Origin: Hymenobacter sp. GOD-10R
GTDB lineage: Bacteria > Bacteroidota > Bacteroidia > Cytophagales > Hymenobacteraceae
Length of the DNA stretch: 64,000 bases
Reading direction: 5' to 3'
Assembly (NCBI RefSeq): GCF_035609205.1
Contig: NZ_CP141184.1
Coordinates: 434,001-498,000, forward strand
Shown: positions 1 to 64,000 of the stretch, piece by piece
How positions within the stretch are numbered: the stretch's first letter is position 1
Layout of the letters: every line of letters starts with the position of its first letter
The notes under the pieces: model-generated
Databases searched by the model: none
What the model was told of the DNA's origin: nothing
What the model saw: only the letters and a program-made list of their open reading frames with translations
Position numbers and translations under genes: made by a program

Positions 1-1
1 T

Positions 2-391
2 TTTGCCTCTTCGAAGCCGCTTAATGCTTTACTGTTAGGGGAGAACTATGCTCGTAGTATGGGCCTGACGGTGGGTCGCGCGCGGCTGCTCATCATTGCT
101 AGCACTAGTCTGCTGGCGGGCAGCATTACGGCTTTCTGCGGACCGATCGGCTTTGTCGGTATCGCCGTGCCGCACCTGACCCGCGCCCTGCTCAACACTG
201 CCGACCACCGCTTGCTGATTCCGGGCGCTTGCCTAGTGGGTGCGGGCCTGACGTTGCTATGCGACTGTCTGGCGCAGCTGCCGGGCAGCTCAACGGCTTT
301 GCCAATCAATATTATCACGGCGCTGGTAGGGGCGCCGGTCGTTATCTGGGTTACGCTGCGCCGGACCCTCGTACGCTCTTCCTTTTCCTGA
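2..391 (+). CDS. FecCD-family iron/heme ABC transporter permease (C-terminal part)
   Basis: The reading frame is open from the left edge of the window, so only the last 129 residues are present. Near the edge it reads ALLLGENYARSMGL, the conserved cytoplasmic loop that FecCD/BtuC permeases use to contact the ATPase. It is followed by hydrophobic segments, GFVGIAVPHLTR and a final INIITALVGAPVVIWV helix, all typical of the family C-terminus. The role by family is passage of ferric siderophore, heme or cobalamin across the inner membrane; the substrate cannot be told. The stop overlaps the ATG of the next gene (TGATG), showing translational coupling to the ATPase. Confidence 0.93.
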   Translation, partial: FASSKPLNALLLGENYARSMGLTVGRARLLIIASTSLLAGSITAFCGPIGFVGIAVPHLTRALLNTADHRLLIPGACLVGAGLTLLCDCLAQLPGSSTALPINIITALVGAPVVIWVTLRRTLVRSSFS

Positions 392-1425
392 TGATGGCAC
401 CTCCTCCCTTATTGGAAACGCAGGCGCTGGTCATTGGCTACAAGCTTAGTCGGACGGAGCGACGGCACGTGGCCGGACCACTAGACCTAGCTTTGCAGCC
501 AGGCGACTTGGTGTGTTTGCTTGGGCCGAACGGGGCCGGCAAATCGACGCTGATGCGCACGCTGGCGGGCTTGCAGCCGCCCCTCGGGGGCCATGTGCAG
601 ATTGAGCAAGTTGATACCCAGCACCTAGCTGCGGCCGAGCTAGCCCGCAAGCTCAGCATCGTACTCACTGACCGCGTGGAGGCTGGCAACCTAACGGTAC
701 AGGAGTTGGTGGCCCTAGGTCGCTACCCGCACACGGGATGGCTCGGCAACCTTTCCGCGCACGATCATACCGTGATACAAGAAGCTTTAGCGTCGACCAA
801 TACGGCCCAGTTCGCGGCTCGCCGGGTGGCAACGCTCAGCGACGGGGAGCGACAGAAGGTGATGCTCGCCCGCGCCCTCGCCCAGGATACGCCCGTGATT
901 CTGCTCGATGAGCCCACGGCTCACCTCGACCTGCCCAACCGGGTGCAGCTCATGCGTTTGCTGCACCAGCTGGCTCGTCAAACGCGGAAAGCTATCCTGC
1001 TTTCAACCCACGAGCTCGACTTAGCTTTGCAGGCGGCTGACTATGTGTGGCTCATGCACGGCCAGGGACAACTGCATACAGGCGTCCCCGAAGACCTGGT
1101 GCTCAGCGGCACGTTTGAAGCGGCCTTTGCCCGCGACGGCCTCGCCTTCGACCAGGCCACTGGTACGTTTGTCATCCACGAGCCCGGTGCGCGTGCGGTG
1201 CACTTGGACGGTAGCGGTCCGCTCGCTTTCTGGACGCAACGTGCCCTTCAGCGTGAAGGCTTTAAGCTGACGACTGAACCGGGGACTGGGCTTCGCGTGG
1301 AATTGCGTGAGCAGGCTAGCTCGGGCCGTTGGGTCAGCCACCTAGCCGGGCAAGCGCACGAGCATCATTCCATTGCCGATTTGCTGGCTTACTTGCGTGT
1401 CACCTCAGCACCTTCGCCTCGTTAG
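391..1425 (+). CDS. FecE-like iron/heme ABC transporter ATPase with C-terminal extension
   Basis: ATPase partner of the preceding permease (344 aa). Walker A GPNGAGKST is at residues 45-53, the LSDGER signature at about 149-154, Walker B VILLDEP at about 169-175, and an H-loop STHELD follows. The position where a Q-loop glutamine is expected reads IVLTDR. The start at 391 is chosen because it overlaps the permease stop and begins just before the nucleotide-binding fold; an upstream in-frame start at 229 would lie inside the permease gene. Classical FecE proteins are about 255 aa; here some 85 further residues follow the ATPase fold (GPLAFWTQRALQREGF...), perhaps a small regulatory domain. Substrate unknown. 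Confidence 0.92.
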   Translation: MMAPPPLLETQALVIGYKLSRTERRHVAGPLDLALQPGDLVCLLGPNGAGKSTLMRTLAGLQPPLGGHVQIEQVDTQHLAAAELARKLSIVLTDRVEAGNLTVQELVALGRYPHTGWLGNLSAHDHTVIQEALASTNTAQFAARRVATLSDGERQKVMLARALAQDTPVILLDEPTAHLDLPNRVQLMRLLHQLARQTRKAILLSTHELDLALQAADYVWLMHGQGQLHTGVPEDLVLSGTFEAAFARDGLAFDQATGTFVIHEPGARAVHLDGSGPLAFWTQRALQREGFKLTTEPGTGLRVELREQASSGRWVSHLAGQAHEHHSIADLLAYLRVTSAPSPR

Positions 1426-1591
1426 GTTAGCTTCCACCTTACAGATGCGACTAGAAACTGGTTTTGGCAACGTTTGCATAAAGAAATAGCCTAGGGGCGC
1501 GGACACGTAGTTGGGTTTTTCGGTAGTATCAAGGCTGCATTAGATGAGATGATGCCTACTCTTGACTACTCCCCTCAAAACCACCCGCTTT

Positions 1592-3115
1592 ATGTATTGC
1601 CTTTCAGATTCAACTACGACCACTAACCGGAAGCCTCGGCAATGGGCTGCTCTGCTGGCTGTAGCGCTTGCAGCCGTGAGTTCCCCTAGCTGGGCGCAGC
1701 AGCTCGCTTTTCCTGGGGCTGAAGGCGCAGGGCGCTTTACTACCGGTGGGCGCGGCACAAGTGCTGTTCCTACCACCGTATTTGAGGTCACGAACTTAAA
1801 TGACGACACCAACCCCGGCAGCTTGCGCTACGCGGTAAGTCAGAAATCGGCGGTGACGCATCGAACGGTGGTGTTTCGGGTGTCGGGCACGATTCACCTG
1901 AATTCGCCGCTGACTATCTCGAAGTCCAACATCACCATTGCGGGCCAAACGGCACCCGGCGACGGCATCTGCCTAGCCGATTACCCGGTGAACATCCACG
2001 CTAACAACGTGATTGTGCGCTACATCCGTTTCCGGATGGGCGACAAAAACCAGAACAAAGGCATGGTAGACGGAGCTGGCGGCGATGACGCTTTTGGCGG
2101 CACGCGCAACAACCGCCTCATCGTGGATCATTGCACTATGAGTTGGAGCACCGACGAGACGTTTTCGGTGTACGAGGGCGACAGCACTACCTTGCAGTGG
2201 AACCTGATGAGCGAGCCGCTGAACTACTCGTACCACTTCGAAGAAGGCGACAAAGACTTTGAACATCACGGCTTTGGCGGCATCTGGGGTGGGCAGCATT
2301 CTTCCATGCACCACAACCTATTTGCCCACTGCAACAACCGCACACCGCGCTGGAACGGCAGCCGCTACACCCACCCGGCGGGCTTCGAGAATTGTGACTT
2401 CCGCAACAACGTCATCTACGATTGGGGTCAGAACAACGTGTATGCGGGCGAGGGCGGCAACTACAACATTGTCAATAACTACTACAAGCCTGGCCCTTCG
2501 ACCAACGAGAAAGTAAAGGCCCAAATACTGAATCCGTATAAGCTTACCACGGGTAAAAATCCGTTGCCGTACGGCAAGTTCTACCTGACGGGCAACTACG
2601 TGGATGGCTCGCCGGCCGTGAGCCGCCGTAACTGGTCGGGGGTAGTGATGAACGCTGGCAGCCCCGCCGATACGGCGCTGTCGAAGGTGGAAGCGCCCTT
2701 TGACCTAGGTGCCGTGACTACCCAAAGCGCTACCGAAGCCTACGAAGCAGTGCTGCAAAGCGTAGGGGCAAGCCTGCCGAAGCGCGACGCCGTAGACCAG
2801 CGCATCATCAACGACGTGCGTAACCGCACGGGAGGCCTGATTGATGTGCAGGGTGGCTTCCCGCACGGCACGCCCTATAGTGAGTCGCAAAAGGCGTGGC
2901 CGGTACTGAAGTCGCTAGCCTCGCCCACCGATACCGACCACGACGGTATGCCCGACGCTTGGGAAACGGCGCACAAGCTCAACCCCAAGGACGCGGCCGA
3001 CCGCAGTAAGCTAGGTACAGATGGCTACACCATGTTGGAAGCGTATCTGAATAGCCTAGCTACTCCAAGCGGAGTGGCGACGAAAGCTCAGCCAGCTACC
3101 AAGCGGCGCGGCTAG
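1592..3115 (+). CDS. Secreted pectate lyase, PL1-like, with C-terminal calcium-binding-type motif
   Basis: Predicted extracellular or periplasmic pectate lyase (507 aa) cleaving polygalacturonate by beta-elimination. A signal peptide ends at about SWA/QQ (residue 35). A parallel beta-helix fold follows, with LRYAV, VVFRVSGTI, TIAGQTAPGDGI, VIVRYIRFRMGD, LIVDHCTMSWSTDE and a TPRWNGSR arginine segment, as in Bacteroidota pectate lyases. At about 446-490 lies DTDHDGMPDAWE...GYTMLEAYLNSL, a thrombospondin-type-3-like motif common at the end of such enzymes. There is no T9SS sorting domain, unlike its paralogue at 6059. A TTG at 1562 would add 10 residues; the ATG at 1592 gives a conventional signal peptide. 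A strong terminator follows. Confidence 0.88.
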   Translation: MYCLSDSTTTTNRKPRQWAALLAVALAAVSSPSWAQQLAFPGAEGAGRFTTGGRGTSAVPTTVFEVTNLNDDTNPGSLRYAVSQKSAVTHRTVVFRVSGTIHLNSPLTISKSNITIAGQTAPGDGICLADYPVNIHANNVIVRYIRFRMGDKNQNKGMVDGAGGDDAFGGTRNNRLIVDHCTMSWSTDETFSVYEGDSTTLQWNLMSEPLNYSYHFEEGDKDFEHHGFGGIWGGQHSSMHHNLFAHCNNRTPRWNGSRYTHPAGFENCDFRNNVIYDWGQNNVYAGEGGNYNIVNNYYKPGPSTNEKVKAQILNPYKLTTGKNPLPYGKFYLTGNYVDGSPAVSRRNWSGVVMNAGSPADTALSKVEAPFDLGAVTTQSATEAYEAVLQSVGASLPKRDAVDQRIINDVRNRTGGLIDVQGGFPHGTPYSESQKAWPVLKSLASPTDTDHDGMPDAWETAHKLNPKDAADRSKLGTDGYTMLEAYLNSLATPSGVATKAQPATKRRG

Positions 3116-3164
3116 AGGCTAGGCGTTTGACCGGCGGACGCGAGTAATTCTGAAACTAGTGTAA

Positions 3165-3198
3165 GCAAAACAGCCGCTCCGAAGAGCGGCTGTTTTGC
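3165..3198 (+). terminator. Intrinsic terminator, probably bidirectional
   Basis: A perfect 15-bp stem (gcaaaacagccgctc / gagcggctgttttgc) closes a CGAA tetraloop between the convergent pectate lyase and YiaA-like genes. The stem carries A and T runs on opposite sides, so it can act on both strands. Confidence 0.85.
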
Positions 3199-3220
3199 AT
3201 TTGGTCAGCACGGCACTAAG

Positions 3221-3625
3221 CTAGCTTTGTGGCGTACGCCCCGAGCTTTGCGCGTCCCGCGTGTTTTTCTGCACGGCAATGGCGGCGAATAAGCTGAGTA
3301 AGAACGACATGCCGTAGAAGCCCTTCTCACTGAGCGTGAGGGTGGCATTCCATAAGCCAACCACCAGTAGCATAATGGCGAGCAGGGTGGAAACCCAGCT
3401 AATGCCGTAGTAGAGGTTCGTGACGGGAATGCCTTCCATCCGGTCGCGCACGCTTTTTTGCACCGAAACGGCCGAGAACAACCCGTACATCAACACCGTG
3501 AAGTAGTAGCCTTTCTCGTTCAGCGGCATTTGCGCGTTCCACAGGCCCACGTTGTAGCTAACAGCGCCCGCAAGTAAGGCGACCCAAGATGCGGCAATAA
3601 AAGCACCGGATGGTTGCTGATTCAT
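3221..3625 (-). CDS. yiaA: YiaA/YiaB-family inner membrane protein
   Basis: Small integral membrane protein (134 aa) with an internal duplication. Two units of paired helices carry similar motifs: [31 protein letters not shown] then [31 protein letters not shown], each followed by (S/A)VQK(S/N)xRD. This is the YiaAB two-helix domain found twice in E. coli YiaA. Its biochemical function is not established. It is transcribed towards the pectate lyase and shares its terminator. Confidence 0.85.
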
Positions 3626-3841
3626 AAGGTTTTAGGGTAACGGGAAGCACTTGTATTAGTTTGCTGTAATATTAGCGAATTGACTGAACTCAAGTGCTAT
3701 TTTCTTCTGGCAACGCACTGCCAGCTTGCCTAAGGAGCTAGGTCCGATTAAATCCGCAGCAGAAACTATATACCTAGCTCCACCGTAGAGCGGCCTCTAC
3801 GACCACAGGTTGTTTTTGCTCTTTAAAGAACCGGATGTAAG

Positions 3842-4483
3842 ATGAAAAAGACCTTGTTGCTTTCCTGCGCTGCCGGCTTGCTATTGACGGCGTGCTCCCA
3901 AGATAAACCGGCTGCCGTCACAACCGAAACCCAGCCCGCCACGGCACCTGCTACCACCGACCCCACGGCGGCAGAGGTAAAAGACATGATGGATTCGACG
4001 TACCGCGTAGAAGCCGACCGCATTGCCGAGCAGATAGCCTCCGACGCTAACCTGACTGATACTGCCGCGGTAGCGCAGGTGCGGGAAGCACACTATGAGC
4101 GCGCCCGCCAGCTCGCGGCGGCTCGTAAGCAGTACGCCTCCGACACCACAGGGCAATACGCGGCGTTGCGCACCATCAACGACAACACGGCGGCCCAGGT
4201 AAAAACGGCCCTGAATAATCCGCAGCAATACAGCGCGTACGAATCGAACCGCGACGCGTACTACAATGGGCCGTACACGGCGAGTACTGCCTCGGGCGCT
4301 GCTCCTCACAGGCGGCGCGGTCCTGCCATCGACAAGATTTCCGATGATGGCCGCAAGGTTAAATACGCGAACGGTGCCAAAATTAAGCGCGATGAAGACC
4401 ACCCGAACGAAGTGAAAATCAAGCGAGCCGATGGCACGAAGATCAAAATCGACGAAGACGGTAACCGCACCGTGAAGAAGTAG
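3842..4483 (+). CDS. Putative lipoprotein with charged C-terminal strand repeats
   Basis: Predicted lipoprotein (213 aa): the signal peptide ends in the lipobox LTAC-S at about residue 18, followed by a Thr/Ala/Pro-rich linker. The middle region (about 40-145) is helical and contains QVREAHYERARQLAAARKQY and LNNPQQYSAYESNRDAY, resembling Spy/CpxP-like small periplasmic proteins. The C-terminus has three short repeats of the form KxKxxGxKIKxDEDxN (KVKYANGAKIKRDEDHPN, VKIKRADGTKIKIDEDGN). No defined family is recognised; a stress or envelope role is only a guess. Confidence 0.7.
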   Translation: MKKTLLLSCAAGLLLTACSQDKPAAVTTETQPATAPATTDPTAAEVKDMMDSTYRVEADRIAEQIASDANLTDTAAVAQVREAHYERARQLAAARKQYASDTTGQYAALRTINDNTAAQVKTALNNPQQYSAYESNRDAYYNGPYTASTASGAAPHRRRGPAIDKISDDGRKVKYANGAKIKRDEDHPNEVKIKRADGTKIKIDEDGNRTVKK

Positions 4484-4505
4484 CCGTTCCAAGCGAAGAA
4501 AACAA

Positions 4506-4545
4506 ACGCCCCAGCCCACTTCCGAACGGAGGAGAGCTGGGGCGT
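4506..4545. terminator. Hairpin between convergent genes
   Basis: Ten-bp arms acgccccagc (4506-4515) and gctggggcgt (4536-4545) enclose a loop that itself can pair weakly. It lies between the lipoprotein stop and the MFS stop, so it probably ends transcripts from both sides; there is no long T run. Confidence 0.55.
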
Positions 4546-4615
4546 AGTGCTTAACGGTAATGCTCTGCGCCCTCTGCGGGAACCAACGCAAGGCGGCAAC
4601 GTGGAGAGTTAGGTG

Positions 4616-5773
4616 CTAGGTCGGTTCTTTTAGGCGCCACACCATGCCCATCATCACCGCGCCCAACACCGACATGAGCCCCAAGGACCAGCGCAGGCTA
4701 GCCGCTTCTGCAACAAAACCTACCACTGGCGGCACAATCAGAAAGCCGAAATACCCCACGGTAGACACCGCCGCAATAGCCGAGCCGCTACCTAGGTTCG
4801 ATGATTTGCCAGCCATGCCAAATACCAGCGGCACCACGCAGGAAACACCCAAGCCAACCATCACAAACCCTAGCCCCGACGGAATAACCATCGGAAACAA
4901 GGCGGCTAGCAACAGACCTAGGCTCATGAGGAACCCACTGTAGCGCAGCATGTTCCGGATGCCGAGCCGGCTCACGAGCCAGTCGCCGGAGAAGCGCCCA
5001 GTCGTCATGGCCACCATGTAGGCGGTGTAACCTGCCGCCACTAATTCCTTGGGGGCGTGCACGGCCTTAGCGAAGTAGATGCTGCTCCAATCATACATCG
5101 TCCCCTCGCAGGCCATAGAGGTGAACGCAATGGCGCCAAAGCGTAGCAGCGTCTTGTCGGGGAGGGCAAAGCCGGTTTTTTGCGCCTGCGGTTTTGGCTG
5201 CAAAGTCAGGGTGCCCGAGAAGAAGCTAAACGCCACGGCCGTCAGCAGAACGCTCACGATGACCATGTGGTAGGGCAACGACACGTTGGCCGGAATAAGC
5301 AACGCACTTACGCCCGCGGCGGCAAATCCTGCCACGCTCCACACGCCGTGGAAGGTGGCCAGGATGGGACGACTATACAAGCCCTGCACCCCCACCGATT
5401 GCGCATTCACGGAGATGTTCAGCAGGTTGCGGGAGCAGCCAAAGCAAAATAGTACCAGCACAAGCTGCCAGGTATGCGCCACGAACCCTAGGGTACCGAG
5501 CATCAGGTTGTAGAGAATAGCTCCCACCAGCATGATGTTGCGGCTGCTGTGGCGCTGGAGCAGCACACCGGTGACGGGTAGCGTGAGCATCAGGCCAGCC
5601 GGCAGGGCCAGCAAGACGCCCCCGAGCTGGGCTTCGTTGAGCCCTAGGTGCTGCTGAATCGTGGGTATGCGTGAGGCCCAGGTGGAAAACCCAAAGCCCG
5701 ATACGAAGAAGAAAACGGCCGTAGCAATTCGGGCGCGAAGCGGAGACGGTGCGCTAGAAATGGTAATTGACAT
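4616..5773 (-). CDS. MFS transporter (YbjJ/fucose-permease-like)
   Basis: Major facilitator superfamily protein (385 aa) with about 12 hydrophobic segments. The start, FFFVSGFGFSTWASRIPTIQQHLGLNEAQLGGVLLALPAG, is typical of the YbjJ-like branch of MFS proteins, where the first loop carries WxxRIPxI. Substrate unknown. Position between two pectate lyase genes invites a link to uptake of sugar or uronate products, but nothing in the sequence proves this. It is divergent from the T9SS pectate lyase, with 285 bp between the starts. Confidence 0.85.
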   Translation of the reverse strand: MSITISSAPSPLRARIATAVFFFVSGFGFSTWASRIPTIQQHLGLNEAQLGGVLLALPAGLMLTLPVTGVLLQRHSSRNIMLVGAILYNLMLGTLGFVAHTWQLVLVLFCFGCSRNLLNISVNAQSVGVQGLYSRPILATFHGVWSVAGFAAAGVSALLIPANVSLPYHMVIVSVLLTAVAFSFFSGTLTLQPKPQAQKTGFALPDKTLLRFGAIAFTSMACEGTMYDWSSIYFAKAVHAPKELVAAGYTAYMVAMTTGRFSGDWLVSRLGIRNMLRYSGFLMSLGLLLAALFPMVIPSGLGFVMVGLGVSCVVPLVFGMAGKSSNLGSGSAIAAVSTVGYFGFLIVPPVVGFVAEAASLRWSLGLMSVLGAVMMGMVWRLKEPT

Positions 5774-6058
5774 GAAAGCGGACAGACGTAATAAGCAGCA
5801 AGATGCACTAAGGCTTGGAGAATGAATAGCTAGGAGGCAATAAGCTGATAATCATTCGCTGTGACCAAGCTGAAGGGTACGGCTTGCGTATTATTGTTGA
5901 CAACGTTCCCGGCAACGATTGCGATAATAAATAAGCGCTACTGTCGTCCTCACGCATTAGATTTCGTTACGATTATACTCGTGATGCTTCCGCGCACTTG
6001 CAAACGACAGCTCGCCTCCCGCAAACCCTTTATCCAACCCACCCAAACCCCTTACACG

Positions 6059-7831
6059 ATGCTAAGAACGGCTACGCTCATCTCTCGTTTCATTCGCTTC
6101 ACTAAGCCGTTGCTGGCTGGTAGCGTCCTAGGTATGCTAGGGTTGTGCGCGCCGATTCAGGCTCAGCGACTAATTGCTTTTCCGGGTGCGGAAGGAGCCG
6201 GTAAATACACCTCTGGTGGCCGCGGCACGCCTGCGGTGGCTACTACCGTGTACGAAGTGACGAACCTGAACGACGATACGAGTCCCGGGAGCTTGCGCTA
6301 CGCCGTGACGCAGAACTCGTCGGTGCTGTACCGCACCGTAGTGTTTCGGGTGTCGGGCACCATTCACCTACTTTCCCCGCTTAGCTTCAACCGCGCCAAC
6401 ACCACCGTGGCGGGCCAAACGGCGCCCGGCGACGGTATTTGTTTGGCTGATTACCCCGTGAGTGTGGGGGCCAACAACGTGATTGTGCGTTACATCCGGT
6501 TTCGGATGGGCGACAAAAACCAGAACAAGGGCATGGTAGATGGCAGCGGCAGCGACGACGCGTTCGGGGCGCTCAGCCGGACGAGCCTTATTGTGGATCA
6601 TTGCACCATGAGCTGGTCGAGCGACGAGGCCTGCACCGTGTACCGCGGCGACAGCACCACGCTGCAGTGGAACATCATCAGCGAGCCCCTAAACTACTCG
6701 TACCATTTCGAAACCGGCGATACTGATTTTGAGCGCCACGGCTACGGGGGTATTTGGGGCGGGCGTCATGCTTCTTTCCACCACAATCTGCTGGCTCATT
6801 GCCTGGGCCGCGTGCCGCGTTTTGATGGCAGCCGTAACCTAGCGCCAAACACCGCAGGCCAGGAAAACGCTGACTTCCGCAACAACGTGCTCTACAACTG
6901 GGGCTCCTACAACACAAACGGAGGCGAGGGCGGCAACTACAACATCGTCAACAACTACTATAAATACGGACCTTCTACTTCTACGGGCAGCTCGGGGGGC
7001 GTAAGTATCCGCTCGGAGGTGCTGAACCCGTACAAGCAGAACTCTTCGCCGGTGTTGCCTTATGGCAAGTACTACCTGACGGGCAACTACGTGGATGGCT
7101 CGCCGACCGTGACTAAGCAAAACTGGCTAGGTGTCGTAATGAACGGCGGCACGCGGGCCGACACCGTTTTGTCAAAGGTCGCAACGCCTTTTACTGTTCT
7201 TGACTTTCCTACCCAAAGCGCTACTGAAGCCTACGAAGCGGTGCTGCAAGGCGCTGGCGCTACCTTGCCAAAGCGCGACCCGCTAGACCAGCGCATTGTG
7301 CAGGATGTGCGCAACCGCACGGGAGCCATCATCGACGTACAGGGCGGCTTTCCGCACGGCACGCCTTACGCCCAGACGGTGGGTGCTTGGCCGGTGTTGA
7401 ACTCGGCCCCCGCGCCCACCGACACCGACCACGACGGCATGCCCGACGCCTGGGAGTTGAGCCAGCAGCTTAACCCCAACGACCCCTCTGACCGTAATGT
7501 GCGCGGCACCAACGGCTACACCATGCTGGAAAACTACCTCAATACCATTGGCTCCGTTGTGACCGGCGTGGCCGTTCAAACCACCCAGATCGGGGCTTTG
7601 GTAGCGTACCCGAACCCAGCCCGCGAGCAGCTCACCGTAGCGCACCCCGTCGCCGTTCGTGGAGCCAAGGTTCTGGTTTATAGCTTCGAAGGCAAGAAGG
7701 TTGCGGAGTTTGCCAGCGACCTAGGTACGCAGCAAACGTCGGTGTCGCTCCAAGGACTGGCGCATGGCAACTACCTGCTGGTGTACACTGGCGGCGCGGC
7801 GCGCCTTACCACGAAAGTGATAAAGCAGTAA
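6059..7831 (+). CDS. T9SS-exported pectate lyase, PL1-like
   Basis: Paralogue of the gene at 1592, aligning along the whole beta-helix domain (GAEGAGKYTSGGRGTPA, VVFRVSGTIH, TIAGQ-type turn, VIVRYIRFRMGDKNQNKGM, HYHF region, DTDHDGMPDAWE). The difference is a C-terminal T9SS type A sorting domain of about 75 residues (VAYPNPAREQLTV...LAHGNYLLVY...TTKVIKQ), so this copy is expected to be surface-attached or released by type IX secretion. The ATG at 6059 directly precedes a signal peptide ending APIQAQ; longer in-frame extension to 5861 lacks signal character. Length 590 aa. A terminator follows at 7859. Confidence 0.9.
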   Translation: MLRTATLISRFIRFTKPLLAGSVLGMLGLCAPIQAQRLIAFPGAEGAGKYTSGGRGTPAVATTVYEVTNLNDDTSPGSLRYAVTQNSSVLYRTVVFRVSGTIHLLSPLSFNRANTTVAGQTAPGDGICLADYPVSVGANNVIVRYIRFRMGDKNQNKGMVDGSGSDDAFGALSRTSLIVDHCTMSWSSDEACTVYRGDSTTLQWNIISEPLNYSYHFETGDTDFERHGYGGIWGGRHASFHHNLLAHCLGRVPRFDGSRNLAPNTAGQENADFRNNVLYNWGSYNTNGGEGGNYNIVNNYYKYGPSTSTGSSGGVSIRSEVLNPYKQNSSPVLPYGKYYLTGNYVDGSPTVTKQNWLGVVMNGGTRADTVLSKVATPFTVLDFPTQSATEAYEAVLQGAGATLPKRDPLDQRIVQDVRNRTGAIIDVQGGFPHGTPYAQTVGAWPVLNSAPAPTDTDHDGMPDAWELSQQLNPNDPSDRNVRGTNGYTMLENYLNTIGSVVTGVAVQTTQIGALVAYPNPAREQLTVAHPVAVRGAKVLVYSFEGKKVAEFASDLGTQQTSVSLQGLAHGNYLLVYTGGAARLTTKVIKQ

Positions 7832-7858
7832 GTGGAGCAGCATAAAACGCTTAATCTC

Positions 7859-7888
7859 AAAGCCTACTCGCGCAAGCGGGTAGGCTTT
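7859..7888 (+). terminator. Intrinsic terminator
   Basis: A 13-bp stem with one G-U pair (aaagcctactcgc / gcgggtaggcttt) and a GCAA loop lies 28 bp after the pectate lyase stop. Confidence 0.8.
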
Positions 7889-8026
7889 CTGGTGCAGTAG
7901 GGCCTAGGTACAGCGTGCTAAGTAGTGCTTCGGAGCCAGCTTGGCTTCATCAGAATGGATCGACCTAGCTTCTGGCTTTGTACGAAGTAAGTCTCCAAGG
8001 CCGTTTACGACGCTAAATGAGTATAC

Positions 8027-9133
8027 ATGAAACGAAGAGTAAGCTTGAAATCACTGGTTGAAAAAGGAAAAAGAGGCGTAGCGAAGGCCGTTGTATGCGG
8101 GGCTGCGGTAAGCGTGTTAGCGGCTTTTGTGGGAAAAGTACCTAGCTATTCATCTGAAAGCAAGGAGACTACGGCGCTTGCTGCCAAACCGGACTTTAGC
8201 GCAGTGGGCTTCGCTACCCAAAATGGCGGCACCAAGGGTGGTGCAGGTGGACGAACCGTGACGGCCACTACGTTAGCCGAGCTAACCAGCTACGCCAAGA
8301 GCAATGACCCGTTGATTATCAGGATTACCGGTAAGATTTCGGGTGGTGCGCAGGGTGCCTCGATCAACGTGAAATCGAACAAAACACTGCTCGGGGTGGG
8401 CTCGACGGCTTTTCTGGAAGGGGTGGGGCTGAACATTAGTGGGCAGCACAACATCATTGTGCAGAACCTGAAGCTAACCATGTCGACGGTGACCAACACC
8501 CAAACCAACGACGAGGGGCGCCAGCAAGTAGCCCTGAACGACGGGGACTGCATCACCATTCAGAATGGCAGCACCAACGTTTGGGTTGACCACTGCGAGC
8601 TGTTCAACCTAGACCCCGTGGCCCAGCCCAACCAGGACCTCTACGACGGGCTCATTGATGCCAAGGGCAACAGCGCGTACATCACCATCTCCTGGTGCTA
8701 CTTCCACGACCACCACAAGTGTCACCTCATCGGCAGCTCTGATAAAGACAATGCCGACCGAAAAGTGACCTTCCACCACAACTATTATTATAATATCACG
8801 GAGCGGGTGCCGGTGTACCGCTTCGGCACCGGGCACGTGTTCAATAACTACTATAAGCACGTGTACGGCACCGGCGTAAACAGCCGCATGGGCGCCTGCC
8901 TGAAGGTGGAGAAGAACTATTTCGAAGACACAAAAGACCCCATCACTACCAAGAACAGCGCCCAGCCCGGCAACTGGGATGCGGCCGACAACTACTACGC
9001 CGCCTGCAAAGGCAGCCAGCCCACAACCTCTACCTGCACCTTGGCGCTGCCGTATGCCTACGCTACCGTCATGACCAAGACGCCCGAAGTGAAGGCAGTC
9101 GTGACCCAGTGGGCTGGGATCGGCAAGCTATAG
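8027..9133 (+). CDS. Pectate lyase, PL1 family
   Basis: A more classical PL1 pectate lyase (368 aa), distinct from the two longer enzymes. A basic N-terminus and hydrophobic stretch (about 18-37) form a signal peptide or anchor. The beta-helix shows PLIIRITGKISGG, KTLLGVGS, NIIVQNLKL, the VWVDHCELFN calcium-site strand, ITISWCYFHDHHKCHLIGSSD and VTFHHNYYYNITERVPVYRFGTGHVFNNYY, which contains the catalytic arginine context RVPxxR. It has no T9SS domain. It is in line with the PL1 and PL11 genes on the same strand, though terminators separate them. Confidence 0.93.
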   Translation: MKRRVSLKSLVEKGKRGVAKAVVCGAAVSVLAAFVGKVPSYSSESKETTALAAKPDFSAVGFATQNGGTKGGAGGRTVTATTLAELTSYAKSNDPLIIRITGKISGGAQGASINVKSNKTLLGVGSTAFLEGVGLNISGQHNIIVQNLKLTMSTVTNTQTNDEGRQQVALNDGDCITIQNGSTNVWVDHCELFNLDPVAQPNQDLYDGLIDAKGNSAYITISWCYFHDHHKCHLIGSSDKDNADRKVTFHHNYYYNITERVPVYRFGTGHVFNNYYKHVYGTGVNSRMGACLKVEKNYFEDTKDPITTKNSAQPGNWDAADNYYAACKGSQPTTSTCTLALPYAYATVMTKTPEVKAVVTQWAGIGKL

Positions 9134-9143
9134 AGGAAGCCTA

Positions 9144-9168
9144 GGCCGAATGCCTCGGGCATTCGGCC
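9144..9168 (+). terminator. Hairpin after pectate lyase
   Basis: A perfect 11-bp stem (ggccgaatgcc / ggcattcggcc) with a 3-nt loop begins 11 bp after the stop codon. It lacks a T run, so it may be an RNA-stabilising hairpin and not a true terminator. Confidence 0.55.
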
Positions 9169-9368
9169 CGTTAGCGCGAGAAAGCTAGGTAGGTAACCAC
9201 TTCGCTGGCAGCTGCTGCCACAACGGATGGATGTGCGGTTTGGGCCGGGATTCGGGCTGTGAACAAGATTTCAGCAAATACTAGGAATACAGCACAGTAC
9301 AGTACAGCTGCCGGGGCTGGGTTTAGTTGTTTGGAGCCAAGTTCTTCAATCCACATTCCTACCCAAAC

Positions 9369-11585
9369 ATGACCAGAACCTTACCCTCGCTGCCCGGCTC
9401 GCCACGCCAGCGGCCGATTCACCGTTGGCTAAAACGAGCCGCGCAAAGCATCCCAAGCCGATGGGCCTCGCTTGCGCTCGGCGCTAGCCTCTTGGTAGCC
9501 TCCGCGCCGATGGCACAAGCGCAGAAGTATATGGAGCGCCTAAACCGCGGCGTCGTGGCCGTACGTACCAGCGCCAGCCAAGTGTACGTGGGCTGGCGCC
9601 TGTTCGGGACGGACCCAACGGGCATCGCGTTCAACGTGTACCGGGGCAGCACGAAGCTGAACACGACGCCCATCACGGGCTCTACCAACTTCGTAGATGA
9701 TGCGGGCACCGCCGCCACGGCGTACAGCGTGCGAGCCATCATCAACGGCGTTGAGCAGCCTTCCACGGAGGTGGCTAGCGTGTGGGGTAAGCAGTTTATG
9801 AGCATCCCGATTCAGGCGCCCGCCGGGGGCACCACACCCGATGGCGTGGCCTACACCTATAGCGCCAACGATGCCAGTGTGGGTGACTTAGATGGCGACG
9901 GGCAGTATGAAATCGTGCTGAAGTGGGACCCTTCGAATTCGAAAGACAACTCCCAATCGGGCTACACGGGCAACGTGTACCTAGATGCTTACGAGCTGGA
10001 TGGCACGCGCTTATGGCGCATCGACCTAGGAAAGAACATTCGGGCCGGCGCGCACTACACCCAGTTTATTGTGTATGATCTGGATAGCGACGGCAAAGCG
10101 GAGCTAGCCTGCCGCACCGCCGATGGCACCATCGACGGCAAGGGCACGCTCATTGGCAGCGCCACCGCCGACTACCGCAACACGAGCGGCTACGTGCTGA
10201 GCGGCCCCGAGTTCCTGACCATCTTCAACGGCCAAACGGGCGCTGCTATGGCCACCAACGATTTTGTGCCGGAGCGCGGCACCGTAACGAGCTGGGGCGA
10301 CAACTACGGCAACCGCGTTGACCGTTTCATCTCGACGGTGGCGTACGTAGATGGCAAGCGGCCTAGCCTAATCATGGGGCGCGGCTACTACACACGTTTG
10401 GTGCGGGTGGCCTGGGATTGGCGCAATGGCCAGCTCAGCCGCCGGTGGGTGTTCGACAGTAACAACGCAGGCAACGGCAGCTATGCCGGTATGGGCAATC
10501 ACCAGCTAACCGTTGGCGATGTGGACGGCGACGGCAAAGACGAAATAATAAACGGCGCCAGCGCCATCAATGATGATGGAACTGGTTACTATTCCAATGG
10601 CCTAGGTCACGGCGACGCCTTGCACATGAGCGATATGGACCCCGACACGCCCGAGCAGGAAGTGTGGCAGCCGCACGAAGAACCTGCCCGGTATGGTAAC
10701 TATGCTTTAGAATTCCGGAATGCTAAAACAGGCCAGCCTATTTGGGGAGTGCAAGGTACCGGCGACATTGGCCGGGGCCTAGCCGCCGACATCGACCCGC
10801 GCTACAAAGGCTACGAGTGCTGGGGCTCGACGGGCGGCCTGTACAACTGCAAGGGGATACAGATCGGGACCACCCGCCCGACGATCAACTTCGCCGTGTG
10901 GTGGGACGGTGACTTGTCGCGCGAGCTGCTGGATGCCGCTTATAACGCAACCTCCAACTCCAGCACCGTGCGCTTGGAAAAATGGAACTACACCAGCAAC
11001 TCCCTCACGCGCCTGCTGACGCCTAGCTTGCCCGAAAACGGCGACGGTCAAACCAACAACACGACCAAGGCTAACCCCTGCGTGACGGCCGATATCTTGG
11101 GCGACTGGCGCGAGGAAATCTTGCTACGCAACCGCGACAACACGCAGCTGCTGCTGTACACTACCACCGACCTGACCGATAAGCGTATTTACACGCTCAT
11201 GCACGATCCGCAGTACCGGGTGGCGGTGGCCCACGAAAACTCGGCCTACAACCAGCCTCCTCATCCTAGCTTCTACCTAGGTACGGACATGGCCGCTGCG
11301 CCCACGCCCAATATCATTCTGGCTGGCGACATCGTGACTGGTACCCGGTCGGCTACAAAAGTAGGATCAGTTATTAGCGTGTTCCCGAACCCAACGTCGG
11401 GTGCTATGCGCATCAAAACGCCAGGTGCTTTCACGTACCGCATCTTCGACCAGGTAGGTAAGGAAGTGGAAAGCGGCACCGCCCGCGAAGAATACGCCGC
11501 TGGTAGCAAGCTCAAAGCAGGTATCTACCTGATCAAAGTAGAGGCGGCCGGTACTACCGAGACGTTTAAAGTTATTAAGCACTAA
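9369..11585 (+). CDS. Rhamnogalacturonan lyase, PL11 family, with T9SS sorting domain
   Basis: Predicted secreted rhamnogalacturonan I endolyase (738 aa). The N-terminal signal peptide ends APMAQAQ, directly followed by YMERLNRGVVAVRTSASQVYVGWRLFG, the hallmark opening of YesW/YesX-type PL11 enzymes. The eight-bladed propeller has acidic calcium-binding loops such as GDLDGDGQYEIVLKWDPSNS, DLDSDGKAEL and GDVDGDGKDEIINGA. The C-terminal 75 residues (VFPNPTSGAMRI...LKAGIYLIKVE...TFKVIKH) form a T9SS type A sorting domain. The ATG at 9369 is preferred over TTG at 9327 because it starts a normal signal peptide. It complements the pectate lyases by attacking the rhamnogalacturonan backbone of pectin. 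Confidence 0.94.
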   Translation: MTRTLPSLPGSPRQRPIHRWLKRAAQSIPSRWASLALGASLLVASAPMAQAQKYMERLNRGVVAVRTSASQVYVGWRLFGTDPTGIAFNVYRGSTKLNTTPITGSTNFVDDAGTAATAYSVRAIINGVEQPSTEVASVWGKQFMSIPIQAPAGGTTPDGVAYTYSANDASVGDLDGDGQYEIVLKWDPSNSKDNSQSGYTGNVYLDAYELDGTRLWRIDLGKNIRAGAHYTQFIVYDLDSDGKAELACRTADGTIDGKGTLIGSATADYRNTSGYVLSGPEFLTIFNGQTGAAMATNDFVPERGTVTSWGDNYGNRVDRFISTVAYVDGKRPSLIMGRGYYTRLVRVAWDWRNGQLSRRWVFDSNNAGNGSYAGMGNHQLTVGDVDGDGKDEIINGASAINDDGTGYYSNGLGHGDALHMSDMDPDTPEQEVWQPHEEPARYGNYALEFRNAKTGQPIWGVQGTGDIGRGLAADIDPRYKGYECWGSTGGLYNCKGIQIGTTRPTINFAVWWDGDLSRELLDAAYNATSNSSTVRLEKWNYTSNSLTRLLTPSLPENGDGQTNNTTKANPCVTADILGDWREEILLRNRDNTQLLLYTTTDLTDKRIYTLMHDPQYRVAVAHENSAYNQPPHPSFYLGTDMAAAPTPNIILAGDIVTGTRSATKVGSVISVFPNPTSGAMRIKTPGAFTYRIFDQVGKEVESGTAREEYAAGSKLKAGIYLIKVEAAGTTETFKVIKH

Positions 11586-11598
11586 CCTCATAGCTAGG

Positions 11599-11663
11599 TT
11601 AGCGGTAAGCAAGGAAGCCAGTCGGAGTACATTGCTCCGGCTGGCTTTCTTGCTTACCGCTAA
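11599..11663 (+). terminator. Long hairpin terminator after the PL11 gene
   Basis: Arms of about 29 bp (from ttagcggtaagcaagg to its complement ending ccgctaa) pair with only two G-U wobbles around a short loop. It begins 14 bp after the stop codon; the stem is exceptionally long for a simple terminator. Confidence 0.7.
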
Positions 11664-11665
11664 GC

Positions 11666-11804
11666 CGGCTGCCGGTCCGACGCCCTAGGCGTCCGACCGG
11701 TTGCTGTCTGGTGTCGTCTGCATAAGCTAGGGGCGCGCAGATCGTTTTGGTGTCATGTTCTGCCGACAACCGGTCTGACGCCTAGGGCGTCGGACCGGCA
11801 GCCG
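11666..11804. repeat. Inverted repeat with 38-bp arms in an intergenic gap
   Basis: Arms 11666-11703 and 11767-11804 are reverse complements with one mismatch (cggctgccggtccgacgccc... against ...gggcgtcggaccggcagccg). The spacer is 63 bp. Each arm is itself imperfectly palindromic around CCTAGG. Together with the hairpin at 11599, this fills most of the 422-bp gap between the PL11 and SDR genes; no ORF is supported there. Confidence 0.85.
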
Positions 11805-12007
11805 ACTGGTTGGGGTTGCGCTGTTTGGTTTAACCTGAGTCAAACATTCTGACTAGATTATGCCTTGTTTGGTACGTGTTATTATATTAAAAGTCAATCG
11901 ATTAAGTACGATATAGCTGAAGAGGTAGAGGGAAGGACGGAGCGGCTGAACAATAACCCTACACCTCATGACCCGTTTTACCAACAACTTAAAACGACCT
12001 ACTTGCT

Positions 12008-12871
12008 ATGGAAAACAAACCAACCTCACTGCCCCCACAGGCCCAAGACCAGCAGCCCGGGATTGAGCAGGAGATGACGCCCCAACCGGAGTACATCCGT
12101 TCCAATTATAAAGGCAGCGACAAGCTAAAAGATAAAGTAGCCCTCATCACCGGCGGCGACTCTGGGATTGGCCGGGCGGTAGCCGTGCACTTCGCCCGCG
12201 AAGGCGCCGACGTTACCATCACTTACAAGCCCGAGGAAGAGCAAGACGCGTACGACACGCGCCAACTAGTAGAAGCTGAAGGTCGCCGCTGCATCACGAT
12301 TTCGGGTGATTTGCGCGATAAGCAATTCTGCGAGGATATTGTGCAACGCACGATTGATGAGCTAGGTAAGCTCAATATTGTGGTGAGCAATGCCGCTGAG
12401 CAGTTCGTCAGCACGGATGTATCGGAGCTGCCCGACGAGCAATTCGAGGATACCTTCAAGGTGAACTTCTTTCCGATGGTGTACGTGGTAAAAGCTGCTC
12501 TCAAGCACATGGGCGAGGGCGACTCCATCATTGCGACGTCGTCGGTAAATGCGTACAAAGGCAACCAGCAACTGGTAGATTATACGGCCACGAAAGGCGC
12601 TATCACAGCGTATATCCGCTCGATTGCGCAGCAATTGGCCGAGAAGAAGATCCGCGCTAACAGCGTGGCACCTGGACCCATCTGGACGCCGCTCATCCCG
12701 GCTAGCTTCCCGCCGGATAAGGTTGCTGAGTTTGGTAAGGATGTGCCCATGAAGCGCCCTGGTCAGCCCTCGGAAGTGGCCCCGGCTTATGTGTTCTTAG
12801 CGTCGGAAGATGCTTCCTACATCAGCGGGCAAGCTATTCACCCCAATGGAGGCTCGGTGCTGAATACCTAG
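12008..12871 (+). CDS. SDR-family NAD(P)-dependent oxidoreductase (YghA/general stress protein 39 type)
   Basis: Short-chain dehydrogenase (287 aa) with the 45-residue N-terminal extension found in the YghA/GS39 group (PEYIRSNYKGSDKLKDKVALITG). The cofactor loop is TGGDSGIGRA, then NAAEQ, and the catalytic S-YxxxK is TSSVNAYKG...DYTATKGA. The C-terminus AIHPNGGSVLNT is usual. Related proteins reduce aldehydes and are stress-induced in other bacteria; substrate here is not known. It is a single gene, closed by a terminator at 12893. Confidence 0.92.
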   Translation: MENKPTSLPPQAQDQQPGIEQEMTPQPEYIRSNYKGSDKLKDKVALITGGDSGIGRAVAVHFAREGADVTITYKPEEEQDAYDTRQLVEAEGRRCITISGDLRDKQFCEDIVQRTIDELGKLNIVVSNAAEQFVSTDVSELPDEQFEDTFKVNFFPMVYVVKAALKHMGEGDSIIATSSVNAYKGNQQLVDYTATKGAITAYIRSIAQQLAEKKIRANSVAPGPIWTPLIPASFPPDKVAEFGKDVPMKRPGQPSEVAPAYVFLASEDASYISGQAIHPNGGSVLNT

Positions 12872-12892
12872 GTTTCGCAATAGCTTTCAAGT

Positions 12893-12928
12893 AAAAAGGC
12901 GCTGGTTCTGACGGACCGGCGCCTTTTT
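12893..12928 (+). terminator. Intrinsic terminator
   Basis: The stem aaaaaggcgc(t)ggt / accggcgccttttt is followed by T residues, 22 bp after the SDR stop. Confidence 0.85.
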
Positions 12929-13109
12929 TATGTCTGGCTTCTAAAGGCAAGCTAGGGAGCAGTGCTACTTAGTCGTGCCTACTTGAGTAGTTGCTTTGAG
13001 GAAGGATGCCCGCCTTACGGTACAAAGCGCGAATTCTGCGGTACTTTGCGCGCGATTCAACTCGCTGATAAATTGTACTTTGAGGAACAAGGTGCTACTT
13101 CGCCTTCCC

Positions 13110-15401
13110 ATGTTATCACGACGCGCGCTCGGTACGCTGTTTCTATTTTGGTTCTTGGCCACGAGCATGAGCTGCTCGGCCGAGGCCATCTACCCACGGC
13201 TGAGCAAAGCCGCGTTCGACAGCTTGCTTGCGCAATTGCACCGCAGCCGCCCCGATACGAATCGAGTACAACTGCTGCTGCGGATAACGGACGACCTATT
13301 GCTCCAAAACGACGACCTAGGCACCGACCTGCAGCCAGCCCTAACCTACGCTCAACAGGCAGCAGCGCTGAGCGACCGACTACACTTCGCAGCTGGGCAC
13401 GCTGGTAGTTTGCTGATGCTAGGCCAAGTGCACGAGTATATGAAGCAAGACACGCTAGGTCCAAGCCTCATTCGGCGGGGCATAGCGCAAAGTCAGCAAG
13501 AGCATATGCCACGCCTTGAGGCCCTGGGCTGGCTCTACCTAGGACAAGGCTGCGGTTCGAGCCCCCAGGAGCTAGCTACCCAGCTCTACTGCTACCAACG
13601 GGCCCAAGTGTTGTTTCGGCAGCTAGGTAATAAGGAGGACGAAGCCTACATGCTGAAGTGCGTGGCCGATGTGCATTTACAGCAAGGCCACTCCGAGCAA
13701 GCCGTCCGGGAGTTGCTGGAGGTAGAAGCGCTCTACCGATCTGCGGGTCACCGCCGCATGCACTACACCTACGACCTGCTGCACGCCACGTATCGGCAAA
13801 TGAGTGACTACAAAGAAGCACTGCGCTACGGCCTAGCGGCGGTGGAGAGTGCCCAAGCCACCCGAGACACCTTCATTCTGGGAGGATTGTACGTGCGGTT
13901 GGCCGTTGCGTACCGCGAGCTAAAGCAGTATCCTAATTCTCTGGCGTACTACCAGAAGGCGTTGAAGAATTTTGAGCATAATGGCAACGACGTCAACGCA
14001 GTAGCTATGGCGGGAGCCATTGTGCGGGTAATGGTAGCGCAGCATCGTGCCCCGGAAGGGCTAGCTTTTTTTACGCAAGCCACCAAGCCCTATCTCACCG
14101 GCTCGCCCCGCGTACTTGTCCGCATTGCTGATTACATGACCGAACTGCATACCACGCTGGGTCACTATGTCGTGGCCGAGCACTATGCTAAGCAGATGGT
14201 AGCCTTTTGGAAGTCGGGCGCCGCCGACAATGGGGAGAAGAACACGCTTGGCTTGACGCTGGCGAAGTTCTATTTGCGTACCAAGCGCTACGATCAGGCG
14301 CGTGACTACTTGCAGCAGGTGCTAGCACTAAACCAGCACAGTGGCCCCGTGCTGCGCCGGGCCGATATTCATCTGCTATTGTTTAAGGCCGACTCTGCCC
14401 AAGGCCGCTTCCCAACGGCCATTGCCCACTACCAGCGCTACAAGCTGCTGAACGATTCGGTGTTCAACGAAACCAAAAACAAGCAGCTAGCCAGCCTCGA
14501 AATTCAGTATGATACCCGCAAGAAGGAGCAGAATATTACCCTGCTCACCAAACAAAACCAAGTGCAGCAGGCCCGCATTCGACAGCGTGAAGTGCAGCGC
14601 AACGCCACGCTGGTCGGCGCCGTGATGCTCGTGTTGCTGCTGGGGCTAGGCTATAACCGCTACCGCCTGAAGCAGCGCAGCAACCAACTTCTAGAAGCCA
14701 AACAGACCGAAATTAACCAGCAGAATAAGTCGCTCGCCCATGTGCTAGGAGAAAAGAGCGAACTGCTGGCCGAAAAGGAGTGGATGCTCAAGGAAATTCA
14801 CCACCGCGTGAAGAATAACTTGCAGATCATCAGTAGCTTGCTAGCTACGCAGTCTGATTACCTGCGTGATCCGCAGGCGGTGACTGCCATTCGGGAGAGC
14901 CAGAACCGTGTGCAAGCTATGGCCTTGCTGCACCAGAAACTCTATCAAGCCGATAGCCTAGCCCGCGTGAACATGGCCGAATACGGCCAGGAAATAGTAG
15001 ACAACCTGCTGCACTCCTTCGACTGCCAAGATACGGTGCGGCCGCTATTCACCCTCGATGCCGTCGAGCTGGATGTAGTGCTGGCTACGCCGGTTGGTTT
15101 GATTATCAACGAGGTAGTGACCAATGCCTTGAAGCATGCCTTCCCGCCGCCGCGCCGCGGCACCCTCACCGTCGAGCTGGTTGCCGTGGGGCCGCAACGC
15201 TACCAACTCACCATCGCCGACGACGGCGTGGGGCTGCCGCCAAGCTTCGACGTGCAACACAGCCGCAGCCTAGGTCTTACCATCATTCGTGGCCTGAGCC
15301 GGCAGATAGACGGCGTCCTCGACATCTCGCAAGCCGATGGCGTGCGGGTGTCGTTGCAGTTTGAAGCAACTAAAAAGCCCATTCGCGTGCTGACTACCTA
15401 G
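13110..15401 (+). CDS. TPR-containing sensor histidine kinase, HisKA_2 type
   Basis: Sensor kinase (763 aa). A signal sequence (about 1-25, FLFWFLATSMSCSAEA) leads into a helical region of tetratricopeptide repeats (about 40-480, e.g. SLAYYQKALKNFEHNG, YDQARDYLQQVLALN), one membrane helix (about 498-516) and a coiled coil. The phosphoacceptor domain is HisKA_2: WMLKEIHHRVKNNLQIISSLL with the histidine near residue 564. The HATPase domain shows NEVVTNALKHAF and DDGVGLPP. The ATG at 13110 is chosen because it begins the signal sequence. The gene converges on the sigma54 regulator at 15425 with only 23 bp between, so the two probably form one signalling pair. Confidence 0.9.
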   Translation: MLSRRALGTLFLFWFLATSMSCSAEAIYPRLSKAAFDSLLAQLHRSRPDTNRVQLLLRITDDLLLQNDDLGTDLQPALTYAQQAAALSDRLHFAAGHAGSLLMLGQVHEYMKQDTLGPSLIRRGIAQSQQEHMPRLEALGWLYLGQGCGSSPQELATQLYCYQRAQVLFRQLGNKEDEAYMLKCVADVHLQQGHSEQAVRELLEVEALYRSAGHRRMHYTYDLLHATYRQMSDYKEALRYGLAAVESAQATRDTFILGGLYVRLAVAYRELKQYPNSLAYYQKALKNFEHNGNDVNAVAMAGAIVRVMVAQHRAPEGLAFFTQATKPYLTGSPRVLVRIADYMTELHTTLGHYVVAEHYAKQMVAFWKSGAADNGEKNTLGLTLAKFYLRTKRYDQARDYLQQVLALNQHSGPVLRRADIHLLLFKADSAQGRFPTAIAHYQRYKLLNDSVFNETKNKQLASLEIQYDTRKKEQNITLLTKQNQVQQARIRQREVQRNATLVGAVMLVLLLGLGYNRYRLKQRSNQLLEAKQTEINQQNKSLAHVLGEKSELLAEKEWMLKEIHHRVKNNLQIISSLLATQSDYLRDPQAVTAIRESQNRVQAMALLHQKLYQADSLARVNMAEYGQEIVDNLLHSFDCQDTVRPLFTLDAVELDVVLATPVGLIINEVVTNALKHAFPPPRRGTLTVELVAVGPQRYQLTIADDGVGLPPSFDVQHSRSLGLTIIRGLSRQIDGVLDISQADGVRVSLQFEATKKPIRVLTT

Positions 15402-15424
15402 GTCAGGCCACCTAGGTAAGCAGG

Positions 15425-17956
15425 TTAGCGCACGGCGCTGATATTCAGCTTTTTCATGCGGGCTTCCAGCGTGGTAGGCTTCAGGCCGAGTAGCTCAGCC
15501 GCGCCACCCTGCCCCCGGATGCGGTTGTTGGCTTGGGTCAGCGCCGCCAGAATGGTGTCGCGCATGGCATCTTGCATAGGGCGCACGGCCGCATCTGAGG
15601 GGCTGGTGGCGGTTGAGAGTACTACTGGGCTTGGGGCCAGCGGTTCGGCCAGTGCCAGGGTCGGCGGCGTAGATAGAATAGCGGCTCGCTCCAGCACATG
15701 CTCCAGTTCGCGTACGTTGCCGGGCCACGCGTACTGCCGAAGTTGCTGCATCGAGGCATTGGCAATGCCGGTGAAGCGTTTGCCTAGCTGCTTACCTAGC
15801 TTGCGCAGAAAGTATTGCGCCAGCGGCAGAATGTCCTCAGGCCGCTCGCGCAAGGGTGGTATCAGCATCGGAAACACGTTGAGGCGATAGTACAGATCGG
15901 CGCGGAAGCGGCCGGCCGCCACTTCTTCCTGCAAGTTGCGGTTGGTGGCCGCCACAATGCGTACATCCACGACAATGGTGCCCTTGCCGCCGAGGCGCTC
16001 AATCTCTTTCTCCTGAATCACGCGCAGCAGCTTCGCCTGCATTTCCAAAGGCAGCTCCCCGATTTCATCCAGAAAGATGGTGCTGTGGTGAGCTAGCTCG
16101 AACTTGCCAATGCGCCGATCATAAGCTCCCGTGAAGCTGCCACGTTCGTGGCCAAACAGTTCCGATTCAATGAGTTGGGGCGGCAAGGCGGCGCAGTTTA
16201 CCTTCACCATCGTGCGGTCTTTGCGCTTCGAGAGGTTATGCACGGCCCGCGCAATAAGCTCCTTACCAGTACCAGTTTCGCCTAAAATCAGGACCGTGGC
16301 ATCAGTGGGCGCCACTTGGCCGATGCTCTTGAATACCGTTAGCAGCGGCGGACTCGTGCCAATGATTTCCTCGAAGTTGTGGCTGGTTTTGATTTCCTCG
16401 TTGAGGTAGGTTTTCTCCTGTTCGAGCTGCTCACTGAGCGTTTTGATGCGCTCAAATGCTAGCAGGTTCTCCAGCGCCAGCCCTAGCGGGCGGCTCAGCT
16501 CTTGCAGCAGCAGCAGGTCTTTGTTGGTGAAGGCATAAGCCGCGCGGCTCGCCACGACCAAGGCTCCCATTGTGCGGCCCTTGATCGTGATGGGCACATA
16601 CATCGACGACTGCAAACCCACATGCTCCCCGTAGCGCTGTGCTACCAGATTTTTGGCGCGGCGCTTTAGGCCTTCTTCGCCCACGTTTAGGGTCGGTTGC
16701 TGCATGAGGGGCTCCAGGTCGGCTAGGGCCTGCGGCCACTGCTGGCGCGTCGCGGTATCGGAGGCCGGCACCACCTCGTCGAGGTGCAGAAGCTGAAAGT
16801 GTCCATCGACTCGTTGCACGGTGGTGTCGTCTTGTGGGGTACCGAGCACCCGGGCCAAGCGGTAGAACGTGAGCAGGTCGAGGGGCAGCAGCTGGTGCAG
16901 CGCCCTGGCCACAACAGGCGCAATTTCTTCTAAGTCGCGGCCATTCTGAAAGGCACCTACCATGGCTAGCTCCACGCTCTTGAGCTTGCGGCGCTCGTCT
17001 ACTTCCTCACATACCAGCAAGTTATCCAGCGCCAAAGCAATCTGCGGGATGATGAGGCTGACGGCTTCGTACTCCTCGGGCGCGAAGCCGCTGGCAGCCG
17101 TCGTAGCAAGCTGCAAGCTGGTGAAGGAGTGCTGCTTGAGCAACACCGGAAACAGGGCCATCGACTGCACGCCAAACGCCGCGCGGCTAGCCCGCGCCGT
17201 CGGGTAGCGCTGGCACAGTTCTTCGAACGCCGCGCCGCTGAAAATGCCCGTTTCTTCCCCGAGCTGGTCGGGCGCCTGTTGGGTGAGCTTGGCCAGCAGA
17301 TCCTGGGGCGCGTCGCGACCTAGCAGCTCGGGTAAGTGGATGCGCTCAAACGTGCCCAGTGCCGTTTTGCGCAGCATGACCCAGTAAAAAGACTGCTCCT
17401 CGGGCAGGCCCATGCGCAGGTTGAGCACCGTGAACGGCACCAGTTGGTTGATCTGCGCAGCAATAGCTAGGCACAGCTGATCCCGGTCGCGGATGGAGAT
17501 GATGGCGTTGTTGACGGCTATCTGCGTTTGCTGTTGCTGGCGGAGCTTCTCCTCTTGGCTGTGGGCGTGACGGTAGCGGGCAATTTCTAGTGTCGTCAGC
17601 ACGTCTTTTTCGCGGAAGGGCTTGTTGAGAAAGCCAAATGGCTCGGTCACCTTTGCGGCTTCCAACACGCTGTCGGTCAGGTTAGCCGATAGATACACGA
17701 ACGGAATGTGCTGCTGCCGTAGCCAGTGGGCTAGGTCGATGCCGGTTGCCTCGCCTTTCAGAAAGATATCGAGCAAGACAATCGTGGGCGTGGCTTGGGC
17801 GACGAGTGCCTGCGCCGCCGCTACCGACTCAGCTAGGCCGAGGACTTGGTAGCCCGCTTTTTCCAAAATGCGTTGCAGGTCGTTGGCAATCAAAAACTCA
17901 TCTTCAACAATGAGGACAACCGCAGGGCTAGGTTCGGAAGAGGGGCTTAGCTGCAT
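15425..17956 (-). CDS. Response regulator: REC, GAF, sigma54-activating AAA+ and Fis domains
   Basis: Large sigma54-dependent activator (843 aa). REC domain: [13 protein letters not shown] and phosphoacceptor Asp about 63 in [10 protein letters not shown]. Two GAF-like regions lie at about 140-480. The AAA+ domain has Walker [23 protein letters not shown] (the sigma54-contact GAFTGA loop in the GSFTGA form), [20 protein letters not shown] and the arginine-finger region [14 protein letters not shown]. The C-terminal Fis-type helix-turn-helix reads [21 protein letters not shown]. The start at 17956 places the REC domain close to the N-terminus. It is convergent with the kinase at 13110. Targets are unknown; a candidate operator lies upstream at 18100-18134. 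Confidence 0.93.
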
Positions 17957-18099
17957 GGGGTGTGGTAAGGAAAGGGCGGTAAGATGAGGTAGCCTGCCGG
18001 TAAGAAAACTCCCGGAACACCGCTCATCCACCTGCTTCGGAAGGAAGTGGGACGCTATGGAACAAAGCTCAGCAAGAAAGGTCTATTCGTCCAACGGTG

Positions 18100-18134
18100 C
18101 CTCCAATATAATGGAGCCTCTAGTATGTTGGAGG
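18100..18134. promoter_or_regulatory. Candidate operator: CCTCCAA / TTGGAGG inverted repeat
   Basis: cctccaa at 18100-18106 and ttggagg at 18128-18134 form an inverted repeat, with a further inner tggag at about 18112. The site lies in the 323-bp gap between the divergent sigma54 regulator (start 17956) and AraC gene (start 18280). No gene is supported in the rest of this gap. Confidence 0.35.
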
Positions 18135-18279
18135 TTCCGCAGTAGGTAAGGTCTATATTGATAAGTTAGTTAAATATATGTAGTTCAGCTACTTGCTGCT
18201 GATTTTATAGTTGAGCCGCGCTAAATAGCTGGCTGGCACCTGATTGGTGAAGTAGTAGCCGAACCAACGGCTATTCTAC

Positions 18280-19161
18280 ATGATGAAACGCCACATCCAA
18301 CACGACCCCTTAGTGCTGGAAGAGTTTGAGGCAACGACCTGGACCAGCTTCCGGCACCTGCGCAACCACTTCGAGCTTATTCAGATCCGCAGCGGGCACG
18401 GCGAATACGTCGTGAATAATCACCAGCTAGCTTACCGTGCCAGCGACCTGTTTCTGCTTGGACCCGCCGATTCCTATTCATTTACCATTGCGGAGCCGAC
18501 CCGCTTTGGCGTGCTAAAGTTCACGGAAGATTACCTTACCCAACTCACAGCCAGCGGCATTCACACCGGCGCTTGGCAACTGCTACGTGATTCGACGCTG
18601 CATGCGTCGCTGGGGCTGCTAGGCAACATTGAACTCACCCCTACGGAACAGCAGCAACTCGATGCATTGCTCGCCATCCTGTTTGCCGAAGCCGACAACC
18701 GTGGGACGCCCTTCAATGATACGTTGGCTGAGTCGCTGATGGGAGCCGTGCTCAGCATCATGGGGCGCCAGCTGGTGAGTAGTATGCCGAAGATGCGCCG
18801 CGTGCCCTCGTACGCGGAAGAAGCCATGCAGCGCCTGATTACCTATATCCGGCGCCACATCGCGCAGCCCGACTGCCTGCGTGTGGAGCGGCTAGCCGAT
18901 GAGTTTTCTTACTCGCCTAGTCACCTGAGCGCTTTGTTCAAACAGGCAACGGGCGAGTCGCTGGGCCAATACATTTTGCGCTACAAGCTGATGCTGGTGG
19001 AAGCTAGGTTGCAGCTAAGCACCCTCACGGTGTCGCAAATAGCTGAAGAGCTAGCTTTTACGGATGTGTGCCACCTGAACAAGCTGTTCAAAAAGCACTA
19101 CCACGCCACGCCATCCGACTACCGGCGGCACCTTGCCACCCTAGCTTCCGTCAGCATATGA
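18280..19161 (+). CDS. AraC-family transcriptional regulator
   Basis: Regulator of 293 aa with an N-terminal cupin-like sensing domain (FELIQIRSGHGEYVVNNHQL...DLFLLGPADSYSF) and a C-terminal AraC helix-turn-helix pair at about 190-285 (RVERLADEFSYSPSHLSALFKQATGESLGQYI...TVSQIAEELAFTDVCHLNKLFKKHYHATPSDYRR). The effector is unknown. The stop overlaps the start of a second AraC gene by ATGA, so the two regulators are co-translated, an unusual tandem. Confidence 0.92.
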   Translation: MMKRHIQHDPLVLEEFEATTWTSFRHLRNHFELIQIRSGHGEYVVNNHQLAYRASDLFLLGPADSYSFTIAEPTRFGVLKFTEDYLTQLTASGIHTGAWQLLRDSTLHASLGLLGNIELTPTEQQQLDALLAILFAEADNRGTPFNDTLAESLMGAVLSIMGRQLVSSMPKMRRVPSYAEEAMQRLITYIRRHIAQPDCLRVERLADEFSYSPSHLSALFKQATGESLGQYILRYKLMLVEARLQLSTLTVSQIAEELAFTDVCHLNKLFKKHYHATPSDYRRHLATLASVSI

Positions 19162-20039
19162 GAACGACGCTGAATTTCCACCGAAGCGAGTCGCCGCAGT
19201 TTGATGTCAGCTCCCTGGCTAGATTTCGCCAACAATCGGGCAACCTCCGCGCCCAAGATGCGCAGCATTACACCGTGGTGCTGCTGGAAGGAGCAGGCCA
19301 ATCGACCACTCTGCCCCTGACGCAGGACCTAGGTCTTACGGAGCTATACTTTGTAGCGCCCGGCCAGCCAACCTGGCCTAACCTGCCCGAGTGGGCTGAA
19401 GGGCAAGTGCTGCAGTTCACCGATGCCTTTGCCTGCCTAACGGACCACGAACGGGAGTTGCTGCTATTCCAGCTATTCCACAACGCCAACGCCGAGGAAC
19501 CCGTGCAAGTGTCAGGCGAGCAAGCGGCCGAATTGGACTTTTTGCTTTCCAGCATGAAGCGACAGGCTGATGGCGCGTCGCTGTTGCGCGACGACTTGCT
19601 TCGTGCGTATCTCAAAACGCTGTTGCTCTACTGCACCCGTCTGCGCCAACAGCAGTTCGGAGTAGCTAGACCCCTAGTGCAGCTCGGGTTGTTTGGTCGT
19701 TTTCAGCAGCTGCTGGAAGGAAACTATACCAAGTGGAAATCGGTGGCCGAATACGCCGATCAGTTGCATGTGACGCCTAACCACCTCAGCGTGAGTGTGC
19801 GCAAGGAAACCGGTCGGCCTGCCAGTGACCATATCCGGAGCCGTATCGTGCTGGAAGCGCAACGCTTGGTGGCGCGCACCGATGCCTCCCTGAAGCAAGT
19901 CGCCTACCAGCTTGGCTTCGAGGATGTCGCGCATTTTAGCAAGCTCTTCAAGCGTTGCACTGGCGTCACGTTTTCTCACTTCAAGGAGCAAACCCGCACC
20001 CAATACCGCTTTCCCGCGCCCAACTTAATGGTGGCCTAG
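19158..20039 (+). CDS. AraC-family transcriptional regulator (second of a coupled pair)
   Basis: Second AraC protein (293 aa). The C-terminal domain is at about 195-285: WKSVAEYADQLHVTPNHLSVSVRKETGRPASDHI and SLKQVAYQLGFEDVAHFSKLFKRCTGVTFSHF. Its N-terminal domain is diverged from that of the first regulator. The ATG at 19158 is in ATGA overlap with the upstream stop and is preferred to an in-frame start at 19068 inside that gene. Only 15 bp separate it from the oxidoreductase at 20055, a likely target. Confidence 0.9.
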   Translation: MRTTLNFHRSESPQFDVSSLARFRQQSGNLRAQDAQHYTVVLLEGAGQSTTLPLTQDLGLTELYFVAPGQPTWPNLPEWAEGQVLQFTDAFACLTDHERELLLFQLFHNANAEEPVQVSGEQAAELDFLLSSMKRQADGASLLRDDLLRAYLKTLLLYCTRLRQQQFGVARPLVQLGLFGRFQQLLEGNYTKWKSVAEYADQLHVTPNHLSVSVRKETGRPASDHIRSRIVLEAQRLVARTDASLKQVAYQLGFEDVAHFSKLFKRCTGVTFSHFKEQTRTQYRFPAPNLMVA

Positions 20040-20054
20040 GTCACCCGGCCACGC

Positions 20055-21026
20055 ATGTATTCCGCTGCTTACCAACCCTTCATGCAAGCGTTTCAGCTTA
20101 CTGGTACCGCTGGCATCGATGACCTTCGCCCCATTGTGCTGCCCGTACCTAGCCCCGGCGCCGGACAAGTGCTGCTGCACGTGCACGCGCTCAGCCTCAA
20201 TCCCATCGATGTGCAAACTACATATGGTCGGGGCGTTTACGCAGCCTTGCAGCACCAAGAGCTACTAGTGCCGGGCTGGGACGTATCGGGTGTCGTGGTA
20301 GCGGTGGGGGAGGGAGTAGCCGAAGACCTGATTGGACAGGCCATGTTTGGCGTGGTGAACTTCCCGGCGCCCGGCGGCACGTATGCCGAATACGTGGTGG
20401 CGCCAGCGCGTGAGCTAACTTTGAAGCCGGTTAGCTTGAGCCATACAGAGGCCGCCGCGGCTGGATTGGCGGCCCTCACGGCCTGGCAAACCTTAACTAA
20501 CACCGCGCATTTGCAGCCCGGGCAGCGGATCCTTATTCATGCTGCCGCGGGTGGAGTGGGGCATTTTGCGGTGCAGCTGGCGAAAGAGCTAGGGGCGTAT
20601 GTGATAGGAACTTCCTCGGGGGCAAGCCGGGTGTTCGTGCTGTCCTTAGGTGCCGACGAGCACGTGGACTACACTCAGCAGCAAGTAGATGAGGTGATGG
20701 CGCCCGTCGATGTGGTGCTGGATACCCTAGGGGGCGACGCCAGCCGTCATTCGATACCCATTATTAAGGCGGGTGGAATGCTCATCAGTCTGCGCTCCGA
20801 TCTGTCGAATGACCTCGCTGCATTGGCCCTAGCGTATGGGGTGAGTCTTAAGCGTTTTCAGTTCGTGGCGTGTCCGGCCAATTTGCAGCAAGTGGCGGCG
20901 CGGCTTACCACCGGCGAGCTGCATGTGCATGTGGCGCGCACGTGGCCCTTCGCTCTCCTGCCAGAGGCCTTGCGGCAAGTCGCCAACAACCATGTACAGG
21001 GGAAAGTCTGCGTTACGCTGGAGTAA
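20055..21026 (+). CDS. NADP-dependent quinone-oxidoreductase-like MDR protein
   Basis: Medium-chain dehydrogenase/reductase (323 aa) of the zinc-free quinone reductase branch. GroES-like N-terminus with HALSLNPIDVQTTYG, PGWDVSGVVVAVGEGV and AGLAALTAWQTL, then a Rossmann loop ILIHAAAGGVGHFAVQLAKELGA. Zinc ligands are not seen. It probably reduces quinones or enones with NADPH. An alternative ATG at 20082 would shorten it by nine residues. It follows the two AraC genes closely and may be in their operon. Confidence 0.88.
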   Translation: MYSAAYQPFMQAFQLTGTAGIDDLRPIVLPVPSPGAGQVLLHVHALSLNPIDVQTTYGRGVYAALQHQELLVPGWDVSGVVVAVGEGVAEDLIGQAMFGVVNFPAPGGTYAEYVVAPARELTLKPVSLSHTEAAAAGLAALTAWQTLTNTAHLQPGQRILIHAAAGGVGHFAVQLAKELGAYVIGTSSGASRVFVLSLGADEHVDYTQQQVDEVMAPVDVVLDTLGGDASRHSIPIIKAGGMLISLRSDLSNDLAALALAYGVSLKRFQFVACPANLQQVAARLTTGELHVHVARTWPFALLPEALRQVANNHVQGKVCVTLE

Positions 21027-21287
21027 CTACTTACTTGCTTGTCTGATAGAAGCAGCTCCAGGCCAAAACGGCTCACCTTCAGTAATGGTCGTCTTATCTG
21101 GCACTAGGGAATTGTCGGCTGCGCCATATGCGTGTGCCGTAACCTGGCTGGCAGTAGCAACGCCTCGCCTTGGGCGTAGACGGTGGCATGTACCGTGGTG
21201 CAGTATAGCGGAGGTTGGGTATCTTACGGGGCGTTTCCGAGACGGCAAGCTGCCGTCGAAGAGTGTCACCTAAGCCGCGTAACGACC

Positions 21288-22679
21288 ATGAATCATTCCT
21301 TTGATGCACTGATAATTGGGGCTGGTCAGGCTGGCCCTTCGCTGGCCGGCCGGCTCACGGCGGCAGGCTGGACGGTCGGTTTCGTGGAGCGGAAAAACTT
21401 TGGCGGTACCTGCGTCAACACGGGCTGCACCCCGACCAAAGCGCTCATTGCCAGTGCCAAAGCGGCGCACACGCTACGCCAAGCTGCGGACTACGGTCTG
21501 CCATCAGCCAATGAATTCACGGTAGACCTAGCTCAGGTAATAGCACGCAAAGATTCCATCGTGGCCGCCTCGCGCGCCAGCTTGGAAAAGTGGCTCACAA
21601 ATATGCCCGGCTGCACTGTTTTCCGGGATACGGCCAAATTCCTGTCGCCTACTACTATGCAAGTGGGTGATGCGGTGCTGGAAGCCAAGCATATTTTTCT
21701 GAACGTAGGCGGCCGCCCGGCCATTCCGCCGCTGCCTGGTTTGGAGCAAGTAGCCTACCTAACCAGCAGCACCATCCTAGCATTGGAAGAACTGCCCACA
21801 CACCTGGTGGTGGTGGGAGCCGGCGCGGTTGGGCTGGAGTTTGCCCAGCTGTTTCGGCGGCTAGGCTCCCAGGTAACTATCGTGGAGCGCAGCCCGCGCT
21901 TACTCCCGCACGATGACGAGGACGTTGCCGCCGCGGTGGCTGATATCCTTACCAGTGAAGGTATTACGCTTCGCCTCGGGGCAGAGTGCATCAGTGTGGG
22001 GCTGGATGGTGGCCAGCCGGTAGTGCACGTTAGCTGCGAGGAAGATCCCGAGCCGAGCCGGGGCTCGCACCTACTGCTAGCCATGGGCCGCCAGCCCAAC
22101 ACCGATGATCTGCAGCTGGAAAAAGCTGGGCTGACAGCCGATGCCCGCGGCTACCTACCCGTAGATGAGGAGCTGCGCACCGCCGTGCCGGGCATTTGGG
22201 TGCTGGGCGACTGCAATGGCCGGGGCGCTTTCACGCACACGTCCTACAACGACTTCGAGATTGTGGCTGCCAACCTGCTCGACCATGAGCCACGCCGCGT
22301 GAGCGACCGGCTGCCAGTGTCAGCTATCTACCTCGACCCGCCCTTTGCTAAAGTAGGCCTGACGGAGGCGGAAGTACGTGCTGCCGGCACGCCCGCCCTG
22401 ATCGGTAAGCGGCCCATGACCAAAGTCGGCCGCGCCGTGGAGAAGGGCGAAACCAAAGGCTTCATGAAGGTGTTGGTGCACGCTGAAACCGATCAAATCC
22501 TAGGAGCAAGCATTGTAGGCACGGGCGGCGACGAAGCCATCCACTGCATCATCACGGCCATGTACGCCCGACAAACGGCCACTTTCATGCGCCACAATGT
22601 TTTCATTCACCCCACCGTCTCAGAGTTAATTCCGACCGTTTTTGGCGAGCTAAAGCCACTTGAACCCGCGGGGAAGTAG
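21288..22679 (+). CDS. FAD-containing pyridine nucleotide-disulfide oxidoreductase (mercuric-reductase-like)
   Basis: Flavoprotein (463 aa) of the lipoamide dehydrogenase/mercuric reductase family. FAD loop IIGAGQAGPSLAGRL at the start; redox-active disulfide GGTCVNTGCTPTKA at about 40-53; NAD loop VVVGAGAVGLEFAQLF; second FAD motif GIWVLGDCNGRGAFTH; and a dimerisation domain ending HNVFIHPTVSELIP. It lacks both an N-terminal metal-binding domain and the C-terminal cysteine pair of MerA, so mercury reduction is unlikely. The ATG at 21288 begins just before the FAD motif. Confidence 0.88.
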   Translation: MNHSFDALIIGAGQAGPSLAGRLTAAGWTVGFVERKNFGGTCVNTGCTPTKALIASAKAAHTLRQAADYGLPSANEFTVDLAQVIARKDSIVAASRASLEKWLTNMPGCTVFRDTAKFLSPTTMQVGDAVLEAKHIFLNVGGRPAIPPLPGLEQVAYLTSSTILALEELPTHLVVVGAGAVGLEFAQLFRRLGSQVTIVERSPRLLPHDDEDVAAAVADILTSEGITLRLGAECISVGLDGGQPVVHVSCEEDPEPSRGSHLLLAMGRQPNTDDLQLEKAGLTADARGYLPVDEELRTAVPGIWVLGDCNGRGAFTHTSYNDFEIVAANLLDHEPRRVSDRLPVSAIYLDPPFAKVGLTEAEVRAAGTPALIGKRPMTKVGRAVEKGETKGFMKVLVHAETDQILGASIVGTGGDEAIHCIITAMYARQTATFMRHNVFIHPTVSELIPTVFGELKPLEPAGK

Positions 22680-22738
22680 TTTTTATAGAGGGCAGCACTT
22701 GTACTGTAGCCTTGCTAAAGCACCTAGGGCGGTGGCGA

Positions 22739-23494
22739 TTAGCTCTGCGCCGTGGGCCGGATAACTATCTCGCCTACATCTACGTCGGCTGGCTGCTCGA
22801 TGGCGTAGGCAATGGCGCGAGCAATGGCCTCCGGTGCTATGCCTAGCTGGTCGCGCATGGTCAAGATCTGCGCCTTCATTTCCGGGTTAGTCATGGAGTC
22901 GGCGAAATCGGTATGCACCACACCTGGCGAAACGATGGTCACCCGCAGCTTTTCGCCAGCTTCCTGACGCAACCCCTCCGAGATGGCGCGCACCGCGAAT
23001 TTCGTCCCGGCATATACGGCCATGGTCGGCACGATGCGGTGTCCAGCCGTCGAGGCCACGTTGACGAAATGCCCGAAACCTTGCTGCCGGAAGACAGGCA
23101 GCGCGGCTGCAATGCCGTAGAGCAGCCCTTTGATGTTGACGTCAATCATGTCGTCCCAGTCCTCAACACGCAGTTCTTCGAGCAGGGAAATTGGGCCGAT
23201 GCCTGCATTATTGATGAGGACGTCCAGTTTTCCATATCGCTCGCCGGCCAACTGAATGAGGGCGCCGACGTCGTCGCGCCGCTTGACGTCGGTTTGGGCG
23301 TAAGCAACTTGTCCTCCGGCTGCGGCAATTCGTTCAGCCAACGCGGCTAGCCGTTCCAAGCGGCGGGCGCCTAGCACAACCGTGGCACCCTGCCTGGCTA
23401 GCAATAAGGCCGTTGCTTCCCCGATTCCGCTGCTCGCTCCCGTAATGGCGACGACTTTACCCGCTAGGTTGTTCTGTTGTGCGTTGTCTTTCAT
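22739..23494 (-). CDS. SDR-family oxidoreductase (YdfG-like)
   Basis: Classical short-chain dehydrogenase (251 aa): TGASSGIGEA cofactor loop, NNAGIGP, catalytic serine in NVASTAGHR and YAGTKFA (YxxxK). The segment RVTIVSPGVVHTDF is typical of the clavulanate/serine dehydrogenase-like group. Substrate unknown. It stands opposite the flavoprotein gene, with the AraC gene at 23572 transcribed in the same direction just upstream. Confidence 0.92.
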   Translation of the reverse strand: MKDNAQQNNLAGKVVAITGASSGIGEATALLLARQGATVVLGARRLERLAALAERIAAAGGQVAYAQTDVKRRDDVGALIQLAGERYGKLDVLINNAGIGPISLLEELRVEDWDDMIDVNIKGLLYGIAAALPVFRQQGFGHFVNVASTAGHRIVPTMAVYAGTKFAVRAISEGLRQEAGEKLRVTIVSPGVVHTDFADSMTNPEMKAQILTMRDQLGIAPEAIARAIAYAIEQPADVDVGEIVIRPTAQS

Positions 23495-23571
23495 GGTGCT
23501 CTGTTGTTAAGATGAGTACCACAAAGGTCGCGGCCGAGGCTAGGTCCAAAGTATGCGAATCAATCCAAAAG

Positions 23572-24474
23572 CTATGAAAGCGACACCAGTTGTTTTCGGT
23601 AGGCGTGGGGTGGTTGCCCGGTTTGCTTTTTGAAGAATGCGTTGAAATTGGAGGTGTGCTCGAAGCCTAGGCAGTGGCTGATTTCGGCCAAACTCCAGTT
23701 GCTGTGACGCAACAGCGATTTTGCTTCCGCTACCATCTTCTCAGCAATATGCTCGCTCGTGGTTTTGCCGGTTTGGTCTTTCAGCGCCTTGTTCAAGTGG
23801 TTGGTATGAACGGCCAACTGCCGGGCAAATTCATTCGCATTTTTGAGGAGCACCGGGTGCTGAGGCGAGGCCAAGGGAAACTGCTGATCCAGCAGGTCTA
23901 AGAAGAGCGCACTAATGCGGGCGGCCGAGGTGCCCAGCTGATAAACCGGCGTCTCGGGTGCTAGCTTAAGCGCTTCGTGGAGTATGAGTTGCACGTAGTT
24001 GCGCAGCAAGTCGTACTTGTGGGCGTAAGAGGACTGCATCTCCGTCAGCACCTCTTCGAACAGAAACCCCAATCGGTGAACTACTTCCGTGGGCGGAAAT
24101 AGCACCGGTGTCCCACCAACCCGAAACAACGGCGAATTGGCTACACTAGCAGTTTTGAGCTGCTGCGTGATAAATTCTTCCGTGAACAGGCAAGCGTAGC
24201 CGGTTTCGCGACCGGCCGTGCGCTCCCAGGAGTAAGGAATCAAGGGGTTAACAAATACCAGGGCCGCCGCTTGCACCTCGACCTGCCGGTCGGCATACGA
24301 CAGGATGCCTTGGGCATTGTTCAGCAGCTTTATCTTGTAGAAGTCGCGCCGAATGTGGGGAAAGGAAACGGGGGTAGCCACATCCTCAATCCGGTACGTC
24401 GTGACCTGCCCGGCCACAGGTCGTCCCCGCCCGTAGCGCTGGTAGTATTCGGTGAGACTTTCTCGTGCTGACAT
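23572..24474 (-). CDS. AraC-family transcriptional regulator
   Basis: Regulator of 300 aa. N-terminal cupin-like region (RRDFYKIKLLNNAQGILSYADRQ...ALVFVNPLIPYSWE) and C-terminal AraC domain at about 210-297 (NEFARQLAVHTNHLNKALKDQTGKTTSEHI, SLAEISHCLGFEHTSNFNAFFKKQTGQPPHAYRK). It is upstream of the SDR gene on the same strand and a plausible controller of it and of the OYE gene. Third AraC regulator within 6 kb. Confidence 0.92.
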   Translation of the reverse strand: MSARESLTEYYQRYGRGRPVAGQVTTYRIEDVATPVSFPHIRRDFYKIKLLNNAQGILSYADRQVEVQAAALVFVNPLIPYSWERTAGRETGYACLFTEEFITQQLKTASVANSPLFRVGGTPVLFPPTEVVHRLGFLFEEVLTEMQSSYAHKYDLLRNYVQLILHEALKLAPETPVYQLGTSAARISALFLDLLDQQFPLASPQHPVLLKNANEFARQLAVHTNHLNKALKDQTGKTTSEHIAEKMVAEAKSLLRHSNWSLAEISHCLGFEHTSNFNAFFKKQTGQPPHAYRKQLVSLS

Positions 24475-24619
24475 CTGGCAAAGTTATGCCATTCAAGCAA
24501 CAGCTCAAGCAATTCAGCTAGAAGAACTGTAGGAAGATAGTCCGTCGTACCAACCCGCAACGGCTGCACCTAGGCTAGGCGCCCTGACTCACCCGAGCCT
24601 CGTGCACGAAGACCTTTGC

Positions 24620-25702
24620 CTAGCGGTTTAGCCCTGGAAAAGCCCGCAAATAAGGCACGGGTGCGGACGCTTCGAGGTGCAAGTCCTGCGCTGCGCGCAA
24701 CGGAAAATACGGGTCGCGGAGTAGCTCACGGGCCAGTAATACCAAGTCGGCTTGCCCACTGGTGATGAGCGTGTTGGCCTGCTCCGGTGTGGTGATCAGG
24801 CCCACGGCTCCCGTCAGAATACCCGTGTCCGCTTTGATCCGCTCGGCGTATGGGACTTGGTATAGCGGCACCACTTTGGCCTTATCGGGCATGCCAAACC
24901 CGCCAGCCGAAGCCGTGACAACATCCACGCCGTGCTGCTGCAACACGGCCGTCAGCCGTACTGAATCGGCTAGGTGCCAGGCATGCTCTTCTTCCGAGAA
25001 ATCGACGGCCGACAGGCGGACCAGCAGGGGCATTCCCGCCGGAATAACGGCCCGGATGGCATCTACTGTTTCCACCAACAGGCGAATCCGGTTTTCAAAG
25101 CTGCCCCCGTATTCGTCGTGCCGGTGGTTGGCCAGGGCCGAATAGAATTGGTGAAACAGGTAGCCGTGCCCCGCGTGTAATTCAATTGCATCGAAGCCCG
25201 CCGCTACGGCCCGTTGCGCCCCGACGGCAAAGTCGGCAACTAGCGTTTGAATTTCTGCTACTGTGAGGGCCTCCGCAGTATGCTGCTTATCCAGCGACAC
25301 GGCAGAGGCGCTCTTTGTTATCCAGCCGCCTTCGGCGGGCGAGATGTAGTGAAAGCCCGCGGCCGGGTGTGCGTGGCTGCCTTTACCGCCCGTGTGCCAG
25401 AGCTGCACGGCAATTTTGGCGCCTTGCGCTTGCACAAACTGCACAATGGGACGCCAAGCGGCCACCTGCGCCTCATTCCACAGCCCTGTGTCGAAAAGCG
25501 TGTTACGTCCTTGCGGCGTCACGGCCGTGGCCTCCGTGATGATCAAGCCCACACCACCCACCGCGCGGCTACCTAGGTGCACCAAGTGCCAAGGGCCAAC
25601 CAAGCCGTCGGGACTGCTGTACTGCTGCATAGGCGACATCACCAGCCGGTTTTTCAGGCGTACCTCGCGGATTAGCAGGGGTGAAAACAAGTTCGTTTCC
25701 AT
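24620..25702 (-). CDS. Old-yellow-enzyme family NADH:flavin oxidoreductase (YqjM-like)
   Basis: FMN-dependent ene-reductase homologue (360 aa), (beta/alpha)8 barrel. It matches YqjM in order: LKNRLVMSPM, GLIITEATAVTPQGR, IAVQLWHTGGKG, IELHAGHGYLFHQFYSALANHRHDEYGGSFENR, LVRLSAVDF, TGAVGLI and ADLVLLARELLRDPYF. Where YqjM has the redox-tuning cysteine (SPMCMYS), this protein has SPMQQYS. It likely reduces activated C=C bonds such as enones or maleimides with NAD(P)H, fitting the neighbouring quinone-reductase and SDR genes. Confidence 0.93.
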   Translation of the reverse strand: METNLFSPLLIREVRLKNRLVMSPMQQYSSPDGLVGPWHLVHLGSRAVGGVGLIITEATAVTPQGRNTLFDTGLWNEAQVAAWRPIVQFVQAQGAKIAVQLWHTGGKGSHAHPAAGFHYISPAEGGWITKSASAVSLDKQHTAEALTVAEIQTLVADFAVGAQRAVAAGFDAIELHAGHGYLFHQFYSALANHRHDEYGGSFENRIRLLVETVDAIRAVIPAGMPLLVRLSAVDFSEEEHAWHLADSVRLTAVLQQHGVDVVTASAGGFGMPDKAKVVPLYQVPYAERIKADTGILTGAVGLITTPEQANTLITSGQADLVLLARELLRDPYFPLRAAQDLHLEASAPVPYLRAFPGLNR

Positions 25703-26272
25703 CAGGGTAGAGCTTCGTTGATTATGGGGAGCAGTGTGGCGGAGTCGGGCGCCTGCCTAGCTTGCTGGTGCTATCCTAGGCTACAGCAATCTCTTTCCGC
25801 TGCTACGCTTAGTCTAGCTTAGCGAGAAAAGAGGGCGCTCAGCCGTAACTGTTAGCGCAAAAGTCTTGGTGCTAGTGGTGTGGTTCCATAGCTGAATTCT
25901 GCATTCGGAGGTATATTTTATCGATCAGCCGTGCTCTCGACCTCCGCTAGCTACCTCTTTGTTTTGCTGATCCGCTGCTGAGCACCCTGGCGCCCTGCAT
26001 TTGCGTCAGCCCGTTAGCACACACAGGCTGCTGGTATTGAGTAGGATAGCTGCCCGCAGCAAACAAAGTTGCGCTCCCCGGTCTTGTTCACGACTAATAC
26101 CTAGGTAAGTGAAAGCAGTTGCGGGGTACACTTTTGCACGAGGTGCACGCTGGTTCAGCTATAAAATCTACCTCTGATTGCAGGATTTAACCATCGTGAG
26201 AGCGTGGCGTAAACGCGTTCTTTGTCCTTTGCCTGGCAAGGTTCCTTGGTTAGGCTTTTTTACAGTGGTTGT
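25703..26272. other. 570-bp intergenic region without a supported gene
   Basis: The gap between the divergent OYE and esterase genes holds no convincing ORF, RNA or strong hairpin. Both genes must start their transcripts here, but no TAnnTTTG promoter element was found by eye. Confidence 0.5.
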
Positions 26273-26893
26273 ATGCACCAAGAACCCATTCGCACCGCCG
26301 GGCAGCCGCTTAGCGGTGCTTCCAAAGCCCTGATTATGCTGCACGGCCGGGGCGGCAGCGCCGCCGATATCCTGTCGTTAGGCCGACACCTGCACGTGAG
26401 CTCCTATGCTCTGCTAGCTCCGCAGGCTAGCCAAAGCACGTGGTATCCGCAGTCTTTTCTGGCGCCGCCGGCCCAAAACGAGCCGTGGCTTTCAGATGCG
26501 CTGGCCGCCGTGAGCAAGGCCGTGACGGAAGCCGAGCGCCACGGCATCAGCAAAGAAAATATCTACTTTATGGGCTTCTCCCAAGGGGCTTGCCTCACGC
26601 TAGAATACGTGGCCCGCAATGCCGCACGCTACGGTGGCGTGGCTGCTTTCACGGGTGGCCTCATCGGCAATCAGGTAGTTGAGGCCAACTATGCCGGCGA
26701 TTTCGGGGGCACGCCCATTTTCATCGGCAGCAGCGACCCCGATTTTCACGTGCCGGTTGAACGCGTACGTGTCTCCACGGCGCTGTTCACCAGGCTAGGT
26801 GCGCAGGTGACGGAGAAGATCTACCCGAACATGGGTCACACCATCACGCAAGAAGAAATAGACTTGGCTAACCAGCTGATATTTACAAGCTAG
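26273..26893 (+). CDS. Phospholipase/carboxylesterase-type alpha/beta hydrolase
   Basis: Small esterase (206 aa). Oxyanion region ALIMLHGRGGSAAD, nucleophile elbow GFSQGA, acid in FIGSSDPDFHV and catalytic histidine in PNMGHTI match the phospholipase/carboxylesterase family. The ATG at 26273 removes an upstream stretch with no similarity to the fold. It sits 85 bp before a ring-cleaving dioxygenase; in Firmicutes the hydrolase MhqD and dioxygenase MhqO/MhqA work together on quinones, so a similar partnership is inferred. Confidence 0.88.
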   Translation: MHQEPIRTAGQPLSGASKALIMLHGRGGSAADILSLGRHLHVSSYALLAPQASQSTWYPQSFLAPPAQNEPWLSDALAAVSKAVTEAERHGISKENIYFMGFSQGACLTLEYVARNAARYGGVAAFTGGLIGNQVVEANYAGDFGGTPIFIGSSDPDFHVPVERVRVSTALFTRLGAQVTEKIYPNMGHTITQEEIDLANQLIFTS

Positions 26894-26978
26894 GTGCTAA
26901 CTGCTGGTCGCTAACGGGCAACCAACAGCTTACCTAGCTTTCTTTCCTCCTCTCTCGATTCTCATTCACCCTTTCCCT

Positions 26979-27914
26979 ATGGAACCTCGCATCTTAGGCC
27001 TGCACCACGTAACGGCTATTGCTGGCAATGCTAAGCGCAACTACGATTTCTACACCAACGTGCTCGGTTTGCGCTTCGTGAAGAAGACCGTCAACTTCGA
27101 CGACCCCGGCACCTACCATTTTTACTTTGGCGACGAAACCGGCTCAGCGGGCACCATCCTCACGTTTTTTCCGTGGGAACATATCACGCCTGGCCGTCGC
27201 GGTATTGGGCAGGCGACCGAAGTAGGCTATTCTGTCCCGGCTGGTAGCTTCGATTTTTGGATGAAGCGCTTCGAGCAGCACGGCGTGACTTACAACAAGC
27301 CAAGTGAGAAATTCGGGGAGCAGTACCTCACGTTCCTAGACCCCGATGGCTTAAAGCTAGAACTCATCGTGTCGAAAACAGAGGACACGCGCAAGCCCTG
27401 GACGACCGCCGAAGTAGGCGCCGATGTCGCTACGAAAGGCTTTCACACGGTCACGCTCACACTAGCGAGCATCAAAGCCACGGCTGAAATTCTGACCGAA
27501 GTGTTCGGCTACACGCTGCTGGAAAGCCACGTAAACCGCTACCGCTACGTGACCGATACGGTACAGGGCGCCGCCTATATCGACCTGGTGGAAGTGCCCG
27601 GCGAAGCCCGCAGCGTAACGGCCGGCGGCTCCGTACACCACATCGCCTTCCGCGTGAAAGATGACGAAGCCGAACTCTACTTCCGCAAGAAGCTAATCGA
27701 GAGAGGCTTGCAGCCCACGCCCCAGATCGACCGTGACTATTTTCACTCTGTGTACTTCCGCGAGCCGGGCGGCGTGCTTTTCGAAATTGCCACCGAAAAC
27801 CCCGGCTTCACCGTGGATGAACCACTTGCCGAGCTAGGTACGAACCTCATGTTGCCCAAGCAGCACGAGCGCCTACGCTCCCGCCTAGAAGCGAGCCTGC
27901 CGCCGATTGGGTAG
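26979..27914 (+). CDS. Ring-cleaving dioxygenase, glyoxalase fold (MhqO-like)
   Basis: Protein of 311 aa with two vicinal-oxygen-chelate modules. It begins LGLHHVTAIAGNAKRNYDFYTNVLGLRFVKKTVNFDDP, the signature of the MhqO/MhqA hydroquinone dioxygenase group; candidate metal ligands are H in LHHVT, H in VHHIAF and E in GVLFEIATE. Predicted to open hydroquinone or catechol rings using Fe(II). Probably one operon with the esterase. Confidence 0.9.
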   Translation: MEPRILGLHHVTAIAGNAKRNYDFYTNVLGLRFVKKTVNFDDPGTYHFYFGDETGSAGTILTFFPWEHITPGRRGIGQATEVGYSVPAGSFDFWMKRFEQHGVTYNKPSEKFGEQYLTFLDPDGLKLELIVSKTEDTRKPWTTAEVGADVATKGFHTVTLTLASIKATAEILTEVFGYTLLESHVNRYRYVTDTVQGAAYIDLVEVPGEARSVTAGGSVHHIAFRVKDDEAELYFRKKLIERGLQPTPQIDRDYFHSVYFREPGGVLFEIATENPGFTVDEPLAELGTNLMLPKQHERLRSRLEASLPPIG

Positions 27915-27937
27915 GTTAGTTTCGTAAGGGTAAAATC

Positions 27938-27976
27938 AAGAACGTCCTGCGGAGCCTAGCTCCGCAGGACGTTCTT
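27938..27976. terminator. Bidirectional terminator
   Basis: A perfect 18-bp stem (aagaacgtcctgcggagc / gctccgcaggacgttctt) with a 3-nt loop lies between the dioxygenase stop and the convergent lipoprotein gene stop at 28003. Confidence 0.9.
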
Positions 27977-28002
27977 GTTAGTATCCGTTTTAAAGCTGCT
28001 TA

Positions 28003-29097
28003 CTACGGCTTGAACTTGAAAATCCGATAAGGCTCGGTGCGTTCGGCGCGCGGGATGTGCAGCTGCGAGGTAGTCACGTAGAGCGAGCCATCAGGACCCA
28101 CGGCGTAGCTGTCGGGCCACTTCAGTTGAGTGCTCTGCGAAACAATCTGGGTTTGGTTGCCAGGGGTGATGCGTGTTACGGCATTCAGCTGAATCGTCGT
28201 GAGATACAGGTTGCCGGCTGGGTCGAACTCCATGCCGTCGGTTGGCTCCGTCTGACCTAGGTTTTCCACTTTCTGAGCGAGTTGCGGACCGGGCAACGCA
28301 GCATCCTGCAAGTACTGTGTGCCGATACGATACAGCGTGCGCGCCGTGGTGGCGTGGTAGTAGAGATACGCGCGGTCTGGGGTGAGCGCCAGGCCATCGG
28401 AATGCACCGAAGGCAGCTGACCGGCGCGGTTGCGCCACACGCGGCCCTCTACGGTCAAAATCAGGTTTTCTGATTTGGTAGATGGATCGTTCCCTAGCAG
28501 CCGGCGGCTTTCCCCCGTAGCTAGGTTCACCACGATAATAGCGCCGATGTTGGAATCGGTAATGTAGGCGAACTTCTTCTGCGTATCCACGCGCACATCG
28601 TTGAGGTAGCTACCGGGGTACACTACCGTTTCGGGGAAGCTGATACGCTGCACAAGCTGCTTGGTGCTGAGGTCAAACTTGAGCAGCTTGGCGCCATTCT
28701 GCACCACACCGCGCATCTGCGGAGACGCCGCGTCGAGGACCCACAAGAAGTTTTGGTCATCAACAATTACGCTCTGCACGCACACAAAGTGATTTTGCGC
28801 GGATAACGTCGGGTTCCAGGTGTTCCAATCCGCGTTCGGGAAAGGAGTGGCTTGGGCGCCGCTTACTTCCGCTACTGAATAGGGGATAGTATCGGTTTCC
28901 ATGCGGGGAAAGTTGGCGAAAATGCGACCTTCCTTCGAAACACCCACGCCCGTCCATTGCACAGTAGAAGTGGCTACTTGCGCGAGGGGGACGCCTAAGG
29001 AGATGGGTTGGTTAGGGCCATCATTGTCGTCGTTGCAGCTGGCCAGCAGGCCTAGGCTCGTGACGCCAATTAGTAAGGGGAGGAATAGTCGTTTCAT
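28003..29097 (-). CDS. Lipoprotein of the yellow/major royal jelly protein (MRJP) beta-propeller family
   Basis: Predicted lipoprotein (364 aa) with lipobox LLASC-N near residue 20. The rest is a six-bladed propeller: GVGVSKEGRIFANFPR, SVIVDDQNFLWVLDAASP, LNDVRVDTQKKFAYITDSN, HSDGLALTPDRAYLYYHATTARTLYRI, TDGMEFDPAGNLYLTT and WPDSYAVGPDGSLYVTTSQ, as in bacterial MRJP/yellow and SMP-30-like proteins. Such proteins bind small ligands; activity here is unknown. The ATG at 29097 starts the lipoprotein signal; a longer frame to 29178 has no signal. Confidence 0.85.
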   Translation of the reverse strand: MKRLFLPLLIGVTSLGLLASCNDDNDGPNQPISLGVPLAQVATSTVQWTGVGVSKEGRIFANFPRMETDTIPYSVAEVSGAQATPFPNADWNTWNPTLSAQNHFVCVQSVIVDDQNFLWVLDAASPQMRGVVQNGAKLLKFDLSTKQLVQRISFPETVVYPGSYLNDVRVDTQKKFAYITDSNIGAIIVVNLATGESRRLLGNDPSTKSENLILTVEGRVWRNRAGQLPSVHSDGLALTPDRAYLYYHATTARTLYRIGTQYLQDAALPGPQLAQKVENLGQTEPTDGMEFDPAGNLYLTTIQLNAVTRITPGNQTQIVSQSTQLKWPDSYAVGPDGSLYVTTSQLHIPRAERTEPYRIFKFKP

Positions 29098-29344
29098 AGC
29101 GGGTGAAAGAAGAGGGGTAGGTGGAAAGTGTGCACCAGGGGGTCTGGACAGTAATGCCTTACGATCAAGGCCTTGCATCTGACTGCGTTATTGCTGGCGC
29201 CTACCTCATTTTTCCGTACTTATACCCAGAAAGTACCGATGAATACGGAGGGCACAGTGACGCGGCGGCTGCCGTGCTTGCCCACACATAGCCATGCCCG
29301 AATTTTTCACGTATGCAGGGGGCACACTCACCTTTTGCACATCT

Positions 29345-29770
29345 ATGTCTGGTAGCCGCTCTCTTCTCTTTCTAGCCTTGCTCACGTCGCTCACTTTTGG
29401 CTGCGCCCGCCGCCGAAGGGCCGATATTCCCGAAGCCCGCACGTCGGTGCCGGTAGCGCCCGCACCCGCCCCGGCCGTAGCGCCCACTGCCGCTCGCGAC
29501 CTGACGGATGTGATGACGGATGAGCTGAAACTGACGCCTCTTCAGCAAACCAAGGTGCGCGGTATTTTGAACGGCACCGTGGAGCAAGTCAATGCTGCGC
29601 GCCAACAGTATGGTAGCAACAAAACCGCGCTAACGACTGAGCTGCGCCGCATCAATGCTTCATCAGAAGCGCAGCTAAGGGCAGCGCTCACGCCTATTCA
29701 GTACAAACAGTACGTAGCCAAGAAGCGGCAGCTTCAAGCCCAGATGCAGGCACGCAAAGCCTCTAACTAA
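29345..29770 (+). CDS. Small putative lipoprotein, Spy-like helical domain
   Basis: Protein of 141 aa. Hydrophobic signal ending LTFGC-A (lipobox-like), then an Arg and Pro/Ala-rich linker, then a helical domain: DVMTDELKLTPLQQTKVRGILN...RINASSEAQLRAALTPIQYKQYVAKKRQLQAQMQ. The LTPxQxxKV and LTPxQYxxY pattern resembles Spy/CpxP-type periplasmic proteins. It is related in style to the lipoprotein at 3842. An earlier in-frame start at 29294 gives a poorer signal. Confidence 0.7.
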   Translation: MSGSRSLLFLALLTSLTFGCARRRRADIPEARTSVPVAPAPAPAVAPTAARDLTDVMTDELKLTPLQQTKVRGILNGTVEQVNAARQQYGSNKTALTTELRRINASSEAQLRAALTPIQYKQYVAKKRQLQAQMQARKASN

Positions 29771-29791
29771 TTACCTAGCTTTTCCTTGCCG

Positions 29792-29838
29792 AACTCGACA
29801 GTAGTACCATGCGAAAGCTAGGCTACTGTCGAGTTTTT
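29792..29838 (+). terminator. Intrinsic terminator
   Basis: 13-bp arms aactcgacagtag and ctactgtcgagtt are followed by five Ts, shortly after the stop at 29770. Confidence 0.88.
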
Positions 29839-29885
29839 GTTTTTACTATATAGGGTATGAAATAACAAATTAGGACTCCACCCAT

Positions 29886-29915
29886 ATTGAGGAGTGAAAT
29901 TATCGTCTAGTTTTG
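29886..29915 (+). promoter_or_regulatory. Bacteroidota-type promoter for the MacAB-like operon
   Basis: ATTG (29886-29889) and TAGTTTTG (29908-29915) are spaced by 18 bp, close to the TTTG-N17-19-TAnnTTTG pattern of the primary sigma factor in this phylum. Transcription would start near 29921, about 45 nt before the ATPase ATG. Confidence 0.6.
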
Positions 29916-29966
29916 AGAAACGAGCCCCTATTCAAAAGCTAGTTCCTTGATTTCTCTTGACCTTAT

Positions 29967-30635
29967 ATGATTAAGCTGGAAGACATTCGCAAAAGCTATG
30001 CGGTAGGCCCCAGCAAGTTACCAGTACTTAAAGGGATTGACATGCACGTGCGCGAAGGCGAGCTGGTGAGCATTATGGGCTCATCGGGTTCGGGCAAAAG
30101 CACCCTGCTCAATATCCTCGGTATCTTGGATGATTTCGATGCCGGCAACTACTATTTGGCGGGCACGCGCATCGACCGCAACTTGTCGCAGGCGAAAGCC
30201 GCGCACTACCGAAACAAGTTCCTTGGGTTTGTCTTTCAGTCATTTAACTTGCTGAGCTTCAAAAACGCCATGGAAAACGTGGCGCTACCACTCTACTACC
30301 AGAAAGTGAGTCGGCGCGACCGAAACCGTCTCGCCCTAGAGTACCTCGATCGGGTGGGTTTGCGCGAGCGGGCCGACCACCTGCCTAGTGAACTATCGGG
30401 TGGGCAAAAGCAACGCGTCGCCATTGCCCGCGCCCTGATCAGCCAACCCAAACTCATCCTCGCCGATGAACCCACCGGTGCCCTCGATACCCAGACTACG
30501 CAAGAAGTGATGGATATCTTCAAGGATGTGAACCGCCAAGGCATGACCGTCGTCATCGTGACCCACGAAACCGACATTGCCGACCAAACCCAACGCCTCA
30601 TCCGAATGCGTGATGGGATTATTGTTAATGATTGA
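29967..30635 (+). CDS. MacB/LolD-type ABC transporter ATPase
   Basis: ATPase of 222 aa: Walker A GSSGSGKST, FVFQSFNLL Q-loop, LSGGQKQRVAIARAL signature, LILADEPTGALD Walker B and THE H-loop. This is the MacB/LolD/FtsE type that works with FtsX-like permeases. It opens a four-gene operon of ATPase, two permeases and a MacA-like adaptor, i.e. a tripartite efflux system spanning the envelope; the outer-membrane channel is not in the window. Confidence 0.94.
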   Translation: MIKLEDIRKSYAVGPSKLPVLKGIDMHVREGELVSIMGSSGSGKSTLLNILGILDDFDAGNYYLAGTRIDRNLSQAKAAHYRNKFLGFVFQSFNLLSFKNAMENVALPLYYQKVSRRDRNRLALEYLDRVGLRERADHLPSELSGGQKQRVAIARALISQPKLILADEPTGALDTQTTQEVMDIFKDVNRQGMTVVIVTHETDIADQTQRLIRMRDGIIVND

Positions 30636-30730
30636 CGCCGTGAATCGGTGTTTTAGTGAGCTGTCAACTTGTATGATAGCTCATGCACTCGGTTATCGAT
30701 TCACTGAATGAAGCAGTTGCTCGATGAAGC

Positions 30731-31969
30731 ATGTTCGACTTAGATAAGTGGCAGGAGATTCTGGGCACGATGCGCCGCAACAAGCTGCGCACCTTCCTGA
30801 CAGCCTTCGGGGTATTCTGGGGCATTTTCATGCTGGTACTGCTGCTTGGAGCTGGAAAGGGACTGGAAAACGGCGTGCTGAAAAACTTCGGCAGCGCTCC
30901 TAATAGCTTGTTTATCAGCGGAGGCAAAGTATCGTTGCCGTGGCAAGGCCTGCAACCGGGTCGTCAGGTGAAACTCACGAACGACGACATGAAAGCTATC
31001 CGCCGGCAGATTGGTGATGTGGAGCTGATTGCCCCACGCAACCGCCTAACGGGCGAGTACACCATTGAGCGCGGAGCTAAAAACGGTTCTTACCAAGTCT
31101 TTGGGGCCGATGGCGATTTCTTTCGCCTCAACGGTGAAAAGCTAGCTGCTGGTCGCCTGATTAGCCCTCTGGACCTGTTGGAGCGCCGCAAAGTGATTAT
31201 CCTAGGCGAGCGGGTACGCAAGGTGCTATTCGGCGATGAGGATGCCATTGGGCAATACGTGAAGGTGCGCGGCGTGTCGTTTCGCGTGGTGGGCATTTTT
31301 ACGACCACCCAAAATAACGGCCGCAACGAAGAGCGCGCCTACACACCATTCAGCACGTTCCAAGCAACCTTCAACCAGTACAACCAAGTGCAGTTGCTCG
31401 TGCTGAGCACCCGCGACGGCGTGCCGGTGCAGGTACTATCTGATAAGGTTCGCCTATTGTTGGCCGGGCAGCACCACTTCAACCCCGACGACGCTCAGGC
31501 GTTGCAACTGGAGAACACCGAAGAGCAGCGCAAGCGCTTTCTGGGGCTGTTTACCGGCATTCGCCTGTTCGTGTCGGTTATTGGCGTGCTCACGCTGGTA
31601 GCGGGCGTGGTGGGGGTAAGCAACATCATGCTCATCATCGTGCAGGAGCGCACCCGCGAAATCGGCGTGCGCAAAGCTCTCGGCGCCACCCCGTGGAGCA
31701 TTGTGAGTTTGATTCTGCAAGAAGCCATTGTGATTACGGGCGTTTCTGGTGGCCTAGGTTTGCTGGCTAGCGTGGGCTTGATAGCTGCTGCACGCTACGG
31801 CATCGAGAAAACGGGTGCCGAGCTTCCCTATTTCGACCGACCTGAGGTTAACCCCAGTGTGGCTGTTACGGCCGTTGTGCTGCTGGTCATAGCCGGAGCA
31901 GTTGCCGGGTTGATTCCTGCTCTGAAAGCTGCCAACATTAAACCCATCGAGGCCCTAAGAGCAGATTAA
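30731..31969 (+). CDS. MacB-like ABC transporter permease (first copy)
   Basis: Permease of 412 aa with the MacB layout: a first helix after LDKWQEILGTMRRNKLRTFLTAFGVFWGIFMLVLLLGAG, a large periplasmic domain (about 45-285; VELIAPRNRLTGEY, KVIILGERVRKVLFG, VRGVSFRVVGIF), then three helices of the FtsX domain with VQERTREIGVRKALGATPWSIVSLIL. It is paralogous to the next gene. Confidence 0.93.
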   Translation: MFDLDKWQEILGTMRRNKLRTFLTAFGVFWGIFMLVLLLGAGKGLENGVLKNFGSAPNSLFISGGKVSLPWQGLQPGRQVKLTNDDMKAIRRQIGDVELIAPRNRLTGEYTIERGAKNGSYQVFGADGDFFRLNGEKLAAGRLISPLDLLERRKVIILGERVRKVLFGDEDAIGQYVKVRGVSFRVVGIFTTTQNNGRNEERAYTPFSTFQATFNQYNQVQLLVLSTRDGVPVQVLSDKVRLLLAGQHHFNPDDAQALQLENTEEQRKRFLGLFTGIRLFVSVIGVLTLVAGVVGVSNIMLIIVQERTREIGVRKALGATPWSIVSLILQEAIVITGVSGGLGLLASVGLIAAARYGIEKTGAELPYFDRPEVNPSVAVTAVVLLVIAGAVAGLIPALKAANIKPIEALRAD

Positions 31970-32010
31970 TACCCATGTACTTAAAATCAGAGAAGCTAGA
32001 GTTAGTTGCT

Positions 32011-32140
32011 AGCTCCCCTCCTTTTTTAAGGAGGGGCCGGGGGTGGTTAAGGTTGGGAGAACAAAGCTAGCTTCTAGTGGCTAGCATCGTTCTCCCAACC
32101 TTAACCACCCCCAACCCCTCCTTAAAAAAGGAGGGGAGCT
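32011..32140. repeat. Inverted repeat with 52-bp arms (MITE- or REP-like) between two permease genes
   Basis: Arms 32011-32062 and 32089-32140 are complementary over 52 bp with two mismatches. They begin agctcccctccttttttaag and end with its complement; the loop is 26 bp and contains ctagcttctagtggctagc. Each outer end is also a short palindrome (cccctccttttttaaggagggg). It separates the permeases of one operon. Confidence 0.9.
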
Positions 32141-32178
32141 GTAGTTTCTAATCTGTCAATGGATCAATAGAAGAAGCC

Positions 32179-33420
32179 ATGTTTGACCTAGATAAATGGC
32201 GGGAAATATGGGCAACGGTGCGGCGGCATAAGCTGCGCACCAGCCTGACGGCCTTTGGGGTCTTCTGGGGTATTTTCATGCTAGTGGTGTTGCTAGGTGC
32301 TGGCAAAGGCTTGCGCAACGGGGTCGAGCGCCAATTCAACGTGGCAAAAAATGCTGTGTTCGTGTGGTCACAGCGCACGAGCGTACCCTACGCCGGCCTG
32401 AAAGTGGGGCGCTTTATCCAGTTCACCAACGACGACGTGACCGCCTTGCAGCGTGGCGTGCCCGAGGCAGCACTCGTGCTACCACGCAACACCTTAGACG
32501 GAGATTTCTCCATTCAGTACGGCGCCAAAAGCTCTACCTTCTCTGTGAAAGGCGAGTACCCCGCTTTTCCGGCCGTACGCCCCGTGAATCTCACCGAAGG
32601 CCGGTTTATCAATGAGCCGGATATTCGGGAGCGGCGCAAAATTGCCATTATCGGTGAGCGGGTGGTAGAGGTGCTCTTTGGCAGTGAGAACCCAATCGGT
32701 CAAGACATTCGCATCAAGGGCATCTACTTCCGGGTGGTGGGCGTGTTCAAGGGTAGCGGCGAGGCCGAGGAGGCCCAGGAAGATGCCCAAACGATTTATA
32801 TTCCGCTCACCGCCTTGCAAAACACCTTCAACAAGCCGAATCAAGTGGGCTTCTTTGCCTTCATCCCCAAGCCGGGGGTTCCCGCCAAGGAAGTCGAGGT
32901 CAAAGTCAAGCAGGTGCTAGCTCAGCAGCACAAGGTAGCGCCGACAGATGAACGCGCTTTTGGTTCGGCCAACGTGGAGGAAGAGTATAGCCGCGTACAA
33001 GGCTTATTCCTAGGTATATCTAGCTTCAGCTGGCTGGTGAGCATCGGCACCATTCTCGCCGGCATCATTGGCGTGAGTAATATCATGCTCATTGTGGTGA
33101 AAGAGCGCACGAAGGAAATCGGAATACGCAAAGCACTAGGCGCCACGCCGTGGAGCATTGTGAGTCTGATTGTACAAGAAAGTATCGTCATCACGGCGGC
33201 GGCGGGTATGCTAGGTCTGCTATTCGGCACGGCACTCATGGCGGGCATTAACACCCTGATTGCGGGGCAGGAAATAGGCTTCTTTGCCAACCCGCAGGTA
33301 GACGTTAGTGTGGCCCTCACGGCCGTGGCCTTGCTAGTGGTAGCGGGCGCAATAGCCGGCCTCGTTCCGGCTGCCAAAGCGGCTCAGGTGCAGCCAGTAA
33401 TTGCCTTAAAGGATGAATGA
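32179..33420 (+). CDS. MacB-like ABC transporter permease (second copy)
   Basis: Permease of 413 aa, clearly homologous to the first copy from end to end (LDKWREIWATVRRHKLRTSLTAFGVFWGIFMLVVLLGAGKGL; KIAIIGERVVEVLFG; VKERTKEIGIRKALGATPWSIVSLIVQESIVIT) but diverged in the periplasmic domain. The pair may form a heterodimeric channel with the single ATPase. It is 209 bp after the first copy, the gap being filled by an inverted repeat. Confidence 0.93.
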   Translation: MFDLDKWREIWATVRRHKLRTSLTAFGVFWGIFMLVVLLGAGKGLRNGVERQFNVAKNAVFVWSQRTSVPYAGLKVGRFIQFTNDDVTALQRGVPEAALVLPRNTLDGDFSIQYGAKSSTFSVKGEYPAFPAVRPVNLTEGRFINEPDIRERRKIAIIGERVVEVLFGSENPIGQDIRIKGIYFRVVGVFKGSGEAEEAQEDAQTIYIPLTALQNTFNKPNQVGFFAFIPKPGVPAKEVEVKVKQVLAQQHKVAPTDERAFGSANVEEEYSRVQGLFLGISSFSWLVSIGTILAGIIGVSNIMLIVVKERTKEIGIRKALGATPWSIVSLIVQESIVITAAAGMLGLLFGTALMAGINTLIAGQEIGFFANPQVDVSVALTAVALLVVAGAIAGLVPAAKAAQVQPVIALKDE

Positions 33421-33558
33421 ATTTGGTTTTTACAGCAAGATCTTGATCTCTAAGGATTGGGAATTCTGCCTTCAGCGTAAAGGCCTGCTTCAAGCAGGCA
33501 GATAAGAAATTCATAAAACCTTACTAGAGGTTACGGATCGGTACACTATTTTACATCG

Positions 33559-34665
33559 ATGAAAAGAGTTTTCCTGGGGCTGTTGCTCTTGCTAGTACTG
33601 GCGGGTTTTGGGTGGTTGGGCTATTACTTTTACCGCCAAGCGCATACCGACCCGGTAACGTATGAAACGGAGAAGCCGTTTGTGACCGACATCGTGAAGA
33701 AGACGGTCGCTACGGGCAGCATTGTGCCGCGCCGTGAGGTAGAAATCAAACCGCAGGTATCAGGTATTGTGGAGGAGCTGTACGTGGAAGCCGGCCAGCC
33801 GGTGAAGCAAGGCCAACTGATTGCCCGCATTCGCACGGTGGCTAGTGCCGCGAACGTAAATACGGCCCAAACGGGCATTCAAGCCGCGCGCATTGCCTTG
33901 CAAACGAGCAAGACGGAGCTAGATCGACAACAAGCTTTGTACGACCAAAAAGTAATTGCTCAGCAGGAATACAACCGCTACGTGGCTGATTATACAGCCA
34001 AAAAACAACAGCTCGAAGCGGCCGAAAGCAACCTGCAGATCGCCCAGCGCGGAGCCTCACGCAACACGGGTGGCTCGCTGAATTTGGTGCGTTCCACCAT
34101 CACGGGCCTGCTGCTCGATGTGCCGGTGAAAGTGGGCTCGTCAGTGATTGAGCGCAACAACTTCAACGAAGGCACCACCATCGCCTCGGTGGCCGACATG
34201 CAAAGCTTGATTTTCGAGGGTAAAATCGATGAAAGTGAAGTGGGGAAAGTGCGCGAAGGCATGGACATCGCGCTGAGCGTGGGCGCCTTGGAAAACCAGA
34301 CTTTCCCCGCTACCCTCGAGTACATCGCCCCGAAGGGCGTGCTGGAAGACGGCGCCATCAAGTTCTTGGTGCGGGCCAAGGTGAGGCTCAAGCCCGGCGA
34401 GTTTTTGCGGGCTAATTATTCGGCAAACGGCGATATTGTGTTAGGGAAGCGCACGCAAGTGCTGGCGGTGCGCGAAAGTCTACTGCAATTTGGTAAGATC
34501 AACAAAGACAGTGTGTTTGTGGAAGTCGAGACCGGACCGCAGCAGTTTCAGAAGCGAATGGTAAAAACTGGGCTTTCTGATGGTATCAACGTGGAAGTAA
34601 TGTCAGGAGTCGGTAAGGATGACAAAGTGAAAGTGACGGGCCCACCCGCTGAAAAGAAAAGCTAA
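33559..34665 (+). CDS. MacA-like efflux periplasmic adaptor subunit
   Basis: Membrane fusion protein (368 aa): one N-terminal membrane helix (about 5-26), a lipoyl-like half (IVPRREVEIKPQVSGIVEELYVEAGQPVKQGQLIARI), a coiled-coil hairpin (about 95-160), second lipoyl half (STITGLLLDVPVKVGSSV) and beta-barrel plus membrane-proximal domains. It links the inner-membrane MacB-like transporter to an outer-membrane channel. Last gene of the operon. Confidence 0.93.
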   Translation: MKRVFLGLLLLLVLAGFGWLGYYFYRQAHTDPVTYETEKPFVTDIVKKTVATGSIVPRREVEIKPQVSGIVEELYVEAGQPVKQGQLIARIRTVASAANVNTAQTGIQAARIALQTSKTELDRQQALYDQKVIAQQEYNRYVADYTAKKQQLEAAESNLQIAQRGASRNTGGSLNLVRSTITGLLLDVPVKVGSSVIERNNFNEGTTIASVADMQSLIFEGKIDESEVGKVREGMDIALSVGALENQTFPATLEYIAPKGVLEDGAIKFLVRAKVRLKPGEFLRANYSANGDIVLGKRTQVLAVRESLLQFGKINKDSVFVEVETGPQQFQKRMVKTGLSDGINVEVMSGVGKDDKVKVTGPPAEKKS

Positions 34666-34754
34666 AGCCGTGGAGACTGAGCAGCAAAAAGCGGCCTAGG
34701 TCAAACGCCTCTATTACATTCGCGTATTAACCTTCCGACCTAGCTTCTCCGCCT

Positions 34755-35264
34755 ATGCCCGCCTTGCCTCAGTCGCCGGAAACTATGCACCGCATCCACT
34801 TTCAGGATTGCGACCCGTTTGGGCACCTCAATAATGCCCGGTACCTCGATTATTTTCTCAATGCTCGGGAAGATCATGTGTTGAAGCATTATGCCCTCAA
34901 CCTCACCCAGCTAGCGAGCAAATCGGGCGCGGGTTGGGTGGTTACGAAGCACCACTTAGCCTACTTGCGCCCCGCTAATCACGGCGAAAACGTGCTAATC
35001 CGCAGCCAGATTATCCACTTCGACAACTCCAACCTAGTGGTAGAAATGCAGATGCGGAACGAAGAAGGTACGCGCTTAAAAGCCTTGCTGTGGTCGGAAA
35101 TGGCCTTCGTGAACCTAACTAGCGCTACCCGTACCGACCACTCCGACAACCTGATGGAGCTGCTGGACGACCTCGACGTGGAAGAAATCAGCTACGACCC
35201 CGATGGCTTCGATGAGCGTGTGCGCCGCCTGCGCAAAGAGCTGAAGCGCGAGCGGGCCGAGTGA
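34755..35264 (+). CDS. Hotdog-fold acyl-CoA thioesterase (4HBT-like)
   Basis: Protein of 169 aa with the 4-hydroxybenzoyl-CoA thioesterase motif: FQDCDPFGHLNNARYLDYFLNAREDH, in which the aspartate of DCDPFGHLNN is the likely catalytic residue, then KHHLAYLRPANHGENVLI and ALLWSEMAFVNL. The C-terminal 40 residues are acidic then basic and probably helical. Physiological acyl-CoA unknown. Confidence 0.88.
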   Translation: MPALPQSPETMHRIHFQDCDPFGHLNNARYLDYFLNAREDHVLKHYALNLTQLASKSGAGWVVTKHHLAYLRPANHGENVLIRSQIIHFDNSNLVVEMQMRNEEGTRLKALLWSEMAFVNLTSATRTDHSDNLMELLDDLDVEEISYDPDGFDERVRRLRKELKRERAE

Positions 35265-35309
35265 TACCCACAATCATGTACTAACTGTCGCGGTTCAGCC
35301 GCGTTAAAG

Positions 35310-35343
35310 AAAAGCCGAAGCACCTAGGTGCTTCGGCTTTTTT
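35310..35343 (+). terminator. Intrinsic terminator
   Basis: A 30-nt perfect palindrome (aaagccgaagcacc / ggtgcttcggcttt, centred on TA) followed by Ts. Its position argues for the downstream start at 35394, since a longer reading frame would run through it. Confidence 0.85.
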
Positions 35344-35393
35344 GGTGGCTTATGCCGCCGTTTTCCACCCACACCACCTGCAATACCACGATT

Positions 35394-35966
35394 ATGAGTC
35401 TCTTTGGAAGTGATAAACTGAAAGGCAAGAAGATAGCCATTGTTGCCACCGACGGCTTCGAACAAGTTGAGTTGACTAAGCCCAAGAAATACCTCGAAGA
35501 CGAGGGCGCCGACGTCGACGTAATTTCTCTGAAAAGCGGTTCCATCAAAGGGTGGGACATGACCGATTGGGGCGACAAAGTAGATGTCGACAAAACTATT
35601 GACGAAGTAAACGCCGCTGATTACGATGCCCTTGTGCTGCCCGGTGGCCAGATCAACCCAGACAAGCTGCGCCTAGAGAAATCAGTCGTAGACTTCGCTA
35701 GCGAGTTCATGCGCTCGGGTAAAGTAGTGGCTGCCATCTGCCACGGCCCCTGGACGCTGATCGAAACCGGCCTGGTACACGGCAAAACCATGACCAGCTG
35801 GCCTAGCCTCAAAACGGACCTCAAGAACGCCGGTGCCCACTGGGTCGACGAAGAGGTAGTAGTAGACAAAGGCTTGATCACCAGCCGCAAGCCCGATGAT
35901 ATTCCGGCCTTCAACAAGAAGATAGTAGAAGAAATCTTAGAAGGTCAGCACGCGCCTCGTTCGTAA
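35394..35966 (+). CDS. DJ-1/PfpI family protein (YhbO/YraA-like)
   Basis: Protein of 190 aa. KIAIVATDGFEQVELTKPKKYLEDEGADV, YDALVLPGGQINPDKLR and the nucleophile elbow AAICHGPWTLIE with the conserved cysteine and histidine, as in PfpI, YhbO and YraA. The glutamate that activates the cysteine is E in GFEQVEL. Family members are proposed glyoxalase/deglycase or protease-like stress proteins; activity is debated. Confidence 0.92.
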   Translation: MSLFGSDKLKGKKIAIVATDGFEQVELTKPKKYLEDEGADVDVISLKSGSIKGWDMTDWGDKVDVDKTIDEVNAADYDALVLPGGQINPDKLRLEKSVVDFASEFMRSGKVVAAICHGPWTLIETGLVHGKTMTSWPSLKTDLKNAGAHWVDEEVVVDKGLITSRKPDDIPAFNKKIVEEILEGQHAPRS

Positions 35967-35981
35967 GAACTAACACGCAGT

Positions 35982-36026
35982 AAAACGAAAAGCCCCGTTG
36001 GTAATCCTAACGGGGCTTTTCGTTTT
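35982..36026. terminator. Bidirectional terminator
   Basis: A perfect 18-bp stem (aaaacgaaaagccccgtt / aacggggcttttcgtttt) with a 9-nt loop lies between convergent genes. Confidence 0.92.
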
Positions 36027-36050
36027 GGCAAAATCGTAGGCCTAGCTCTG

Positions 36051-36575
36051 CTAGGCGGGAAGTAGGCCCAGTAGTTCGTTGGCAAACGAATGATAGCGCA
36101 GATAAAGGCCTAGGTCGAACAAGAGCAGAAATCCGCCTTGCAACCAGAGTGACTGGCCAAAACCGAGTAGCCGCTCGGGGCGCTGAAGCGCGGAGGCTGC
36201 GCGGGCGCGGAGCCAGCTGCCGCAAGCTAAGTACGCCACGTCGAGGCCGGCGTTGAATAGCAAGATCTTTTCGGTGGTAAATTGCTCGGTGAGGCTAGTA
36301 GCCAAGTTCATACCTGCTACCTGGTTGGGGTGGGCCCGTAAGATGCCAGCCACGGCAAGCACCGCATTCACGAAGTTCCAACCAATGTTCATTTGATGGA
36401 AGTAGTGAATCTCGGTGCGTGTATCGGTGCGAGCCGCAAAATAGCCGCTCACTAGCAAATTGAGCAGCGCCCACGCGCCGAGCATCCCCATGCCGTGCTC
36501 TATCATCAGCTCCCGGCTATGATTAATGGCATTCATTGCCTGCGAGCTGGCGCTAAGTGCTTGGTAACTGACCAT
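36051..36575 (-). CDS. Unrecognised integral membrane protein
   Basis: Protein of 174 aa with about four hydrophobic helices (about 30-47, 65-83, 103-123, 143-160). Conserved-looking polar features include EIHYFHQMNIGWNFVNAVLAV and EKILLFNAGLDVAYLACG. It resembles small uncharacterised Bacteroidota membrane proteins, but no function can be stated. It stands alone between terminators. Confidence 0.72.
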   Translation of the reverse strand: MVSYQALSASSQAMNAINHSRELMIEHGMGMLGAWALLNLLVSGYFAARTDTRTEIHYFHQMNIGWNFVNAVLAVAGILRAHPNQVAGMNLATSLTEQFTTEKILLFNAGLDVAYLACGSWLRARAASALQRPERLLGFGQSLWLQGGFLLLFDLGLYLRYHSFANELLGLLPA

Positions 36576-36614
36576 AGAGAATAGCGGTGTCTGATGCTGG
36601 GTTAAGATTACAAA

Positions 36615-36646
36615 AAAGGAAGCCTACGCATGCGCAGGCTTCCTTT
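36615..36646. terminator. Intrinsic terminator
   Basis: aaaggaagcct and aggcttccttt pair (11 bp) around an inner GCATGC-type loop, between the barrel gene stop and the membrane protein start. Confidence 0.75.
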
Positions 36647-36672
36647 CTAGCTGAAGCAGCTAGCCGCTGATG

Positions 36673-37332
36673 TTATCGCGAAAAGCCCAGACCTAGGTAT
36701 ACCTGGACCGCTTGATTGTAGAGCTTATCACCCATGGGCATGGCCGAAGCCTTCCGGATTTTTGCTAGGCCTAGGTCGTAGCGGGCGCCTACGCGGGCTG
36801 GTCCAATGCGAGCCTCGAGGCCGCCCACGGCGCCGTAGTCGAGGCTATGAAAGCCGGCTTGGCTGATGCTGGTATCTAAGGTTGAGTTCTTGGCATTGAT
36901 CAGCAAGGCAACCTGCGGTCCAACGTGCACACTCACATTGTCGAGAAAGTTATACACGAACAGCACGGGTACCTGTAGATAATCGAGCTGGGTTTTCCGT
37001 AGCAGCACGGCTGCGCCGCTTGGGTCGGCCTCGTAGCCTTTGCGCGAGTACAGGAATTCTGGCTGAATAGAAAAGGCGTCATTTAGCGCAAATTGGGCGT
37101 AAATGCCTGCCAAAAAACCGTTGAGGTTGTTGCGGTTGGTGAGAGAGCTTTTGTTGTCGCCGCGCACGCCGGCCAGGTTCCAACCGCCTTTGATGCCAAA
37201 GCCGTTATTGCGCGAATCGTTGGTGCCGGTGCCGTAATCAGTGGACGAACGGATACCAGGAGGGCCTTCTTGTGCCCGAACGAACGTGGTAGAGGCAAGG
37301 CAAAGCGCGAAAAAGAGAAGAAGCTTTTTCAT
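36673..37332 (-). CDS. Outer membrane beta-barrel (PorT/OMP_b-brl-like) protein
   Basis: Secreted protein (219 aa): signal peptide ending FVRAQE, then alternating amphipathic strands such as GFGIKGGWNLAGVRGD, NGFLAGIYAQFALNDAFSIQPEFLYSRKGY, LDYLQVPVLFVYNF, VSVHVGPQVALLI and VGARYDLGLAKI, ending VYLGLGFSR with the terminal aromatic-type strand. This is the eight-stranded barrel domain common in Bacteroidota. Function unknown. Confidence 0.87.
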   Translation of the reverse strand: MKKLLLFFALCLASTTFVRAQEGPPGIRSSTDYGTGTNDSRNNGFGIKGGWNLAGVRGDNKSSLTNRNNLNGFLAGIYAQFALNDAFSIQPEFLYSRKGYEADPSGAAVLLRKTQLDYLQVPVLFVYNFLDNVSVHVGPQVALLINAKNSTLDTSISQAGFHSLDYGAVGGLEARIGPARVGARYDLGLAKIRKASAMPMGDKLYNQAVQVYLGLGFSR

Positions 37333-37469
37333 AGATGACGGGGGTATCAGCTAGCACATAAGACGTTTGTGTAACGCTATACTTGTGCCTATCAAGAAGG
37401 TTGCGACAGCCCCTCGCCGGACTCTTTAAATATTTTTCCGAAATCTATTTTAAATGCCGGTCAAATCCA

Positions 37470-37477
37470 TATCTTTA
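37470..37477 (+). promoter_or_regulatory. Possible -7 element for tRNA-Val
   Basis: TATCTTTA matches TAnnTTTG at all but the last base and lies 30 nt before the tRNA, in an AT-rich stretch with a TTTT about 20 bp further upstream. Confidence 0.4.
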
Positions 37478-37507
37478 CTTCCTTCCGGCCGCCGCCAGAT
37501 GGCTTTT

Positions 37508-37582
37508 GGGGTGTTAGCTCAGTTGGTTCAGAGCGCTACCTTGACAGGGTAGAGGTCACTGGTTCGAGCCCAGTACGCCTCA
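37508..37582 (+). tRNA. tRNA-Val (GAC anticodon)
   Basis: Complete cloverleaf of 75 nt. Acceptor 37508-37514 pairs with 37575-37581 (two G-U), D stem gctc/gagc, anticodon stem ctacc/ggtag with loop ttGACag (anticodon 37543-37545), T stem actgg/ccagt with loop ttcgagc, discriminator A at 37582. CCA is not encoded. It reads GUC and, by family knowledge, GUU valine codons. Confidence 0.95.
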
Positions 37583-37748
37583 CAAGAAAGCCAGGAGTCC
37601 GAAAGTAACCGCCCCGCTGGCGGTTATTTTTGTTTGTAGCCCTTTCGACTGCCTTCCTTACTGGTTGTGCAAGTGGACGGGCGCACCACTTCTGCCGTAC
37701 CTAGGTCTGCTAGTGCTTGTGTCCTTGTGGTCCCATTTACAACAACGT

Positions 37749-38654
37749 ATGCTTCCTATTGCATGGGCGCCTTGCTACGCTCATTCGCTGCCTGCAGGGC
37801 ACCGCTTCCCAATGCTCAAGTACGAGCTGCTGCCCGAGCAGCTACTGCGTGAAGGCATCGTCACGGAAGCTAATTTCTTTCGGCCGACGCCACCACTTGA
37901 AGAAGATATTCTGCGCACGCATACGGCCGACTATTATCACCGGCTGCAGCATGGGCAGCTCACGCGCCAAGAAGAACGCGCAACAGGTTTCCCGTGGTCA
38001 GAAGCGCTGTTTATAAGAGAAGTAACCATTTTGGGTGGTACCATCGAATGCGCTCGGCGTGCCTTGCACCACGGTGTTGCGCTCAATGTGGCAGGTGGTA
38101 CGCACCACGCCTTTGCCGATCGGGGCGAAGGGTTTTGTTTGCTCAATGACCAAGCTGCCGCTGCGCACTACCTGCTGGCGCATGAACCGCGTGTTCAAAA
38201 GATTCTGATTGTAGACCTCGATGTGCACCAGGGAAATGGCACGGCAGCCATTTTTCAGCATGAGCCGCGGGTGTTTACTTTTTTTATGCACGGTGCCCGC
38301 AACTACCCGCACCGTAAAGAACAATCTGACCTGGATTTACCATTGCCCGATGGAACTGATGATGCAGCATACCTAGCTTTGCTGGGCGATACGCTGCCCC
38401 GTCTATTGCATGAGGTAGCGCCCGACTTCGTCTTCTACCTAGCTGGGGTCGATGTACTAGCCACCGACAAGCTTGGTCACCTGGCCTTGACGCGAACAGG
38501 CTGCCAGCAGCGCGACGAGTTGGTGCTCGAGCTATGTCACCGGCATCAGCTCCCGGTAGTGGTGTGCATGGGTGGCGGCTACTCCGAGCGGCTCGCCGAT
38601 ATCGTTGAATCTCACGTCAATACCTTTCGTGTCGCCGCTGTGCTGTTCGACTGA
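37749..38654 (+). CDS. Histone-deacetylase-family protein (acetoin utilisation/AcuC-like)
   Basis: Zinc-dependent deacetylase-fold protein (301 aa). RTHTADYYHRL, VAGGTHHAFADRGEGFCLLNDQAAAA (catalytic histidine pair), ILIVDLDVHQGNGTAAIF (Asp/His zinc ligands) and FYLAGVDVLATDKLGHLALT (third ligand Asp), then VCMGGGYS. Bacterial members deacetylate small molecules, polyamines or proteins; substrate unknown. The ATG at 37749 is close to the usual family start. Its stop codon lies in the first unit of an 8-bp tandem repeat. Confidence 0.92.
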   Translation: MLPIAWAPCYAHSLPAGHRFPMLKYELLPEQLLREGIVTEANFFRPTPPLEEDILRTHTADYYHRLQHGQLTRQEERATGFPWSEALFIREVTILGGTIECARRALHHGVALNVAGGTHHAFADRGEGFCLLNDQAAAAHYLLAHEPRVQKILIVDLDVHQGNGTAAIFQHEPRVFTFFMHGARNYPHRKEQSDLDLPLPDGTDDAAYLALLGDTLPRLLHEVAPDFVFYLAGVDVLATDKLGHLALTRTGCQQRDELVLELCHRHQLPVVVCMGGGYSERLADIVESHVNTFRVAAVLFD

Positions 38655-38703
38655 GTGACTGAGTGACTGAGTGACTGAGTGACTGAGTGACTGAGTGACT
38701 GAG
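38649..38703. repeat. 8-bp tandem repeat (gactgagt) of about 6.9 units
   Basis: The unit gactgagt recurs without error from 38649 to 38703. The first unit contains the stop codon of the deacetylase (gac TGA). Further copies in inverted direction occur nearby at about 38733-38740 and 38752-38760; the latter supplies the stop of the convergent methyltransferase (AGT GAC TGA on the minus strand). Confidence 0.95.
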
Positions 38704-38751
38704 CAAGACAGCCGGGTAAGGTACGAGAACAATCACTCAGTGCGAAGCCAA

Positions 38752-39459
38752 TCAGTCACTCCATAAGATGACTTGCCAGCGGAAGGCCCAGCGCCAACGC
38801 AAGCGGTATTTCTTAATGCCAGCTTGTTGCAGAAGGCGCTGCCAATCGTGGCGGGTGAAAGCGCGGGCTACCGAAAGCGGCGCGTCATTCCGTACTAAAT
38901 ACGAGCCGCGAAACAGCCGCGTAAGCCACTTGATACTGTAGTAAGCCAGCCAATGCCGATGCAAGTCGTTGATAATAACACAGCGGCGAGCCTGCTGCTG
39001 CCATGCACGCAGAAGCGTGACGAGTTGCGCGTCGGGAAAGTGATGACAAAATAAGCTCGCCGTAATAATGTCGTATTGCTGCGCTTGGAACTTAGAGCTG
39101 AATACGTCGGCTTGCTCGTACCGAATTTCGGGGTAGCTCTGGCTGCGTGCGGCAGCATAGTCCAGCATGAAGGAGTTGGCATCAACGCCAACGAGCGCCA
39201 GCTTCACGCCTCGCCGTCGGCCCCACTTCGCAATGCGCCGTAGCGTGTCGCCGCCCCCGCTCCCTAGGTCTGCTACTTGCAGCGCAGGGGCTTCAGGAAA
39301 GGACTTCTCCAACGAACTGAATGCTTGCAAGATGGGTTCGTAGCCCCCAAGCCACGTATTAATGGTTTCCAGCTCATCTAGGTTCTGACGAAGATCGTCG
39401 GAAGCTAGCGTTAGATTGTCCATCAATTCCTCTTCCGTAGCGCGCTGGCGAAGATCCAT
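38752..39459 (-). CDS. Class I SAM-dependent methyltransferase of the type III PKS cluster
   Basis: Methyltransferase of 235 aa. SAM loop LQVADLGSGGGDTLRRIAKWG, acidic VGVDANSFML, then EIRYEQADVFS, and post-I region YDIITASLFCHHF. The C-terminus is rich in Arg/Trp (KKYRLRWRWAFRWQVILWSD). It is the third gene of a cluster after the type III PKS, with only 7 bp between, so it probably methylates the polyketide product. Confidence 0.9.
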   Translation of the reverse strand: MDLRQRATEEELMDNLTLASDDLRQNLDELETINTWLGGYEPILQAFSSLEKSFPEAPALQVADLGSGGGDTLRRIAKWGRRRGVKLALVGVDANSFMLDYAAARSQSYPEIRYEQADVFSSKFQAQQYDIITASLFCHHFPDAQLVTLLRAWQQQARRCVIINDLHRHWLAYYSIKWLTRLFRGSYLVRNDAPLSVARAFTRHDWQRLLQQAGIKKYRLRWRWAFRWQVILWSD

Positions 39460-39466
39460 CGTCCTG

Positions 39467-40627
39467 CTAAGCCTTTTCTACCGCGCTGCTCACGGCACTG
39501 TCAACCGTTGCACAGGAGCAATACGCCACCGTTAGCAACATCGCTTCCAGGGTTAGGCCTGGGCCGAAGGCAAAGCTCAGCACGGGGTCCTGGTTGTTGG
39601 CGGGGGTAAGACTTTGCAGTAGCTCGCGCAACACGAACAGTACCGTTGCCGACGACATGTTGCCGTACTCGCGCAGCACTTGGTAAGCAAATCGGTTGTC
39701 TTGGGCGGTAAGACCTAGCTCTTGCTCAATGGTTTCCAAGATCTTGCGTCCGCCGGGGTGAATGGCAAATGCATGAATGTCGGCCAACTCTACGGGCAGC
39801 TTTGCCAGTAACCCATCAGTTAGCTGCCGAATGCCCCGCTGAATCATGCGCGGTACGTACGACGACAGCGTCATCTCGAAGCCGAAGTCGTTGATATGCC
39901 ACGCCATATCCTTATGGCCATCCGACTCTATTTCGCAATGAAACGCGGCAAGTTCCAAGCTAGGTCCTTGCTCAGCGGGGCGGCTCCGTACCAAGGCCGC
40001 CGCCGAACCATCGCCAAACAGTGCGTTTGAGACGAGATGATCCTCCTCTTTGTTTTTCTGGAAGTGAATGGTACACAACTCTGTACATACAATCAGCACG
40101 CAGGCTTTGGGATCGGCCAAACAGAATGCGTCGGCTAGCTTCAAGGCATTGAATGCCGCATAGCAGCCCATAAAATTGACACACGTGCGGCGCACCGCCG
40201 TGGATAGCCCTAGTGCTGCTACTAGCTCGATATCTAAGCCAGGCGCGTACATACCTGTGCAGCTCACTGTAATCAGGTGCGTAATGGCACTTGGCTCAAC
40301 ATCCGGCACTTGGCGCAAGCAATCCTGTACGGCCGCTACCGACAGCGGCAAGGCATGCTCCCGGTACACACCCATGCGCTGACCCACCGTTGGGAACGGC
40401 TCTAAGTCAGGGGTGTTAGGAAAAAACGTAAACTCCCCGTTTGTGCGACCATAATCAGGCAGAACGGAGTAGCGCTGGCCAATGCCAGACACTCTGTACA
40501 AGGCTTGCAGCTTGCGCGTATCAGATGCGTCGAGTTGCAGCGCCGTCGCCATGAAGTCGGCAATCTTAGGCTGAGGAATAAGGTGCGGAGGGGTGGCCGT
40601 GCCAATGGCACATAGAAACGTGGTCAT
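39467..40627 (-). CDS. Type III polyketide synthase (chalcone/stilbene synthase family)
   Basis: Homodimeric ketosynthase (386 aa) that condenses malonyl-CoA units onto an acyl-CoA starter. The Cys-His-Asn triad is visible: VNFMGCYAAFNAL (Cys about 160), FAIHPGGRKILE and YGNMSSATVLFVL. Also VSCTGMYAPGLDIELV and FGDGSAAALV. The start at 40627 (MTTFLCAIGTATPPH) fits the family; an earlier start adds six residues. Product is unknown; bacterial homologues make alkylresorcinols, alkylpyrones or phloroglucinols. Confidence 0.94.
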   Translation of the reverse strand: MTTFLCAIGTATPPHLIPQPKIADFMATALQLDASDTRKLQALYRVSGIGQRYSVLPDYGRTNGEFTFFPNTPDLEPFPTVGQRMGVYREHALPLSVAAVQDCLRQVPDVEPSAITHLITVSCTGMYAPGLDIELVAALGLSTAVRRTCVNFMGCYAAFNALKLADAFCLADPKACVLIVCTELCTIHFQKNKEEDHLVSNALFGDGSAAALVRSRPAEQGPSLELAAFHCEIESDGHKDMAWHINDFGFEMTLSSYVPRMIQRGIRQLTDGLLAKLPVELADIHAFAIHPGGRKILETIEQELGLTAQDNRFAYQVLREYGNMSSATVLFVLRELLQSLTPANNQDPVLSFAFGPGLTLEAMLLTVAYCSCATVDSAVSSAVEKA

Positions 40628-40690
40628 TAATCGCAGTATACGCAATTTAACTGGGCAGTGGTCAGGCCGTCCACCTGGTAAAATTTGGTG

Positions 40691-41887
40691 CTAAAATGGT
40701 TGCCCGTGCGTACGCCGCATAATCGCTTGCACCGCCGCTGGCCAATGACGCAAGCCCCCTACAACGGCCTCGCTCAAAGTAGGCTGTCCGAATAAGCGCT
40801 GTACCAAACGTCCTACGCGGAGCCGTGCTGCAAATTGCTGGTGCCAATCGTGCCGGTAGTGGTTCTCCATCGCCGTCCGACCTAGCTGCCCTAGCAAAAA
40901 CTCGTGGGTACGTTGTGCCACAAGCCGGGCCCCATGAATAGCCATAGCCATGCCGTTGCCACAAAGCGGCGTAATAAGGCCGGCTGCATCGCCGCACATT
41001 AGCACATGGTCTTCGATGCAACTTTTAGAAGCAAACGATATTTCGTTGATTACTTCCGGCTGCGGATACAGGAACTCCGCTTCTTGCAGAATGTGGCGCA
41101 GCAGCGGATTGCGAGCTAGCACCTGCTTCTCCATCGCCGGAATGGTGCCGTGCTTTTTGAGGTTTTGCCGCGTGGTCAGGTAGCAAAAGCAAAACTTGTC
41201 ATCCTCAATGGCGGAGATGCCTGCGTAACCATCGGCAAAGTTGTGCAGCGCAATTACGTCGCGCGGGTAGGCTAGCCGCAGGTGGTATTTCACACCAAGG
41301 TAGGGCGAGCGTTGCTGAAAAAAAGCGCGCTGGAGTTGCCGGTCTAAGTTGGTGCGCTTGCCATATGCCCCTAGCACCACCCGCGCCGTGAGCTGTCGTC
41401 CGTCGGCTAGCTGCACCTGATGGTGGTCGGCGGTTGAGTCGAACGTTACATCGGTTACCGTGGCCGCTTGGTGAAACACAACCCCACGCTCTGCCGCCAA
41501 CTGATAAAGATAATGATCAAGCGAATAGCGACTCACGCCAAACCCGCCTAGGTCGAGGGAGGTGGTAAGTGTGCGCCCGGCTGGCGAGCTAAGTAAGAAG
41601 CGCGTAAGCTGCGCCGGTGCTAATACGCCCGGGTCGGCACCGAGACGTCGTAAGTAGGGTAGTACCTCGTTGGAGACGTACTCTCCGCAAACTTTATGAA
41701 ACGGAAATTTTTTGCGTTCTATTACGGTCACCTCATGGCCGCGTGCCGCTAAGTCTAAGGCTGCTGTCAGGCCACCTAGGCCGCCGCCAATAATGAGAAC
41801 GTCCAACTTACTGAGCGAATTAAAGTGGATAAAGAAGTGAATACGAGGAAAAAAGCGCCAACTTTCACAAAGAAGAATTATATTCAA
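40691..41887 (-). CDS. FAD-dependent oxidoreductase (geranylgeranyl-reductase/hydroxylase-like) of the PKS cluster
   Basis: Flavoprotein of up to 398 aa. FAD loop DVLIIGGGLGGLTAALDLAARGHEVTVIERK, HKVCGEYVSNEVLPYL, and GDAAGLITPLCGNGMAMAIHGARLVA (second FAD motif) place it with the geranylgeranyl reductase-like/aromatic hydroxylase flavoproteins. No ATG is available near the fold: the longest frame starts at TTG 41887, and another TTG at 41806 lies directly before DVLIIGGG, so the true start is uncertain. It is first in a three-gene cluster with the PKS and methyltransferase and may hydroxylate or reduce the polyketide. Confidence 0.88.
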   Translation of the reverse strand: MNIILLCESWRFFPRIHFFIHFNSLSKLDVLIIGGGLGGLTAALDLAARGHEVTVIERKKFPFHKVCGEYVSNEVLPYLRRLGADPGVLAPAQLTRFLLSSPAGRTLTTSLDLGGFGVSRYSLDHYLYQLAAERGVVFHQAATVTDVTFDSTADHHQVQLADGRQLTARVVLGAYGKRTNLDRQLQRAFFQQRSPYLGVKYHLRLAYPRDVIALHNFADGYAGISAIEDDKFCFCYLTTRQNLKKHGTIPAMEKQVLARNPLLRHILQEAEFLYPQPEVINEISFASKSCIEDHVLMCGDAAGLITPLCGNGMAMAIHGARLVAQRTHEFLLGQLGRTAMENHYRHDWHQQFAARLRVGRLVQRLFGQPTLSEAVVGGLRHWPAAVQAIMRRTHGQPF

Positions 41888-41910
41888 GACATTTAATGAA
41901 TGATTCTCTC

Positions 41911-41918
41911 TACCTTTG
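41911..41918 (+). promoter_or_regulatory. Bacteroidota -7 promoter element (TACCTTTG)
   Basis: Perfect match to TAnnTTTG, 70 bp before the ATG of the small T9SS protein at 41988. The -33 region is weak (ATTT at about 41891). Confidence 0.55.
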
Positions 41919-41987
41919 TAAACCTAATTAAGTGGCAGACGTTAAGTACCGTATTCTGCGCGCCCTTGTTTACACCCGCGTATTCCT

Positions 41988-42368
41988 ATGATGAAACGAT
42001 TACATTTTTTTTGTTTACTTACCGTGTTGACCCTAGGTGCAACACGTAGCAGCGCTCCTGCTGCGCTGGCGCAGCCGGTGACCGAACGGGTCATGGCGAC
42101 TTCGCGGGCAAGCGACGATAAATCGATGCTGGTCTATCCTAACCCAAGTACGGGTATAGTTCATGTTGCTATCAATGGATTCGAAGGCCGTCGTTTAGAG
42201 CTTCAAATTTTGAACGTCATCGGCTCCGTTATATACCGCGAAAACTTGAGCGAACTGAATGACCGCTATACCAAGACGCTGGATTTGACGAAGTTTGCAG
42301 GCGGCTTGTACTATATTAAAATCGCTTCCGATAACACCAGCGAAATGCGCAAGTTAGTTATCCGCTAA
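41988..42368 (+). CDS. Small secreted protein consisting almost only of a T9SS type A sorting domain
   Basis: Protein of 126 aa. Signal peptide (cleaved about residue 28, ALAQP), a 17-residue linker, then a T9SS sorting domain filling the rest: LVYPNPSTGIVHVAINGFEGRRLELQILNVIGSVIY...TKTLDLTKFAGGLYYIKIASD...MRKLVIR. Normally this domain is the tail of a large cargo; here there is no cargo domain and no upstream frame that could have supplied one. It has its own promoter and terminator. Confidence 0.88.
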   Translation: MMKRLHFFCLLTVLTLGATRSSAPAALAQPVTERVMATSRASDDKSMLVYPNPSTGIVHVAINGFEGRRLELQILNVIGSVIYRENLSELNDRYTKTLDLTKFAGGLYYIKIASDNTSEMRKLVIR

Positions 42369-42396
42369 TTTTCGCGTCTTCCTAACCAATCAACTG

Positions 42397-42422
42397 AAAA
42401 GCAGCCAGTGGCTGCTTTTTTT
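42397..42422 (+). terminator. Intrinsic terminator
   Basis: aaaagcagcc / ggctgctttt with a 3-nt loop and a T run, 29 bp after the sorting-domain protein. Confidence 0.88.
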
Positions 42423-42502
42423 ATGGGCTATCACCAAGCAGGTGAGTTGATGGGTAGCCAGCAAAAAAGAACAGCGCCTTCTGGTGGGAAGACGCTGTCA
42501 AC

Positions 42503-42520
42503 AAAAGGCTGTTAGCCTTT
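42503..42520 (-). terminator. Possible terminator of the 38-residue ORF
   Basis: aaaggct / agccttt (7 bp) directly after the stop of the small ORF on the minus strand, followed by TT. Confidence 0.45.
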
Positions 42521-42522
42521 AT

Positions 42523-42639
42523 TTAGCCATTGTTAGCACGTACCGGCTGAGGAGTCAGCATTGCTTTGATATTATCAACGGTATTGATGGCAAGAAGAGC
42601 AGTGGCGAGGATCAGTCCAAAGAAAATCAAAAGAGACAT
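42523..42639 (-). CDS. 38-residue putative membrane peptide
   Basis: An ATG-to-TAA frame of 38 codons reads MSLLIFFGLILATALLAINT then VDNIKAMLTPQPVRANNG. It has one membrane helix (about 3-19) and a short polar tail, like many bacterial small membrane proteins. It stands in a 449-bp gap between the T9SS peptide and the hybrid kinase and is followed by a hairpin. No family is recognised. Hydrophobic N-terminus, good codon content and a dedicated hairpin support it, but expression is unproven. Confidence 0.5.
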   Translation of the reverse strand: MSLLIFFGLILATALLAINTVDNIKAMLTPQPVRANNG

Positions 42640-42817
42640 CGGAGTAGGTATTAGGAGAAGTGAAAAGCCAGCCTCGCTAGCAACCGAAAAAGATGATTAC
42701 AAGATACTGACTACTTTGATAGGTTAACTCAAGAACAAGCAAATGAGTTTAGTATAATTATGTTCTTTTCGAAAAACCTACAGGTATTTGCTACTCCACT
42801 GACTCCTATTTACCTAA

Positions 42818-45800
42818 TTAATTCGGAAACTCCTCTTGCAATTGGGCAATTACTCGCGTAGTCACATCCCGAACCCTAGCTACTTGCGTCTCGACGGCTG
42901 TCAGATCAGTAGGAGCTAGCTTACAAGCTTCTATCTGGCGAATAGTATCGTGTAGCGGTTTAATCTGTAAGCCGTCGAGCGAGCTTTTTAAGTGGTGGGC
43001 CGCAGCGCTTAGCGCTTCCCATTGTTGGTCGGCTAAGTGCTTTTCTAAGTCCTGCACACAAGGCGGGGTAGTCTGAATGAAAAGATTTACCAAACGACGT
43101 ACAAAGGCTTCGTTGTCATGCGTCAAGCGCCGGATACTACTGAGGTCATATAGCGGTTCCGCAGGTTCCTGCACCGGGGCAACAGTTGGTAGTTGCGTCA
43201 CTTGCGGCCGCTCTTGCAGGGCCGTTGCCATAACCCGGAATAGATCTTCTTCGCGGAATGGCTTCGATAGGTAGCCATCTAGGCCCGCCGCGCGGTACCG
43301 CTCGTTTTCGCCGGGCATAGCGTGGGCCGTAAGTGCTATGACTGGGGTAGCGGCCCGCTCAGGATCGGCATGCTGGCGGAGCAAGTTCGTCGTTGCTACT
43401 CCATCCAGGCCAGGCATCTGAATGTCCATCAATACAACGTCATAGCGATGCTGCTGGAACAACGCTATAGCCTCCTGGCCGGTACTAGCCGTATCCACAT
43501 GCATGCCCCAGTTTCGGAGTATCACCTCTACCAGCATCTGGTTGATGCGATTGTCTTCAGTGAGGAGTACGCGTCTATCTCCTAGGCTTTGGTAGTGCGA
43601 CTCTGGCAGGGCAGAGGGCACAGGTATGGCGTCGGCCGAAGCCGGCGCGAAAGGCAGGCTAAAGCGGAAGGTACTGCCTTCGTTAGGCTGACTCTCTGCT
43701 GTAATCTCGCCACGTAACAACTCCACTAAGCCACGTGAGATGCTTAAGCCTAGCCCTGATCCCCCGTATTCGCGGGCTGTACTATCAGAGGCTTGAGTAA
43801 AGGCTTCAAATACATTCTTGAGTTGATGCGCTGGAATTCCAATACCCGTATCACGCACGCTAAATTCAAAGCGTACCTCATCCTCCGATTCGGTTAGCAA
43901 ACGGCAACTAAGCCACACAGTCCCGTCGTTGGTAAACTTAACGGCATTGCTGAGCAAATTGAGTAAAACTTGGCGTAACCGGTAAGGATCTCCGATTACA
44001 AACGTCGCCACTTGCGCCGAGGGCTCTTCGAGCTGAAGAACGATTCCTTTCTCGTTTGCCCGGGGTTGCAGAGAATGTAGGCTAGCTTGCAACACCTCAC
44101 GCAAATCAAAGTGCGTTGCTTCCGGCCGAATCTTGCCGGCTCCGAGTTGTGCCATGGCTAAGATGTCGTTAATAACTACTAATAAGTTCTCGGCAGAATG
44201 GCGGATATGATCCAGATATTGGCTTTGCTGCTCATCCAGGGGCGTTTTGGCCAGCAGCGAAGCCAAGCCTAACACCCCGTTCATGGGTGTGCGAATTTCG
44301 TGGCTCATGTTGGCCAGAAAAGCCTGCTTGGTATTGGCATTTTCCTCCGCAGCCTCCTTCGCCTCCCGTAGCGCATTCTGTACCTGCTTCAGCTCAGTGA
44401 TGTTGCTGGAAACACCAAGCACTTGCACTGTGCCATCGGCTAGTTCAAATGGCCTTCTTATACTATAGAACCACATCACATCCCCATTGGCCTGAGTAAA
44501 CTTGTCTTCGCCTACTACTTCGCGCCCCGTGGTGATTACTTGCCGATCAAACTGTAGGTATTCGGCGGCTTCCTCTGCATTAACAGGAAGTTGCGACGGA
44601 TTTGTGCGGATGATTTCGGCGGTGCTTAGGCCAAATAAGTCTGCTGTGGCGCGGTTGGCGAGCAAATAGTTGCCTTGCTCATCCTTCAGATAAATCAGGT
44701 GAGGCGTTGTATCAATAACTTGGCGAAACAAGTGGTTCTGCTCCGCGAGGCGTCGGTTGGCAGCACGGCGCTGCTCGTCAGCTGTTTTCCATTTCGTTAT
44801 GTCCTCCGCCACTCCAATTATCTGCTGCATAGCACCGTGGGCGTCGCGCTCAAACGGTGAATGTGTCATGCGTATCCACCGGACGAAGCCACTCCGGTGA
44901 ATGATGTATACCTCAATGGTAAGGACCTCGCCATCAGCTAGCTTTTGCAGTTCTCGTATGTGCCGCTCGATTCTTCGCACCTCTGATGCTGGGAATAGCT
45001 GCGCCAACATGCCCGATCCCATTTGCTGGAGCTCATCTTCGGTGTACCCAAACAGGCTGTACGCCTGTCGATTGCTATACACATTGCTAAGCGTGCGCAA
45101 GTCGAAGAGATAAATCATGTTGGGAGCGGTATTGGCAATTCGCTCCACAAACAACTGGCTCTGATGCAGGGCTAGCTCAGTAGTACGCTGCTGCGTTATA
45201 TCCTGGGCACTAGCTACCACGGTTTTCACTCGACCATCGGGGTGGCGAGTGAAAACCGTGCTCATAAAGCGGAACCACTTATGCGTACCATCACGGTGGC
45301 GCAGTCGGTACTCTGCCGTTACAGTCTGGCCATCTACAAGATGTTTTAAATCAATTGATTGCTGCGGTAACAGATGTCGGTCCTCCACTACCACGAGCTG
45401 AATTAATGCGACACGATCCATCGCCATTATCTCGGACTCTGAGTAGCCTAGTAGGTGGTAACACTGTCGGTTAGCGTATGTAATCTGTTGTTCTTCTAGG
45501 TCATACAAGAGCAACAGAATAGGTACCGTATCGTTGATACGAGCCACAAACAGCTGGCTGCGTAGCAAGTCTGCTTCTGCGTTGCGTCGAGCGGTGATAT
45601 CCGTCAGGTAAACGTTGGCACTCTCCTCCTGTGGTAAGGGCACAACCGTCCAGAGATAAAAGTGATTGGCAAGCTGTCGTTCTGACGTACGGGGCTGGCA
45701 CTCAGCTAACGCTTGGGCTATTTCTCGGAGCAGATGTTCCTGGCATGCTTGCTCCGTGGGAGAAGCTAGGTCCGTCAGGACACTTTCGGCGGCTGGGTTG

Positions 45801-46378
45801 GCGTATAATGCTTGGCCAATACGATTAAAATTAATGATGGGGTAAGGGCTCTGCTCGGCCAAACGCGAAAGCTCTTGAATACGCTGCTGCGTTTGTTGTT
45901 GCTGCGTTACATTCTCAAAGCTCCACAAGTGCAACGTAGTTTGCCCTTCTTGTACAACTGGTAGGTAGTCACACTGCAGTACTTTGCCATCCGTGAGCTT
46001 AGCAATCAGCCCCGTCACTCTGGTTTGACTGTAAACGGCAGAGCGTAGCTGCGCCCGGACTCTATGAGCATCGCAGAACTTGATAGTGGCTTGGTCGAAA
46101 AGCGCAGTATAGACTTCACCGACATAAAGTTCTGGCCGCTCAGTCAAGCCAAATAAGCCACACAAACGCTCGTTCACCAGCGCCACAGTGTAGTGCTGCG
46201 TGAGTGCAACTACGGCCGTGCTCATCGTCTGAAACAAGGCTGATGCCTGACGAGCTGCCGCTACATTCTGCTCTTGTATTTGCTCACGTAACACGTGAAG
46301 CTCACCTTCCGCAGCCGCTTGTGCTCGGCGTGTCCATTGCAGCTGCCTGCGCAGATGTCGTAAAGCGATAGAACTCAT
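42818..46378 (-). CDS. Multi-PAS hybrid sensor histidine kinase with REC and Hpt domains
   Basis: Protein of 1186 aa without clear membrane segments, so probably cytoplasmic. About five PAS domains (about 45-160, 165-270, 275-400, 405-530, 545-670; e.g. YANRQCYHLLGYSESEI...RHRDGTHKWFRFMSTVF). HisKA with FLANMSHEIRTPMNGVLGL (about 700-715), HATPase with NLLSNAVKFTNDGTVW, GTGIGIP-type and GGSGLGLSIS motifs. A receiver domain follows (LLTEDNRINQMLVEVIL, VVLMDIQMPGLDG), then a C-terminal Hpt (AAAHHLKSSLDGL). It can thus run an internal His-Asp-His relay, probably to the NtrC-like regulator encoded 22 bp upstream. Confidence 0.93.
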   Translation of the reverse strand: MSSIALRHLRRQLQWTRRAQAAAEGELHVLREQIQEQNVAAARQASALFQTMSTAVVALTQHYTVALVNERLCGLFGLTERPELYVGEVYTALFDQATIKFCDAHRVRAQLRSAVYSQTRVTGLIAKLTDGKVLQCDYLPVVQEGQTTLHLWSFENVTQQQQTQQRIQELSRLAEQSPYPIINFNRIGQALYANPAAESVLTDLASPTEQACQEHLLREIAQALAECQPRTSERQLANHFYLWTVVPLPQEESANVYLTDITARRNAEADLLRSQLFVARINDTVPILLLLYDLEEQQITYANRQCYHLLGYSESEIMAMDRVALIQLVVVEDRHLLPQQSIDLKHLVDGQTVTAEYRLRHRDGTHKWFRFMSTVFTRHPDGRVKTVVASAQDITQQRTTELALHQSQLFVERIANTAPNMIYLFDLRTLSNVYSNRQAYSLFGYTEDELQQMGSGMLAQLFPASEVRRIERHIRELQKLADGEVLTIEVYIIHRSGFVRWIRMTHSPFERDAHGAMQQIIGVAEDITKWKTADEQRRAANRRLAEQNHLFRQVIDTTPHLIYLKDEQGNYLLANRATADLFGLSTAEIIRTNPSQLPVNAEEAAEYLQFDRQVITTGREVVGEDKFTQANGDVMWFYSIRRPFELADGTVQVLGVSSNITELKQVQNALREAKEAAEENANTKQAFLANMSHEIRTPMNGVLGLASLLAKTPLDEQQSQYLDHIRHSAENLLVVINDILAMAQLGAGKIRPEATHFDLREVLQASLHSLQPRANEKGIVLQLEEPSAQVATFVIGDPYRLRQVLLNLLSNAVKFTNDGTVWLSCRLLTESEDEVRFEFSVRDTGIGIPAHQLKNVFEAFTQASDSTAREYGGSGLGLSISRGLVELLRGEITAESQPNEGSTFRFSLPFAPASADAIPVPSALPESHYQSLGDRRVLLTEDNRINQMLVEVILRNWGMHVDTASTGQEAIALFQQHRYDVVLMDIQMPGLDGVATTNLLRQHADPERAATPVIALTAHAMPGENERYRAAGLDGYLSKPFREEDLFRVMATALQERPQVTQLPTVAPVQEPAEPLYDLSSIRRLTHDNEAFVRRLVNLFIQTTPPCVQDLEKHLADQQWEALSAAAHHLKSSLDGLQIKPLHDTIRQIEACKLAPTDLTAVETQVARVRDVTTRVIAQLQEEFPN

Positions 46379-46400
46379 CGTGGTACAGAAAGCGTGATGA

Positions 46401-47777
46401 TCAGCGTATGCGGACCTCGTTGTTTTGTACCATACGATAAATAGTAGACTTACCGATCTGCAACTTGGCCGCTACTTGCAAGATATTCCCTTTATGTGCA
46501 TCGAGATACCGCTGAACAATATTCGCCGTTTGCGCCCGAAGCGACTCATCCTGCGGTATGTCCTCGGCCCCATTGCTGCTAGTAGCCGTCTGTTGCCGCC
46601 GTAAGGAGAGGCTTTGGGGATAGATAACATCTCCTTCCGTTAGTACGGCCGCTAGCTCGACTACCGCTTTCAATTCGCGGATATTACCTGGGAACGGGTA
46701 CTGAAGCAGTAGCTTTTTCGAATCATCGGACAGCTTACACGCCAGAAGATTGTTTTGTGCACAGAAGTCTTGTAGAAAAGACTCAGCTAATAGTAGCACA
46801 TCTTGGCCGCGTTCACGCAACGGTGGAAGTATGATAGGTAAACCTAGCAACCGATAATATAAATCTTCGCGGAAACGCCCTTCTTGCACTTCTTGTGCTA
46901 AGTCGCGGTGCGTTGCTACCATCAGGCGTGCGTCGAACGGGATGGGGGCCGTGCCTCCGACGCGGCTAACTTCACGCTCTTGCAACACGCGCAGCAGCTT
47001 GGCTTGGAGACTCAAATCAAGTTCGGCAATCTCATCTAAGAACAGTGTGCCTTTGTGAGCTTCTTCAAAACGACCAATTCGCCGGTTGACAGCACCCGTA
47101 AAAGCGCCTTTTTCATGGCCAAAAAGCTCGCTCTCTATTAGCTCGCGTGGAATAGCGGCAACGTTGACAGCGACAAAGGCATAGTCACGCCTTTCTGACT
47201 GGAAGTGAATGGCTTTGGCTACTAGTTCTTTCCCTGTGCCAGTTTCTCCGCTTATGGAAACTGTGATATTAGTGCGTGCCGCTTTTTCAATTAGGGAAGC
47301 CAGGTGCCGCATTTGCGGGCTATTGCCTAAAATGGCGTGTTTGGGGTCGTATTTACGGCCAATCTGCTCACGCAAGCGGGCGTTTTCCTGCCGTAATGCT
47401 AACTGCTTACGAACATTTCCGACAGCGTTCCAGAGCCGGTCAGCTGTCTCTTCGTCCTTTACTAGATAGTCATAAGCTCCTTGCCGCAGCAAGCCGATAG
47501 CAGTAGTAATATCTTCCTGGCCCGAAATAATTATAACGGCAACTTCTGGCAGACGCTCCTTAATCTGTCGAAAGACTTGGTCACCCTTGCCGTCGGGAAG
47601 AGAGTAGTCGAGCGTAATCAAGTCAGGCTGATCACCCAAGTTGGCCAAACAGTCTTTCGCCGTAGTGAAACGCCGTATGGTGTAATCTGGATTTTGAGCG
47701 AGTTTGTACTCCAGTAATTCACCGTACCAGGGGTTATCCTCAACGATGAAAATAGTTATAGGTAAATAATTAGTCAT
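46401..47777 (-). CDS. NtrC-family sigma54-dependent response regulator
   Basis: Protein of 458 aa. REC domain ([16 protein letters not shown], phosphoacceptor in [15 protein letters not shown]), AAA+ domain with [59 protein letters not shown] and [12 protein letters not shown], and a Fis-like helix-turn-helix at the C-terminus ([23 protein letters not shown]). It is first in an operon with the hybrid kinase. Target genes unknown; the divergent T9SS protein at 48112 is one candidate. Confidence 0.94.
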
Positions 47778-48111
47778 ACAATAACGACAAATCAGCAGAA
47801 GGCATTCTATTAACCGGATACGAACCTGTTAAAACATTGTATCTCGAAATAGTTATAATTCTGCTAGGGTCAGCAATAGGGTGTGGAAGGGAGTAAAGAC
47901 GAGGGCTTTTGTGCGAGTATAAGTGGGAAAAATTGGCTTACCAAACTTTCCCAAAATAGCACCAATAATCCAAAAATGGGACAGTTTTCATGAGGTTGCA
48001 TGAGTATAACATCTTGATATTAAAAGATATAAGTTATTTTTTTAAGTCTGGTAAGTCAATTGTACTTATGCCAGAAAATAATTCTCCGATGTAAAAGTAT
48101 ACTGTATTCTA
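47778..48111. other. 334-bp AT-rich divergent intergenic region
   Basis: It lies between the sigma54 regulator and the T9SS surface protein. No gene is supported. A sigma54 site (GG-N10-GC) was looked for on both strands and not found convincingly; TAnnTTTG is also absent. Confidence 0.5.
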
Positions 48112-50316
48112 ATGACTCGCCCTGACCGCTTCTACCTAGTGACTCTGCGTCACCTCATCTGTTTGTCCGTCTTCCTGTTTTGTACTTACAAAACTGTTGC
48201 GCAAAACCCTGACGTTATCTACGCTACAAAGGTAGTAAGTGTAGACGAAAGAAAATGCGGTGTTATCCTGTGCAGTGATGGGTTTGAAAATTCTGCGGCG
48301 TTAGCTACGCTCGATAAGAGTGACTACACCACTTTATATCCATCTGCTGTAGGATCTGCTACTAAGGTAAGAGTACAGCTTGCGAGCATTGTACCAGCTG
48401 GTTCGCGAGCTGGGTTTGTGGTAAGCAACAACAAAGGGCTCATTGACCTCTCCGTGCTGAATGGCTTTATTGTCAGGACGTATGACCTCGGGGGCAGTGG
48501 TAGTTCGGCAGTCAAGCAATATATCAATAATAGCGGACTAGTTCGTGCGCAGGCATTTAGCAGCGATCCAAGCCGTATGGAATTTATTGCCAGTCAACCG
48601 TTCCAGGAAATGGAGATTGAGTTTGCTGGTTTGCTCACGGTTGCTACGCAGTTTCGTCTTTATTACGCTTTTGGATTTCGTGACAACAACTCGACCCTAC
48701 AGTACAAGGGCGTACTGACCAAGATAGCTGCACCGCTTTCTACTGATTACAGTACTCAAAGCCGCAACTCTAGTCTCGTAGAAGCTTGTGTAAACTCAGG
48801 CGTGCTAAATCCGGAAAGAGCCGTTGATAACACGCTGGATAACTATGCTACCTTCGGAAGTTTAGCGGGTGTTACTTGTCCGGCTACTCTGAACACCCGT
48901 TTGGCGAGCCCCGCAGGTGCTAATTATCAGGCCGGATTTGTAGTTGGAAATGGCGGCTTACTAGATCTTAATGTGCTCAAGTCGCTGAAGGTGACAACAT
49001 ACCTCGGCAACGTAGCTCTCGAAAGTTCATTGAGTGGCAACTTGCTAGAAGTCAATGTGCTGCCAGATGGTAAATACCAGATCAGCTTTCCTGCGACCAA
49101 ACCATTCGACCGAGTGGAACTGCAACAAACAGATTTGGTAAAGGCTCTATCAAACTTGAATGTTTATTATGGTTTCGGAATTGAGCAACGGGCTTTCCGC
49201 GACGATACGCCGGTTCTGTCGAATTTTACAGACCCCACTGGGAAGTATGTAGCCCAGAGTAGCAGCGTTCTGTGTGTCAACTGTGACCCAAAAGACGTGA
49301 CCAATCCTAGCCTAGCTGCTGATAACTCGAGCGATAGTTACGCGCAGATCAATTCCTTTCTGAATGTAGGGGGGACGACGAGCTTAAAGCTAAAGTTGAA
49401 CGATCAGTATGCTTCAGGAAAAGCTGGCAACCGTGCAGGTATGGTATTGAACTACGGTGGCGGCTTACTTAATGATGATTTACTAAAGAATATTACCCTA
49501 AAGACATACGCTGGCGCTGACGGTAGCAAGCTGGTTGAAACGGCCAGCGGAGCCTCTTTGCTGGACTTAGGGTTGCTGAATAATGGTAAAAGCGAAGTCT
49601 CCTTTCTGACGACCCAAGATTTTGACTGGGTGGAAATCCAGGTGAGCAACGTTGTCTCGTTAACTGAAAGGACCCGAATCTACCAAGCTTTTGCGGAAGA
49701 CGCTCGTATCGGGTTTCCTACAAACTTGGTAGCACCAGTGGCGCCGCTGCCAGTCGAACTGCTGTCATTCAAAGGCAAAATGGTTGGTTCGGCAGTACAA
49801 CTAACTTGGAAAACAGCTTCGGAGCGCGGCAATGACTATTTTGTAGTAGAACGAGCTACTACAGCTAACGCGACTTTTGGCTCTATCGGGCGAGTGGATG
49901 GAGTTGGTAGCAGTAACAATGAGCAAGCCTATAGCTTTCGCGATACAGAAGTTGCTTCCACAAATACAACGAGCTACTACCGTTTGCGGCAAGTAGATGT
50001 AGATGGCAGAGAAACCCTCTCGCCTGTGGTTGCTATAGTATGGGGAAAAGTACCGGCATCAACCAAAATTGATCTGTATCCTAATCCCGCCACAACGTCT
50101 CAACTCGTGCAGCTACAGTTGCCAGTAGCTCATGAGCAGGGGCAGGTGCTCGTGGTATACAATGCAAACGGGCAATCCATTAAGCAATACCCCGTAGTGG
50201 CGAATGCCTTTACTGTGTCTACTAACAACCTTTCAGCTGGTCTGTACCACATTGTATTGCTGGATGCTGCCGGACAGCACCTAGCTTCTCAGCGACTAAT
50301 GGTAACTGGTAACTAA
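48112..50316 (+). CDS. T9SS-exported surface protein with three repeated beta-sandwich-like domains
   Basis: Protein of 734 aa. Signal peptide ends TVAQN (about residue 31). Three repeats of about 150 residues follow (about 48-200, 215-365, 385-540). Each has a discoidin-like opening (PERAVDNTLDNYATF; PSLAADNSSDSYAQI), a core AGFVV-N-GGLLDLNVL...VTTY, and an end PFDRVEL...VYYGFG. Then comes a linker with LPVELLSFKGKMVGSAVQLTWKTASERGNDYFVVER, frequent before T9SS tails, and a type A sorting domain (IDLYPNPATTSQLV...LSAGLYHIVLLD). Probably a surface adhesin or carbohydrate-binding protein; ligand unknown. Confidence 0.85.
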   Translation: MTRPDRFYLVTLRHLICLSVFLFCTYKTVAQNPDVIYATKVVSVDERKCGVILCSDGFENSAALATLDKSDYTTLYPSAVGSATKVRVQLASIVPAGSRAGFVVSNNKGLIDLSVLNGFIVRTYDLGGSGSSAVKQYINNSGLVRAQAFSSDPSRMEFIASQPFQEMEIEFAGLLTVATQFRLYYAFGFRDNNSTLQYKGVLTKIAAPLSTDYSTQSRNSSLVEACVNSGVLNPERAVDNTLDNYATFGSLAGVTCPATLNTRLASPAGANYQAGFVVGNGGLLDLNVLKSLKVTTYLGNVALESSLSGNLLEVNVLPDGKYQISFPATKPFDRVELQQTDLVKALSNLNVYYGFGIEQRAFRDDTPVLSNFTDPTGKYVAQSSSVLCVNCDPKDVTNPSLAADNSSDSYAQINSFLNVGGTTSLKLKLNDQYASGKAGNRAGMVLNYGGGLLNDDLLKNITLKTYAGADGSKLVETASGASLLDLGLLNNGKSEVSFLTTQDFDWVEIQVSNVVSLTERTRIYQAFAEDARIGFPTNLVAPVAPLPVELLSFKGKMVGSAVQLTWKTASERGNDYFVVERATTANATFGSIGRVDGVGSSNNEQAYSFRDTEVASTNTTSYYRLRQVDVDGRETLSPVVAIVWGKVPASTKIDLYPNPATTSQLVQLQLPVAHEQGQVLVVYNANGQSIKQYPVVANAFTVSTNNLSAGLYHIVLLDAAGQHLASQRLMVTGN

Positions 50317-50361
50317 GCCTTTATTTATAGTTTATCCTACGTGTTTATCCTCTGTGAATGT

Positions 50362-50395
50362 AAAAGCCCCGTTGTGCAGGTCAACGGGGCTTTTC
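50362..50395. terminator. Bidirectional terminator
   Basis: A perfect 13-bp stem (aaaagccccgttg / caacggggctttt) between the surface protein and the convergent gene at 50466. Confidence 0.9.
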
Positions 50396-50465
50396 GCATT
50401 ATTTAGTCTGTCAGAAGTCAGTCCTACGAGGTATAAATCTGGGAAGGCTGTTACAATAAATAAGA

Positions 50466-51038
50466 TCAGTGTTCTGCTGCTGGAAGACCTACAGTGCCTT
50501 CTTCTGTCAGAGGAGCGTTGTTCATGTAAGAGCGAAAGCTAAGAGATACCTCACTCGCTAGAGAATTGGCCTGTGCTGTTACCCGGCGGGCATTGTGCGT
50601 TTTCGCATCGTTATGATCTGTGGCAAGTTGAGCAATGTACTCCTCTAAAGGTTTGGTCTCTACGACTTTGCCAGTTGTGGTCACTATCTTAAAATTACCT
50701 ACTTGATAAGCATAGCCTTGTGTCGTAATACGAAAGACGAAATCGAAGTAAACTACCATCGGTTGCTCCTTCCCGCTGGCCGTTACCGGTGTGACCTTGC
50801 TCGTCCCGGTTACACGTACTTCACGTGTGCTTGCATTCGATTTAAAGTCTGTCTTAGGCAGCTTTGTAAACTTATTCTCAGTCCAATCTAGAGCCCGCAG
50901 GTATAAGGCGGCAGCTGTATTATCACTACTTACCTGTTCGGTAGATTCGATGGTTGTTCCTGAATCGCCTTGGGCATGAACCGGAGCAGCTACTGCTAGC
51001 AAACTGCCAAACAAAAATCCTAGTATTACTTTCTTCAT
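50466..51038 (-). CDS. Secreted DUF4468-like protein
   Basis: Protein of 190 aa with a clear signal peptide (cleavage after PVHA, residue 22). The mature part resembles DUF4468 (TBP-like fold) proteins of Bacteroidota: SSDNTAAALYLRALDWTENKFTK, then VRVTGTSKV, VYFDFVFRITTQGYAYQVGNFKIV, and a helical C-terminus. Function unknown. The family call rests on pattern only. Confidence 0.65.
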   Translation of the reverse strand: MKKVILGFLFGSLLAVAAPVHAQGDSGTTIESTEQVSSDNTAAALYLRALDWTENKFTKLPKTDFKSNASTREVRVTGTSKVTPVTASGKEQPMVVYFDFVFRITTQGYAYQVGNFKIVTTTGKVVETKPLEEYIAQLATDHNDAKTHNARRVTAQANSLASEVSLSFRSYMNNAPLTEEGTVGLPAAEH

Positions 51039-51496
51039 GCGCCTGTTGATATGATGCTCGGCTCTGAGCTAAACGAAACAAAACTACTAGCTTGTACTAT
51101 ATTGAATATTGTCAAGTGCGTTATGCTTTTACTAATATGTAGGGGCACTCTCGCCGTAGTGTATGATGAGTGTAGATATGAATTTGAATAGGTTCATAGG
51201 AGAGTTTAACTGTTGCTTATAGAGTATATACAGAAGTTATTTTGTATTATTCCTGTATCTTCTAATTTTGAATACATAACATAAATACGATGCATAGTAG
51301 CTAGGCCACTAAGAAGTATATGAGCTAAACTACTTGGCTACAGAATGTATCCAGCATAGTTGGTTAGTAATCAATAGAATATATTCTGTAAGAGTCGCTT
51401 TTGTCAAGGAGTAGCAACAAATAGGCTGCCAAACCGGATTGATAATTCGGCAATATAAAATTAACGCATCGTGTTACGAAATTGTAAATTAGTTAG
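51039..51496. other. AT-rich 458-bp region without a supported gene
   Basis: Markedly lower GC than the surroundings, with no ORF or clear hairpin. It ends at the promoter of the structured RNA. It may hold the DUF4468-like gene's promoter. Confidence 0.5.
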
Positions 51497-51504
51497 TACC
51501 TTTG
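51497..51504 (+). promoter_or_regulatory. Bacteroidota -7 promoter element (TACCTTTG) for the structured RNA
   Basis: Perfect TAnnTTTG match at the end of an AT-rich stretch, with the first hairpin of the RNA beginning 38 nt later. Transcription would start near 51510. The -33 box is not clear. Confidence 0.6.
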
Positions 51505-51510
51505 TGACGT

Positions 51511-51661
51511 GCTTCAGCTAAACAACAATCATGCGATGAAGCGCGGGACGTTGCGAAAAGCTGTCCTGCGAGAAGACCGGAAGGTCTTTTCCTCCGTTGG
51601 CTCTTCTGTTTTTTCGGCGTTTGTTCCGTTTGCCGCTCCGGTTTCCGTAGCGGTTTTTTTA
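51511..51661 (+). ncRNA. Structured leader or small RNA of unknown class, ending in an intrinsic terminator
   Basis: Three hairpins follow the promoter. Hairpin 1, 51542-51570: cgcgggac / gtcctgcg with one G-U. Hairpin 2, 51570-51591: a nine-pair stem (gagaagacc / ggtcttttc) capped by a GGAA tetraloop. Hairpin 3, 51633-51653: ccgct / agcgg followed by seven Ts, an intrinsic terminator. The region also contains the mini-frame ATGCGATGA (Met-Arg-stop), overlapping a longer frame starting at 51536 that would run through all hairpins to 51715 (59 codons) with no recognisable product. RNA structure seems more persuasive than coding. It does not match SRP RNA, tmRNA, RNase P or known riboswitches that I could recognise. 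Confidence 0.55.
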
Positions 51662-51737
51662 TGTTCAACCGAATCATCTGCGCGAGTTCTTAGTGCTTTC
51701 AATTTTCAGTCATAACCAGTCTAACCCAACCGGTATC

Positions 51738-51827
51738 ATGCAAGAAAACACCACCCTCGCCCAACAAACTTCGGCTGCTGCCCCTGTTGCTGTCCCGTTC
51801 TTGATCAACCGCGAGAACGTTATCTAA
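51738..51827 (+). CDS. 29-residue ORF between two terminators
   Basis: ATG-to-TAA frame: MQENTTLAQQTSAAAPVAVP then FLINRENVI. The upstream sequence (tctaacccaaccggtatc) is like 5' leaders of other genes here. It is Ala/Thr/Gln-rich at first, ends in a hydrophobic-basic stretch and has no cysteine or membrane helix. A terminator follows 14 bp after the stop, so it is an independent unit and not part of the pyrimidine genes. Transcription would come by read-through of the terminator at 51661. No family recognised. Confidence 0.45.
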   Translation: MQENTTLAQQTSAAAPVAVPFLINRENVI

Positions 51828-51840
51828 GCTACTGACTAGT

Positions 51841-51872
51841 AAAGCGCCCGGTGCAAGCCGGGCGCTTTTGCT
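51841..51872 (+). terminator. Intrinsic terminator
   Basis: A perfect 11-bp stem (aaagcgcccgg / ccgggcgcttt) with a 6-nt loop and following T-rich stretch, separating the 29-residue ORF from the dihydroorotate-dehydrogenase-like gene. Confidence 0.9.
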
Positions 51873-51959
51873 TTTTAGAAGATTGTCATTCTATTTCTAC
51901 TCACCTGGCCTTTATAAAAGAGGAAAAGGCTAGGATCAGAAACCCAAACTACTCACGCT

Positions 51960-52811
51960 ATGCAACTGGGAACACGCATTCTACAGAACCCCATCTGCTT
52001 GGCAGCCGCGTCGTGGCAGCTCGATGGGACGGGGTATGAGCAACTCGGCGCCATCTTCACGCGCACCGTTACCATGGAGCCTAAGCCAGGGCTCTATGAA
52101 GAAGGTATTTGGCAAGTAGCCGACCAGACGCTGCTGAACGCCACCAACATGCGCACTGAAAGCGCAGAGATATTGGTAAACGAGTACTTGCCGAATCTGT
52201 GCCGGTACGGTGTACCGGTGTTGGTGAGCATCACGGCGCCCGGCATTCCTGGTTTTCGCAAGATTGCGCGTTTTCTGAAGCGCGAAGCCGGTGACCAGAT
52301 TGCTGGGGTAGAAGTGTATATCACCACCCACGATACAAGCAAAGGCTTCGACCTGAACGCTAAGTTTGTGCGAGAAGCCACGCAGGCCGTGCGTAACGAG
52401 CTAGGCCGCGACGCTGCGGTAGTCGTGAAGCTACCCCCATGGCCAGAGCATATCCGCAGCCTGGCAATCGGTGCGCAGGAGGGCGGCGCTTCGGCACTAG
52501 CCGCTACCAATACGCTGAAAGCCCTACACCTACCTGATGATGCTACGGATGATCTGCTGGTAGGAGGCTTGTCGGGCGAGGCGCTGCGACCCGTGGCACT
52601 GCGTTGTGTGTACGAGCTAGCCCACGATGAACGCGTGACGCTTCCCATTTTTGGGACGGGCGGTATCTTTACGGCGGGTCATGTGACCGATTACCTGCGT
52701 GTCGGTGCTAATGCGGTACAAATTGCCAGCGGCGAGTGGTTAGACCCCGGTTTATCGGCTCGCCTGGCCTCGGAGTGCGCCCACTTGACGCCTAACGCAA
52801 TGAAGTTATAA
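51960..52811 (+). CDS. Dihydroorotate-dehydrogenase-like protein with an altered active site
   Basis: FMN-barrel protein of 283 aa, somewhat short for class 1 DHODH. It keeps QNPICLAAA, FTRTVTMEPKPG, LNATNMRTESAEILVNEYLP, VVVKLPPWPEH, GGLSGEALRPVALRCVYEL and PIFGTGGIFTAGHVTDYLRVGANAVQIAS. The family motif N-x-S-C-P-N at the end of the strand that normally reads VELNISCPN is instead VEVYITTHD, so residues that hold orotate are missing. It heads a run of pyrimidine genes (pyrF, pyrE), which favours a pyrimidine role, but a true pyrD may exist elsewhere in the genome. Confidence 0.75.
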   Translation: MQLGTRILQNPICLAAASWQLDGTGYEQLGAIFTRTVTMEPKPGLYEEGIWQVADQTLLNATNMRTESAEILVNEYLPNLCRYGVPVLVSITAPGIPGFRKIARFLKREAGDQIAGVEVYITTHDTSKGFDLNAKFVREATQAVRNELGRDAAVVVKLPPWPEHIRSLAIGAQEGGASALAATNTLKALHLPDDATDDLLVGGLSGEALRPVALRCVYELAHDERVTLPIFGTGGIFTAGHVTDYLRVGANAVQIASGEWLDPGLSARLASECAHLTPNAMKL

Positions 52812-52851
52812 GTCAAGAAATAAGGCGTTCGCGCCGCCTGAGTAACTCTAT

Positions 52852-52859
52852 TAACTTTC
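52852..52859 (+). promoter_or_regulatory. Possible -7 element before pyrF
   Basis: TAACTTTC matches TAnnTTTG at seven of eight positions, 47 bp before the pyrF ATG. Weak. Confidence 0.3.
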
Positions 52860-52905
52860 GTTTGACGACACGCAAAACCTAGGTTTTGCTTACCACCCAA
52901 GTTCT

Positions 52906-53673
52906 ATGGAAAAACTCATTCAACGCGTTCAACAAGCCGACTCTTTGCTATGTGTGGGCTTGGACCCCATCGGCGCGGATGACCAGGTGCTTGCTCGCCT
53001 GCACGAAGTAATCGACCAGACCGCTCCTTACGCGGCGGCTTTCAAGCCTAACCTAGCTTTTTTTCTGTCGCGACCCGATGGCGTGAACCTACTGCGCATC
53101 GTGGTAGATCGGGTGCCGAACGGCATTCCCGTGATTCTGGACGGTAAGTTCGGCGACATCTCTAACACCGCCGAGCACTATGCCCGCTTCGCCTACGAAG
53201 TAGTGGGGGCTGATGCCGTAACCGTGAATCCTTACATGGGCGATGACGCCATTGTACCGTTTGCCCAGCCGGGTAAGATGGTGTTTGTCTTGGCAAAGAC
53301 TTCTAACAAGCCTACACACTCCTTGCAAGATGTGGCCCTGACGCGCGGTGGCTACCTCAGCGACCTAGCTGCCGGTGTAGTGAAGGAATTGGACGAGCAG
53401 CATCACAATATTGGTCTAGTAGTAGGCGCTACCAACCCCGAGGCGTTGGCCCGTGTGCGCCAAGCTTGCCCTGATCAGTGGTTCCTGGTGCCTGGTATTG
53501 GCGCCCAAGGTGGCGACCTAGCCTCGACGCTCAAAGCCGGGCTGCGCCCGGATGGGTCAGGTCTTCTTATTAATTCATCACGGGCCATTTGGCAGGCGGT
53601 TGATGCCGGTGCCGCCGCTCGTGAACTACAGCAACAAATCAACTCGTATCGTCCCTCCGTTGTCAATGCCTAA
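52906..53673 (+). CDS. pyrF: Orotidine 5'-phosphate decarboxylase
   Basis: Last enzyme of UMP synthesis (255 aa), decarboxylating OMP. The catalytic set lies in VILDGKFGDISNTAEHYA (D-x-K-x-x-D with the second Asp-Ile), preceded by LCVGLDPIG and AAFKPNLAFF; the phosphate loop is FLVPGIGAQGGDL...LLINSSRAI. The length and FKPNxAFF motif are those of the longer type 2 decarboxylases. Its stop overlaps pyrE by 8 nt. Confidence 0.95.
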   Translation: MEKLIQRVQQADSLLCVGLDPIGADDQVLARLHEVIDQTAPYAAAFKPNLAFFLSRPDGVNLLRIVVDRVPNGIPVILDGKFGDISNTAEHYARFAYEVVGADAVTVNPYMGDDAIVPFAQPGKMVFVLAKTSNKPTHSLQDVALTRGGYLSDLAAGVVKELDEQHHNIGLVVGATNPEALARVRQACPDQWFLVPGIGAQGGDLASTLKAGLRPDGSGLLINSSRAIWQAVDAGAAARELQQQINSYRPSVVNA

Positions 53674-54274
53674 TTCTCAAATCGAAGCAAATTCTTTGGA
53701 AAGCCAGCTGGTGCAGGAAGATGCCCTGTTGCGCGGGCATTTTCGCCTTTCCTCCGGTCTGCACTCCGATACCTATGTGCAATGCGCCCGCTTCCTGCGT
53801 CGTCCCGACCTAGCTGCTCCAGCGGCGGCCACATTGGCTGAGCAGATTCGCGAAGCTGGTTTGCAGCCGGATACCGTTGTCGGCCCCGCCATGGGTGGCG
53901 TCGTGATTGGCTACGAGCTAGCTCGGCAGCTCGGCGTGCCCGGCATTTTCACCGAACGCGACGATACGGGGCAGATGACTCTGCGTCGGGGCTTCACGGT
54001 GCAGCCGGGCGAGCGAATTATTATTGCCGAAGACGTGGTGACTACGGGCAAGAGTACCAACGAGGTAGCTCGACTGTTGACCAGCCTCGGGGCAGAAATT
54101 TTGGCCGTCGCAAGTTTAATTGACCGCACGGGTGGGAAAGCTGAGTTAAGTTTTCCGAACTTTGCACTGCTGCCGGTAACGGCGGCCACCTACGCACCCG
54201 ATGATTGCCCGCTGTGTCGGGCAGGTATTCCGGTGGTGAAACCCGGCAGTCGGCCGGAGAAAGCGTTTTCTTAA
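53666..54274 (+). CDS. pyrE: Orotate phosphoribosyltransferase
   Basis: Converts orotate and PRPP to OMP (202 aa). PRPP-binding motif RIIIAEDVVTTGKSTNEVARLL; lysine/arginine-rich loop GIFTERDDTGQMTLRRGF; N-terminal HFRLSSGLHSDTYVQCARFL. The ATG at 53666 overlaps the end of pyrF by 8 nt, so the two are translationally coupled. An in-frame start at 53552 would lie well inside pyrF and is rejected. Confidence 0.95.
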   Translation: MPNSQIEANSLESQLVQEDALLRGHFRLSSGLHSDTYVQCARFLRRPDLAAPAAATLAEQIREAGLQPDTVVGPAMGGVVIGYELARQLGVPGIFTERDDTGQMTLRRGFTVQPGERIIIAEDVVTTGKSTNEVARLLTSLGAEILAVASLIDRTGGKAELSFPNFALLPVTAATYAPDDCPLCRAGIPVVKPGSRPEKAFS

Positions 54275-54384
54275 ACCTACCTAGCTTGCCGGCTGGGCAA
54301 GGCATTCCTGGTCTGTTCCCTGCACCGTATATACAAGGAGTGGGAAAACGAATTGGGAAATAGCAAACCTTACATCTTTTCCTT

Positions 54385-57300
54385 TTGGAAAACATACTTC
54401 GTTCTATTCAGCTGCTGCTCAAGCCCGGCGTTCACGACGGCGAAGGCCAGCGAGTAGCTGAGGCGGCCCGCCGCCATTTGGGTCTGCGCACCGGCCGGGT
54501 GCAAAGCACGGCCGTGTACTCAGTGCGCTACCCCGTTACGGACCAGCAACTGCGTGATTTCGCGACGCATTGCCTCCAAGATCCAGTGCTCCACGACGTA
54601 GCGCTGGATGAACTACGACACGAACCCACGTTCAAGAGTTACATCCTGGTAGCCAAGCTGCCCGGTGTAACCGACGACGAAGGCATATCGGCGCAGAACG
54701 CCCTAGGCGACTTCCTCAACCAGCCGCTCGACACGCATACGCAGCATATCTTTAGTAAGCGACTGTACTTTCTGGAGCAGGACCTGCCGGAGAGTAGTCT
54801 GCGCCGCTTGGCTGAGGAGCTGCTAGGTAACAAGCTCATTAACCGATTCGAAGTCGGCCCCATTTCCCAGATCCGCGACTACACGCCGCGCCCGGGTGGT
54901 GGGGCCGAGTCTATTACGAACCTGGTATCCTTGACCGGCCTCTCCGATGAGCAGCTTGTGCAGCTCTCGAAAGACAACCTGTACGCGCTGAACCTAGAGG
55001 AAATGCAGGCGGTGCGCGCCTACTATGCTAGCCCCGAAACGCAGCAGGAGCGCCAAGCCGCTAGCCTGCCCACCGACCCAACCGATTGCGAGTTGGAAAT
55101 CGTGGCGCAGACGTGGTCAGAGCACTGCAAGCACAAGGAGTTCAGCGCCGTTATCAAGTATAAGGACCTAGGTACGGGCGAGGAGAAGGAAATCGACTCC
55201 TTATTCAAAACCTACATCAAGAATGCCACCGCCGAAGTCGACCGCCAACTGCGGGCCAACGGCAACGATTGGTTGATCAAGGTGTTCAGCGACAACGCGG
55301 GTGCCGTGCGCATCAACCCCGAGTCGTTATTCGTGTGGAAGGTCGAGACGCACAACTCGCCGTCGGCTATCGACCCGTACGGCGGAGCTATTACCGGCAT
55401 CCTAGGAAACAATCGCGACCCGCTGGCTACCGGCATTGGCGGCGCGCAACTCCTCTTTAATACGAACGTGCTGTGCTTCGGCAACCCGGAGTTCAACGGC
55501 ACGCTGCTCACGAACCAGTTGCACCCGCGCCGCATCTTCGAAGGTGTGCGCAAGGGCATTGAAGACGGCGGCAACAAATCAGGTGTGCCGACGGTAAACG
55601 GCGCCATCATTTTCGATGACCGCTACGCCGGCAAGCCGCTAGTATACTGCGGCACCGGCGCCGTGATGCCGATGCAACTGGCCGGACTAGACTCTTGGGA
55701 GAAAAAGATTGATGCTGAGGACCGTATCATCATGGCTGGTGGCCGGGTGGGTAAAGACGGTATCCACGGCGCTACCTTTTCGAGTATTGAGCTAGACGAA
55801 ACGTCACCGGCTACGGCTGTGCAGATCGGCTCGCCGATTACGCAGAAGCTAGCTATGGATTTCCTGATGATCGCCACACGCCGTGGCCTCATCAAGTGCA
55901 GCACCGACAATGGCGCAGGCGGCTTGTCGTCCAGTATTGGCGAGCTAGCTACCATCAGCGGCGGCGCCGTGGTGGAGCTGGAGAAAGTACCGTTGAAATA
56001 TCCAGGGCTGCGGCCGTGGGAAATCTTCGTTTCGGAATCGCAAGAACGTTTCTCGCTGGCTGTAGAGCCTAGCAAGCTCGATGAGCTGATGGCCCTAGGT
56101 CGCGAGATGGAAGTGGAGTTGACCGACATCGGTTACTTCACTGCCGATGGCTTCCTCGATGTGCGCTTCGACGGTGCACCCGTGGCACACCTGAATATGG
56201 AGTTCCTGCATGACGGCGTGCCGCGCAAAATCCTTGAAGCCGAGTGGCAAGCGCCACAAGCCCAAGAGCCTCAACTTGCTGCTGACCTCGACTACACCGA
56301 CGTGCTAACGCGCCTGCTCGGCAGCCTAAATATCTGCTCGCGTGAGTCAGTGATTCGGCAGTACGACCACGAGGTGAAAGGCCGTACTATCATCAAGCCT
56401 TTGATGGGTGCGACTGGCCAAGCGCCGCAAGATGCCGCCGTGGTGCGCTTCAACTTCGAAAGCTGGGAAGGCGTGGCCGTGAGCAACGGCATCCTGCCCC
56501 GCTTCGGCGACCTAGATGCGTATCATATGTCGGCCGGCACTTTTGATGAAGCCGTGCGGCAGATCATTTCGGTGGGAGGGAAGCTGCCCAACCTAGCTCC
56601 CGGCGACAACATCTTCTGGTCGGTGAACGACAACTTCTGTGTTCCCGATTCAGTCTATGACCCCACCAGCAACCCCGATGGTAAGCAGAAGCTAGCTAAG
56701 CTGGTACGTATGTGCGAGGCCCTGCGCGACGCCACCGCGGCGTACTGCATCCCGCTCACCAGCGGCAAGGACAGCATGAAGAACGACTTCAAAGCGGACG
56801 GCGTGAAAATATCGGTGCCCCCGACGGTGCTATATTCCATGACCGCCAAGATTGAAGACGTGCGCCACACCATCACCTCCGACTTCAAGCAAGCCGACGA
56901 CGTGGTGTACCTGCTGGGCGAGACCTATGACGAGCTAGGTGGCTCGGAGTTCTACCAGCTGTTCGGCGAGCTAGGTGCCAACGTGCCCCAGGTTCGTTTC
57001 GAGCAAGCCAAAGAACTCTACACGCTCATGGGCCAGGCTAATGATCAAGGCCTCATCCAATCGTGCCACGACCTAAGCGACGGCGGTCTAGCTGTGGCGC
57101 TAGCTGAAGCGACGTTTGGCTACGGCTTCGGCGCTGAGGTGGAGCTGAAAGGCGAGCTGAGCCTAGCGGCGCAACTGTTCTCGGAGTCGCACTCGCGCTT
57201 CGTGGCTACGGTGGCGCCGGAAGATGTAGTGGCCTTCGAGCAACATTTTGGCGCTCGGGTTACTCGCCTCGGTGTGGTAACGGCGGACGGCCAGTTGACG

Positions 57301-57447
57301 GTGCGGCACGCGGGGCAGACGGTTATCTCAGCCACTACTGCTGACCTGCGGGACAAGTGGTCGAATGGCCCGGTGAATCAAGTGATTGGCTTAGGGCATG
57401 ATGCTCTGCGCAACGTGAACGAAAGCTCAACCGGAGGTCTGGGTTAA
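54385..57447 (+). CDS. purL: Phosphoribosylformylglycinamidine synthase, synthetase subunit (PurL without glutaminase domain)
   Basis: Fourth step of purine synthesis (1020 aa): FGAR to FGAM. Large-PurL layout with an N-terminal PurS-like region (about 1-165) and two AIRS-like halves: QTWSEHCKHKEFSA, VKVETHNSPSAIDPYGGAITG, IGGAQLLFNTNVLCFG, NGAGGLSSSIGELA, PLTSGKDSMKND and SCHDLSDGGLAVALAEA. E. coli PurL continues into a glutaminase domain to about 1295 aa; here that domain is the separate next gene. No ATG is available at the start, so TTG at 54385 is used. Confidence 0.94.
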   Translation: MENILRSIQLLLKPGVHDGEGQRVAEAARRHLGLRTGRVQSTAVYSVRYPVTDQQLRDFATHCLQDPVLHDVALDELRHEPTFKSYILVAKLPGVTDDEGISAQNALGDFLNQPLDTHTQHIFSKRLYFLEQDLPESSLRRLAEELLGNKLINRFEVGPISQIRDYTPRPGGGAESITNLVSLTGLSDEQLVQLSKDNLYALNLEEMQAVRAYYASPETQQERQAASLPTDPTDCELEIVAQTWSEHCKHKEFSAVIKYKDLGTGEEKEIDSLFKTYIKNATAEVDRQLRANGNDWLIKVFSDNAGAVRINPESLFVWKVETHNSPSAIDPYGGAITGILGNNRDPLATGIGGAQLLFNTNVLCFGNPEFNGTLLTNQLHPRRIFEGVRKGIEDGGNKSGVPTVNGAIIFDDRYAGKPLVYCGTGAVMPMQLAGLDSWEKKIDAEDRIIMAGGRVGKDGIHGATFSSIELDETSPATAVQIGSPITQKLAMDFLMIATRRGLIKCSTDNGAGGLSSSIGELATISGGAVVELEKVPLKYPGLRPWEIFVSESQERFSLAVEPSKLDELMALGREMEVELTDIGYFTADGFLDVRFDGAPVAHLNMEFLHDGVPRKILEAEWQAPQAQEPQLAADLDYTDVLTRLLGSLNICSRESVIRQYDHEVKGRTIIKPLMGATGQAPQDAAVVRFNFESWEGVAVSNGILPRFGDLDAYHMSAGTFDEAVRQIISVGGKLPNLAPGDNIFWSVNDNFCVPDSVYDPTSNPDGKQKLAKLVRMCEALRDATAAYCIPLTSGKDSMKNDFKADGVKISVPPTVLYSMTAKIEDVRHTITSDFKQADDVVYLLGETYDELGGSEFYQLFGELGANVPQVRFEQAKELYTLMGQANDQGLIQSCHDLSDGGLAVALAEATFGYGFGAEVELKGELSLAAQLFSESHSRFVATVAPEDVVAFEQHFGARVTRLGVVTADGQLTVRHAGQTVISATTADLRDKWSNGPVNQVIGLGHDALRNVNESSTGGLG

Positions 57448-57486
57448 AACGCATAAACGGCGCTCAAGCTTAGCGCTTCGAAAAAT

Positions 57487-58344
57487 ATGGTTCAAGCACT
57501 CATTTTAACAGGTTTCGGCATCAACTGCGAAGAGGAATTCGCGGCGGCCTACCGCTTGGCGGGTGCTGAGGCGACGATCGTGCACCTGAACCAGGTGCTG
57601 CTCGGGCATGTCAGCATCCACGATTACGACATCCTGAACTTCCCCGGCGGCTTTAGCTTCGGCGACGACCTAGGTTCAGGCGTGGTGCTTGCCAACAAGC
57701 TGCGCTACCGCCAAACGCCTAGCGGCCGCACGCTGCTTGATGATATCAAGGAGTTCATCGCCAATGGCAAATTCGTGATGGGCATTTGCAACGGCTTCCA
57801 AGTGCTGGTGAAGCTAGGTCTGCTCCCAAATCTGAGCGGTAACGTGACGCCCGAAGTGACGCTCACGCACAACGCCTCGGGTCGCTACGAAGACCGTTGG
57901 GTGCGCCTGAAGGTAAACCCGAACTCGCGTACACCTTTCCTGAAAGGCATCGAGACGATGGAAGTGCCGGTGCGCCACGGCGAAGGTCGCTTGGTTATCT
58001 CCGGCGCCGACACCCTAGCCCAGATTCAGGACAAAGCCCTGAACTGCCTCACTTACATCGGTTTTGATGATTCGCCGACCGATGTGTACCCGCATAATCC
58101 CAACGGTGCCGACCTGAACTGCGCTGGCCTGACCGACCCAACCGGCCAGGTATTCGGGCTAATGCCGCACCCGGAGGCGTTCCTTTCCCTGTACAACCAC
58201 CCCGATTGGGCTCGGCGCAAGCGTCTGAACCGCAGCATCAGCGAGGAAGGCGACGGTCTGAAGCTGTTCCGCAACATTGTGGAGCACGTGCAAGGCCAGC
58301 GCACCGAAGTTGTATCCCAAGAAATAGGTCAGTTATCCTCTTAA
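57487..58344 (+). CDS. purQ: Phosphoribosylformylglycinamidine synthase, glutaminase subunit
   Basis: Class I glutamine amidotransferase (285 aa) supplying ammonia to PurL. ILNFPGGFSFGDDLGSGVVLAN, nucleophile elbow FVMGICNGFQVLVKLGLLP and catalytic His-Glu in GLMPHPEAFLSLYNH. Begins 39 bp after purL with its own ATG. It is nearer in sequence and length to the glutaminase domain of large PurL than to the roughly 225-aa PurQ of Gram-positives, so the pair looks like a split large PurL. Confidence 0.93.
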   Translation: MVQALILTGFGINCEEEFAAAYRLAGAEATIVHLNQVLLGHVSIHDYDILNFPGGFSFGDDLGSGVVLANKLRYRQTPSGRTLLDDIKEFIANGKFVMGICNGFQVLVKLGLLPNLSGNVTPEVTLTHNASGRYEDRWVRLKVNPNSRTPFLKGIETMEVPVRHGEGRLVISGADTLAQIQDKALNCLTYIGFDDSPTDVYPHNPNGADLNCAGLTDPTGQVFGLMPHPEAFLSLYNHPDWARRKRLNRSISEEGDGLKLFRNIVEHVQGQRTEVVSQEIGQLSS

Positions 58345-58389
58345 TACCCCTGTAACCCGCTGGCCCAACCCCGACTGACTACCGCCCAC

Positions 58390-59316
58390 ATGAACACCCT
58401 CAACCAGTTCGACACCCCTCAGCTTCAACTCCTGCACCGCGGCAAAGTTCGCGATTCGTTCCGCGCCCCCAACGGCGAGCGTATCATCGTCGTAACCGAC
58501 CGTCTGTCGGCTTTCGATTCGGTGCTGGAAACGCCGATAGCGCACAAAGGTGCCGTGCTCAATGGTTTAGCTAACTTCTGGTTTGAGAAAACCAAGGACA
58601 TCATCCCCAACCACGTAATTGAGCTAGTGGATGCCAACGCCATGCTGGTGAAAGAGGCCGAGCCGATTCGGGTGGAAATGGTGGTGCGGGCGTACCTCAC
58701 CGGCTCGATGTGGCGCGGCTACCAAGCCGGTCAGCGCACCTTCTCCGGCGTGACGGTGCCCGACGGCATGACCAAGCACCAGCCCTTCCCCGAGTTCATC
58801 CTGACGCCTACTACCAAAGAGGAATCGGACCGCGAAATCACGCCTGAAAACCTGGTAAGCGAAGGCTGGGTAAGCCAGGAGCTGTACGACCAAATGGCTG
58901 TGAAGGCCCTAGCCCTCTTCAAAGTTGGCTCGAACCTGCTGAAGGAGAAAGGCATCATCCTGGTCGATACCAAGTATGAGTTTGGCTTGCTCAATGGCGA
59001 GCTGATCCTGATTGACGAAATTCATACTCCCGATTCGTCGCGCTTCTGGTCGGCCGAAGACTACGCCAAGAACCCCGAGACCGCCGAGCAGATGGACAAG
59101 GAGTACGTGCGGCAGTGGCTGATTGCCAACAAGCAAGACGGCAAATACCCCCGCGCCCTCACGCCGGAAGTTTCGGCCGAAGCTAGCCGCCGCTACCTCG
59201 ACATCTACGAGCGCATCGTGGGCAGCCCGCTCCCGACCGGCTCCGAGCAGACAACTGACGTAACTGCTCGCCTCGTGGGCAATCTGGTGCGTGCTGGCTT
59301 GATGACGCCGAACTAG
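58390..59316 (+). CDS. purC: Phosphoribosylaminoimidazole-succinocarboxamide synthase
   Basis: SAICAR synthetase (308 aa), joining CAIR and aspartate with ATP. LLHRGKVRDSF, IIVVTDRLSAFDSVLETPIAHKGAVLNGLANFWF, EMVVRAYLTGSMWRGYQAGQRTFSGV, VDTKYEFGLLNGELILIDEIHTPDSSRFW. This is the eukaryote-like longer form frequent in Bacteroidota. Same strand as the other pur genes, 45 bp after purQ. Confidence 0.95.
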   Translation: MNTLNQFDTPQLQLLHRGKVRDSFRAPNGERIIVVTDRLSAFDSVLETPIAHKGAVLNGLANFWFEKTKDIIPNHVIELVDANAMLVKEAEPIRVEMVVRAYLTGSMWRGYQAGQRTFSGVTVPDGMTKHQPFPEFILTPTTKEESDREITPENLVSEGWVSQELYDQMAVKALALFKVGSNLLKEKGIILVDTKYEFGLLNGELILIDEIHTPDSSRFWSAEDYAKNPETAEQMDKEYVRQWLIANKQDGKYPRALTPEVSAEASRRYLDIYERIVGSPLPTGSEQTTDVTARLVGNLVRAGLMTPN

Positions 59317-59317
59317 C

Positions 59318-59455
59318 CATGAACCTGAACTCGTCAGTAATCACGCCGGTTGGTATGCCGAGCCTAATGGTAGTTCGCCCGAACAACTATCGACAGAGAT
59401 TGCTGGCATCAAAGCGAAGTTATGTGCTGCGAATGCTGAGTTTAAGGTGTTGTAA
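59318..59455 (+). pseudogene. Possible C-terminal gene remnant after purC
   Basis: The frame ending at TAA 59453-59455 reads HEPELVSNHAGWYAEPNGSS then PEQLSTEIAGIKAKLCAANA and EFKVL. It has protein-like composition, but its only upstream extension runs into purC in another frame. It could be a decayed gene end or chance. No family recognised. Confidence 0.2.
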
Positions 59456-59472
59456 ATAGCCTAGGTACGCCA

Positions 59473-59856
59473 ATGGAGACATCTAATCCACAACAACTTG
59501 TTGAAACTTATATCGAGGCCTACAACCGCTTCGATGTAGATGGGATGGTGCGCCATCTACACGACGATGTGGTGTTCAAGAATGTTTCTAACGGTGAAGT
59601 AACCCTAGCTACGAAGGGGAAAGAAGCCTTCCAGCAACAGGCTGAGCAAGCCAAACAATATTTCTCTCATCGGGAGCAGCACGTTACTAACTGGCAGAAA
59701 GCTGACAGCCAAATAGAAGTGCTGATTGACTACATCGGAGTAGCAGCCACTGAGTTTCCTAACGGTTTAAAACCTGGTGATACTCTACGCCTGCAAGGCA
59801 AATCTATTTTCCAGTTCGCCGACGGTAAGATCGTTTCCATCGAAGACATTAGTTAA
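59473..59856 (+). CDS. NTF2-like (SnoaL-type) protein within the purine gene run
   Basis: Protein of 127 aa with a SnoaL/NTF2 fold pattern: LVETYIEAYNRFDVDGMVRHLHDDVVFKNVSNG, VLIDYIGVAATEFPNGLKPGDTLRLQGKSIFQFADGKIVSIEDIS. Such proteins act as isomerases, cyclases or ligand carriers; no specific role is evident. It sits between purC and purD on the same strand but has no known purine function. Confidence 0.82.
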   Translation: METSNPQQLVETYIEAYNRFDVDGMVRHLHDDVVFKNVSNGEVTLATKGKEAFQQQAEQAKQYFSHREQHVTNWQKADSQIEVLIDYIGVAATEFPNGLKPGDTLRLQGKSIFQFADGKIVSIEDIS

Positions 59857-59885
59857 GACACGTCGCACGCTCAAGCATTATTCTC

Positions 59886-61166
59886 TTGACCACCCCCAAA
59901 AATATCGTTCTCCTCGGCTCTGGTGCCCGCGAACACGCCTTAGCTTGCAAGCTGACGCGCGACGGCGGTACCGTGCACGTGATACCCGGCAACGCCGGCA
60001 TTCCCGGCAGCAACCCTAGCATCAGCGCCACCGACTTCCCGGCCATCCAGCAATTCTGTGAAGCCAATGACGTAAAGCTGATTGTAGTAGGGCCGGAAGC
60101 TCCTTTAGCAGCTGGCGTTGTGGATTTCTTTGCCGGGACGGACATTAAAGTGTTTGGTCCTGACAAGCGCGGCGCGGTGCTGGAAAGCTCCAAAATCTGG
60201 TCGAAAGAATTTATGCGCCGCCACGGCGTAGCTACAGCACAAGCTTGGCAGTACCGCAGCGACCAAATAGAGGAGGCACGAACTAAAGCTGCCGAGCTAG
60301 GTGGACACGTGGTTGTGAAATACGATGGCCTAGCTGCCGGCAAAGGCGTGTACGTGTGCTCGTCGGTAGAGGAAGCAGAAGAGGCCTTGCGCGATTTACA
60401 AGCCCAGCACACCGGCTGGTTTTCATTTTTGCTCGAAGAAAAGCTAAGTGGCCCCGAAATCAGCATTATCGGCATCACCGATGGTGTTGCGATTCGGTTG
60501 TTGGCGACTTCACAAGATCACAAGCAGCTGTTAGCTGGCGACCAAGGTCCGAATACAGGTGGCATGGGCGCTTACTGTCCTGTGCCGTTTGCCAATGATA
60601 ACGTGCTAGCTGCCATTCGCACCAATATTGTTGATCCTACGCTTCGTGGTCTTCAGAATGAGCCTTTTGATTTTAAGGGTTTCATTTATTTCGGCATCAT
60701 GCTCACCCCGAATGGGCCGAAGCTGCTAGAATACAATGTGCGCCTCGGTGACCCTGAGGCAGAAGTATTGTTGCCTGCCATGGCCAGCAGTCTGTTAGAG
60801 CTAATTGAAGCGACTTTGGAAGGTACCTTGAATCAAACGGTGGTGCGCCAAAAACCTGGCTACTTCGTGGGAGTCGTGCTGGCTTCTGGTGGTTATCCGG
60901 CTTCTGGCTTCCCCACTGGCTTTCCCATCAAAGGGCTCAACGAGCTGCACCCTAGCACACTAGTCTACCATGGTGCCACGCGGCAACAAGATGGCCAGTT
61001 GGTGACCAATGGGGGACGCGTGCTGGTGCTGGCGTCTCACGGAAATGATTTGGAGGCCGCCATCCAGCGCGTGTACGATGAGTGCGCCTTGGTTTCCTTC
61101 CAGGACATGTACTACCGTACCGATATCGGTCGACGGCCCACATCTAGCTTAACCAATGCCTACTAA
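59886..61166 (+). CDS. purD: Phosphoribosylamine--glycine ligase
   Basis: GAR synthetase (426 aa), second step of purine synthesis, ATP-grasp fold. IVLLGSGAREHALACKL at the N-terminus, LIVVGPEAPLAAGVVDFF, VVKYDGLAAGKGVYVC, DHKQLLAGDQGPNTGGMGAYCP and LEYNVRLGDPEAEVLLP. No ATG fits; TTG at 59886 is the likely start. Its end overlaps purN by 11 nt. Confidence 0.94.
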   Translation: MTTPKNIVLLGSGAREHALACKLTRDGGTVHVIPGNAGIPGSNPSISATDFPAIQQFCEANDVKLIVVGPEAPLAAGVVDFFAGTDIKVFGPDKRGAVLESSKIWSKEFMRRHGVATAQAWQYRSDQIEEARTKAAELGGHVVVKYDGLAAGKGVYVCSSVEEAEEALRDLQAQHTGWFSFLLEEKLSGPEISIIGITDGVAIRLLATSQDHKQLLAGDQGPNTGGMGAYCPVPFANDNVLAAIRTNIVDPTLRGLQNEPFDFKGFIYFGIMLTPNGPKLLEYNVRLGDPEAEVLLPAMASSLLELIEATLEGTLNQTVVRQKPGYFVGVVLASGGYPASGFPTGFPIKGLNELHPSTLVYHGATRQQDGQLVTNGGRVLVLASHGNDLEAAIQRVYDECALVSFQDMYYRTDIGRRPTSSLTNAY

Positions 61167-61824
61167 CGCCCCTACAGATCGTAAGCAGCGGCTCGCCATT
61201 CTGCTGTCAGGAAGGGGCTCCAATATGGTGGCCTTAGTGAAAGCTGTACAAAATGGTGTGCTACGCGAACTTGCGGAGGTAGCCGTGGTGTTCAGCAACC
61301 ATCCGGAGGCGCCGGGTCTGGCTACAGCAGCAGACCTAGGTTGCCCAACGGCTAGCTTGTCGTCGCAAGGAAGAAAGCGAGTGGCATTTGATGCGGATGT
61401 GGTCGAATTGTTGCGGGGATATCAGCCTGATTATCTGATACTCGCTGGTTATATGCGTATCTTGTCACCTGTCTTTATCCGCGCGTTTGCCGGGCGTATC
61501 CTCAACATCCACCCGGCCGATACGCACCAGCACCAAGGTTTGCACGCCTACGAATGGGCTTTTGAGAACCAATTGCCCGAAACCAAAATTACCGTTCATC
61601 TCGTGGACGAAGGCCTCGACACCGGTCCAGTGCTGGCTCAGCGTTCCGTCGATTTGCGCGGCGCAAATACATTGGCAGAGGTAGAACGCCGCGGTCTAGC
61701 CGTGGAACACGAACTGTATGCCGAAACTCTGGCCCGTCTGATTACCGGGCAGCTTCCTTCTCAAACAACTCCCGGCCCCCAGGTATCTGTAGCGGAAAAC
61801 TGGCAACCGGCAACTGATAACTGA
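61156..61824 (+). CDS. purN: Phosphoribosylglycinamide formyltransferase
   Basis: Transfers formyl from 10-formyl-THF to GAR (222 aa). LAILLSGRGSNMVALVKA, YLILAGYMRILSPVFIRAFAGRILNIHPA (catalytic Asn-His), HQGLHAYEWAFEN and VHLVDEGLDTGPVLAQRSV (catalytic Asp). The usual substrate-loop sequence LLPKYPG is altered to ADTHQHQG after NIHPA, an odd replacement. Overlaps purD by 11 nt; purF begins 1 nt after its stop. Confidence 0.9.
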   Translation: MPTNAPTDRKQRLAILLSGRGSNMVALVKAVQNGVLRELAEVAVVFSNHPEAPGLATAADLGCPTASLSSQGRKRVAFDADVVELLRGYQPDYLILAGYMRILSPVFIRAFAGRILNIHPADTHQHQGLHAYEWAFENQLPETKITVHLVDEGLDTGPVLAQRSVDLRGANTLAEVERRGLAVEHELYAETLARLITGQLPSQTTPGPQVSVAENWQPATDN

Positions 61825-61825
61825 T

Positions 61826-63331
61826 ATGTGCGGAATTGTTGGTTTCTACGGTCCTGATGACGTCGTTCATGATATCGTGTTCGGCCTCACGGCCTTGCAG
61901 CACCGCGGGCAGGATGCCGCCGGCATCGCCACGTTCAACGGCAACTTTCACCTGCACAAGGGCAATGGACTCGTCAACGACGTGTTCAAGCCCAAGCACG
62001 TGAAGAAACTAAAGGGCAACATCGGCATCGGGCACGTGCGCTATACCACGCAGGGCTCCAACGACGCCGACCTAGCTCAGCCGTTCACCACCAGCTACCC
62101 GTTTGGGCTGGCAATGGTGCACAACGGCAACGTCATCAACTTCCGAGATGCGGCTAAGCGCCTGCACGAGAAGTACCACGTGTTGCCTAAAACGAGCAAT
62201 GACTTGGAGCTCATCATGTACACCTTCGCCTCGGAGCTGCGCATCAAAGACCTCGACCACCTCTCTGTTGTCGACATCTTCGATGCCGTTGAGACGACGC
62301 AAGAACTGGTGAAAGGTGCTTACGCGACCATCACCATGATTGCAGGCCACGGTTTGCTTGCCTTCAATGACCCCAATGGTATTCGTCCGCTGGTGCTCGG
62401 GCGTCGTGATACCCCTGATGGGCCGATCTACGCCTTTGCTTCTGAGTCCACTTGCTTCGACTACCTAGGGTTTGAGTTCATCAAAAACGTGGGACCGGGA
62501 CAGGCAGTGTTCATCGACAAGAACTTCCAGGTTCACTACAAGAACCCGTACAATTTGCCAAAGGCGTTTTGCGTATTTGAGCATATCTACTTTGCCCGCG
62601 AAGACTCTACCATTCACGGGCGCTTAGTGGCTCGTGAGCGGGTACGGCTGGGTAAGATGCTAGGCCGTAAAGTATTGGAAGCGGGGCTAGAGCCAGATAT
62701 GGTGATTGACGTGCCATCTTCCGGCTACTTTGCTGCCTCTGGGCTTGCTGAAGCTATTGGCGTTCCGTATCGCCGCGCGATGGTGAAGAACAACCATATG
62801 GGTCGTTCGTTTATCGTGAGCAGCCAAGCTGGGCGCGAAGACATCGTGAAGAAAAAGCTCAACCCCATTCGGGCGTTTGTGGAAGGTAAGAAGATAGCTG
62901 TGGTCGACGACAGCATCGTGCGCGGCACTACTTCCCGGCGCATTGTGCGAATTCTGCGTGAAGCTGGTGCGAAGGAAGTTTACTTTATTTCTTCCGCTCC
63001 GCCCATTGTGAGTCCCTGCATCTACGGCATCGATATGGCCATGAGCACGGATCTGATTGCCGCTAACCACACAGATGAGGAGATCTGCCAGTTCATTGGC
63101 GCTGACCGAGTTATCTACCAAACTTTGGAAGACTTGCAAGAGTTGTTCAGTGAGGAGCGCGGCCATGGCGGCAGTTGCTTCGCCTGCTTCTCCGGTAAGT
63201 ATCCGACCGGTGATGTGAGCCGCTACCTGCGTCACATTCAAGAAGAGCGCGAAAGCCACCGCAGCAAGAAAGACCGCGAAGAGGCGAAGACGTCTGTTAG
63301 CGCCAAAGCACCTGCTGCAACGGAACACTAA
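61826..63331 (+). CDS. purF: Amidophosphoribosyltransferase
   Basis: First committed step of purine synthesis (501 aa). The N-terminal nucleophile is Cys2 (MCGIVGFYG), exposed after Met removal, without a propeptide. Glutaminase features: LQHRGQDAAGIAT, GIGHVRYTTQGSN, MVHNGNVINF. Phosphoribosyltransferase part: PRPP motif IAVVDDSIVRGTTSRRIV. A conserved-looking CFACFSGKYP segment is near the C-terminus. Coupled to purN. Confidence 0.95.
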   Translation: MCGIVGFYGPDDVVHDIVFGLTALQHRGQDAAGIATFNGNFHLHKGNGLVNDVFKPKHVKKLKGNIGIGHVRYTTQGSNDADLAQPFTTSYPFGLAMVHNGNVINFRDAAKRLHEKYHVLPKTSNDLELIMYTFASELRIKDLDHLSVVDIFDAVETTQELVKGAYATITMIAGHGLLAFNDPNGIRPLVLGRRDTPDGPIYAFASESTCFDYLGFEFIKNVGPGQAVFIDKNFQVHYKNPYNLPKAFCVFEHIYFAREDSTIHGRLVARERVRLGKMLGRKVLEAGLEPDMVIDVPSSGYFAASGLAEAIGVPYRRAMVKNNHMGRSFIVSSQAGREDIVKKKLNPIRAFVEGKKIAVVDDSIVRGTTSRRIVRILREAGAKEVYFISSAPPIVSPCIYGIDMAMSTDLIAANHTDEEICQFIGADRVIYQTLEDLQELFSEERGHGGSCFACFSGKYPTGDVSRYLRHIQEERESHRSKKDREEAKTSVSAKAPAATEH

Positions 63332-63348
63332 TTTTAAACCAACCTAGC

Positions 63349-63446
63349 TGTCATGCTGAGCTAGCTGAAGCATCTCTACCGCCAAAATAGCTTCTGACGT
63401 TAGTCCGACGAAGCGGTAGAGATGCTTCGGCTAGTTCAGCATGACA
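63349..63446. repeat. Inverted repeat with 34-bp arms between purF and purM
   Basis: Arms 63349-63382 and 63413-63446 are complementary over 34 bp with two mismatches (tgtcatgctgagctagctga... / ...ggctagttcagcatgaca), loop 30 bp. It begins 18 bp after purF and ends 24 bp before purM. Confidence 0.9.
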
Positions 63447-63469
63447 TTCTTTTATTAACCTAGCACTGC

Positions 63470-64000
63470 ATGTCCTCTTCTGAAAAACCCGCCGGCTACG
63501 ACATCGACCTCGGCAACGAATGCTCCCGCAATGCTTACGCCTGGTCGAAGAAAACCTTCGCCAATCGTGCTGGTAAGCCTGGCGAGCCAGCCCAGGATCT
63601 TGACGGCGGCTTCTCGAACGAAATTCGCTTTGGCAACGCCCGCCTCGGCATCAGTTCCGATGGCATTGGCACCAAGATCGAAGTGGCCGAGCGCGTGGGT
63701 AAGTACGACACCCTAGGGTACGACTTAGTGGCCATGACCGCCGACGACCTCATCGTGGGAGGCTTCGTGCCAACTAATATCTCTAACATCATCGACGTGA
63801 ACACGCTCGATTACAGCGTAATCGACGAGCTGATGCGCGGCCTGCACGATGCCTGCAACTTCTCTGAAATTGCCATTACGGGCGGCGAAATTGCGGAGCT
63901 AGGTAATCGGATCGGCGGCTGGGCAGGTGCACGCATGAACTTCAACTGGTGCTCGACGGCTATCGGTAGTCTGCATCCTAGCTTGGAAAAGCCGCTCAGT
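63470..64000 (+). CDS. purM: Phosphoribosylformylglycinamidine cyclo-ligase (N-terminal part)
   Basis: AIR synthetase, fifth step of purine synthesis; 177 residues are present and the frame is open at the right edge. IRFGNARLGISSDGIGTKIEVAERVGKYDTLGYDLVAMTADDLIVGGFVPTNISNIIDVNTLD gives the ATP/metal-binding core of the AIRS fold, and ITGGEIAELGNRIGG fits the substrate region of the longer Bacteroidota PurM. A start at 63470 is set by the inverted repeat upstream. Confidence 0.88.
   Translation, partial: MSSSEKPAGYDIDLGNECSRNAYAWSKKTFANRAGKPGEPAQDLDGGFSNEIRFGNARLGISSDGIGTKIEVAERVGKYDTLGYDLVAMTADDLIVGGFVPTNISNIIDVNTLDYSVIDELMRGLHDACNFSEIAITGGEIAELGNRIGGWAGARMNFNWCSTAIGSLHPSLEKPLS

Follow-up and report, generated by a model that had tools for sequence, protein, structure and literature searches.

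A leader with an open reading frame and a terminator precedes de novo pyrimidine genes in Hymenobacter

The leader of the pyrBI operon of Escherichia coli has a U-rich tract before its terminator, where RNA polymerase pauses in a UTP-dependent manner. The terminator falls within the 135 bp of the leader gene and is suppressed when translation is coupled to transcription, according to the passages on this operon in two papers (PMC4824070, PMC5021804). Leader-peptide attenuators are also noted in parts of two studies of Flavobacterium psychrophilum and Bacteroides thetaiotaomicron (PMC9723704, PMC7366714).

Here we describe an element in a 64,000-nucleotide stretch of the Hymenobacter sp. GOD-10R genome (the window; NZ_CP141184.1, positions 434,001 to 498,000). 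That it forms the 5′ leader of an operon for de novo pyrimidine synthesis and is an attenuator is well supported, and agrees with the attenuator-type leader proposed in a first-pass annotation of the same DNA. Like pyrBI with its leader gene pyrL, it combines a pyrimidine operon, a leader open reading frame (ORF) that contains an intrinsic terminator, and a U-rich tract 5′ of that terminator; the likeness is one of mechanism, and no kinship to pyrL is claimed. Unlike pyrBI, the Hymenobacter leader is predicted to be leaderless, carries extra covarying hairpins and an amino-acid constraint in its 5′ part, is also found before pyrD, pyrF and pyrE, and is strongly matched in only two genera of one Bacteroidota family. 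It resembles the PyrR-regulated pyr attenuators in the genes concerned, in its place before pyrB and in acting on transcription by attenuation, but PyrR is absent wherever the leader is present, no antiterminator was found and the leader is predicted to be translated. With the Bacteroidota leaders it shares the phylum and the occurrence of short ORFs within structured leader RNAs; the relevant portions of those two papers deal with amino-acid operons or unnamed short ORFs and name no pyrimidine operon leader (PMC9723704, PMC7366714).

The element is probably a pyrBI-like, UTP-sensitive, translation-coupled attenuator that evolved independently, because a frame runs into the terminator, a U-rich tract precedes it, no antiterminator was detected and pyrimidine genes lie downstream. 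In such a mechanism, RNA polymerase would start at the first base of an ATG or GTG codon, and a ribosome would load on the leaderless 5′ end and translate about 40–50 codons. When UTP is plentiful, the polymerase would cross the U-rich tract ahead of the ribosome, the terminator would form and the pyr genes would be off. When UTP is scarce, the polymerase would pause in the tract, and the ribosome would catch up and cover the 5′ arm of the terminator, leading to read-through into the pyr genes. If true, coupled transcription–translation attenuation of pyrimidine genes exists in Bacteroidota, the leader marks genera without PyrR in an apparent swap of regulators, and the phylum offers a natural test both of the closeness of RNA polymerase–ribosome coupling and of leaderless initiation. 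Conservation across the genus at two loci makes the proposal directly testable with reporters.

Anatomy and distribution of the leader

The features of the leader and of the genes that follow it are listed in Table 1. The TAnnTTTG element, the GC-pairing hairpin, the nine-pair hairpin with a GGAA loop and the terminator with seven Ts named in the first-pass annotation are all present where it had placed them. Its description of an unclassified structured RNA with its own promoter and terminator was borne out, as hairpins P1 and P2 covary and the Rfam search that it had proposed returned no known family, leaving a structured RNA of no known class. At gathering scores, Rfam found only a tRNA in the whole window; matches on terminators were below threshold and at chance level (ncS54, 19.8 bits against a gathering score of 43; BjrC68, 24.2 bits against 39). 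That description did not extend to the 5′ hairpin P0, to the GTG placed at the predicted +1 or to the second copy that this genome carries. The leader ORF passes through both the U-rich tract and the terminator. The element is judged real because it is conserved, the single-sequence fold (modestly better than chance, with z −1.93 for 51503–51662 and −2.33 for 51509–51660) and the simple terminator scan of the window (in whose output the leader terminator is absent) being weak by themselves.

Table 1. Coordinates of the leader and downstream features in the window
Feature	Position	Strand	Basis
−7 promoter element TACCTTTG (TAnnTTTG)	51497..51504	+	perfect motif match
Leader element as modelled (covariance model R1 positions 1–156)	51505..51660	+	R1 match 171 bits, genome 485505–485660
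Predicted leader transcript	51509–51660	+	start predicted from promoter element
Leader ORF, 68 codons, GTG start at predicted +1	51509..51715	+	ORF list; frame conserved
Hairpin P0 (51511–51516 with 51537–51542)	51511..51542	+	pairs mostly invariant, hence little covariation evidence
Hairpin P1 (51543–51549 with 51563–51569)	51543..51569	+	covarying
Hairpin P2, nine pairs, GGAA loop	51570..51591	+	covarying
A-poor, U-rich tract 5′ of terminator; candidate RNA polymerase pause region	51592..51631	+	base composition
Intrinsic terminator (attenuator) and T-run	51632..51660	+	hairpin ~51632–51654, seven Ts 51654–51660
29-codon remnant of AsnRS-like/asparagine synthetase A-like gene; ends preserved, central part lost	51738..51827	+	
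Terminator 3′ of remnant gene	51841..51868	+	terminator scan
pyrD-like dihydroorotate dehydrogenase	51960..52811	+	PF01180 80.4 bits; NCBIfam pyrD models below cut-off
pyrF	52906..53673	+	TIGR02127 203.7 bits, cut-off 110.6
pyrE	53669..54274	+	TIGR01367 210.3 bits, cut-off 150.25; start position chosen by author

A blastn search with 51490–51870 gave matches in 99 of 120 congeneric (Hymenobacter) genomes, many of them ending at the T-run. The covariance model R1, built from 30 blastn-found copies, matched 119 of the 120 genomes at E 0.01, with one to four matches per genome and two in the window's own. The sole Hymenobacter genome without a match, a second search included, was G098, a fragmented assembly that is 81% complete. 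In a family sample of 200 genomes, R1 matched 116 Hymenobacter genomes and 8 genomes of the sister genus g5 at 3e-11 or better, and three others only at E 0.0056–0.0065. Among 291 sampled genomes of the order, 36 matches were strong (33 Hymenobacter, 3 sister genus g5) and 4 weak, with no strong match outside Hymenobacter and this one sister genus. The weak matches elsewhere (four order genomes, three family genomes and G151) were treated as chance; three of four alignments inspected rest on the terminator and one on P2, and the ORFs around those in G400, G385, G415, G433 and G151 had no look of pyr genes by eye. Among open-licence papers, none on this leader was found.

In total, 110 copies were compared, comprising 58 at the pyrD-type locus (set A) and 52 at the pyrB locus (set B), the locus of L085 and L106 being uncertain from their short sequence windows. 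The first 30 copies were delimited by means of the promoter motif (for L029, its own position was used), and similarity to these 30 was the criterion for choosing all 110.

RNA fold and reading frame

The consensus structure comprises P0, P1, P2 and the terminator. One P1 pair covaries between G-C and A-U, with both sides changed in 8 of 30 rows, and one P2 pair occurs as U-G, A-U, C-G, U-A and G-U. In the 30 rows of the pyrD-type locus, pairing holds in 98.3% of cells and 18 cells are double-changed against 5.8 in shuffles (0/500 as high), while the number of pairs with double changes, 3, is not above shuffles (250/500); at the pyrB locus (52 rows) the corresponding values are 94.3%, 25 against 12.7 (0/500 as high) and 7 pairs against 4.8 (22/500), the rows being related, so that these shuffle counts are not probabilities. 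Sliding the pairing partners lowers every covariation measure. A conserved antiterminator was sought by duplex energy against shuffles, with an approximate arm position, and rejected: over the 110 copies, upstream pairing with the terminator 5′ arm was no better than chance (mean z −0.15; z below −2 in 8/110).

A riboswitch-like RNA, in which P0–P2 govern termination by binding a pyrimidine nucleotide, would fit a conserved, covarying structure 5′ of a metabolic operon. We nevertheless consider it very unlikely, given the chance-level pairing with the terminator 5′ arm, the predicted translation of the frame and a P1 hairpin whose length and shape differ between the two loci.

The promoter element TAnnTTTG is directly 5′ of model position 1 in 110/110 copies (in 30 of them the motif had set the start) and is followed 4 nt later by ATG (47) or GTG (63) in all 110, a conservation that is partly selected and inflated because the copies were chosen by likeness. 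In a flavobacterium, the motif spans −12 to −5, as given in part of PMC9723704, so that +1 would coincide with the first nucleotide of the ATG/GTG; from this predicted +1 the leader is apparently leaderless. A point against this reading is that few mRNAs of the phylum are leaderless: 5.5% in F. psychrophilum, while about 3.7% in Bacteroides have a 5′ untranslated region under 10 nt, according to published passages. The RTG at 51509 is kept in 110/110 copies, unlike the ATG at 51536, which had earlier been put forward as a possible coding start and is CTG, ACG or ATA in L027, L070, L075, L076, L079, L085, L088 and L136.

In 105 of the 110 copies, the RTG frame enters or crosses the terminator without a stop, remaining open to within 30 nt of the T-run end. 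In L005, L009, L012, L019 and L028, it closes at a TAA or TGA that overlaps an ATG, from which a restarted frame extends to the terminator. The final stop is beyond the T-run in 105 copies and inside the terminator in five (L002, L126, L130, L143 and L144). Over the same stretch, the +1 frame is open in 0/110 copies and the +2 frame in 46/110. Length is off a multiple of three relative to 156 or 177 in 17/110 copies, so that the frame shifts in the tract in some set A copies.

Non-synonymous to synonymous ratios over expectation (N/S) were taken from rows of a single length (B, 48 of 52 at 177 nt; A, 22 of 58 at 156 nt), and consensus peptides and control frames from 48 of 52 rows at 177 nt (B) and 25 of 58 at 156 nt (A); L012 was excluded from the peptide consensus and N/S, and L072, L074 and L076 also from N/S. 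In the 5′ part, N/S is 0.48 for B (48 rows; 5/500 column shuffles as low) and 0.38 for A (22 rows; 1/500), and the control frames give 0.89–2.20. In the U-rich tract, where there are no stops, it is 1.16 (B) and 1.14 (A). By these substitution patterns, the 5′ part is under amino-acid-type constraint, and the U-rich tract is open without it. Two results weigh against a coding reading: at the pyrB locus, N/S over the entire frame is 0.71 (63/500 shuffles as low), and distinct substitutions that create stops are close to expectation, numbering 1 against 3.14 expected in B and 3 against 3.61 in A. The openness of the U-rich tract alone is not above chance (stop-free in 67 and 155 of 500 shuffles), since stops are rare where A is absent. 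Over the 62 nt before the terminator, the 110 copies average 7.7% A and 42.6% U; at least one run of four or more U is present in all 110, and two or more runs in 102.

Covariation and amino-acid-type constraint, which the first-pass annotation had posed as alternatives to be settled by aligning homologues, were thus both found. A coding gene alone was set aside on account of the covarying pairs and single-base indels, and an RNA-only reading on account of the conserved open frame and the amino-acid-type constraint. The idea of a translation-dependent switch is supported; the particular mini-frame from which it had been drawn, ATG-CGA-TGA, is not supported, occurring in only 1 of 30 aligned rows, the window's own.

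Constraint on the peptide could also reflect a ribosome stalled by a run of particular codons or by the emerging peptide (the arginine-rich MKRGT..R..DRKV being one candidate), with an amino acid or another metabolite as the signal. This would account for the constrained 5′ part of the ORF, for several Arg codons in the consensus peptides and for a former coupling to an AsnRS-like gene (see below). It is an unlikely explanation in our view, however: the covarying hairpins in the same part blur the codon test, no single-codon run is kept across copies, and no antiterminator pairing was found that stalling could set free. The pyrBI-like attenuator has a counter-point of its own, in that the 5′ amino-acid constraint and the covarying hairpins exceed the needs of a plain leader of that type. 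The extra constraint may relate to initiation at a structured 5′ end, RNA protection or ribosome timing, or may constitute a sensor in its own right.

Pyrimidine genes, PyrR and the origin of pyrB

In the window, the leader is followed by the 29-codon ORF, the pyrD-like gene, pyrF and pyrE. The second copy in the same genome (2586378–2586554; L061:4079–4255) is 5′ of pyrB–pyrC and then purE, with pyrB at L061:4487–5467. A pyrB motif follows 50 of the 110 copies and a pyrD/pyrF motif 53; seven are uninformative, five with only AsnRS-like motifs and two with nothing, owing to an early end of the sequence window or an unmatched pyrD motif. These calls were made by short motifs, with family models confirming those of the window and L061 only.

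An independent trans-acting small RNA with an incidental neighbourhood, as in the stand-alone small RNA suggested earlier, would likewise possess its own promoter and terminator and could persist where the next gene has decayed. Such a role is highly improbable, however, with a pyrimidine gene 3′ of 103/110 copies (the other seven uninformative) at two unlinked loci, a frame that is predicted to be translated, and mutual exclusion with PyrR.

The leader and PyrR surveys cover the same 200 family genomes, sameness being taken from their handles, and PyrR was surveyed with the NF003549 model. The leader only was present in 124 genomes and PyrR only in 74, and two incomplete assemblies had neither (G203, 87% complete, with a PyrR match below cut-off only; G151, 78% complete). 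None of the 74 genomes with PyrR above the cut-off belongs to Hymenobacter or the sister genus g5. PyrR had no match at E 1e-10 or better in the 124 leader-bearing genomes, and the best match in the window's own genome reached 23 bits against a cut-off of 138. In the pyrB loci of relatives, inspected by eye, pyrR is directly 5′ of pyrB in 9 of 10, with L082 as the exception. On this distribution, the leader and PyrR appear to be mutually exclusive, consistent with an apparent swap of regulators.

A PyrR site was rejected, the pyrR gene being absent. A site for another RNA-binding regulator that substitutes for PyrR and acts on the terminator would match the position before the pyr genes, where relatives keep pyrR, and the leader stretch CC(U/C)GCGAG, which we take to resemble the PyrR-binding consensus. 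We give this little credence, as PyrR is above cut-off in 0/124 leader-bearing genomes, the Rfam PyrR element is absent at the gathering threshold from the window and at E up to 0.5 from 12 loci, and there is no candidate protein.

Among the 80 loci retained, nine from Verrucomicrobiota share 65–82% identity with Hymenobacter PyrB, compared with at most 53% for the other non-Hymenobacter loci. R1, run on 36 of those 80 loci, found all 6 Hymenobacter loci and, among the other 30, only one weak match (L177, E 0.038). No comparable terminator is present in the inspected upstream regions of Verrucomicrobiota pyrB. Judging from these comparisons, pyrB was likely transferred horizontally without the leader.

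A decayed AsnRS-like gene and flanking sequences

The full-length relative of the 29-codon remnant has ~344 residues and belongs with the catalytic domains of AsnRS (PF00152, 123 bits); asnS models give the best matches, these and those to asparagine synthetase A models staying below cut-off, and solved AsnRS structures match. The gene is full length (at least 330 residues) in 14 of 58 pyrD-type loci, at least 1,100 nt of sequence being available for 56. At the pyrB locus, 12 of 52 copies match the gene start between leader and pyrB (E 1e-3), compared with 0 of 52 when shuffled. The leader has outlived the AsnRS-like gene at both loci in many species, that of the window included. Since remnants are present at both loci, leader and gene probably spread together, and regulation of that gene, perhaps in response to a different signal, may have been the leader's original role. 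An asparagine-codon attenuator for the AsnRS-like gene was rejected, as the three consecutive Asn codons of the window peptide are not kept elsewhere (by eye). Across species, internal deletion of the gene has progressed to many different extents, frequently sparing the first and last codons.

A new class of pyrimidine attenuator is conceivable, although we regard it as doubtful. A leaderless, partly constrained peptide and a covarying fold would together form a joint sensor that replaced PyrR in one lineage after the entry of a Verrucomicrobiota-type pyrB, and the element would have moved between loci with the AsnRS-like gene that later decayed.

Several further sequences flank the leader. 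At many loci, an ATG or GTG and then a GC-rich hairpin-like stretch (CCGGCC..GGCCGG) are directly 3′ of the T-run. Many pyrD-type loci (for example, L006 and L016) carry a conserved repeat, GTAACATTTTGGTAACATAAACTTAA, ahead of the leader, in some followed by ATGTTAC; it has an operator-like look and is degenerate in the window, at about 51440–51470. For the upstream repeat GTAACATTTTGGTAACAT, as for GTAACATTTTGGTAACATAAACTTAA, a second site with at most three mismatches was sought in two genomes and none was found, so no regulon can be named for it. Upstream of the leader in the window are genes for a protein with a type IX secretion C-terminal signal (48112–50316; PF18962) and a DUF4468-like protein (50466–51038; below cut-off). 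At the other locus, a strong inverted repeat is located between pyrC and purE (L061:6851–6936) and matches AaHKsRNA41 on both strands with 47.1 bits, below the gathering score of 97.
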